41,327 nt of DNA, taken from Caryophanales bacterium (GTDB lineage: Bacteria; Bacillota_I; Bacilli_A; RFN20; CAG-826). The DNA is taken from assembly GCA_016290145.1 (NCBI GenBank), contig JAEESX010000005.1:1-41327 (forward strand). Direction: 5' to 3'. The translations under genes were made by a program, and so were the position numbers. This document shows, in pieces, positions 1 to 41,327 of this stretch (position 1 is its first letter; every line of letters starts with the position of its first letter). The notes beneath the pieces were generated by a model that searched no databases, was not told where the DNA came from, and saw only the letters and a list, made by a program, of their open reading frames with translations.

Positions 1-1455
1 ACCCACATTTTCATCATAGAAGTAAATGGCTTCCTGATTATTTAACATTTGATATAAGAGTTCACGTTCCGCAAGTTCGAGTCTTCTAAGGACTTTTCTT
101 TCTGGATGGAAGTCACGAATGACTACACTTGGATCCTTAGATGATTGCTTGGCTTCGAGCCTTGCTTTTTTAAGCAACTCACGGATGGCTTGGACTTCAA
201 ATCCTGTGACGCCCGCTAACTTAATAAGATATGAATCTAGTTCTAATTGACTCTTAATATCTAAAAGGATTGGAATGAATTGTTTAATAAGAGCTTTCTT
301 AGAATCTAACGTAGTTAATGGATTTGTGTTTTTGAAGTAATTGAGTGCGAAGTCAATACGGTTAACCAAGTTATTCACATACTTCTTGAGTGCTTCTGGA
401 CCATCTTGATTCAAAATCTCATCAGGGTCTTTTGGACTGTTCTGGTTATCAACGATGCGAACATTGATTCCTGCTTTGGCTAATGCCTTTGCGGCTTCCA
501 TCATGGCTTTTTGGCCTGGTAAATCGCCATCAAGACATAGTCTTACTTCAGCATTCAAACTTCTTAACATGCCAATGTGTTCTTTTGTTAAGGCAGTGCC
601 CATTAATGCGACTGCGTTATCAATACCAATCTTTCCTAACGCAAAGACATCCATGAAGCCTTCACAGACATAAACGAATCCGTTAAGCTTTGCTTTTTCC
701 TTTGCGATGTGGAAGTTATAAAGGACATTGGACTTATGGAAGAGGTATGTTTCAGGAGAATTTACATATTTGGCTTCTGAACCACTACCTAATCTTCTCG
801 CACTATAGCCGATAACGTTGCCATCCGCATCGCAGATTGGGAAGATAACTCTACCCGCACTCTTATCGACATAGTTGCCATTATTTAACACAGCAATTCC
901 GATATCATCGATGGTCTTGAGTGAGTGACCTTTACTTTGTAAAAAGTCGCATGTTGCCTTGCCATCTTTGAATGAATAGCCAAGTCTATATTTTGTTCTA
1001 CACGCAGCATCGAGGTTGCGGCTTTCGAAATAATCTAAACCTTCTTTGCCTTCCTCTGTGTTGAGTGCGTATTGGTAATAAATAGTTAAATCGTTTAAGG
1101 CTTTAAAGAGAGGAACTTTCTTCTCATCGACTGGTTTTTGTCTAACAAAACCTTCGAGTCTTTCATCAGTGTAACCATTTATTTCCGCTACTTTCTTAAG
1201 CGCTTCAAAGTAAGTGATTTTTTCATAACGTTGAACGAAATTAATTTCGGTACCACCAAAACCACAGACCCAACACTTCCAAATTCTCTTTTCTGGGTTC
1301 ACTGAAAGGGATGGATTTGAGTCATCATGGAATGGACATGGAGCCCAGTAGTTTCTACCTTTCTTGGTGAGATGGATGTATGAGGAAATAACCCCAACCA
1401 TATCCGAATGGGCTAACACATCTCTGGTTAATTCTTCTAACTTTGAATCAATCAT
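1..1455 (-). CDS. dnaG: DNA primase DnaG (partial, C-terminus beyond the window edge)
   Basis: Reverse translation from 1455 reads MIDSKLEELTRDVLAHSDMVGVISSYIHLTKKGRNYWAPCPFHDDSNPSLSVNPEKRIWKCWVCGFGG, the CHC2 zinc finger of primase. The frame stays open to base 1, so it is absent from the ORF track. Confidence 0.93.
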   Translation of the reverse strand, partial: MIDSKLEELTRDVLAHSDMVGVISSYIHLTKKGRNYWAPCPFHDDSNPSLSVNPEKRIWKCWVCGFGGTEINFVQRYEKITYFEALKKVAEINGYTDERLEGFVRQKPVDEKKVPLFKALNDLTIYYQYALNTEEGKEGLDYFESRNLDAACRTKYRLGYSFKDGKATCDFLQSKGHSLKTIDDIGIAVLNNGNYVDKSAGRVIFPICDADGNVIGYSARRLGSGSEAKYVNSPETYLFHKSNVLYNFHIAKEKAKLNGFVYVCEGFMDVFALGKIGIDNAVALMGTALTKEHIGMLRSLNAEVRLCLDGDLPGQKAMMEAAKALAKAGINVRIVDNQNSPKDPDEILNQDGPEALKKYVNNLVNRIDFALNYFKNTNPLTTLDSKKALIKQFIPILLDIKSQLELDSYLIKLAGVTGFEVQAIRELLKKARLEAKQSSKDPSVVIRDFHPERKVLRRLELAERELLYQMLNNQEAIYFYDENVG

Positions 1456-1497
1456 ATAACTTTGTTATACACCTACTAATAAAATACTAACAAACTA

Positions 1498-2871
1498 CTA
1501 GTAGAAAATCTTAACGGATAAGTATTTTCCGAGTTCGCTAATTGGTAATCTGACTTGTTGCATGGAGTCACGATCACGGATTGTAACGGCATTATCTTCA
1601 AGTGTATCGAAGTCCACTGTTACACAGAATGGAGTTCCGATAGCATCTTGTCTGCGGTATCTCTTACCGATGCTGCCTGTGTCGTCATAAACGACTGACA
1701 TATATTTGCAGAGAATATTTTGGATTTCTCTAGCCTTTTCTTCGAGCTTTTTACTTAATGGTAAAACTGCGGCCTTATATGGCGCCACTGCTGGAGCTAA
1801 ATGCATAACGATACGTGTATCATTATCGCCAACAGCTTCTTCGTCGTATGCATCGCATAATGTCATTAAAACTAAACGGTCTAAACCGACTGATGGTTCA
1901 ATGCAGTATGGGACATACTTTTCATTGGTTTCTGGATCTAAGTATTCTAAGGATTCGCCGCTATAAGACATATGTCTTTTTAAGTCATAGTCGGTTCTAT
2001 CAGCGATGCCCCAAACTTCACCCCAACCGAATGGGAATAAGTATTCAATATCAGTTGTGGCTTTGGAATAGAATGCTAATTCAGCTTGTTCGTGGTCACG
2101 GTAACGTAAGTTTTCTTGTTTAATACCTAAGTCAGCGACAAAGTTTAAACAATGTTTCTTCCAATATTCAAACCATTTGAGGTCTTCACCTGGTTTGCAG
2201 AAGAATTCCATTTCCATTTGGTCGAATTCACGTGTACGGAAGGTCATTTGACCTGGAGTAATTTCGTTTCTAAATGCACGACCAACATTACAAATACCTA
2301 AAGGTAATTTTCTTCTTGTTGTTCTAACGACGTTCTTGAAGTTAACAAACATACCTTGAGCGGTTTCTGGTCTTAAATAGACAACAGCTTTGCTATCTTC
2401 GGTAACACCGATGTGTGTTTTGAACATCATGTTAAATTGACGGATGTCTGTGAAGTTTTCACTACCACAGTTTGGACATGCAACATGGTTAGCATGGATG
2501 AAATCCATCATTTGTTCATTATTCATACCATTGACGTCTGCTTCTGGGAATTGAGCTTCGATTAATTGGTCTGCTCTAAATCTTTGTTTACATTTCTTAC
2601 AGTCAATAAGTGGATCATTGAATGTGGAGACGTGTCCTGTGGCTTCCCAAACTTTTGGATTCATCAAGATGGCGGCGTCGATACCGACGTTCATTGGACA
2701 TTCTTGAACGAATTTCTTCCACCACATTTTACGGATATTCATTTTAATTTCGCTACCTAATGGGCCGTAATCCCAGGTATTGGATAAACCACCATAAATC
2801 TCACTACCTTGGTAATAGTAGCCAGAGACGATTAAATGGTTACATACTTTATCAAATTCAAATTTACTCAT
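1498..2871 (-). CDS. glyS: Glycyl-tRNA synthetase (single-chain class II type)
   Basis: Class II aaRS motifs ([54 protein letters not shown]); located next to recO/era/dnaG. Confidence 0.96.
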
Positions 2872-2875
2872 ATAG

Positions 2876-2936
2876 TAACCTCCAAAAAAGCGTGCTCAAA
2901 TAGTATGCTTGTTAAAAAGCACGTTGTCAACACATT
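2876..2936 (-). promoter_or_regulatory. Candidate glyS promoter TTGACA-N17-CATACT with an overlapping dyad CGTGCT...AGCACG
   Basis: Reverse strand between recO and glyS reads TTGACAACGTGCTTTTTAACAAGCATACTATTTGAGCACGCTTTTTTGGAGG. Confidence 0.5.
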
Positions 2937-2957
2937 ATGAGTGTATTTTTGTATTAT

Positions 2958-3668
2958 TTATTTGTTAATAAGTGCCGCACCTTTAAGGCTGACACCGTAA
3001 GAATCTTTTATAAATTCAAAGAATTTATTTAGAACCACTAAAGCATCATCTTTAGATACTTCAAATGTGGCTCTAGCCATATCTGGAACGAGGAATGAAG
3101 AACGAATGATGAGCATTTGTTCTTTTGTTAAATCTCTTTCCATATCTGGTTCTAAGCAGTTTTGGCAGATGAATCCACCATCATTAAATGAGAAAGTAAC
3201 AATGCTTTGTTTTGATCCGCAGAAAACACAATGATTTACTTCAAATTCATAGCCGGTTTCTTTGAAGACTTTTGCAAAATAAGCTAGCAAAATTGGCCAT
3301 GGACTTTCCGCAGTCTTCATACAGATAACTGCGCTCATTAAAGAATTAAAAATTCTTTCTTTCTCATCATCTTGCACTAATGATTTGGTGATTTCCGCCA
3401 TGAGCATTAGGCTGCAAAGATAATAATAGTCATTCGTGACTTTCATCGGATTTTCAATAATTGAAGCCGACTTTAAAACAGGATATTTGTAGTTTCCTTC
3501 ATTTAATTCGATATCTGCGACCACTAATAGGTTGTTTAACGCGGAATTTTTGTTTTTTGGATCAAGGATACCTTTCGCTAGAAAAGTCATCTCTCCTTGT
3601 TCGTTTACGGCATCAATAATCGCATCTTTTTCTTTATAGGGTGTTATTGATAAAACAACGACTTTCAT
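2958..3668 (-). CDS. recO: DNA repair protein RecO
   Basis: RecO-like N-terminal fold, C-x2-C...C-x2-C zinc site (CVFCGSK...CQNC); adjacent to era. Confidence 0.9.
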   Translation of the reverse strand: MKVVVLSITPYKEKDAIIDAVNEQGEMTFLAKGILDPKNKNSALNNLLVVADIELNEGNYKYPVLKSASIIENPMKVTNDYYYLCSLMLMAEITKSLVQDDEKERIFNSLMSAVICMKTAESPWPILLAYFAKVFKETGYEFEVNHCVFCGSKQSIVTFSFNDGGFICQNCLEPDMERDLTKEQMLIIRSSFLVPDMARATFEVSKDDALVVLNKFFEFIKDSYGVSLKGAALINK

Positions 3669-3673
3669 GTTTG

Positions 3674-4558
3674 TTATTTTTTGTATTTATATCCGTATGT
3701 TTCAAGAGACTTTTCGTCATCTCTCCATCCTTCTTGAACCTTCACAAAGAGTTCTAAGAAGACATGTTTATGTAATAAAATTTCGATATCTTTTCTCGCT
3801 TGGCTACCAATAGCTTTAATTCTTTTGCCACCTGCACCGATGACAATACCCTTTTGGCCTTCCTTCTCCACGATGATGCTTGCGCGAATATGAATTGGGT
3901 TTTCTTCCCATTCGATATTGTCCATATAAATCGCTGTAGCGTGTGGTACTTCATCACGTAAGTTTCTTAAAACTTTTTCACGGATGATTTCTTTGATTTG
4001 GAAGATTGCGTCTTTATCAGTGACTTCTTCTACTGAGTAGTAGGCGGGTCCTTCTGGCATCAATTCAATAAGTTTATTTAATAAAGTGTCGATATTAAAT
4101 CTCTCTGTTGCCACTGTATCTAAAACAATCGCATCAGGTACTTTTTCAGCATAGATTTTCTTTAATTCGATAACTTTATCTAATCTCGCTTCATCAATCT
4201 TGTTAAAAACAAGAATGAGAGGAGCGTTTTTAATATCTAAATGTGAAAGAATGTATTCGTCGCCTGGGCCAAATGGAAGAGAAGCGTCAACCACTAAAAT
4301 GTTTGCATCAACATCGTGTGCAGCGCCATAGGCCATATTGTTCATTTCTTGGCCAAGTCTTTCTTTTGGCTTATGAATCCCTGGAGTGTCGGTGAAAATA
4401 ATCTGCACTCCATCCGCATTATAAATGCCTTTAATGGCGTTTCTTGTGGTTTGGGATTTATCAGTAACGATACTAACTTTCTTATTTAAAATGCCGTTTA
4501 ACAAAGTTGACTTGCCAACATTAGGACGGCCGAGGATAGCAACAAAACCGGACTTCAT
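3674..4558 (-). CDS. era: GTPase Era
   Basis: GRPNVGKSTLLN, DTPGIHKPKERLG, NKID and a C-terminal KH domain (GAGGKRIKAIGSQARKDIE). Confidence 0.98.
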   Translation of the reverse strand: MKSGFVAILGRPNVGKSTLLNGILNKKVSIVTDKSQTTRNAIKGIYNADGVQIIFTDTPGIHKPKERLGQEMNNMAYGAAHDVDANILVVDASLPFGPGDEYILSHLDIKNAPLILVFNKIDEARLDKVIELKKIYAEKVPDAIVLDTVATERFNIDTLLNKLIELMPEGPAYYSVEEVTDKDAIFQIKEIIREKVLRNLRDEVPHATAIYMDNIEWEENPIHIRASIIVEKEGQKGIVIGAGGKRIKAIGSQARKDIEILLHKHVFLELFVKVQEGWRDDEKSLETYGYKYKK

Positions 4559-4962
4559 TATTTATTTAGATCCTTTGGTGAGAAAGCAAATGGTAAAAGT
4601 TCCACTGCATTGGTTTCTTTAACTGCGCCTTTGAGGTTACTCATATAGATAGGTGCATCAGGTAACATGAGTTCGCTGATGACTTGTCTACAGGCACCAC
4701 ATGGGGAACATGGTTCTTCTGTATCAGCACAAAGTGCTAAAGCAGCGATATCTTCTTTCTTGTAGCCATTCATATATGCATGGTATAAGGCGTTTCTTTC
4801 AGCGCACATACACATTGAATAAGCGGAGTTTTCGATGTTGGCTCCAAGGAAAACTTTTCCATCTTTAGTTAATACAGCCGCACCAACTTTGAAGTTGGAA
4901 TATGGTGAATAAGATAATTCACGAGCGTCTTTTGCTTTTTGGATTAATTGTTCTTTTGTCAT
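4558..4962 (-). CDS. cdd: Cytidine deaminase (start set at MTKEQLIQ rather than the ORF-track start 4992)
   Basis: CAERNA and PCGACRQV zinc-site motifs; gene order ybeY-cdd-era. Confidence 0.95.
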   Translation of the reverse strand: MTKEQLIQKAKDARELSYSPYSNFKVGAAVLTKDGKVFLGANIENSAYSMCMCAERNALYHAYMNGYKKEDIAALALCADTEEPCSPCGACRQVISELMLPDAPIYMSNLKGAVKETNAVELLPFAFSPKDLNK

Positions 4963-4963
4963 T

Positions 4964-5419
4964 TTAGTTCTCCTTTGGAGGCAAGATTTCATCTTGTAAT
5001 TTGAACATTACTGCCTCATCTTCTTTTGTCATGTGGTCATAGCCTAATAAGTGCAATAACCCATGAACGAACAAGAAAGATAATTCTCTTTCTAATGGAT
5101 GTCCGTATTCCTCTGCTTGCGCTTTCGCTTTTTCGACACTGATATAAATGTCGCCAAGAGGAACGGGACCATGACCATGGAGCTTTTCATCCCTTTGTTC
5201 ATCTCCATCTAAGAACGCGAAGGAGATAACATCTGTTGGACGATCAACATTGCGATATTCTCTGTTCAATTGGTGAATAAATGTATTATCCACTAAAGTG
5301 ACACTCAAAATGGCTTCGCAACTTAATCCTAAGTGATTAAAAGTCTTTTCGAGTAAGCCGAGATAAATATCTTCGTATTTCTCGTATCCAGAAACTTGTG
5401 AATCGAAATCTAATTCCAT
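4964..5419 (-). CDS. ybeY: Endoribonuclease YbeY
   Basis: HGLLHLLGYDH motif; gene order. Confidence 0.97.
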   Translation of the reverse strand: MELDFDSQVSGYEKYEDIYLGLLEKTFNHLGLSCEAILSVTLVDNTFIHQLNREYRNVDRPTDVISFAFLDGDEQRDEKLHGHGPVPLGDIYISVEKAKAQAEEYGHPLERELSFLFVHGLLHLLGYDHMTKEDEAVMFKLQDEILPPKEN

Positions 5420-5453
5420 GGGCTATTATAATAGCACACTAAATTATTTATTA

Positions 5454-6665
5454 CTAATCATTTTCATCACTCTTTTTGTGGGAATTGATAGAATTAGCGA
5501 TTTTCACTTTAACAATGTTAAATTCTTCAATTTTCTCATTGAAAGAGAATAGATCTTGTAAGGTTCTTAGAATTGCCACAGAAATACAGCTATAGAAGAT
5601 GATGTATGGGAAGGATGATAAACCACATAATCTCATCGTTAGTAAAGCGGTCAAAACAAGCAATCCAGCATAAAGATAAGAACATGTCATTTTGATGTAA
5701 CTATAACTATATGCTTTACTATGTAAAATCCTCGCTTTATTCTGTAGTTCTTCACCATTTTCTGCGCTATCTAAATCCTCTTCTAATTCATTCACTTCTT
5801 CCGCTTTCGCTTTGAGAATTGGAGAGACCACTAACCACTCAAAAACGGAGATGGCAATTGGTATCAAAACGAGCATAATGTTTCTAATGTCATTAAGTAA
5901 CACCACTGCGCTGAGTCCGATAAGAATCACGAATAAGAGAATGAGATTAATTGGCGAAGATAACGCTAGGCGTTTGTAGTTCTCAAATCTCGTTAAATAC
6001 TCACGATACCCTTTTAAAGGAAGATTGTTCTCTGAGAAGAAGAATTGGTCTAACTTCTTCATCACGTTAAAGCATAATGCTTTCATAAGTAATTCTAGGA
6101 CAATAGCAACGGATAAGAATATCGCTGGAACGTATATCGGCGTTCCATCTTTGACAAAGTAAACACCTACTGCTGCGCACACCGCGACAAGAACTTGGAC
6201 AAATCCGAGAAGAACGCTTGTGCTAGTCTTCAAAGGATTAACTTGCTTAACCGGACAGTTTCTCTTCTCAAAAGATTCCACCATTAAGCCAGTTCCATCC
6301 CATATATCGATGAACTTCTTCACGGACATAGAACAGTTTCCTCTTCTTGGATCAAGGTAATATACCTTCTTCCATCTTACTTTAGTCACTACCACTGCGT
6401 GTTTAGCCCCATTTTTAAGCTCAATGGAAAGAATTAATGGAAAAGATGAGCAATTGCTTAATTCTTCCTTATTAGGAACCTCAAAAGCCGTGAAATTAAT
6501 TCCATGCTCATATCCTTTTTCCACTAAATCGCTATACGAGTAATATCCATGTGCCTCATCCTGCGGCAAGAATAGATAGTTTTTATCTTTGTTGATTTTA
6601 GCGAGAACCATCTTAAGACAAGCAAATCCGCAGTCGTCTTTTTGAATCTGTGGGATATAAAACAT
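5454..6665 (-). CDS. Membrane protein with N-terminal C39 (bacteriocin-processing type) peptidase domain and ABC-exporter-like TM region, no ATPase domain
   Basis: N-terminus MFYIPQIQKDDCGFACLKMVL (Gln and Cys of C39), KHAVVV (His), YYLDPRRG (Asp), then about six hydrophobic segments. The protein ends without Walker A/B or LSGGQ. Start at 6665 follows GGAGGT. Confidence 0.82.
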   Translation of the reverse strand: MFYIPQIQKDDCGFACLKMVLAKINKDKNYLFLPQDEAHGYYSYSDLVEKGYEHGINFTAFEVPNKEELSNCSSFPLILSIELKNGAKHAVVVTKVRWKKVYYLDPRRGNCSMSVKKFIDIWDGTGLMVESFEKRNCPVKQVNPLKTSTSVLLGFVQVLVAVCAAVGVYFVKDGTPIYVPAIFLSVAIVLELLMKALCFNVMKKLDQFFFSENNLPLKGYREYLTRFENYKRLALSSPINLILLFVILIGLSAVVLLNDIRNIMLVLIPIAISVFEWLVVSPILKAKAEEVNELEEDLDSAENGEELQNKARILHSKAYSYSYIKMTCSYLYAGLLVLTALLTMRLCGLSSFPYIIFYSCISVAILRTLQDLFSFNEKIEEFNIVKVKIANSINSHKKSDEND

Positions 6666-6725
6666 AAATGTACCTCCTACTAAACACATAGGGGGTACAC
6701 TCTTACTATTTTTGCAAAATATTTT
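6666..6725 (-). promoter_or_regulatory. Conserved promoter/leader block, copy A: AAAATATTTTGCAAAA-N13-ACCCCCTATGT-N8-GGAGGT-N6-ATG
   Basis: Near-identical in sequence and spacing to the block upstream of comEA (26619-26677). Confidence 0.75.
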
Positions 6726-6755
6726 CGATAAAAGAAAAAGACTCATTAAAGAGTC

Positions 6756-7889
6756 TTATTTTTTGAACATTTTCTTGAACTTCGAGAACAAGCCATCGTC
6801 TTTCTTGGCTTCCTTGAATTTCTTTAATGCTTCTTTTTGGTCTTTACTTAAGGAAGTTGGAACCTTGATATCTAATTTCACATATTGATCGCCAGGTTTA
6901 CCACTTCTTAAGTCTTTAACACCGCATCCCTTCATACGGAGGACTTGACCTGGTTGGCTGCCTTCAGGAATTGTTAATGTCACATCGCCATAGACGGTTG
7001 GAACATCAACCTTAGTTCCTAAGCAAGCATCGACAAAGTCGAGTGGGATTGTTAAGGCAATATCATTACCTTCACGTTTGAAGTATGAATGTTCCTTAAC
7101 AAGGATTTCAATATATAAGTCTCCATTAGGACCACCGTTAATGCCTCTTTCACCATTACCACGGGAAATGATTTGCTGTCCGGATTTGATACCTGCTGGA
7201 ATGTGAATCTTAATAGTTTTTCTCTTGTGGTTATAGCCTTTACCACCACATTCTTTACATTTATTTTTGATCGTTTTACCAGAACCATTACATGATGGAC
7301 ATGTTTCTTGGCTTTGCACTGTTCCGAATAATGATTGTCTTCTGACACTCACATATCCAGCACCTTTACAGTTGCTACATACAGAGATGTCGCTTTGACT
7401 TGCGGCACCTGTACCACCACAAGCGACACATAACTCATCGACTTCGATGGTCATTTCTTTATCAGAACCATTAATCGCATCCATGAAGTCAATCTTGATA
7501 CGATTAACGACATCATTACCTCTACGAGGTCCGGTAGGATTTCCTCTTTGTCTAGCGCCTCCACCAAAGAATTGGGAGAAGATATCACCTAAATCGGAGA
7601 ATCCTCCAAATCCACCGCCACCGAATCCACCTTGGAATGGGTTGGCACCTGGATTTCCACCTGCTTGTTCAAAGGCAGCATGACCAAATTGGTCATAAGC
7701 GCTTCTCTTTTGATCATCATAAAGGATATCATAGGCTTCTTGTACTTCTTTAAATTTGGCTTCGTCACCAGTTTCTTTATTATCTGGGTGATATGTTTTA
7801 GCTAATTTACGATAAGCACTTTTAATTTCGTCTTTAGTGGCGTTCTTTTTCACACCTAAGACTTCATAAAAATCTCTTTTTTCAGCCAT
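6756..7889 (-). CDS. dnaJ: Chaperone DnaJ
   Basis: J domain with HPD, Gly/Phe-rich region, four CxxCxGxG-type zinc motifs. Confidence 0.99.
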   Translation of the reverse strand: MAEKRDFYEVLGVKKNATKDEIKSAYRKLAKTYHPDNKETGDEAKFKEVQEAYDILYDDQKRSAYDQFGHAAFEQAGGNPGANPFQGGFGGGGFGGFSDLGDIFSQFFGGGARQRGNPTGPRRGNDVVNRIKIDFMDAINGSDKEMTIEVDELCVACGGTGAASQSDISVCSNCKGAGYVSVRRQSLFGTVQSQETCPSCNGSGKTIKNKCKECGGKGYNHKRKTIKIHIPAGIKSGQQIISRGNGERGINGGPNGDLYIEILVKEHSYFKREGNDIALTIPLDFVDACLGTKVDVPTVYGDVTLTIPEGSQPGQVLRMKGCGVKDLRSGKPGDQYVKLDIKVPTSLSKDQKEALKKFKEAKKDDGLFSKFKKMFKK

Positions 7890-7915
7890 ATAATATTCTC
7901 CTTTCCTTATATTTA

Positions 7916-7941
7916 CCGAAAGGGCCCGAAGGCCCTAACGG
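7916..7941 (-). promoter_or_regulatory. Intercistronic RNA hairpin with cUUCGg tetraloop between dnaK and dnaJ
   Basis: Reverse strand CCGTTAGGGCCTTCGGGCCCTTTCGG, a stem closed on a UUCG loop, with no adjacent long U run. Confidence 0.7.
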
Positions 7942-7963
7942 ATTAGTTTTAGATTTTATCTAA

Positions 7964-9799
7964 TTAAGCGTTGTTGTCGCCTTTTTTGGTGAAGTCGGCA
8001 TCGACGACATCATCTGGGTTGCTACCGGCAGGTTGATCGCCGCTATTATTTGCTGCGGCACCTTGGTTAGCTTGTTGTTGTTGCATATAAGCAGCGGCTT
8101 GTTCTAATTCACCGATACGTTTCTTGAGTGTTTCCATATCGTTGTTATCTAAAGCAGTCTTTAACTCATCTCTTAATTTTTGAGTTTGTTCTTTTTGTGC
8201 TGGATCCATAGAATCGCCTTTTTCTCTCATAGCAGCGTCGATATCATTAATAAATGATTCGGCTTTATTCTTGAGTTCGGTTTCTTCTTTTCTCTTATTA
8301 TCGGCTTCAGCGTTTTCTTCTGCTTCACGGACCATTCTGTCGATGTCTTCTTTGCTTAAACCATTAGAACCAGAAATTGTGATATTTTGTTCTTTTTGTG
8401 TGTCTAAGTCTTTAGCGGAGACTTTAACGATACCGTTAACGTCGATAGAGAATGTAACTTCAATTCTTGGTTCACCTCTACGTGCTGGTTTAATACCAGT
8501 TAATTGGAAGTGACCTAATAATTTGTTATCGTGGGCCATTGGACGTTCGCCTTGATAGACCATAATGTCAACGGCTGGTTGATTATCCGCAGCGGTAGAG
8601 AAGATTTGACTCTTTGTGGTTGGAATTGTGGTATTACGTGGAATAAGTGGAGTCATAACTTCACCTAATGTTTCGATACCTAAGGTTAATGGGGTAACGT
8701 CTAGTAAGACGACATCCTTAACATCACCACTGACAACACCACCTTGGTAGGCAGCACCGATAGAGACAGCTTCATCTGGGTTAACGGATAAGTTTGGTGT
8801 CTTACCAGTTAATTGTTTGACGAGTTCTTGGACAGCTGGCATACGGATGGAACCACCGATTAAGAGAACTTGGTTGAGTTCGTTTGCACCCATATGAGCA
8901 TCGGCTAATGCTCTTCTAACTGGTTCTTCACATCTCTTTAAGAGATGACGTGTTAAGTCTTGGAATTTAGCTCTTGTTAATGTGGTCTCAAAGTTAACTG
9001 GGCCCGCACTTGTCATAGAGATAAATGGTAAGGAGATAACTGTTTCTGTTAAAGCGGATAATTCAATCTTGGCTTTTTCAGCAGCTTCTCTAATTCTTTG
9101 TAATGAAGCTTTGTCGGTAATATCGACATTTGTTTCAATCTTGATTTGGGCTTTAATCCAATCAGCGACGACTTGATCCCAGTCATCACCACCGAGTTTG
9201 TTATCACCAGCGGTAGAAATAACTTCGAATGTACCATCACCGATATCGAGGATGGAGACGTCGAATGTACCACCACCTAAGTCAAAGACTAAGATTTTCT
9301 CGGATTTTTCATTTTCTAAGCCATACGCTAAAGCGGCGGCTGTTGGTTCGTTAATAATACGGACAACTTCTAAGCCAGCGATTTGGCCAGCATCTTTAGT
9401 TGCTTGACGTTGTGCGTCGTTGAAGTATGCAGGAACGGTAATAACGGCTTTTTGGATTTTTTGACCGATATTCTTTTCGGCATAGTTCTTCATATATGCG
9501 AGAACCTTCGCAGAGATTTCTTGTGGAGTGAAATCCTTATTGATGCAGTTGATATGGACCTTTTCAGCAGTACCCATTTTTCTCTTAATGGAACTGACTG
9601 TGTCTGGATTCATAACTGCTTGTCTTTTGGCAGCGTTACCAACGATTTCTTCACCACTTGCTTTGAAAGCAACGACGGATGGAGTTGTTGGGGTTCCTTC
9701 TGGGTTTGGGATGACCTTAACGGTGCCATCGGCTTGTAAATAACTCACGACGGAGTTTGTTGTACCTAAATCGATACCTAAGATAATTTCTTTTGCCAT
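7964..9799 (-). CDS. dnaK: Molecular chaperone DnaK (Hsp70)
   Basis: [26 protein letters not shown], and the full Hsp70 length. Confidence 0.99.
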
Positions 9800-9816
9800 A
9801 ATTATTTCCTCCTTAT

Positions 9817-10395
9817 TTATGCATCGGTTTTTTCTTCTTTGTTTTCTTTGTGTTTGACGCTAACAGTAACATTAGCAGGTCTAATTAAGCGATCATGGAG
9901 CTTATATCCTTTAACGTGGACATCAACGATAACGTTTTCTTCTCCTTCGCTTTCCACTGTTTCCACAACTTGCATTGTGTCGGCGGAGAACTTATCTCCC
10001 ACCTTTGGTGATATTTCTGTTACACCTTCGTTTTCTAACGCAGCCACTAAGTTGCGGTAGATATATTGGAATCCAATTAGATAATTCTTCAAGTTTGGAT
10101 CTGTTGGTTCATTCTTTAGAACTGCGAAGAAGCTATCTAGCACTGGAAGTAATTCATCAACGAATCCTTCAGCGCGGTATTTCATCGCGGACATGTGGTC
10201 CTTTTCTAATTGTTTTCTTAAGTTTTGCGTATCAGCGTAGGCACGGAAGTATTCATTTTTCCAGTGCTCAGCATCCGCTTTCGCTTTTTCCTTCTCTTCT
10301 TCTAATTTATGAAGTTTCTTTTGGAAGGATTTACGGGGATTCTCTTTTTCTAGAACTTCTTGTTCTAATTCTTCTTCATTAGGCATCCTCATCAT
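9817..10395 (-). CDS. grpE: Nucleotide exchange factor GrpE
   Basis: Coiled-coil N-terminus and [11 protein letters not shown]...[29 protein letters not shown]. Confidence 0.96.
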
Positions 10396-11404
10396 TTCCT
10401 CCTTTACTTAAATCATCGAAATATTTATTTAACTCTTCTGCGATGTACTCTAAGGCAGAGAGGGCTTTGTCATAATCCATTCTTGTTGGACCAAGTAATG
10501 TAATGGAGCTTTCATCACCATCACCAATCTTGATCTTTGTGGTCACCATTGAGACATCAGGATTTGTTTCACCAATGTTGATTTCCACTTTTTGGTCTTT
10601 TTTGCCGGCTTCTTTGAAGACTGACTTATCATTTAATAACTTGAAGACTTCTTGAAGTTTCTCGGCGTCGTTTTTGAACTCTGGTTGATTGAATAATTCT
10701 TCTCTTCCATATAAGCTCAAGCGGTCACCAGCGAATCTAATGAATGTTTCAAGCAAAGCTTGGTAAACGATATCATGAGAGACAACGTAATCGCTGAGGA
10801 CTGGTTTCAAGGCTTCCATCTTAGGAACTAAATCGCTAACTGGTGTGCCTTTTAATCTATCGTTTAAGATCTTCACACAATCAACAACTTCATTAGCTTT
10901 AATTGTGTTAGGAACGATGAATGTTTTGTTTTCAACATATCCTTTATCGGTAACGAACACCGCTGTTAAGGTGTTATCACTGATTTGGATAAGTTGGACG
11001 TTTGCGAGTCTTTCAACATTACCGCTATTTCCGGTGACGACAGACACTAAGTTAGTCATATGAGATAAAATCTCACAACTCTCTTTAATGACTTCTTCAA
11101 CGGATTGAATCTTTTGTTCTAGAACCACTTGTAACGAATTCTTTAATGATTCATCGATGCTTCTATCACGTAGGTGTTCGCAGTAATATCTATAACCTTT
11201 AGAAGAAGGAACGCGGCCGGAACTGCTATGGGTCTTTTCGATGAATCCCATTTTTTCAAGGGCAAACATCTCATTTCTGATTGTCGCGGATGAATATGGA
11301 AGGTGATATTCTTCGATAAGGGTATGACTACCAATTGGTTGAGCATTCTTGATGAAGTATTCAACAATGTATTTAAGAATCAAATCACTTCTTGTTAAAC
11401 CCAT
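10379..11404 (-). CDS. hrcA: Heat-inducible transcription repressor HrcA
   Basis: N-terminal wHTH (SATIRNEMFALEKMGFIEKTHSSSGRVPSSKGYRYY) and position before grpE. Confidence 0.97.
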   Translation of the reverse strand: MGLTRSDLILKYIVEYFIKNAQPIGSHTLIEEYHLPYSSATIRNEMFALEKMGFIEKTHSSSGRVPSSKGYRYYCEHLRDRSIDESLKNSLQVVLEQKIQSVEEVIKESCEILSHMTNLVSVVTGNSGNVERLANVQLIQISDNTLTAVFVTDKGYVENKTFIVPNTIKANEVVDCVKILNDRLKGTPVSDLVPKMEALKPVLSDYVVSHDIVYQALLETFIRFAGDRLSLYGREELFNQPEFKNDAEKLQEVFKLLNDKSVFKEAGKKDQKVEINIGETNPDVSMVTTKIKIGDGDESSITLLGPTRMDYDKALSALEYIAEELNKYFDDLSKGGNDEDA

Positions 11405-11420
11405 ATGTTTTCCTCCTTAT

Positions 11421-11447
11421 TTAGCACTCTTTTCTTCTAACTGCTAA
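11421..11447. promoter_or_regulatory. CIRCE-like operator 1 (TTAGCACTC-N9-AACTGCTAA)
   Basis: Left arm perfect to CIRCE, right arm 7/9, N9 spacer, directly upstream of hrcA. Confidence 0.85.
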
Positions 11448-11482
11448 CTATATTTTAGCGAAATGATTAGCACTGTCAATAA
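11448..11482 (-). promoter_or_regulatory. hrcA promoter, TTGACA...TAAAAT/ATATAG
   Basis: Reverse strand ATTGACAGTGCTAATCATTTCGCTAAAATATAG lies between and overlaps the CIRCE elements. Confidence 0.65.
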
Positions 11483-11493
11483 TAAACTGCTAA
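11467..11493. promoter_or_regulatory. CIRCE-like operator 2 (TTAGCACTG-N9-AACTGCTAA)
   Basis: Left arm 8/9, right arm 7/9, N9 spacer. Confidence 0.8.
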
Positions 11494-11516
11494 AAAAGTG
11501 CAATATTTCATGCACT
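11491..11516 (-). terminator. Intrinsic terminator downstream of the RDD-family gene
   Basis: Reverse strand AGTGCA-TGAAATAT-TGCACT followed by TTTTTT. Confidence 0.7.
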
Positions 11517-11554
11517 CTTTCAAAACTATATAAATATAAATATAAATAAGGATT

Positions 11555-11962
11555 TTAAATACGTGTATCGATAGCAAACGAGTCGCTTAATCTATCAATA
11601 ACACCACGTTCTGTACGGTTCTTAAGGAAGTAAATGAGGTCGAAAAACACAAATATAAGTGTGGATTCACTACCTGATCTCACCAGTGCTTGCTTAAACG
11701 ATAATTTCTTACCATCGCTTGCGACATATCTTACACCCATAATCGCGGAACCCACTGTGTATCCACGAGTAAGCACCAAGATGAATAAATCGTTAATAAA
11801 GGAAAAGACAAAAGCGATTCCTAAAGAAATAAGAATATAAGCGTAAACTGGCCAACTTAACAAAGTTAAAAATGGAATACTACAAGCAAAACCTGTAGCA
11901 AGATAGAAGAATAAGTTAATGATATAAGCCCACACTCTTTTGGCTAATCTTGCGGTTTCCAT
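11555..11962 (-). CDS. RDD family membrane protein
   Basis: ARLAKRVWAYIINLFFYL start, TRGYTVGSAIMGVRYV motif, multiple hydrophobic helices. Confidence 0.75.
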   Translation of the reverse strand: METARLAKRVWAYIINLFFYLATGFACSIPFLTLLSWPVYAYILISLGIAFVFSFINDLFILVLTRGYTVGSAIMGVRYVASDGKKLSFKQALVRSGSESTLIFVFFDLIYFLKNRTERGVIDRLSDSFAIDTRI

Positions 11963-13110
11963 TATTCACTTAACTCCATAATTATCTGGTCTAGTACCAT
12001 CATACCATCATAAGTCGGATAAACGCGATCTTCAGTTAACACTAATAATTTCTCATTTACTAACCTACTAATCGCGTCTCTATGGTCTGTTAAAAAGTCT
12101 CTTTTGAAACGGAAAATATAATCTTTGAACTCGATCCCACGATTTGTTCTGAGATTAAGCATCAAATAATAGAGTAAGTCATCCTGGTATGTGACATGTT
12201 CTTCTTCATCGCGGTATTCACCAGCATTATATTTGCTAATACTTTTAGTATTTACGTATCTAATATCTTCAATATATCCCGCCGCTCCCATACCGAATCC
12301 ATAATAATGTTCGTCTTTCCAGTATGTGAGATTGTGTTTGCTTTCTTTGTCTGGTTTTGCCCAATTAGAGATTTCATAATGAACAAATCCATTTTCCTTA
12401 AGGAATTCTTCTGCATAGTCATATAATTCACGAGACAATTCTTCTTTCGGTTCTTTAATTCCCCTAATGAAGAACATCGTATTTGGATGAACTGTCAGAC
12501 TATAGCAGGAGATATGATCCACTCCGAGACCGACAACATTTGTTAAATCTTCCTTGAATTGTTCTTTTTGAACGCCAGGAAGGCCGATAATCAAATCGAC
12601 GTTTAAGTTATCAAAACCAACTTTACGGGCTAAGGACACGGCTGTTTTAGCATCTTCAAAAGTATGCTTTCTACCGATCTTTTGTAAAATCTCATCATTT
12701 GTGGTTTGAACACCAAGAGAGATTCTATTCACACCATACTCTTTCATGAGTTCTAACTTTTCTTTAGAAAGAGATTCAGGGTTAGCTTCAAAAGTATATT
12801 CTTCGACTTGGTTTGTATATGGTTTGATTATTTTTAATAATTCCAAGAACAAATCATCATCTAACGCTGTGGGAGTTCCACCTCCGACATAGATGGTCTT
12901 AATTGTGTCTTGGATATTGTAAGATTCCATCTCCTTCTTTAAAGAAGATAGATATTTTTCTCCGAATAAACGAAAATACTGCAACTTTGGAAAGTCACAG
13001 TAATCGCATATATGCTGACAAAATGGAATATGTATGTAAATGGCTGTTACCGGCCTATTTTTCTTCCTTTGTGTTAGCATTTTCTTCCACTTCGTCGGTT
13101 TCATCGTCAT
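11962..13110 (-). CDS. hemW: Radical SAM protein HemW (coproporphyrinogen III oxidase-like); start may lie further downstream
   Basis: YIHIPFCQHICDYCDF (CX3CX2C), YVGGGTPTAL, GLPGVQKEQF; position beside hrcA. Confidence 0.93.
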   Translation of the reverse strand: MTMKPTKWKKMLTQRKKNRPVTAIYIHIPFCQHICDYCDFPKLQYFRLFGEKYLSSLKKEMESYNIQDTIKTIYVGGGTPTALDDDLFLELLKIIKPYTNQVEEYTFEANPESLSKEKLELMKEYGVNRISLGVQTTNDEILQKIGRKHTFEDAKTAVSLARKVGFDNLNVDLIIGLPGVQKEQFKEDLTNVVGLGVDHISCYSLTVHPNTMFFIRGIKEPKEELSRELYDYAEEFLKENGFVHYEISNWAKPDKESKHNLTYWKDEHYYGFGMGAAGYIEDIRYVNTKSISKYNAGEYRDEEEHVTYQDDLLYYLMLNLRTNRGIEFKDYIFRFKRDFLTDHRDAISRLVNEKLLVLTEDRVYPTYDGMMVLDQIIMELSE

Positions 13111-13348
13111 TTTGACGATAACCGGAAATTTCTTTTGCTACTTCTTCGTCTTCCACAGGTTGGAGGATACGGTCTAATTCTTCTTTAGCGTAGTCTTGTT
13201 CGGTTTTTTGTTCTTTGTTCTCATCTTTTAATCTTGGTCTGAGCAATCTATAAATGATGAATGCTAAGATTGCGATGACTGCGAATGCGCCGACAACGAT
13301 TAATAAAATGATAAATGGTTGGTCAATTCCGCCGTTTGCTAATACCAT
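13055..13348 (-). CDS. Small single-span membrane protein with a highly charged tail
   Basis: FIILLIVVGAFAVIAILAFIIYRLL followed by an acidic/basic tail; upstream sequence GGAGGAATTCATTATGG gives a good SD. Confidence 0.6.
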   Translation of the reverse strand: MVLANGGIDQPFIILLIVVGAFAVIAILAFIIYRLLRPRLKDENKEQKTEQDYAKEELDRILQPVEDEEVAKEISGYRQNDDETDEVEENANTKEEK

Positions 13349-13360
13349 AATTCATTCCTC

Positions 13361-14878
13361 CTATTTTCTTGGGATTGGTGTGTAGATGAATTTCTTATTA
13401 CTGCTATCTTTACGATAGTAACCGAGTTCCACGAGATGATCCATCGCGGTTCTGGCTGTTTCATAAACACAACCTATCATACGCTTATATTGCGCGATTG
13501 TATAACTTTTTCCGAGTGTGCAGTGTCTGGCATAGAAGCGTGCTTCATGCTTTCTAAGAGATGGGTCAAGTTCTAGTAAGTGTTGTTCTAAACGGAGAGC
13601 TTGTTTCTCATCGATTGCTGGTGGGATGTAAGCCACAGCGATTTGTTCTTGTTGACTAACTGGTTCTTCTTGAGGAACTGGTTGCACGACTGGTTTAACT
13701 TCTTCAACCTTTGGTTGTTCAACGACTACTTGTGGTTGAGGAGCTGGTTGAACTGGTGCTGGAGCAGGTTGCACAGGTGTTGGTTGAACAGGTGTGACAT
13801 ATACTGGAGCAGGCGCTGGTTCTGGTTCGTTAATAACATCAAACAAGGATTGTTGAACACTTTGTGTTGGTGCTGATTTATCTTCTCTATAGAAATCTTG
13901 TTTCATTGTGGTGGCTTTCATTTCAGCGATGAAATTGAATAAGTCATCACATTTGCCTTCCATTTGCTTTAAGGCAAAGTTCACGAAATATGTGGTATCG
14001 CAGGTCTTTTGAACTTCAACGAATAAACGTGTGATTTCTTCTTGTTGTTCAACGAGTAAGGATTCGAGTGGTAATAAAACACCGAGTTCACTGAGACCAT
14101 CGTGAGCAAGAATTGCTTTAGCAATGAGTAATGCGACTTCGTCAGAGAATGTTGAAAATGGTCTGATGTAGTTAATGTAATAGTAAGCGATAGAGGCTTT
14201 TGTGGCAGCGCTTAATGTGGAAGTTGAGATAAATGTGAATAAGCTATCCATCATGCCTTCGATTAAGTACACTGGTGCGCTTGTATAAATGCGATCGATA
14301 AGAACTCTGTTTTCGCGGTTCGCATCTTCAGTTGTTCTATAGAAAGATGTTAATTCGCTTGTGCCTAATAAACGGGAATAGATTTCCGCTAAGAAGTCGA
14401 CATCAATTGTATTAACGTGATATCTTTTAACATAGTTAAGTGCATCGAGATATCTGCTTAAGATTCTCACATCTGGAGAAACTTCTTTGATATCACCATG
14501 GATCAATGAACGAATGTAGTTATCACTGGCTTCACATTGGTGTTCAGCAGCAACTTGTTTTAAACATCTAATTAAGCATTCATCTTCGAATCTATTGACT
14601 TCACCATTGGTGACACTTAAACGAGATTGTTCTTTCATTAAACGGATGAGTTTCATATCCGCGGAGTTAACTAAAGCGTTAATTGATGGACAGAAGCACA
14701 CCACTAATTGGTTCTTCTCGATACTCTTGATTGATAAGTATCTGTTGTAGCTAGCACGATAATTAAGGATGTTGCTCCAAATGTTATCGAACATAGACAT
14801 CTTAAGTTCTTTACCGACTTCGGACTTGGTTGCATATTTTCCTTCGGTAAAACGAATCGCTAATTCATTACTTGGCAT
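13361..14878 (-). CDS. Degenerate Fic-like domain protein with Pro-rich linker and C-terminal winged-helix-like domain
   Basis: Fic-like core (FYRTTEDANRENRVLI...LIEGMMDSLFTFI...YYYINYIRPFSTFSDEVALLIAKAIL) without HPFxxGNGR; linker PAPAPVYVTPVQPTPVQPAPAPVQPAPQPQ; C-terminal TIAQYKRMIGCVYETARTAMDHLVELGYYRK. Start set at MPSNELA. Confidence 0.6.
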   Translation of the reverse strand: MPSNELAIRFTEGKYATKSEVGKELKMSMFDNIWSNILNYRASYNRYLSIKSIEKNQLVVCFCPSINALVNSADMKLIRLMKEQSRLSVTNGEVNRFEDECLIRCLKQVAAEHQCEASDNYIRSLIHGDIKEVSPDVRILSRYLDALNYVKRYHVNTIDVDFLAEIYSRLLGTSELTSFYRTTEDANRENRVLIDRIYTSAPVYLIEGMMDSLFTFISTSTLSAATKASIAYYYINYIRPFSTFSDEVALLIAKAILAHDGLSELGVLLPLESLLVEQQEEITRLFVEVQKTCDTTYFVNFALKQMEGKCDDLFNFIAEMKATTMKQDFYREDKSAPTQSVQQSLFDVINEPEPAPAPVYVTPVQPTPVQPAPAPVQPAPQPQVVVEQPKVEEVKPVVQPVPQEEPVSQQEQIAVAYIPPAIDEKQALRLEQHLLELDPSLRKHEARFYARHCTLGKSYTIAQYKRMIGCVYETARTAMDHLVELGYYRKDSSNKKFIYTPIPRK

Positions 14879-14903
14879 AAAACGTACCTCTCTACGTGCA
14901 TTA

Positions 14904-14928
14904 TAAAATAAAAAGCACCATAGGTGCA
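14904..14928 (-). terminator. Intrinsic terminator downstream of lepA
   Basis: Reverse strand GCACC-TAT-GGTGC-TTTTTATTTT. Confidence 0.7.
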
Positions 14929-14971
14929 ACAACAAAACTAAAAATGTACTAATTTTTCACCAAAAAACTAG

Positions 14972-16786
14972 TTAATCATCTTCTTCGTCAATCGATAAGA
15001 TTGACATGAACGCTTCTTGTGGGACTTCGACAGAGCCGATTTTCTTCATTCTCTTCTTGCCCTCTTTTTGTTTCTCTAAAAGCTTCTTTTTACGGGTGAT
15101 GTCACCACCATAACACTTCGCTAAAACGTCTTTTCTGACTGCTTTAACGTCGCATCTAGCAATGACCTTACCACCGATTGCGGCTTGGATTGGAATTTCA
15201 AATTGATGACGTGGAATAACTTCTTTTATTCTCCGAATAATGCCTAGTCCTCTATGATATGCACCAGGTCTATAAACGATGCTGCTTAAAGCATCCACGA
15301 CTGTGCCGTTGAGTAAAACATCAAGCTTAGCGAGATCGCCTTGCTTGTAATCTGAGAACTCATAGTCGAATGATGCATATCCTTTTGTATAGCTCTTTAG
15401 CTTATCAAAGAAATTGTAAACAATTTCAGATAATGGAAGCTCATAGGTAAGAATCATTCTTGTATCATCGAAATATTCTAAGTTGGTATAAATACCACGT
15501 CTCTCTTGGCAGAGTTCCATGATTGGACCAACGTATTCTTTTGGTGTCATAATGCTAGCTTTAACATATGGTTCTTCAATAGAAGAAATCTTGCTACCAT
15601 CAGGCATTTTAGCAGGGTTATCCAAATGTAAAACTGTACCATCTGTGAGGTTCACGTGATAAATAACGCTAGGTGCAGTTAAGATGAGGTCGAGATTATA
15701 TTCTCTTTCAAGTCTCTCTTGGACGATATCCATATGTAATAAACCTAAGAAACCACATCTAAAGCCAAAGCCTAAGGCTTGGCTTGTTTCAGCAACATAA
15801 TGTAAGGAAGCATCATTTAATGATAACTTCTCTAAGGCATCTTTTAAGGCCTGATAATCCCTACTATCAACTGGATATAAGCCACAGTAAACCATTGGGT
15901 TGATAACACGATAACCAGGTAAGGCTTCTGGGGTTGGATTATCAAATGATGTTACTGTATCACCAGGATGGACATCTTTGATGTCTTTAATTTGTCCGCA
16001 TAAATAACCGACCTGTCCAGCAGTTAATGTCTTAGTCTTAATTTCGTTTGGTGTTCTGATACCAACTTCGGTAACGACATAATCCTTGCCCGCTTGCATG
16101 AGTTTAATGTGATCACCCACGGAAACAGAACCATCTTTAATTCTAATAAGAATTACAACGCCTCTATATGGGTCATAATAACTATCAAAGATAAGCGCTT
16201 TTAATGGAGCGTTTTCATCGCCTGTTGGTGCAGGCACATTATGCACGATATATTCGAGCAATTCGTGAATATGGAAACCAGTCTTTGCAGAAACCTCAAC
16301 AGCGTTAGAACAATCGACGCCAATTCTTTGTTCGATTTCTTTTTTCGCCCATTCAGGCTGTGCGCTTGGTAAATCAACTTTGTTGATAACTGGTAAAATT
16401 TCTAAGTTATTGTCCACTGCTAAGTAGACATTCGCGAGTGTTTGCGCTTCTACGCCTTGTGTAGCGTCCACGACTAAAACCGCACCTTCGCATGCGGCTA
16501 AAGAACGTGATACTTCATAAGTGAAGTCAACATGCCCCGGAGTGTCGATGAGATTGAAGATATATTCTTCACCATCATCAGCTTTGTAACTTAGAGTTAC
16601 AGCGTTTAATTTAATGGTAATTCCTCTTTCTCTTTCTAAGTCCATAGAGTCGAGAATTTGGTCTTTCATTTCACGCGCTTCAATCGCGCCTGTGGATTCC
16701 AAAATACGATCCGCAAGTGTTGATTTGCCGTGATCGATGTGAGCAATGATAGAAAAGTTTCTAATTTTCTTTTGTTGGAAATCCAT
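14972..16786 (-). CDS. lepA: Elongation factor 4 (LepA)
   Basis: [28 protein letters not shown], LepA C-terminal domain ([38 protein letters not shown]). Confidence 0.99.
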
Positions 16787-16811
16787 AATGTCTAAATTAT
16801 ATCAATAATTT

Positions 16812-19151
16812 TTACTTATCAAAGAATTTTGAGAGATTTTCTTCAACTTCTTCAGGGGATAACACCACTTCATAATTCTTCCATTCAGCGCGGTATAACT
16901 CCTGATATTGTCTAGACATATATCTCTCATCGATGAGTAAAACCGCTCCGCGGTCTTTCTCACTTCTAATGACTCTTCCGACAGCTTGCATAACTTTATT
17001 CATGCCTGGATATAAGTACGCATAGTCTCTGCCTGGGAGGTCTTGATTATCATAATATTCACTAATTTGGTCGCTCTCAAAGTTAATTCTAGGCATACCG
17101 ATGCCGATAATCACCGCACCGATTAAACGGTCACTGACAAGGTCAATTCCTTCGGAAAATGCACCACCAATGACTAAGAAACCTAAGGTTGTTCTACCTG
17201 GATTTGGTTGGAAGTTAAGTAAGAACTCTCTTCTTTCTTCTTCAGTCATCTCTTTTGTTTGTACAAAATAGTCATAGTCAGATAAGTCTAAATGTAGCAA
17301 AAGATTTTCCATATATTCATAGCTTGGCGAATAGATGAAATAATTACCGACTTTGTTATCAACAAACTTCTTAATATATTCCGCTACTTCGTGATAGGTC
17401 TTTTCTCTATTTCTCCATTTCACTGACACCTTTGGTGCGACTAATAATCTTAAGTTATCAATTGGGAATGGAGAAGGAAGAATTAAGCGAGGATCACTGC
17501 TTTTCTCTCCACCTAAGGTATCAATGTAATACTCAATAGGTTGTAATGTCGCAGAGAAGAATACTGCGCCTTTGATACCTCTAAGAGTTCTACTTAAGAA
17601 CGAAGAAGCATCTAAGCACAACATACGGATGTTCATCGTGTCTGCGAGTATATCTAAATACAATAAGTATTTATCACAATAGAATTCACTGATTTTCACG
17701 AACTCATTGACCTCTAAATAGAAGTCTAATAATTCATCAGTCATCTCTTCGCGTTCATTCTTATTGATGTCTTGGCAGGTCTCTACAAAGTAGACGAGTG
17801 GATTCTCAATTTCCGCTGGATAATGATCAAGGATGTATTGCCCAGGTTCTTTACCTTCCATGAGTTCCTTGAACATCTTATTTAACTTCGTTAAAGCGCG
17901 TTTGAGTTTAAGATGTTTACTATGTCTTACGGACTTTCTTGCGGTTAAGAAAGATTCGTATAATACGAAGCTAGAATACATATCTCTAGAACGGTCCACT
18001 AAGTTGTGGGCTTCATCCACTAATGCTAAGTGATGTGTGGCATCTTCATCGAAGTACCTTTTCATGTATGAAATAGGGTCGAATAAATAGTTATAGTCGC
18101 AGATGATTATATCGCAGTATAAAGACAAATCGAGTTCTAACTCAAATGGACAAATCACATTCTCACGAGCAATGTCCATAATTGTGTCTGGATCAAATGT
18201 CGTATAGTTGGTCAAAGCGTAGTTAAGAACGGCTTGTATCTTGTCGTAATACTTGCGCGCAAATGGACAGTCATCTGGGTTACAGGCTTTGCCTTTGCAG
18301 AAACAAACCTTATCCTTTGCGGTAATAACTATGTCATTAATCACAAGTCCTTTTTCTTTTAATATCTCAACAGCTTGATAAGCCGCTTCTTTTCCTGGTG
18401 TCTTCGCGGTGAGATAGAAAATTTTAGATTGAGTATCTTCCGGTAAAACTTTGATGAATGGGAAGAGCGTAGACATCGTTTTTCCGATACCTGTTGGTGC
18501 TTCACAGTAGAAGCGTCCACCATTCTTACCGACAGCATAGCAGTATTTGGCTAATTCGCGCTGTCCTCTGCGGTATTTGGTGAATGGGAATGATAATGTC
18601 TCAATCGAAGCGTTTTTGTTCTCAGTGTGTCTAAAAAGAATATTGTAGAAGTCGAGATATTCTTCGATTAATCCATAGACATATTGTTCTAGTTCTGCAG
18701 CATAGCAAAAATGTTCTTCGATTCTTTTGTCTTTCTCTTTTCCTTGTCTAATATACGTTAGACGTATAGAGATTGTTTCTAAGTGTTGTTCTAAAGCAAA
18801 TAAGTAGGCATAGCATTTAGCTTGTCCCATATGCCAGGCGAAGTTATCATCGCGGAACTTTTGCAGTTCTTCAACACTGGATTTGATTTCATCAATGATA
18901 TATTCACCATTCTTCTTTTTGATGATTCCGTCAGCGCGTCCATGGAGTGTGACTTCAACATCAGAAACAACAAATGTATTCCTTAAAGGATACTCACTCA
19001 TATAATTGCTATCTTGTTGAGATTGATACGCACTATGAATGCGAGAGCCTTCACTCATCGAACTACGATTAAAAACACGGTTGTCGATATCACCCGTTCT
19101 AAGTAAAAAATCCACTAGTTGATGGACCGATAATTCGAGAGTTTTTTCCAT
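16812..19151 (-). CDS. XPD/DinG-family superfamily 2 helicase fused to N-terminal PD-(D/E)XK (RecB/Cas4-like) nuclease domain
   Basis: N-terminal GRADGIIKKKNGEYIIDEIKSS and GQAKCYAY (QxxxY); EAPTGIGKTMSTLFP (Walker A), VDEAHN (DEAH), cysteine cluster CFCKGKACNPDDC, C-terminal helicase motif QAVGRVIRSEKDRG. Confidence 0.85.
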   Translation of the reverse strand: MEKTLELSVHQLVDFLLRTGDIDNRVFNRSSMSEGSRIHSAYQSQQDSNYMSEYPLRNTFVVSDVEVTLHGRADGIIKKKNGEYIIDEIKSSVEELQKFRDDNFAWHMGQAKCYAYLFALEQHLETISIRLTYIRQGKEKDKRIEEHFCYAAELEQYVYGLIEEYLDFYNILFRHTENKNASIETLSFPFTKYRRGQRELAKYCYAVGKNGGRFYCEAPTGIGKTMSTLFPFIKVLPEDTQSKIFYLTAKTPGKEAAYQAVEILKEKGLVINDIVITAKDKVCFCKGKACNPDDCPFARKYYDKIQAVLNYALTNYTTFDPDTIMDIARENVICPFELELDLSLYCDIIICDYNYLFDPISYMKRYFDEDATHHLALVDEAHNLVDRSRDMYSSFVLYESFLTARKSVRHSKHLKLKRALTKLNKMFKELMEGKEPGQYILDHYPAEIENPLVYFVETCQDINKNEREEMTDELLDFYLEVNEFVKISEFYCDKYLLYLDILADTMNIRMLCLDASSFLSRTLRGIKGAVFFSATLQPIEYYIDTLGGEKSSDPRLILPSPFPIDNLRLLVAPKVSVKWRNREKTYHEVAEYIKKFVDNKVGNYFIYSPSYEYMENLLLHLDLSDYDYFVQTKEMTEEERREFLLNFQPNPGRTTLGFLVIGGAFSEGIDLVSDRLIGAVIIGIGMPRINFESDQISEYYDNQDLPGRDYAYLYPGMNKVMQAVGRVIRSEKDRGAVLLIDERYMSRQYQELYRAEWKNYEVVLSPEEVEENLSKFFDK

Positions 19152-19159
19152 ACAATATT

Positions 19160-19185
19160 TAAGAAAAGACTAGATAAACTAGTCT
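19160..19185 (-). terminator. Intrinsic terminator overlapping the fmt stop codon
   Basis: Reverse strand AGACTAG-TTTAT-CTAGTCT-TTTCTT; the stop TAG is within the left arm. Confidence 0.6.
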
Positions 19186-20117
19186 AATTTCTTTCCTAAC
19201 AATCCTTGATTGCCGTTTAAGAAGGATTTATAGTCCATTCTATTTTTGCCTTCTTTTTGGACTTCAAGTAACGCTAATTGGCCGCCATTACATTGCACGA
19301 CAAATCCGCGTTTGTCTGCTTGCACGATGGTGCCGACTTCTGCGGTCATCTCATCATTCAAGACTTGTGATTTATAAACTTTTAGTTTCTTACCATCTAA
19401 ATAGAAGTAGGCTCCTGGATGATCGGATAAACCTCTAACCCATCCGTGAAGTTCTTTCACATTTAGATTTAAATCTAATTTCTCTTGTTCTGGTTTAATT
19501 GTTGGGCAGAATGATACTTGGCTTTCATCTTGTTCTTCACCTGGAAGGGTGCCCATCGCATAACTATTAATGTTTTCAAGAGTTAAGTCGATTGCGGCTT
19601 GCGCCATCTTCTTAAATAAGGATGTGGCGTTATCATCATCTTCAATGGCAACTTCTTTTTTGGCATACATTCTACCAGCGTCCATCGCTGCCACCATTTC
19701 CATAAGTGTCATACCGGTAACCTTTTCACCATTTATGAGCGCGTATTGGATAGGCGCTGCGCCACGATATTTAGGAAGTAATGAACCATGTAAATTCACA
19801 CATCCCACTGTTGGGATATCAAGTAGTCCTTGTGGCACGATTTGGCCATAGGCCAATGTGATAATGACATCCGGCGCTAAGTCTTTAACGAATTCGTATT
19901 CTTTACGGATTTTTACAGGTTGAAACACGGGGATGCCATATTTCTCCGCCACTACTTTTGTCGGAACTTTTTCTAACTCACCTTTTCTACCAACTGGGCG
20001 ATCTGGTTGAGCAATTAAGCCAACAAAGTATAATCCCTTATTAATAAGCGCTTCAAAGACTGTCGCACTTATTTCTGGGGTTCCCATAAAAACAAAACGT
20101 ATTCTTTTCTTGTCCAT
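19179..20117 (-). CDS. fmt: Methionyl-tRNA formyltransferase
   Basis: RFVFMGTPEIS, HGSLLPKYRGAAPIQYALINGEKVTGMTLMEM. Confidence 0.97.
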   Translation of the reverse strand: MDKKRIRFVFMGTPEISATVFEALINKGLYFVGLIAQPDRPVGRKGELEKVPTKVVAEKYGIPVFQPVKIRKEYEFVKDLAPDVIITLAYGQIVPQGLLDIPTVGCVNLHGSLLPKYRGAAPIQYALINGEKVTGMTLMEMVAAMDAGRMYAKKEVAIEDDDNATSLFKKMAQAAIDLTLENINSYAMGTLPGEEQDESQVSFCPTIKPEQEKLDLNLNVKELHGWVRGLSDHPGAYFYLDGKKLKVYKSQVLNDEMTAEVGTIVQADKRGFVVQCNGGQLALLEVQKEGKNRMDYKSFLNGNQGLLGKKLD

Positions 20118-20172
20118 TGCTATTTAATTATATGTTGTTTTTCTCTTAGTTCAAATAATATATTATTTAGAT

Positions 20173-20628
20173 ATGAAAATTCTTTTAGTAAGTGATTCTC
20201 ATGGCAATAACGAAGCGCTTAATATGCTTCTCAAACAATATCCAAATATGGATTTATACATCCACTGCGGAGATTCAGAAAGCGATGAGTTTTCACTTTA
20301 TCCATACCGTTCAGTAATGGGTAACTGCGACCTCGCATATGACTTCCCAGAGTATTTGGTCATACCAACTCCTTATGGGAATATGTTTGTGCAGCATAGA
20401 CCCAATCCAAAAGCGGATTTATTACGTAGTAATGATATAAAAATATTTGCATATGGACATACACATGTTAGAAAATATAGCGAGGAATTAGGAATAATTT
20501 GTATTAATCCTGGTTCAATATCATTCGCACGAGATAAGTACGATGGATCCTATGCAATTTTAAAAATTAATGAGAAGAAAGTAGAAGTCGAATTCCATAC
20601 ATTAGAGGAAACGATTTCTAAAATATAA
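20173..20628 (+). CDS. YfcE/MJ0936-type metallophosphoesterase
   Basis: VSDSHGN, HCGDSES, MGNCD, YGHTHV, NPGS motif series. Confidence 0.92.
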   Translation: MKILLVSDSHGNNEALNMLLKQYPNMDLYIHCGDSESDEFSLYPYRSVMGNCDLAYDFPEYLVIPTPYGNMFVQHRPNPKADLLRSNDIKIFAYGHTHVRKYSEELGIICINPGSISFARDKYDGSYAILKINEKKVEVEFHTLEETISKI

Positions 20629-20667
20629 ATATTTTTGCTAAAATTAAAATTTGAAAGGTAAACAATT

Positions 20668-22722
20668 ATGGCAACAAAATTCGAAAAAGTGACAGAATAC
20701 ATCGCTGTCGCAGCTCAATTATTGAGCACATCCCAAAGAATGGAAGATATATTCCATTCCACGATGAAGAGAAACGAAAAGAAGATCGCCGTTGAATACG
20801 TCAATCACAAAGGTAAGATTAAACACTACCGCTACAGCAAACTTCGTTCACACGCATATGAATTAGCGAGTGTTTTATCTCAATACTTAATTCAACAACC
20901 AAAGAATGTCCCAATCATTTTAAAGTGTGCGAACTCTCCACACTGGTGTGAAATCTTCTGGGCAATTTTAATGTGTGGTTATAAACCACTCCTCATCGAC
21001 GCTAGAACTTCTAAAGAAGGTGCTATCCACGTCGCAGAAATGAGCAAGGCCTTAGCAATTATTACAGATGATAATAATCAATATCCAATCACTAAGATTT
21101 CCTTATCTGATTTATTAGAAGAAAAACATCACTATTCATTCTCACCAAACTGGGAAAACGAAGTTATCTTCTCCTCCAGTGGTACAACAGGTGATGTCAA
21201 ATTAATGGTCTTTAACGGTGCTAACTTAGTGGCACAAATTTGCTCCGCTTTAGAAATGGGCAAAGAGACAATGGATATTATGTATCCAGACTCCATGGGC
21301 AAATTAAAAATCTTGGCTATGATTCCATTCCACCACATCTTTGGTTTCGTCGCCGTCTTCTTATGGTTCTCGTTCTATGGTAAGACAATCGTCTTCCCAG
21401 CCAGCACCACACCAAGTGATATCCAATATATCTGTCAAAAATGCGGTGTCACCCACGTCTTTAGTGTTCCACTATTCTGGGATTCTTTAGCCTTAGGCAT
21501 TTCCCGTAAAGCGGAAATGGAAGGACCACAAAAAGCTGCCTTATTAGATAAAATGATCGGCTATAACACCGGTAAAATTACAAAAGAAGAAGCAGGCATT
21601 GCCGCAAGCAAAGTTGCTCGTGATACAGTCCAAAAGAAATTACTCGGTAACAAAGTTAAATATTGTATTTCCGGTGGCGGTTTCTTATCTAGAGAAACTC
21701 TTACCGCAATCAATGGCTTAGGTTACAACTTATACAATGGTTATGGTATGACCGAAATCGGTGTCTCCTCTGTTGAATTATCACCAGAAGTCGAAACAAG
21801 ATTAAAAGGTCGTATTGGTAAACCATTGCATGGTGTTGAATACAAGATTGAAGGTAATGCACAAAAGGGTGAATTATTAGTTAGATCTAACGCCATCCAT
21901 ATTAGAGAAATCATTAACGGCGTTGAACAACCAGCTACATTAACTCCAGAAGGCTTCTTCCGCACTGGCGATATCGCTGAAGCCGACCCAACCGGTGGCT
22001 ACTACCTCAAAGGTCGTATCAAAGATATCATTATTAACGCTGATGGTGAAAACATCTTCCCAGATGAACTTGAAATTTATTTCAAGGATTTACCACTTGT
22101 CCAACATTTATGTGTTTTAGGTTACTCCCCAGAGCACAATAACGTGGAAAAGATTGGCTTAGTCTTAGAACTCGACAACAAGGCTAACGATGAAGACATC
22201 GCTAAGATCAAAGCACAAATCGAAGAAATCCAACCAAAATTACCACATAAAGTGAAACTTGATGGCATCTTCCTCTCAAGAGGAAAACTCCCACTAGCGA
22301 ACAATATGAAGGTCAAACGCTTCCTCATCAAGAAGGGTTTAGAAGAAAACAGCAACGAATATGTTTCTATCGATAACAAGAAAGAAGCAAGAACATTCGA
22401 AGGCTTCAATCCAGAAGACATCGAAAGCATCTTAAAACCAATGAGACATATTTTCAGTGAAGTTCTTATCCTACCTGAGTTCAAAATTGATGATGATGCA
22501 CACTGGATTAATGATTTAGGCGGCGACTCCATGAGTTATGTCGAATTAATCCGTGACGTTCAAGACCAATTTGACATTGAATTCCCAGAGTCACTACTCA
22601 CCGGTTCTATGGCCACAATAAACGATTTCGTTTACGAGATCGCAAAACTCAAATATGGTGAACCTAAAAAAGCGAAAAAGGCCGCTAAACCTGTAAAGAA
22701 GGAAAAAAATGCAAAGAAATAA
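20668..22722 (+). CDS. AMP-binding (ANL) acyl-adenylating enzyme with fused C-terminal acyl carrier protein domain
   Basis: SSSGTTGDVKL, NGYGMTEIG, RTGDIAE, KGRIKDIIINADGENIFPDELE; C-terminal ACP LGGDSMSYVELIRDVQDQFDIEFPE; Lys-rich tail. Confidence 0.88.
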   Translation: MATKFEKVTEYIAVAAQLLSTSQRMEDIFHSTMKRNEKKIAVEYVNHKGKIKHYRYSKLRSHAYELASVLSQYLIQQPKNVPIILKCANSPHWCEIFWAILMCGYKPLLIDARTSKEGAIHVAEMSKALAIITDDNNQYPITKISLSDLLEEKHHYSFSPNWENEVIFSSSGTTGDVKLMVFNGANLVAQICSALEMGKETMDIMYPDSMGKLKILAMIPFHHIFGFVAVFLWFSFYGKTIVFPASTTPSDIQYICQKCGVTHVFSVPLFWDSLALGISRKAEMEGPQKAALLDKMIGYNTGKITKEEAGIAASKVARDTVQKKLLGNKVKYCISGGGFLSRETLTAINGLGYNLYNGYGMTEIGVSSVELSPEVETRLKGRIGKPLHGVEYKIEGNAQKGELLVRSNAIHIREIINGVEQPATLTPEGFFRTGDIAEADPTGGYYLKGRIKDIIINADGENIFPDELEIYFKDLPLVQHLCVLGYSPEHNNVEKIGLVLELDNKANDEDIAKIKAQIEEIQPKLPHKVKLDGIFLSRGKLPLANNMKVKRFLIKKGLEENSNEYVSIDNKKEARTFEGFNPEDIESILKPMRHIFSEVLILPEFKIDDDAHWINDLGGDSMSYVELIRDVQDQFDIEFPESLLTGSMATINDFVYEIAKLKYGEPKKAKKAAKPVKKEKNAKK

Positions 22723-22783
22723 ATTGATTTATTTATCTTCTTTTGCTAACATAATCAACGACATTCAAAAAGAGAGGTAACTT

Positions 22784-23047
22784 ATGGCTAACATAAAATC
22801 CCAAATTAAACGTAATCGCACAAACGAAAAAGCACGTCAAAGAAACGTGTCCGCTAAGAGCGCAGTCCGCACTGCTGCTAAAAAAGTTAGATTAGCAGTT
22901 GAAGCTAAAGATTTAGCTAAAGCTGAAGAAGCATTAAATGCAGCATTCCGTCTCATCGACAAAACAGTCAGCGATGGAATCCAACACGAAAACACAGCTG
23001 CCAGACAAAAAGGCGAATTACAACGTTTAGTCAATTCTATTAAATAA
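22784..23047 (+). CDS. rpsT: 30S ribosomal protein S20
   Basis: MANIKSQIKRNRTNEKARQRN, full length, SD GAGAGG. Confidence 0.97.
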   Translation: MANIKSQIKRNRTNEKARQRNVSAKSAVRTAAKKVRLAVEAKDLAKAEEALNAAFRLIDKTVSDGIQHENTAARQKGELQRLVNSIK

Positions 23048-23059
23048 TAGAATTTGAAA

Positions 23060-24043
23060 TTAATCTCTTTTGAAGTTTATTAAGAACAATTCAAAAGCAT
23101 AGAAGCGGTCGACAAGGCCGCTTTTAATTTGCAAGTCGAGATTAAATAAATCATCGAGTGTTCTATGAATTGCTTTTTCAGACATATTAAAGGTTTTCTT
23201 CTTAAGAATTTGCACACGAATAGGTTTGATCTTGAGTTCGTTTGCGATATCATCATTAGTCATACTTTGTTTAGATAAGAAAACCACTTGGTTTAATAAA
23301 CGGAATTGATTACCTAGCATACTGATTAAAGTCACCGGTTCAACGTTAGATACTTGTAAGTCTCTAAATAAACCGATGGCTTTTTCATTTTCACCATCTA
23401 ATAAATAGTTAAATAATTGGAAGGTGTTATCTTCAAGTGGTCTAGTCACTAATAAAAGAACATCTTCATATCTAATATGTTTGGTATATAAGAATAGTTT
23501 TTGAATACTATTCTTTAATAAAGGAATATCACCAGCAGTACGGTCCACTAATTCCATAACGGCATCACTGTCCATCTTACTGCCTGGATTCTTCGTTATT
23601 GAGTCATTAACAACCTTACGAACATATTCGTTCCATTCCTTAATTGTGGGGTCACCCATAAATGTGACTTTTGCGTTAGCTTCAATTAATTTGAAGAGTT
23701 CACTATTCTTATCCACTTCTGCGGTAGGAACAGTTAAAACTAAATCACAATCAGGATTTGGATTTTTAATATATTGAATAAGGGCTTTATAATCTTGATC
23801 TGCTTCAATCTTGTTTCTTGGTTTTGGTTTCATTAAGAAATAGCAATTATCGACCGCGACAACCTTTTTGTCATATCCTAATGGAACATAGTTCGCATCA
23901 TCGATAATTTCTTGAATTAAAGTGTTATTTCCGTCATAACGCACAAAATTCATATCATCGCGTTCTGGCAATGACTGTTTAGCGATGGCTTTCACCACTT
24001 TTTTAATTTCAGAACTCTGATTGCTATATACAAGATGAATCAT
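23060..24043 (-). CDS. holA: DNA polymerase III subunit delta
   Basis: HolA-like length and domains (LLDGENEKAIGLFRDLQ...EPVTLISMLGNQFRLL...ALDDLFNLDLQIKSG-like end); sits between rpsT and comEC as in Bacillus. Confidence 0.9.
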   Translation of the reverse strand: MIHLVYSNQSSEIKKVVKAIAKQSLPERDDMNFVRYDGNNTLIQEIIDDANYVPLGYDKKVVAVDNCYFLMKPKPRNKIEADQDYKALIQYIKNPNPDCDLVLTVPTAEVDKNSELFKLIEANAKVTFMGDPTIKEWNEYVRKVVNDSITKNPGSKMDSDAVMELVDRTAGDIPLLKNSIQKLFLYTKHIRYEDVLLLVTRPLEDNTFQLFNYLLDGENEKAIGLFRDLQVSNVEPVTLISMLGNQFRLLNQVVFLSKQSMTNDDIANELKIKPIRVQILKKKTFNMSEKAIHRTLDDLFNLDLQIKSGLVDRFYAFELFLINFKRD

Positions 24044-24065
24044 AGAAACATTATATAATAACTTT

Positions 24066-24090
24066 CCAAAAACTACATAAAAATGTAGTT
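24066..24090 (-). terminator. Intrinsic terminator overlapping the comEC stop codon
   Basis: Reverse strand AACTACAT-TTTT-ATGTAGTT-TTTGG. Confidence 0.55.
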
Positions 24091-26088
24091 AGAATATGTA
24101 ATTGTTCCCTCTAAATCCGTTCTTCTAATCTTCATGCCTTCTTCCTCAAGAATCTTAAGAACCGAGTTATGAGGATGGCCGTATTTATTATTCTTCCCCA
24201 CTGAAATAATTGCAGTATCTGGTGTTACATGCTTAATAAATTCTTTACAAGTGGATGTGTTGGATCCGTGATGGCCCACTTTTAAGATGTCACAATTAAG
24301 ATTTGGATATTCTTCAATCATCTTACGTTCCACCATGATCGGTGCATCACCCATCACTAAAAAATACTTGTGCATTAGTTCAAAACCGATGACTAAAGAC
24401 TTATCATTTTCACCACTATATTCAGTGATATGAGTGTTGTAATTTGTGAATGATAAACCACCCACTGAAACAGGAAAATTATCGGTGTTTGTTCTCACCT
24501 GTTTTGCATAGAAATTCTCTTTTAGAGAATCGAGTGCGCCTGAGTGGTCAAAATCATCATGTGTAGTAATGACTAAATCAAGGTTATAGATTCTCTTCTT
24601 TTTGAGAAAAGGAATGAGTGTTTCTTTGGCTAAATCTGTATAAGTTAATCCACCCGTATCAATAAGAACTGAGGTCGTTCCTCTTCTCACTAGACAAGAG
24701 TCACCTTGTCCAACATTAATGAAGCAAACCTCTTCGCTTATGAAGTTATTGATGGGGATATGATAAAGAACTAGTGAAATGAGGAAAAAGGCCGCTATCG
24801 CTCTATAAATAGGAATAAATCCGATGCTTCGGTAGTAACAATAAGCGAGGAAGATAAAACCGAATATTAAAATCATCCATCCCGCTAACGGAGGACCATT
24901 TATCTGGAATGATATCTTAGCGAGCCAGCCTAATAGGTTTCCGAGACATTTCGTAGAAAAGTTCACAGCTCCATATATCGGAACTCCATAGAAACAAAGT
25001 AAGGAAATGACCGCTTCAAATATGAATAAAGGCGATAAAGCGAAGTTCGCTATCAAAGATAGAGGACTGGTTCCGTTATAAAATTTGAGTTCAAAAGGAA
25101 TAAAGAAAATATAGATAAGTAGTAATTCATAGGGTTTCTTAAATCTTCTTGGAATAAATGCTTCTGCCTCTCTAATACATTTGATGAAAAACGGCATCGT
25201 AAAGCCAATGATGAAACTCATTTGATATCCCAAATGATAGTCAATTAAAAGGAACATCGTTCCCACTATGGCGACTATATCTAGACCAGAAAACTTCTTC
25301 ATTAAGAATATCTCATTAATATAGCGGAAAATCTCTAGCACAATAATCCTAATAATTGTGAATCTTGGGAAAGTAAAAATGAGATATGGAAGTAGCATCA
25401 CAATTGGCAAAAACTTCCACCTTTTATCTTTGATAAAGTAAGAAAGAATAAAAGTGAAAAGACGTAGGTAAGCATAGATAAAAATGCCTGATGCATTTAT
25501 AAGCCTTCCGATATGTAATTCCTTCGCATCATCCAAGATCTCATCATCAACGTTTTCAGAGAACAATAACGCACCGATTAGGTTTCTGCTTTTCTCATCA
25601 AAATGTGAAAGGAATTTCTCTCTTCTATTTCTGATGCGAATTGGATTAGAAAACTTCACCTCAATCTTCTTAATAGATAAGGAATAATAAACACCTTTCT
25701 TATTGAGATAATCTTTGAAGTCAAACTGTGATTCTAAAGTAGTAAAAGATAAGTCTTCTTTCTTGCCTGTTATCTTTAGATAATCTCCTATCTCATACTC
25801 ATTATTTTTGTTATAGGAATATAATCTTTCGCCTCCTGAGAGTAAAAGAAAATAATTCGGGTGGGAATCGATGACTATACCACTATAGCTCTCTTTCTTT
25901 ACATCGATTTTGATATAGCTAATTCCCACACCGATTATGGTTAATCCAATAGCTAGCAAACCAAGTCTTTTCTTATACCGATAGAAGATAAGAAAAATGA
26001 TTAACACTGAAACAATGGAAAAGATGATGATTTGGTAGCGAAAGGATATGCCAATCCAAAAACAAATAAATAATAAAAAGATTATCAC
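24073..26088 (-). CDS. comEC: ComEC/Rec2 competence DNA channel protein with metallo-beta-lactamase-like domain
   Basis: Polytopic ComEC core (NASGIFIYAYLRLFTFILSYF) and MBL domain FINVGQGDSCLVRRGTTSVLIDTGG, TTHDDFDHSGAL, LKVGHHGSNTST. Confidence 0.93.
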   Translation of the reverse strand: MIIFLLFICFWIGISFRYQIIIFSIVSVLIIFLIFYRYKKRLGLLAIGLTIIGVGISYIKIDVKKESYSGIVIDSHPNYFLLLSGGERLYSYNKNNEYEIGDYLKITGKKEDLSFTTLESQFDFKDYLNKKGVYYSLSIKKIEVKFSNPIRIRNRREKFLSHFDEKSRNLIGALLFSENVDDEILDDAKELHIGRLINASGIFIYAYLRLFTFILSYFIKDKRWKFLPIVMLLPYLIFTFPRFTIIRIIVLEIFRYINEIFLMKKFSGLDIVAIVGTMFLLIDYHLGYQMSFIIGFTMPFFIKCIREAEAFIPRRFKKPYELLLIYIFFIPFELKFYNGTSPLSLIANFALSPLFIFEAVISLLCFYGVPIYGAVNFSTKCLGNLLGWLAKISFQINGPPLAGWMILIFGFIFLAYCYYRSIGFIPIYRAIAAFFLISLVLYHIPINNFISEEVCFINVGQGDSCLVRRGTTSVLIDTGGLTYTDLAKETLIPFLKKKRIYNLDLVITTHDDFDHSGALDSLKENFYAKQVRTNTDNFPVSVGGLSFTNYNTHITEYSGENDKSLVIGFELMHKYFLVMGDAPIMVERKMIEEYPNLNCDILKVGHHGSNTSTCKEFIKHVTPDTAIISVGKNNKYGHPHNSVLKILEEEGMKIRRTDLEGTITYSNYIFM

Positions 26089-26618
26089 GCGTGTAAGGTT
26101 ACGAAGTTTCTTACTTTACGATATGTTGCGTTACCAATGCCATACACTTCCATGAGTTGTTCAACGGTTTGAAAGACACCATTACTTGTGCGGTAACTGA
26201 CGATGGAACTCGCAATAGAAGTTGTGATTCCATTAACATTTGTTAATGTATCAGCGGTATCAGAGTTAATGTTGACCTTAGCAATAGGTTCATTATTGCA
26301 GATGTCAGTAGCGTCATATTTACTCGCGATATAGTAAGTATTTCCCGCTTTTAAAGATGCTTGCTCAAAGAACGCTAAATCGTCTGCGTTATTTGTGAGT
26401 CCGCCACCTGCTCTAATAAGATCTCCCATTGTGATTCCATCACTTAAAACATAGGTGCCAGGTTTATTGACCTCACCCTCAATTGTGTAGGCGCTCCCAC
26501 TATCTACTGTTTGCTGAGTGTTTGTGGTTTGGTTGTTATTCACTTTTGGATCAATCATCATAAATCCGATGATTAAAACTGCCGCGGCAATAACAACACC
26601 AATAATGACTTTATACAT
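26085..26618 (-). CDS. comEA: ComEA-like competence DNA receptor (TM, SLBB, helix-hairpin-helix)
   Basis: N-terminal TM, SLBB-like YTIEGEVNKPGTYVLSDGITMGDLIRAGGG, HhH KVNINSDTADTLTNVNGITTSIASSIVSYR...VYGIGNATYRKVRNFV; overlaps comEC by 4 nt. Confidence 0.92.
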   Translation of the reverse strand: MYKVIIGVVIAAAVLIIGFMMIDPKVNNNQTTNTQQTVDSGSAYTIEGEVNKPGTYVLSDGITMGDLIRAGGGLTNNADDLAFFEQASLKAGNTYYIASKYDATDICNNEPIAKVNINSDTADTLTNVNGITTSIASSIVSYRTSNGVFQTVEQLMEVYGIGNATYRKVRNFVTLHA

Positions 26619-26677
26619 AAAAAGACCTCCTACTTAATACATAGGGGGTCTATTTATTATTCTTTTGCAAATTATTT
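26619..26677 (-). promoter_or_regulatory. Conserved promoter/leader block, copy B: AAAATAATTTGCAAAA-N13-ACCCCCTATGT-N8-GGAGGT-N6-ATG
   Basis: Identical spacing and near-identical conserved elements to 6666-6725. Confidence 0.75.
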
Positions 26678-27150
26678 TATTTTTTGCTGCCGATGCTGAT
26701 GATTTGCACTTTATAAGGCTTAATAGCCTTAACTTCGACGATGTCACCAACGACTTTACCTAAGATGGCTTCGCCTAATGCACATGAACTGGAGATTTTT
26801 CCTTCGAATGGATTGCTTTCGATAGAACCAACAATCATGTATTCAGCTTCTTTGTTCATTTCGATGAACTTGACTGTGACTGTGGAACCTAAGCCAACTT
26901 TATTGCTCTTGCTGTTTTCTTCGATGATTTCAGCGTTGTTTAATGTGGCTTCGATTTCTTTAATACGAGCTTCGACTTCTGCTTGTTTTCCACGAGCGGC
27001 ATCATAGTCGGCGTTTTCAGATAAGTCACCTTGTGCACGAGCTTCTGCTAATTCACGTTTGACTTCATCACGAGCGACGTCGATGAGATAACGAAGTTCT
27101 TCTTCTAATTTTTTATATCCAGCTTTAGTTAATTTTGTTTTTTCTGCCAT
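26677..27150 (-). CDS. greA: Transcription elongation factor GreA
   Basis: LTKAGYKKLEEELRYL, ARAQGDLSENADYDAARGKQAEVEARI. Start at MAEKTKL preferred over the ORF-track start. Confidence 0.97.
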   Translation of the reverse strand: MAEKTKLTKAGYKKLEEELRYLIDVARDEVKRELAEARAQGDLSENADYDAARGKQAEVEARIKEIEATLNNAEIIEENSKSNKVGLGSTVTVKFIEMNKEAEYMIVGSIESNPFEGKISSSCALGEAILGKVVGDIVEVKAIKPYKVQIISIGSKK

Positions 27151-27228
27151 GATATGCACCTCTTTTATTTAGCGAACGTTATTATATCAAATAACGAATT
27201 AAAAATTAAACAATTATGTGCGAAATTA

Positions 27229-27501
27229 TTATTTCGCCTTGATTTCTTGAATCTTTGGGTCGTCTTCGTAAGCATTGAATACTTCTTCGACTTCCGCATA
27301 TTCATCTGGGTCTTCGATTTCTTCGAGTTCCCCATTATCCTTGTAACGCATTGCGAAAACTTCATCAGGATTTTCTTCGCTATAGAAGAATACATAGGAA
27401 GTTTTTCTCTCTTCGTTATCATAGGTAAATAACACTTGCATTAAGTGTTCATTTCCTTGTTCATCTACGATGGTGATTTGTTTTTCGTTCTCTAACATCA
27501 T
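27229..27501 (-). CDS. DUF1292 family protein (YrzB-like)
   Basis: Acidic short protein MMLENEKQITIVDEQGNEHLMQVLFTYDNEER; alaS-ruvX-DUF1292 order. Confidence 0.88.
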   Translation of the reverse strand: MMLENEKQITIVDEQGNEHLMQVLFTYDNEERKTSYVFFYSEENPDEVFAMRYKDNGELEEIEDPDEYAEVEEVFNAYEDDPKIQEIKAK

Positions 27502-27926
27502 CTATTCTCCTTCATTCTTACGTATGTATCGAGGATAATGCAGGCCGCAATGCGATCCACACTTTCTTTTCTCTTTTTATGATTTAATCCTTGCTCAGAA
27601 ATTGATCTATTCGCGGTGACAGAAGTTAATCTTTCATCCACTGTGTTAATGACGAGTTTTGGATTTTCTTTTAATAAATCTTCACGGAAACGCATGACAT
27701 TATTGGCCATTTCACTCATTTCACCCGATAGGTGTAATGGAAGACCGATTGCGATTTCGTTAATACCCATCTTTTCACATAATTCTAAGACGTGTTTTCT
27801 AGCAACGATATATTGGTTACGATCAAATCTAAATGTTTCAATGCCGTGGACAAAACCGAAGGAATCGCTATAAGCGATACCACATGTTGTTGTGCCTAAA
27901 TCTAATCCGATAACTTTGTCTAACAT
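27498..27926 (-). CDS. ruvX: Putative pre-16S rRNA nuclease RuvX/YqgF
   Basis: GLDLGTTTCGIAYSD, DERLTSVTANR, KKRKESVDRIAACIIL. Stop TGA overlaps the downstream ATG. Confidence 0.94.
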   Translation of the reverse strand: MLDKVIGLDLGTTTCGIAYSDSFGFVHGIETFRFDRNQYIVARKHVLELCEKMGINEIAIGLPLHLSGEMSEMANNVMRFREDLLKENPKLVINTVDERLTSVTANRSISEQGLNHKKRKESVDRIAACIILDTYVRMKENR

Positions 27927-30529
27927 TATTTTACTAAACCTTTCACGAGTTCGATTGCGGCATCGACTCTAGATGCATCTTTACCGGCACCACTTGCCAT
28001 ATCTGGACGTCCGCCTCCGCTACCACCTAAGCATTGTGCGACTTGTCTAATCACATTACCGGCTAATAAGCCTTTTTCTTGTGCGGCTTTTGAAGAAGAA
28101 ACAACGATTGGTAAATTGCCGTTTTCTTCACCGATTAAAACGATTAAATAGTCAGGATGTTGTGTCTTTAAGTTATCAACTAAAGATAACAATGCATCTC
28201 TCTTATTACCTTTTAGGTAAGAAACTAATAAATGGACACCATTACCTTCAATAAATGCATCTTTTAAGGATTGGCTGGAGAGATATGCTAACTTGTCACT
28301 TAAGGATTCGTTAACTTTCTTCATTTCTTCCTTCTCTTTGAGCATTGTGCTGATTCTATTTGGAACATCGCCATAAGAAGCAACACCCACTAAGTCTCTG
28401 CTTCTTGCTAAGAGAGTTTCTCTTCTCTTCACTAATTCATAAGCACCGATTGAGGTTCTGGCTTGAATTCTTCTAATACCTGCGGCAACGCTTTCTTCAT
28501 ATTCGATAACGAATAATCCGATATCAGAGGAATTATTAACGTGTGTACCACCACAGAATTCTTTACTGATTTCATCAAAGCAAACAACTCTTACGACATC
28601 GCCATATTTATCATCAAATAAGGCTTTCGCACCCATATTCTTGGCTTCTTCAATTGGAAGAACTTTTGTTTCACATGGAATGCCTTCGGCAATCCATTCA
28701 TTAACTTTTCTTTCTACTTCAGTGAGTTGTTCTGGTGTCACTTTTTGGAAGTGATTGAAGTCGAAATGGCTGTATTCATCATTCACATAACTACCGTGTT
28801 GTGCGATGTGATCACCTAAGACATCTGTTAAGGCTTTTTGTAATAAGTGGACGGAAGAGTGATTTCTCATAATCTTCATTCTTCTTTGTTCATCCACTTT
28901 TAAGGTCATAACGTCGCCAACTTTCACTTCACCATATAAAACTTCAACATGGTGTAAATGTTGCTTATTTGGGGCTTTAATGACGTTTAAAACCTTTAAT
29001 GCGGTCTCACTTGATTCGATACTTCCGGTATCAGCGACTTGGCCACCACTTTCTGCGTAGAATGTGGTTTTATCAAAGATAATGTCACCGGAATCACTTA
29101 AGGAATCGACTTTAACACCGTCTTTAAATAAGGCGATAACTTTTGCTTCTAATGGTTTAACGCCATAGGTGAATTCACTCTTGAGTGTGCAATCCATTAA
29201 ATCTTTAGATTGCTTGTTCATACTTTGTTGATCACCACGTGCGGCTCTCGCTCTTTCTTTTTGCTCTTTCATGAGTTCTTCAAAGCCTTTTAAGTCGACT
29301 TTCACGTTCTTTTCTTCACAGATTTCCATAGTTAATTCTTTTGGGAATCCATAGGTATCGTAAAGTAAGAACATATCTTTACCGGATAATTCATCTTTTC
29401 CGGAAATGGATTTTAATAATAACGCTTCACCATTTTCTAAGGTCTTTAAGAATTTTTCTTCTTCCGCTTTAACCATTTTAGCGATGAATTCTTGTTTACC
29501 CAATAAGTATGGGTAATAGACTTGCATTGTGTCAGCGACAACCGCGACGAGTTCATGTAAGAACGGTTTATTAATACCTAAAACACGGCCAAAACGTTCC
29601 GCTCTTCTGAGTAATCTACGTAAAACGTAGCCTCTACCTTCATTGGAGAACATTTCGCCATCTGCTAAAGCAAATGTAATGGTTCTAATATGGTCAGCAA
29701 TAACTCTAAATGCACGTTTGTTTTCCGTGTATTTCTTACCGCATAAGGATTCGCTCTTTTCAATGGTTGGCCAGAATAAGTCTGTTTCATAAACTGTATC
29801 GGTTTCTTGAATGACAACTGTGAATCTTTCTAAGCCAGCGCCTGTATCAATATTCTTATTAGGAAGTTCTTTATATTCACTTCTTGGTTTGCCAATTTCA
29901 CTGTTGAATTGAGAGAAAACAATGTTCCAGATTTCTACGAAACGGGAATTTGGTAAATCATCAATTAATAATTTAAGACCCACACCTTCTGGATCGTATT
30001 TTTCACCTCTATCAAAGTGAACTTCTGTATCAGGACCACATGGGCCTTCACCGATTTCCCAGAAGTTATCTTCTTTGGTAATTAAATGGCTTTCTTCAAT
30101 ACCAGCATCCATCCAGCATTTCTTGGTTTCTAAATCATCTGGATGATATGTCATATATAATCTTTCCTTTGGAAAGTTAAACCATTTTTCACTTGTTAAG
30201 AGTTCCACTGCCCATGGGATAACTTCTTTTCTAAAGTAATCACCAATGGAGAAGTTACCTAACATTTCAAAGAAAGTTAAGTGTGTGGCATCACCAACGT
30301 TTTCAATATCATTTGTTCTAATGGATTTTTGTGCGTTAGTAATTCTTCTAGATGGAGGTATTTCCGTTCCATCAAAGTATTTCTTTAAAGCGGCAACCCC
30401 TGCGTTGATCCATAACAAAGTTGGGTCGTTCTTTGGAATTAAAGAACTACCTGGTTCAACATGGTGACCTTTGCTTTTAAAGAAGTCTAACCACATTTGT
30501 CTAATTTCACTTGATGTCATTTTTTTCAT
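27926..30529 (-). CDS. alaS: Alanyl-tRNA synthetase
   Basis: MTSSEIRQMWLDFFKSKGH, FEMLGNFSIGDYF, CGGTHV, GSGGGRPDMASGAGKD. Confidence 0.99.
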   Translation of the reverse strand: MKKMTSSEIRQMWLDFFKSKGHHVEPGSSLIPKNDPTLLWINAGVAALKKYFDGTEIPPSRRITNAQKSIRTNDIENVGDATHLTFFEMLGNFSIGDYFRKEVIPWAVELLTSEKWFNFPKERLYMTYHPDDLETKKCWMDAGIEESHLITKEDNFWEIGEGPCGPDTEVHFDRGEKYDPEGVGLKLLIDDLPNSRFVEIWNIVFSQFNSEIGKPRSEYKELPNKNIDTGAGLERFTVVIQETDTVYETDLFWPTIEKSESLCGKKYTENKRAFRVIADHIRTITFALADGEMFSNEGRGYVLRRLLRRAERFGRVLGINKPFLHELVAVVADTMQVYYPYLLGKQEFIAKMVKAEEEKFLKTLENGEALLLKSISGKDELSGKDMFLLYDTYGFPKELTMEICEEKNVKVDLKGFEELMKEQKERARAARGDQQSMNKQSKDLMDCTLKSEFTYGVKPLEAKVIALFKDGVKVDSLSDSGDIIFDKTTFYAESGGQVADTGSIESSETALKVLNVIKAPNKQHLHHVEVLYGEVKVGDVMTLKVDEQRRMKIMRNHSSVHLLQKALTDVLGDHIAQHGSYVNDEYSHFDFNHFQKVTPEQLTEVERKVNEWIAEGIPCETKVLPIEEAKNMGAKALFDDKYGDVVRVVCFDEISKEFCGGTHVNNSSDIGLFVIEYEESVAAGIRRIQARTSIGAYELVKRRETLLARSRDLVGVASYGDVPNRISTMLKEKEEMKKVNESLSDKLAYLSSQSLKDAFIEGNGVHLLVSYLKGNKRDALLSLVDNLKTQHPDYLIVLIGEENGNLPIVVSSSKAAQEKGLLAGNVIRQVAQCLGGSGGGRPDMASGAGKDASRVDAAIELVKGLVK

Positions 30530-30547
30530 AAAAATTCCTCCAAATAT

Positions 30548-30752
30548 AAGAAAACGTTCCTTTTAAGGAACGATAATTTACCGCGGTACCATCCTTTTTC
30601 ACCCGCTATTGCGGATGCACTTATTTATAACTTTGCGCAGTTAACGATGGGGATTAGCCATATTCTTCAGAAGTGGCCCACCTATTTATCCCTTGCGTCC
30701 TTCACACCATCCGACGCTCGCTTTAAGTCTTCAATAGGCTTCTCTTCTTGCT
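30548..30752 (-). promoter_or_regulatory. T-box riboswitch leader of alaS with intrinsic terminator CGTTCCTTAAAAGGAACG-TTTTCTTAT
   Basis: Reverse strand contains TGGTACCGCGG (T-box core), a distal-loop-like GGATGGTGTGAAG, the terminator hairpin just before the SD, and a candidate GCT Ala specifier near 30656-30658. Confidence 0.92.
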
Positions 30753-30788
30753 TACGGAGTATAAAATATCACATATTTTAGATAAAAA

Positions 30789-31592
30789 CTATTGTTTATT
30801 TGTTTTAGCTCTTTTTCTTTCGTTTAAAGAAACTATCCAATAAATAAAGATTGCGAATAGAAAAACGATATAGAGCATTCCACCTATAGCAAAACAATTT
30901 GAAAAAGCTAAACCAACATAGAAAGGAGCTTGAATAGCTGAAATAGGACCACAAATGACAAATAGGAAAAAGAAGAATAAGAATGCATCAAATGATATTC
31001 CGGAGAAGCAATAAAGAAGAAGGTCTGTAAATAAAATGTTAAACCATGTTATCCAAAACGATAGACAATTAATTAGAACTCTTAATATGTTTGGCTTTTC
31101 TTTATCGAAACCAGTAGCATACATAAGACCATAAAAAGCAGTTAATAAAGTAAAAACTGCTAAAGCAATAATGAAAAATAAGATATATTCTGTGTTTCCA
31201 ACTCGGGTGCAAATAATAGCTATCAAATGAATGAACATACCGAATGAAAAAAAGAAACGGAAATCGCCTTTTCTATCAAAACCATTAATAAATAAATTTA
31301 GGAACGATAATACGAATAGAATTGAAATGATAATCGAAAACTCAAAATTTACAAAACTAGGAACTAATGTCCAGCCTTCAGTGGCATTTTCTATTGAACC
31401 AAAACCTAAAAAAGTAGCAGTTATAGGATAGCCATAGTTTTCTTGTAAATTAGTGCTCCCATATACTTTAAAACCAACAAAGTAAGAAACGAGTGAAACA
31501 CCTATTAACACGGCTAATAAAGACGTGACAATTATCTTAACTAATTTACTATTAAGAGTATCGTATATCTTTTTCATAATTGTTCGATGCAA
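30789..31592 (-). CDS. Uncharacterised polytopic membrane protein (start may be 31577)
   Basis: Six to seven hydrophobic segments, positively charged C-terminus NERKRAKTNKQ; no recognised family. Confidence 0.6.
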   Translation of the reverse strand: MHRTIMKKIYDTLNSKLVKIIVTSLLAVLIGVSLVSYFVGFKVYGSTNLQENYGYPITATFLGFGSIENATEGWTLVPSFVNFEFSIIISILFVLSFLNLFINGFDRKGDFRFFFSFGMFIHLIAIICTRVGNTEYILFFIIALAVFTLLTAFYGLMYATGFDKEKPNILRVLINCLSFWITWFNILFTDLLLYCFSGISFDAFLFFFFLFVICGPISAIQAPFYVGLAFSNCFAIGGMLYIVFLFAIFIYWIVSLNERKRAKTNKQ

Positions 31593-31642
31593 TCAATATT
31601 ATTTGTGCGTCCATTATAGGCACATACGCAAAATAAAAGCAA

Positions 31643-31671
31643 TAAAAAACTCCTAAGCACTGCCTAGGAGT
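31643..31671 (-). terminator. Intrinsic terminator downstream of the zinc-ribbon membrane protein
   Basis: Reverse strand ACTCCTAGGCAGTGCTTAGGAGT-TTTTTATT. Confidence 0.75.
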
Positions 31672-31691
31672 ATTTCATCATTTATAAAGCT

Positions 31692-32885
31692 TTATTTTTT
31701 GGCGTTTGGTTCAACGTTAATAAAGAATGGATAAGCCGCTAAGACCATTGAGAATATCAATGGGAATACAGCGAATACTGTGCCTTCTCTATAGAATAAT
31801 AAGTCGCAACCATTATTACATAATGCAACAATACAAATCACAAAGAACCAACCATATGTGACTGCATTAGCAATCTTAAACACTAAACCGGCAGGCTTGA
31901 TACCTAAGATGAATGTTGCAATACACATTGGTATACCAAGGAGACTGAGAACAAAGATGGCAATAATTGTGCCATTAGGTCTAAAGTCGATTTCGCCACC
32001 ATATGCTTCATTGATTAATGCAATGTAAATGAATATGACAATGATGTATAAGACTTCAGCAATGTACAAACCTAATAAGAATAAAGAATTTAATTTTACA
32101 ATGCCTTCTGGCTTTTTCATCTTCACTAAAGCAATAATTGCTAAAGCAACACAAACTAATGAAATAAATAAATATGGGAAGAAAATATTGATATCATCAA
32201 GAATAAAAGTGAACTTGAAGTTTTCGCCAGCAATATCAACATAGTCAACAATATTTTCAATGCCTCTAATGACATTAACAACTTCGCCGATGAAAAATAA
32301 AAGACCCATAAAGGCAAAACACACTAATGGGATGAGCCATTTTAAGAATTTAGGGAAAAACTCTTTTTTACCTGTCTGTTCATTAGATTCTGCTTTAACA
32401 GGTTGTTCTTCTTTAACAGGTTCACTAACAAAAGGTGTTTCCTCTTTTTCAGCAACTGGTTTAACTTCTTCCGCTTTTGCTTCAGGTCTTTGAGCACCAC
32501 AGGAAGAACAGAATTTGCCTTCATTGTGTGCGCCACAATTTGGACATTCCCATCCACCATCTTGTTGTTTTGGCGCTTCTGCTTTTGGCCCTTCAGCTTT
32601 CTTTTCCTCAACTTGTTGAGGTTGTCCGCCATCCGCCATCTTTCTTTCACTCCATTTCTTTTCGAGAACGAACTCAACAATGGCCACAACACAGGCTGGA
32701 ATTAAAAAACTCAAAGAAATGAAATATAATCCCCATCCAGCTGGATTTTCCATACAAATGATCAGTGCAGGAATGAGTGAGAGGGCGCCAAAGACCATAA
32801 GGACCGCGGCAACAATTCTCAAAATTTTGCAATAAACAGGTAATTCTTTAAAGGTAAACTTTGGTTTTTTTGCTTTTTCTGCCAT
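31692..32885 (-). CDS. Membrane protein with cytoplasmic zinc-ribbon domain
   Basis: CPNCGAHNEGKFCSSCGAQRP zinc ribbon between the first TM pair and a second polytopic block, with a charged Glu/Lys/Pro linker. Confidence 0.75.
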   Translation of the reverse strand: MAEKAKKPKFTFKELPVYCKILRIVAAVLMVFGALSLIPALIICMENPAGWGLYFISLSFLIPACVVAIVEFVLEKKWSERKMADGGQPQQVEEKKAEGPKAEAPKQQDGGWECPNCGAHNEGKFCSSCGAQRPEAKAEEVKPVAEKEETPFVSEPVKEEQPVKAESNEQTGKKEFFPKFLKWLIPLVCFAFMGLLFFIGEVVNVIRGIENIVDYVDIAGENFKFTFILDDINIFFPYLFISLVCVALAIIALVKMKKPEGIVKLNSLFLLGLYIAEVLYIIVIFIYIALINEAYGGEIDFRPNGTIIAIFVLSLLGIPMCIATFILGIKPAGLVFKIANAVTYGWFFVICIVALCNNGCDLLFYREGTVFAVFPLIFSMVLAAYPFFINVEPNAKK

Positions 32886-32923
32886 AAAAATCTCCTTAAG
32901 TAGATATTATTCTCTTTTATTTT

Positions 32924-32950
32924 AATAAAAAATCCTCGATTGATACGAGG
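32924..32950 (-). terminator. Intrinsic terminator downstream of mnmA
   Basis: Reverse strand CCTCG-TATCAAT-CGAGG-ATTTTTTATT. Confidence 0.65.
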
Positions 32951-32981
32951 AAATTTTATATAAATGTCAAATTATTGAATT

Positions 32982-34112
32982 TTAGTCAGTTTGCTTACCT
33001 TTGAAGTAAGTGTGGTCAATTAGACCACCACCGAGACAAATATCACCATCGTATAACACGGCTGCTTGTCCAGGTGTGACCGCTTTGTAAGGTTCATCAA
33101 AGATGAGTTCGATTTCATCTTCACCTTTGAAGTGAATGGTTACACCATTATCTTGTTGTCTATATCTAAACTTCGCGTTGATGTGTTGTCCTTCTTTTGG
33201 AACATCAGTTATGAAATTCAATAACTTCACTGTGCATCTATCACTAAGTAAGTATTCGCTTTCTTCTCCGCTTGCGGCGTAAAGGATGTTTTTCTTTACA
33301 TCTTTCTTAACAATGAACCAACCTTTTGCGACTTCACCGTGGATACCGCCAATGCCTAAGCCTTTTCTTTGACCGATTGTGTAATACATTGCGCCATCAT
33401 GACGGCCGATAACTCTACCAGTTTCGATATCAACAATATCGCCCTTTTGTGCAGGTATGTAATTCTTTAAGAATTCACGGAAGTTTCTTTCACCGATAAA
33501 ACAGATACCTGTACTATCTTTCTTATCCATAACGGATTGAAGATTGAGTTCATGAGCGATTCTTCTCACTTCTGGTTTATCGATATCACCTAATGGGAAT
33601 AAGCAGAAAGAGACTTGCTCCTGGTTAATTTGACTTAAGAAGTATGTTTGATCCTTATTCTTATCAAATGACTTGCAGAGATAGGCTTTGCCATCTTTAT
33701 CAATACGCTTTGCATAATGACCCATAGCGATCGCGTCAAAACCTTTTTCTTTAGCAAACTTTAAGAATGCATCAAATTTAATGTATTTATTGCAGAAAAT
33801 GTCTGGATTTGGAGTTCTACCAGCTTCATATTCTCTAATTAAATACGAGAAGACATCGTCCCAGTATTCTTTAACGAAATCGATTCTTAACAATGGAATA
33901 TCGAGCATTTTGGCCACTAAGACGGCATCATCATAGTCTTTTTCTTGTGGACATTGATTGTTATTGATTGTGGGGTTGCCTAAATAGTCGCCATTAGCTA
34001 AAGCATCCCAGTTACGCATAAAACAGCCAGAAACATCATGTCCTTGTTTCTTTAAAAGATAGGCTGCAACTGCGCTATCAACACCACCAGAAAGACCTAA
34101 TAGTACCTTCAT
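32982..34112 (-). CDS. mnmA: tRNA-specific 2-thiouridylase MnmA
   Basis: GLSGGVDSAVAAYLLKKQGHDVSG, GHYAKR, KDSTGICFIGERNFREFL. Confidence 0.98.
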   Translation of the reverse strand: MKVLLGLSGGVDSAVAAYLLKKQGHDVSGCFMRNWDALANGDYLGNPTINNNQCPQEKDYDDAVLVAKMLDIPLLRIDFVKEYWDDVFSYLIREYEAGRTPNPDIFCNKYIKFDAFLKFAKEKGFDAIAMGHYAKRIDKDGKAYLCKSFDKNKDQTYFLSQINQEQVSFCLFPLGDIDKPEVRRIAHELNLQSVMDKKDSTGICFIGERNFREFLKNYIPAQKGDIVDIETGRVIGRHDGAMYYTIGQRKGLGIGGIHGEVAKGWFIVKKDVKKNILYAASGEESEYLLSDRCTVKLLNFITDVPKEGQHINAKFRYRQQDNGVTIHFKGEDEIELIFDEPYKAVTPGQAAVLYDGDICLGGGLIDHTYFKGKQTD

Positions 34113-34561
34113 TAGAACATCTCCTTGCTATCAAGTAGTAGGGTAAACGGGCCATCGTTAATTGAACTGACTTGCATATCCGCTCCGAACACACCTGTGG
34201 AGACCTTGCCGTGCTTTAGTTCTAACTGTTGATTGAAGTAGTCATAAAGTGGTTCAGCTTCACCTGGACGTAACGCATCCACGAATGATGGACGTCTGCC
34301 TTTCGCGGTGTTCGCATATAAAGTAAATTGGCTCACCGAAAGAATGGATCCATTCACGTCTTGAAGGGAAATATTGATATTTCCGTGTTCATCTGGGAAC
34401 GCTCTTAAAGAGAGAATTTTATCAATCATCTTATCGACGGTTTCTTTATTGTCGCCATCAGTAAAACCAACGAGTAAAAGATAGCCACGGCTAATTGCAC
34501 CGACGACTTTCTTATTGATCTCTACTTTAGCTTCTAAAACAGTTGTTAAAACGACTCTCAT
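34112..34561 (-). CDS. dtd: D-aminoacyl-tRNA deacylase
   Basis: SVSQFTLYANTAKGRRPSF and GVFGADMQVSSINDGPFTL. Confidence 0.96.
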   Translation of the reverse strand: MRVVLTTVLEAKVEINKKVVGAISRGYLLLVGFTDGDNKETVDKMIDKILSLRAFPDEHGNINISLQDVNGSILSVSQFTLYANTAKGRRPSFVDALRPGEAEPLYDYFNQQLELKHGKVSTGVFGADMQVSSINDGPFTLLLDSKEMF

Positions 34562-35796
34562 TATTTCTTAACCTTGTCCCAATATTCTTTGAGTGTTTGT
34601 TCGAATTTATTATCTTGGTAAATATAATATTTACTATCTTTAATATCATCTGGTAAGTATTGTTGTTTAACCCAGTGATGTGAATAGTTATGAGGATACT
34701 TATAGTTTTGTCCTTTGACCTTAGCATCTTCACCATCATAATGGGTATTTTGTAATGTTCTAGGAACGTTAATTCCCTTGCCTTGATGGATATCACTAAT
34801 CGCTGTATCAATGGCGATAACACCAGAATTACTCTTTGGTGCGGTCGCAATTAAAATTGCGGCATTCGCTAAAGGAAGTCTTGCTTCAGGCATACCTAAT
34901 TGAAGCGCACTATCTACGCACGCTTTGACAATTGGAATGATACTTGGATAAGCCATACCAACATCTTCGCTTGCGGAGCAAAGAAGTCTACGGCAGGCAG
35001 CGATTAAATCTCCGGCTTCTAACATCTTTGCTAAATAGAAGACTGCAGCATCTGGATCACTGCCTCTTAATGACTTCATTAAAGCGGATAAGTTATCGAA
35101 GTGTTTATCTTCACTTCTATCATAGGAAATATTGGCTTTATCAATGAATGATTCCACCATCTTTTTGGTAATCTTATTGTTCTTTGTTAAAGAGTTAGCG
35201 AGGAACTCTAAATTATTGAGTCCTTTTCTCATATCTCCATTCGTGGATAACGCTAATAAGGAAAGTGCTTCTTTTTCTAAAGAAACATCTAACTTCTTCG
35301 CGGCTCTAGTAAGTCCTTTTTCAATCTCAGATTTCTCAATCGCTTTGAACTCAAAAACAGTGCAACGAGAAAGAAGTGCTGGATAGATATAAAAATATGG
35401 ATTTTCGGTTGTGGATGCAATAAGTGTAATATCACCATTTTCCACGAATTCTAATAATGATTGTTGTTGTTTCTTATTAAGATATTGGATTTCATCCAAA
35501 TATAACAAAATACCATTTGTATTAAATAAGCCATTCACTTCACCAATGATCTTTTTAATATCATCAGTGTTTGCTGTGGTTCCATTTAACTTATAGAGAC
35601 TCATATTCGCTTTTTTAGCGATGATATTTGCCATTGTGGTTTTGCCAATTCCTGGAGGACCGTAAAAGATCATGTTAGAAATATGACCGGAGTCGATCAC
35701 CTTTCTAAATGTGCTACCTTTGGCTAATAAATGGGATTGTCCCACCATATCATCTAAGGTTTCTGGTCTAAGGATGTCTGCTAATGGTTTTTGCAT
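34561..35796 (-). CDS. rarA: AAA+ replication-associated recombination protein RarA/MgsA
   Basis: ADILRPETLDDMVGQSHLL, GPPGIGKTTMANIIA, LDEIQ(YLNKKQQ), C-terminal MgsA domain. Confidence 0.94.
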   Translation of the reverse strand: MQKPLADILRPETLDDMVGQSHLLAKGSTFRKVIDSGHISNMIFYGPPGIGKTTMANIIAKKANMSLYKLNGTTANTDDIKKIIGEVNGLFNTNGILLYLDEIQYLNKKQQQSLLEFVENGDITLIASTTENPYFYIYPALLSRCTVFEFKAIEKSEIEKGLTRAAKKLDVSLEKEALSLLALSTNGDMRKGLNNLEFLANSLTKNNKITKKMVESFIDKANISYDRSEDKHFDNLSALMKSLRGSDPDAAVFYLAKMLEAGDLIAACRRLLCSASEDVGMAYPSIIPIVKACVDSALQLGMPEARLPLANAAILIATAPKSNSGVIAIDTAISDIHQGKGINVPRTLQNTHYDGEDAKVKGQNYKYPHNYSHHWVKQQYLPDDIKDSKYYIYQDNKFEQTLKEYWDKVKK

Positions 35797-35862
35797 AGCA
35801 TAATAATATCTATATTTGCATCTTTAATCAAGATTAAGGCCCTATATATTATTTGCATTACA

Positions 35863-35888
35863 AAAGAAAAGACCTCACGAGGAGGCCT
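35863..35888 (-). terminator. Intrinsic terminator downstream of pdp
   Basis: Reverse strand AAGGCCTCCTCGTGAGGTCTTTTCTTTT. Confidence 0.65.
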
Positions 35889-35903
35889 TCACTTTATATG
35901 CAA

Positions 35904-37214
35904 TTATTTTTCGATGATTTCTCTAATAACTGGACGTGCTTCAACTTTTTCTTTAACGATGACGTAAGCTTTCTTCACATCTTCGATAATTGGAGCATAT
36001 TCTTTTTCGCTCTTATTGGTGTGTAATGTGCAGAGGAGTTCACCTTTCTTCACATAATCACCAATCTTCTTATTGAGCATGATACCTGCGGACATGTCGA
36101 TAACGTCTTCAAGTGTTTCTCTACCACCGCCGAGTTGCATACTAGCAATACCGATATCAAGGGCATCTAAACTCTTCACATAACCCTCTTGTTCGGAGCG
36201 GATTTCAATGAGGTTTTTCGCCACGACGAACTTCTCAGGATGTAGGATATAAGAAATATCTCCACCTTGCGCTTCGATCATCTTGACGAATTTCTCAAAT
36301 GCCGCGCCTGATTCGATGGCTTCATGGAGTTTCTTTCTACCATCTTCTAAGTCTTTTGCGCAGTTCGCTTGAACGAGCATAATTGAACCTGCGGTATAGC
36401 ATAATTCCATTAAATCTTCTGGACCTTTGCCATGTAATGCAGCGATTGCTTCTTTAACTTCGAGTGCGTTACCAACGGCTAAGCCTAAAGGTTCACTCAT
36501 ATCTGATAATACAGCTTTGGTATTTCTTCCTAATCTATTGCCGATGTCGACCATGATGTGTGCTAACGTTCTAGCATCATCCATGTTCTTCATGAAGGCA
36601 CCTTCACCTACGGTGACATCTAATAAAATCGCATCGGATCCACTAGCGAGTTTCTTAGACATAACGCTCGCTGCAATAAGTGGGATGGATTCAACTGTTC
36701 CGGTAACATCTCTTAAGGCATACATCTTCTTGTCAGCAGGAACTAAGGAACCTGTTTGACCAACGATTGCGCAGCCAATAGAGTTAACTTGTTTGGCAAA
36801 TCTATCACCTTCAATAGCAATTGTGACACCTGGGATAGATTCGAGCTTATCAAGTGTACCACCTGTGTGGCCTAAACCACGACCACTCATTTTGGCTAAT
36901 GTTGCGCCACAAGCAGCAACCATTGGTCCAAGGACCAAGGATGTCTTGTCACCAACGCCACCTGTAGAGTGTTTATCAACCTTAACACCTTTTAAATGGG
37001 ATAAGTCTAAGACTTCACCAGAATGTTCCATTCTATCGGTTAATGTTGCGATTTCACGGTTATTCATACCTCTAAATAAAATCGCCATTTGCATTGCGCT
37101 AGATTGGTAATCTGGAATTTCACCTTTTACATAGCCATCAATCCAAAATGTAATTTCTTCATCACTTAATTCATGACCATCACGTTTTTTGATTATAAGA
37201 TCTACCATTCTCAT
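35904..37214 (-). CDS. pdp: Pyrimidine-nucleoside phosphorylase / thymidine phosphorylase
   Basis: [24 protein letters not shown] signature and full domain architecture. Confidence 0.95.
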
Positions 37215-37298
37215 ATAAAAATACCTCGCTAATATATTAGCACATTATAATCGGTAATTTGCATACAATTTCTATAAGAAATGTATTAATATACTTGT

Positions 37299-38567
37299 AT
37301 GGAATTTAGCGAACATCTCAAATCATATTTATCTAATGAAGAAATTGATAAATTAATGACTTCTTTAGAAGATGAATCTCTTCATGCTGTCTTATTAAAT
37401 CCAAAGAAAATGAGCGATGAAGAATTCCTTAAACTATTTCCTGATGTCATTAAGCATCCTATAGTCGCCCACGCGTATATTTATAAAAAGGAATTATATA
37501 ATTTAGGTAAAAGTGTCTATCACACATTAGGCTGTTTCTATCTTCAAGAACCATCCGCGATGGTACCAGCCTATTTATTAAATGCCGAAGAAAATGATTT
37601 AGTCCTCGATATGTGCGCAGCACCTGGAGGCAAATCCATCCAATCTTCATTTTTAATGAAGGACAAAGGTTTAATTATCTCTAACGACTTATCTAAACCA
37701 AGAACATTTTCGATTGTTGAAAACATTGAACGCTTAGGTATCGGTAACGTTGTCGTTACTAATAACGATTTATCGTTAATCTATAATAAACACTTAAATA
37801 CATTCGATAAGATCATTTTAGATGCACCGTGTTCTGGTTCTGGCATGTTTAGAAAAGAAGACAAAATGGAACAAGACTGGTCATATAACAAAGTTCTTAA
37901 ATTTGCTGAAACACAAAAAGAATTAATAATGTATGCCTACTCTATGCTCAAACCTGGTGGCGTGATTTCCTATTCCACATGCTCTTTTTCTCAAGAAGAA
38001 GATGAGGATGTTATTGAATATTTACTCAAAAACACAGATGCAGGGATTATAAAAATAGATGGTAATCCTCTCTTCTATATAAATAAAAAGAAGCCTTTCG
38101 GCATCCATCTTTTACCTTCAATTTTCCCTGGTGAAGGCCACTATATTTGCTTAATTAGAAAACCAGGTAATTCAGTAAAAAAGGAAAATAAAGAAGTAAT
38201 TGAACTAAAAAATAAAAAATTTTCTTTAACAAATATTTACCGTTTTGGAGACTACATTTTTGGTCTCAATTATCCTTATAGTTTTAAATACTTTAATGTC
38301 ATCAGATTAGGTGTCAAAATCGGTGAGGATATCAAAGGTGAAATTAAGTACGATTACCACTACGCACATTATATAGATAATTTTGATAAAACCTATTCAT
38401 TACAAAGTAATGAACTACAAAAATACTTTAATGGGGAGACTTTAAATGTCGCTCTTCCTAAAGGTATCTATCTCCTTACTTTTGATGGTAAAAATGTGGA
38501 CTTGGCTAAGTCTGATGGACGCATTTTGAAGAACCATTTTCCAAAAGGTTTAAGACACAAAATTTAA
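37299..38567 (+). CDS. RsmB/NOP/RsmF-type RNA (cytosine-C5) methyltransferase
   Basis: DMCAAPGGKS, DAPCSGSGMFRK, SYSTCSFSQEEDEDVI; RsmF-like C-terminal extension. Confidence 0.92.
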   Translation: MEFSEHLKSYLSNEEIDKLMTSLEDESLHAVLLNPKKMSDEEFLKLFPDVIKHPIVAHAYIYKKELYNLGKSVYHTLGCFYLQEPSAMVPAYLLNAEENDLVLDMCAAPGGKSIQSSFLMKDKGLIISNDLSKPRTFSIVENIERLGIGNVVVTNNDLSLIYNKHLNTFDKIILDAPCSGSGMFRKEDKMEQDWSYNKVLKFAETQKELIMYAYSMLKPGGVISYSTCSFSQEEDEDVIEYLLKNTDAGIIKIDGNPLFYINKKKPFGIHLLPSIFPGEGHYICLIRKPGNSVKKENKEVIELKNKKFSLTNIYRFGDYIFGLNYPYSFKYFNVIRLGVKIGEDIKGEIKYDYHYAHYIDNFDKTYSLQSNELQKYFNGETLNVALPKGIYLLTFDGKNVDLAKSDGRILKNHFPKGLRHKI

Positions 38568-38676
38568 TTAAATATATATTTATCTCATCTAGAGAAAATG
38601 AAAAAAATGCTTGTATTACTTTTAGAATAGTAATAATCTTTTAGCAAGCTATAAATTTTTTCGAAAGGAGAAAAAT

Positions 38677-40839
38677 ATGAAGAAAAATCTAGTTAAAATT
38701 CTAGCTTTATCGTCAGTCGCATTAGCCGTCGGTGCATGCGACCCAACACCAAAAGAAAAAGAAGAAGAAGTATTAGATTTATCTGTCGCCGAAATGTTCG
38801 AACTTAACAGTGACGGTACATTCGTAAACGAAGGTAAATTAGTTTCTTTAGAATCCATCTGTGTGTATGGTAGTTACGGTAATACATACGTCGTCGGTGT
38901 TCCTTATGTTGAAGGTGCTGACATTCGTAATTTAAAAGGTTTTGAAGTTGAATTACCAGAAAAACCAAATTGGCAAGGCGAAACCAAAGGTAGATACGCA
39001 AATGTTGATGTCAAAGGTAGATTCGTAAATGTCAATGGACGTCCAGTCCTCCAAGAAGCCGCATTAGAAATTAATGCCGAAGCTCAATATGATCCTCAAA
39101 CAGGCGACCGTATCGATGATGACGGTGCCTATTCCGCAGGCTATTGGGGTCCAAAATTATTCGTCCGTGATTACTATGACGAATACATGACACGTAAAAT
39201 GAACGGTACCTTAGTTGAAGGTATCTTCCAAATCGCTTCTAAACCAGGCGAAGTCTCCACTTCTAGCGAAGCATCATTCCAAGTCGTCTTCCCAGGTGAA
39301 AACCTTGATGTCGAAGACCTCGATAACTACTCATTAGTCAATGTCACAATTCCAGCCGGCCTTGATGAAGAAATGGTTACAAAAGCAAACACATTCTTCA
39401 GCGGTGTCAATGCTGGTGACTTCATTGATATGATGGCCATCACAAGATGGGACACATCCAAAGGTGGTATGGGTCTCTTATTTGAAAACTGGTGGGGCAA
39501 ATATGCTAAGAAAGCAGCAGATGCCGATATCCCAGAAATCTACTCCACATGGGCAGAAGTTAAATCCACAATTGAACCATTATACAATGCTCCAGTTGCT
39601 GATTTATCCGGTGCTGATGAAAACGATCCACTTAATGCTCCATTCTCATACTTAATCGATGATTCAATGTATGCAGATAACCCAAGAGATTACTGGACAG
39701 ATGATTACAAAGACGTCTTAGTCGTCGTCTCCAATCCAGAAAAATGTGGTACAGTCAAGATCACAGTTAACTATAAAGTTGCTGATGGTGATGGCTACCT
39801 CAATGCTCTCTTTGAAAAATTAGAAGGTCTCGGATTCGTAAGCAGTACAGTCGAACAAGGCATTTATGTCTTTGCAAGATCTGAATCTGATGTCGTCGTC
39901 GAAGAATTCCTCTTAATGGCATACGAATCTAGTGCACAACTTTACTACACAGCTCCAAGAATTGTTGTTGATGAAGACTTTGCAACAGTTGCATTAGCAA
40001 GTGCTGCATACAATATGAGAGTTTCTGAATTATTACAAAGCTCATTCACAACAGCTTTACCAGCCGCTTCTAGCGAATTAATCGAAAACGTTAACTTCAG
40101 CTGGAAGAACGAAATGTACTACTACAACAAATATCAAGTTGCTGCATTCGAATATCAATTCGAAATCAGTTTCGTTGAAGAAGCTACAGAAGAACAAATC
40201 AACGCTTTAGCAGAAGCATATGCCGCTGCTGTAGGTGCAGGATTTGCTGAAGCATATCAATCCAGCTTCGGAATCCAAGGTTTATGGAACGCCACAACAG
40301 GCGAATTCATTGCTGATTTATCAGTAACAGAAGAAGGTACATTATTCCTTGATGTTATGATTCTCCGTGGCGCAATGGCAAGTGCTGTTTCCTTAAAACC
40401 AACAAGCTCTGCTCAAATGCTCGCTATGATCAATGGCGAATACGCTGGTTGGAATGGCGCAAATGCTACATACTTCCCAACAGCAGCTTCCTCAGTTACA
40501 AGCTTCGATTTAGGCGAATTAGCTCCAGTTTCATTCGGATTCTTAGATAACACATACAATGATTTCGATAAATCTTGGGGTTACACACCATTCTTCGTCG
40601 CAAGCATTAACTACAGCCGCGATTTAACACAAGAAGATGTCGCATTATTCGTTGCTCAATTAACAGCAGCCGGATTCGTTGAAGCAAGCCACGCTGCATT
40701 CGGTGCAGGTTACTGGAACGCAAGCACATACGAATTCATCAAAGTTTCATTTAAAGAAAAGACATTAAATGTTGGCTTCGGTTTAGTCGCTACTGCTATT
40801 GCAGGCAATATGATTACAGTTGCAGGCGCTGGCGAATAA
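38677..40839 (+). CDS. Large lipoprotein with divergent internal repeats
   Basis: Signal peptide with lipobox (LALSSVALAVGAC), SD AAAGGAG, acidic composition, repeat modules near 39745-39955, 40132-40370 and 40591-40815. Confidence 0.85.
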   Translation: MKKNLVKILALSSVALAVGACDPTPKEKEEEVLDLSVAEMFELNSDGTFVNEGKLVSLESICVYGSYGNTYVVGVPYVEGADIRNLKGFEVELPEKPNWQGETKGRYANVDVKGRFVNVNGRPVLQEAALEINAEAQYDPQTGDRIDDDGAYSAGYWGPKLFVRDYYDEYMTRKMNGTLVEGIFQIASKPGEVSTSSEASFQVVFPGENLDVEDLDNYSLVNVTIPAGLDEEMVTKANTFFSGVNAGDFIDMMAITRWDTSKGGMGLLFENWWGKYAKKAADADIPEIYSTWAEVKSTIEPLYNAPVADLSGADENDPLNAPFSYLIDDSMYADNPRDYWTDDYKDVLVVVSNPEKCGTVKITVNYKVADGDGYLNALFEKLEGLGFVSSTVEQGIYVFARSESDVVVEEFLLMAYESSAQLYYTAPRIVVDEDFATVALASAAYNMRVSELLQSSFTTALPAASSELIENVNFSWKNEMYYYNKYQVAAFEYQFEISFVEEATEEQINALAEAYAAAVGAGFAEAYQSSFGIQGLWNATTGEFIADLSVTEEGTLFLDVMILRGAMASAVSLKPTSSAQMLAMINGEYAGWNGANATYFPTAASSVTSFDLGELAPVSFGFLDNTYNDFDKSWGYTPFFVASINYSRDLTQEDVALFVAQLTAAGFVEASHAAFGAGYWNASTYEFIKVSFKEKTLNVGFGLVATAIAGNMITVAGAGE

Positions 40840-40863
40840 TCGCTAAAACAAAACTAAAAATAA

Positions 40864-40889
40864 GGTTGGACTTCGGTCCAGCCTTTTTT
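40864..40889 (+). terminator. Strong intrinsic terminator of the lipoprotein gene
   Basis: GGTTGGAC-TTCG-GTCCAGCC-TTTTTT. Confidence 0.92.
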
Positions 40890-40897
40890 CATGCAAT

Positions 40898-40924
40898 AAA
40901 AAAGAAAAGATGCTTTTAAGCATC
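40898..40924 (-). terminator. Intrinsic terminator of the plsC-like gene (convergent)
   Basis: Reverse strand GATGCTTAAAAGCATC-TTTTCTTTTTT. Confidence 0.75.
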
Positions 40925-40933
40925 CTTACTTAT

Positions 40934-41327
40934 TTAGAATATTTTGTTGAATCTATAATCTTTAACGATTTTGGCCATCTCTAAGTGATCTTTCTTTCTT
41001 AAATCAAAGGAGATTGCTTGTTCAATTTTTTCTTCGCACAGCTTGGCGATTTCTTGTGTTTTCATATCTTTATATTGTTCTGGATAGATTGGATCTAAGA
41101 ATTTAATAAAGATTGGATATTTCTTTAATGCGGGTTTTCTCTTTAAGACGCGGAATGTACCATATGTGGCAACAGGAATAATTGGAACATTAGCCTTAAC
41201 CGCTGGACGGAATGTACCATGATGGAATTCCTTAACGTTTTTCATTGGGTCGCGGTTTCTAGTACCTTCTGGATAAATAATCCAGTTTTTGTTTCTCTTA
41301 TTCTTTAAGTCATCTTCCACTTTCATC
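40934..41327 (-). CDS. plsC: 1-acyl-sn-glycerol-3-phosphate acyltransferase (PlsC family), partial; N-terminus beyond the window edge
   Basis: IYPEGTRNRD and PIIPVATYGTFRVL acyltransferase motifs; open frame to the window end. Confidence 0.85.
   Translation of the reverse strand, partial: MKVEDDLKNKRNKNWIIYPEGTRNRDPMKNVKEFHHGTFRPAVKANVPIIPVATYGTFRVLKRKPALKKYPIFIKFLDPIYPEQYKDMKTQEIAKLCEEKIEQAISFDLRKKDHLEMAKIVKDYRFNKIF

Follow-up and report, generated by a model that had tools for sequence, protein, structure and literature searches.

A C39 peptidase with an exporter-type membrane domain and no ATPase, preceded by a proposed control block common to competence genes in uncultured Bacilli

The window, that is the whole stretch of 41,327 nucleotides analysed here, is a complete 41 kb contig of an 850 kb metagenome-assembled genome (MAG) that is 75% complete. 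It carries an intact open reading frame (ORF), here called C39TM, which starts with an ATG after AGGAGG (Table 1). Downstream lies ybeY, followed by cdd, era, recO, glyS and dnaG, and upstream lies dnaJ, with a terminator-like hairpin between dnaJ and C39TM. With ybeY and dnaJ as its neighbours, the gene has no adjacent nucleotide-binding domain (NBD). A Pfam search matched Peptidase_C39 over residues 3-131 (E=4.8e-14) and no NBD family in the 403-aa product. On the plus strand of the same window (20668-22722), a 684-aa protein is by eye AMP-ligase-like with a C-terminal acyl-carrier-like domain.

Table 1 Positions of the features discussed. Coordinates are those of the window unless a locus (L) is named.
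Feature	Position	Strand	Basis or remark
Gene of the NBD-less protein with C39 and membrane domains (C39TM)	5454..6665	minus	403 aa, stop included in span
C39 peptidase domain, residues 1-132	6270..6665	minus	Pfam PF03412, conservation, AlphaFold2 model
Catalytic codons	Q6 6648-6650, C12 6630-6632, H89 6399-6401, D105 6351-6353	minus	
Predicted six-helix exporter-type membrane domain and C-terminal helix, residues 147-402	5460..6227	minus	AlphaFold2, Foldseek, conservation
Hairpin TGTACCCCCTAT[GTGTTTA]GTAGGAGGTACA pairing with Shine-Dalgarno AGGAGG (6673-6678)	6669..6699	minus	
Conserved TTGCAA box, -35-like, about 16 nt upstream of CCCCCTAT	6712..6717	minus	Six-leader alignment
Block matching the C39TM leader, upstream of comEA-comEC	26615..26678	minus	77% identity over 64 nt
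comEA (26085-26618) and comEC (24073-26088), proposed to be co-regulated	24073..26618	minus	Pfam/NCBIfam
ybeY, neighbour downstream of C39TM, followed by cdd, era, recO, glyS, dnaG	4964..5419	minus	Conserved syntenic partner
Tad-like pilus operon	L255 5816-10410 (G000:C33)		Also L256-L274
First gene of the Tad-like operon	L255 10096-10410		NF045770 match
Gene of a 61-aa leader-like peptide, between valS and radC	L317 10829-11014 (G000:C13)		Competence block
Gene of a 101-aa protein of no known family	L156 1186-1491 (G000:C1)		Competence block

An AlphaFold2 model computed from a 41-member alignment (mean pLDDT 93.5, pTM 0.86) predicts the C39 domain at residues 1-132, followed by six long helices in a 2+2+2 exporter layout. 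The top 13 Foldseek matches of the model are all structures of PCAT1 (best E=2.8e-15), a peptidase-containing ABC transporter (PCAT), and phmmer against the PDB also returned PCAT1. A tblastn match to a Staphylococcus plasmid PCAT spans residues 3-309, so homology of the membrane domain is visible by sequence too, and the f8 ortholog L118 scores above the PF00664 cut-off. The closest NCBIfam model, that of the mycoplasma Mbov_0121 PCAT family (NF045998), aligns with the N-terminal 150 residues only and scores 38 bits against a cut-off of 500. A preliminary description of this DNA had proposed C39 Cys/His/Asp residues, about six transmembrane segments in a PCAT layout and no NBD in the product or next to it, and had suggested a comparison with PCAT1; all of this agrees with the searches and the model.

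Like PCAT1, ComA, LagD and the NF045998 family, the window protein combines an N-terminal C39 domain with the four catalytic residues (Gln, Cys, His and Asp) and, as judged from the model and Foldseek, a six-helix ABC-exporter membrane domain. However, orthologs of its kind are only about 370-450 aa long and the C-terminal NBD with Walker A/B and signature motifs is missing altogether, in the window as in all 41 loci compared; because this domain is what defines a PCAT, we do not file the protein as one. C39 proteases without an NBD are represented in NCBIfam by FapD and FilB, the latter annotated as part of a putative pilus system. Their models, with 224 and 277 positions, leave no room for an ATPase, nor for an exporter membrane domain, and their weak matches to the window protein (E=4e-5 and 9e-5, far below the family cut-offs) cover part of the C39 domain only. 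The A24 prepilin peptidases (ComC/PilD/TadV) are a possible functional analogue, being membrane proteases that cut after Gly at the cytoplasmic face, but they have an unrelated fold and use aspartic instead of cysteine chemistry; the window protein carries a C39 and not an A24 aspartic protease domain.

Relatives were found in 62 of 95 related genomes with a single-sequence search, and orthologs in 82 of 90 relatives with a profile search; a single-protein scan of genome contigs matched one rumen Bacilli MAG. Almost all genomes of the family have an ortholog without an NBD, usually as a single copy, and further families of the order have such orthologs too. In the 41-sequence alignment the mean column identity is 32% and the sole invariant columns (41/41) are Q6 (the oxyanion Gln), C12, H89 and D105. 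Since C39 peptidases use exactly these four residues for catalysis, selection appears to maintain the activity. D206, K231 and E295 are nearly invariant and lie near cytoplasmic helix ends in the model. A frameshift or assembly error hiding an NBD is ruled out, as the 41 loci come from separate genomes and all stop after the membrane domain; judged by gene families shared between loci, none of them has an adjacent NBD gene. None of the refuting conditions named in the preliminary description was observed: there is no hidden NBD, the triad is invariant and the gene is present in nearly all relatives that carry comEA. The order C39TM-ybeY-cdd-era-recO-glyS-dnaG-rpoD is common, with small variations, to all 40 relative loci fetched, a few of which have an inserted gene before ybeY. 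The upstream flank varies among relatives (dnaJ operon, rpsU/deoC side and others); in L044 (G032) three tandem similar genes, each of about 880 aa, lie directly upstream of C39TM.

Across the class, homologs from beyond the order mostly have 600-740 aa. In family f20 and the mycoplasma families, a full-length PCAT lies immediately upstream of ybeY or one gene off, followed by cdd and/or era, at a locus orthologous to that of the window gene. In f17 the only two loci long enough to judge (L107 and L110) have a PCAT near rpsU, a few genes before ybeY. Walker A is present in most full-length homologs of f20, f17 and the mycoplasma families, and L123 matches both PF00005 and PF00664. Given full-length PCATs at the ybeY locus outside the order, these sequences are most simply read as an ancestral PCAT locus whose NBD was lost in the window's order. 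The preliminary description had missed this origin: C39TM has long belonged to the ybeY-era locus and is orthologous to full-length PCATs. Mycoplasma genitalium, whose sigma-20 regulon is a recombination regulon, has in MG_390 what we take to be its ybeY-linked PCAT.

In a mycoplasma subgroup of f11 (L111-L114, L136, L137 and L139) the proteins are about 600-680 aa long with an intact triad, and no Walker A or signature motif was found in any of them; the three scanned (L111-L113) gave no ABC_tran match. In the tree the NBD-less set is split off by a branch (support 96/88), with the decayed mycoplasma set elsewhere, so the ATPase was lost at least twice. The predicted structure of a decayed mycoplasma protein is uninformative (mean pLDDT 50). 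Unlike the window protein, which lacks any such part, the L111-L114 proteins still have a C-terminal region, in decayed form. Each of these four loci has a DJ-1/PfpI-like gene ahead of the C39 gene and ybeY. For JCVI-syn3A, 0400 has been described as a YraA-like deglycase counterpart (PMC4993169), and 0401 is an uncharacterised C39 transporter that has been given a tentative lipoate role, no double-glycine peptide having been identified (PMC6609329). By gene order and these descriptions, MMSYN1_0401 likely belongs with the decayed f11 group, and its locus is likely orthologous to that of the window gene.

The 64 nt upstream of the C39TM gene and of comEA are 77% identical, as the preliminary description had noticed. 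This block carries both a -35/-10-like arrangement and a stem that pairs with the Shine-Dalgarno sequence. The C39TM hairpin has the top score among 33 window genes and was equalled by 2 of 2000 shuffles. When the leaders of six members of the proposed regulon are aligned, elements resembling TTGCAA and CCCCCTAT, and AGGAGG, recur at similar spacing. Scanning the whole MAG for the core pattern, with up to 3 mismatches allowed and the reversed sequence as control, gave four sites and none in the control; all four stand just before start codons, namely those of C39TM, comEA, dprA (L157) and the 101-aa gene (L156). Shine-Dalgarno-pairing hairpins were also scored in 283 kb of the window's own genome, in which the dprA and Tad loci had been chosen beforehand. 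Scores of at least 17 were reached by 10 of 285 ORFs, including C39TM, comEA, dprA, the 101-aa gene, the first gene of the Tad-like operon and the 61-aa peptide gene before radC. The unbiased support for a shared block is the genome-wide pattern scan together with the peptide-radC match. In other Firmicutes, radC and dprA belong to the late-competence set; the control element is shared with known late competence genes. The unknown small proteins gave no convincing Pfam match; L057 has an ORF weakly similar to the 101-aa protein (tblastn E=0.018), located between C39TM and ybeY.

The hairpin extends to relatives. With the window's own genome excluded, scores of at least 17 were found before C39TM in 15/40, comEA in 19/29 and dprA in 14/29 cases, compared with 20/322 for controls (other genes with an upstream gap); the Fisher p-values of 2e-7, 7e-14 and 1e-8, respectively, overstate independence because the genomes are related. 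The hairpin is missing in some genomes, and some stems change sequence yet still pair, for example CCACCT/AGGTGG before dprA in G008.

In the window species, the competence block is also present where the first gene of the Tad-like operon begins. This gene matches the MG284/MPN403 domain NF045770 (E=1e-18), which links it to an uncharacterised mycoplasma family. The T2SSE matches fall in this compact operon, which encodes, in order, proteins of 104 aa, about 334 aa and 128 aa, a TadA-type ATPase, two membrane proteins like TadB/TadC in size and position, a 113-aa protein and a Flp-like protein of 47-68 aa, followed by an acyl-carrier-like gene. All assignments but that of the ATPase are by position and size, and no convincing Pfam match was obtained for the minor proteins. 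The Flp-like protein starts MSEIKGQLLG, and its head, which resembles that of a prepilin (M[STG]E[IFL]K[GA]Q), is extremely conserved in these operons; the protein is a candidate substrate. Cut as MSEIKG/Q (the slash marks the proposed site), the leader would have Lys at P2 and is not a canonical double-glycine one.

The Tad ATPase is present in 48/57 genomes of the family, and the A24 prepilin peptidase (PF01478) was detected in 0/34 family genomes searched (f1). All three family genomes without C39TM are also without the Tad ATPase (Fisher p=0.003), and G040, which has no Tad ATPase, has a C39TM match that contains a stop. Families f3 and f5 keep C39TM with no Tad ATPase detected (a pilus ATPase of another type is present in G077), which weakens a strict prepilin-peptidase-only role; some genomes of other families (G057 and G073) have the Tad ATPase and no clear copy of C39TM. 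That a C39 peptidase derived from an ABC exporter took over from the usual aspartic prepilin peptidase, serving a minimal Tad-type pilus for DNA uptake in this order, is, in our estimate, fairly unlikely. Pilin processing was probably not the ancestral role, given that the mycoplasma orthologs are PCATs of full length. Of the competence role that the preliminary description put forward, the link itself is supported, by far more than the single common block and with hairpins across genera, and its pilin-like substrate is possible.

The reading that we prefer, which we regard as about equally apt to hold or to fail, is that C39TM is a membrane-tethered competence maturation peptidase, descended from a PCAT and no longer an exporter. 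The control region is common to DNA-uptake genes, and the protein hence probably trims a protein used in DNA uptake. On this view a ybeY-linked PCAT lost its ATPase domain and stopped pumping; what is left would be a membrane-bound C39 cysteine peptidase, competent for catalysis, in which the old translocation domain provides membrane anchor, dimer scaffold and substrate dock. We infer that it would be produced together with ComEA-ComEC, DprA, the Tad-like pilus and RadC, and would, at the cytoplasmic face, cut after Gly/Ala in the leader of at least one small membrane or secreted protein of the regulon. Candidate substrates are the Flp-like pilin (MSEIKG/QLLG) and the 61-aa peptide (...KVGEG/VTLAT), with MSEIKGQLLGIIL... 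and MTYRVLSKEECDTHKVGEGVTLATV... as candidate leader peptides. The 61-aa peptide was seen in one genome only; its leader has Glu at P2 and is not canonical double-glycine, and no canonical GG leader was found in the sequence scanned.

One unlikely alternative to such a maturation peptidase is a housekeeping function, as a protease or regulator linked in its action to ybeY-era-recO (translation, ribosome or membrane quality control), with the competence-like leader as a side effect. Adjacency to ybeY is ancient and near-universal, and families without any Tad ATPase keep the gene. However, the terminator-like hairpin and a start block of its own set C39TM apart from dnaJ, the leader is common to competence genes and not to the ybeY neighbours, and C39TM was not found by profile search in some fairly complete genomes (for example G010 and G033).

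C39TM might instead mature a bacteriocin-like peptide or competence pheromone, the task of ComA in streptococci, with another exporter secreting the product. Several family genomes do have full 723-735 aa C39 proteins at other sites, and the leader-like 61-aa peptide before radC has the C39TM-type control block. Still, no homolog of this peptide was found in the loci compared, and no NCBIfam family matched it. We consider a pheromone role decidedly unlikely.

Quite improbable is a half-exporter, as considered in the preliminary description, that pairs in trans with an NBD, either a shared one or one encoded on its own; it would then go on exporting its cleaved peptide. Its membrane domain is kept, and D206, K231 and E295 are conserved in the cytoplasmic loops where an NBD would couple, but nothing in the gene neighbourhoods of the 41 loci provides the partner. 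Within the window's genome, 75% complete, matches to exporter-type NBDs lie in fused proteins of 590-660 aa, its shorter ABC proteins (about 340-350 aa) resemble importer ATPases, and a separate mycoplasma group has also lost the ATPase motifs in place. Other thiol chemistry by the C39 domain, such as the lipoyl transamidation tentatively proposed for the related syn3A 0401 (PMC6609329), is highly improbable, given that the proposal includes uptake whereas the NBD-less protein has no motor, and that the C39TM control region points to DNA uptake.

If C39TM is a competence maturation peptidase, the two peptides named above are the candidates for cleavage, within a competence regulon, outlined here for uncultured Bacilli, that has a Tad-like pilus and no prepilin peptidase detected. 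The question of the C39 transporter retained in the minimal cell JCVI-syn3A is affected as well, because its relatives can do without the motor. As the ATPase was lost at least twice at one locus and the catalytic residues were kept, this lineage suggests that the conserved part of the peptidase-transporter is the scissors and not the pump.
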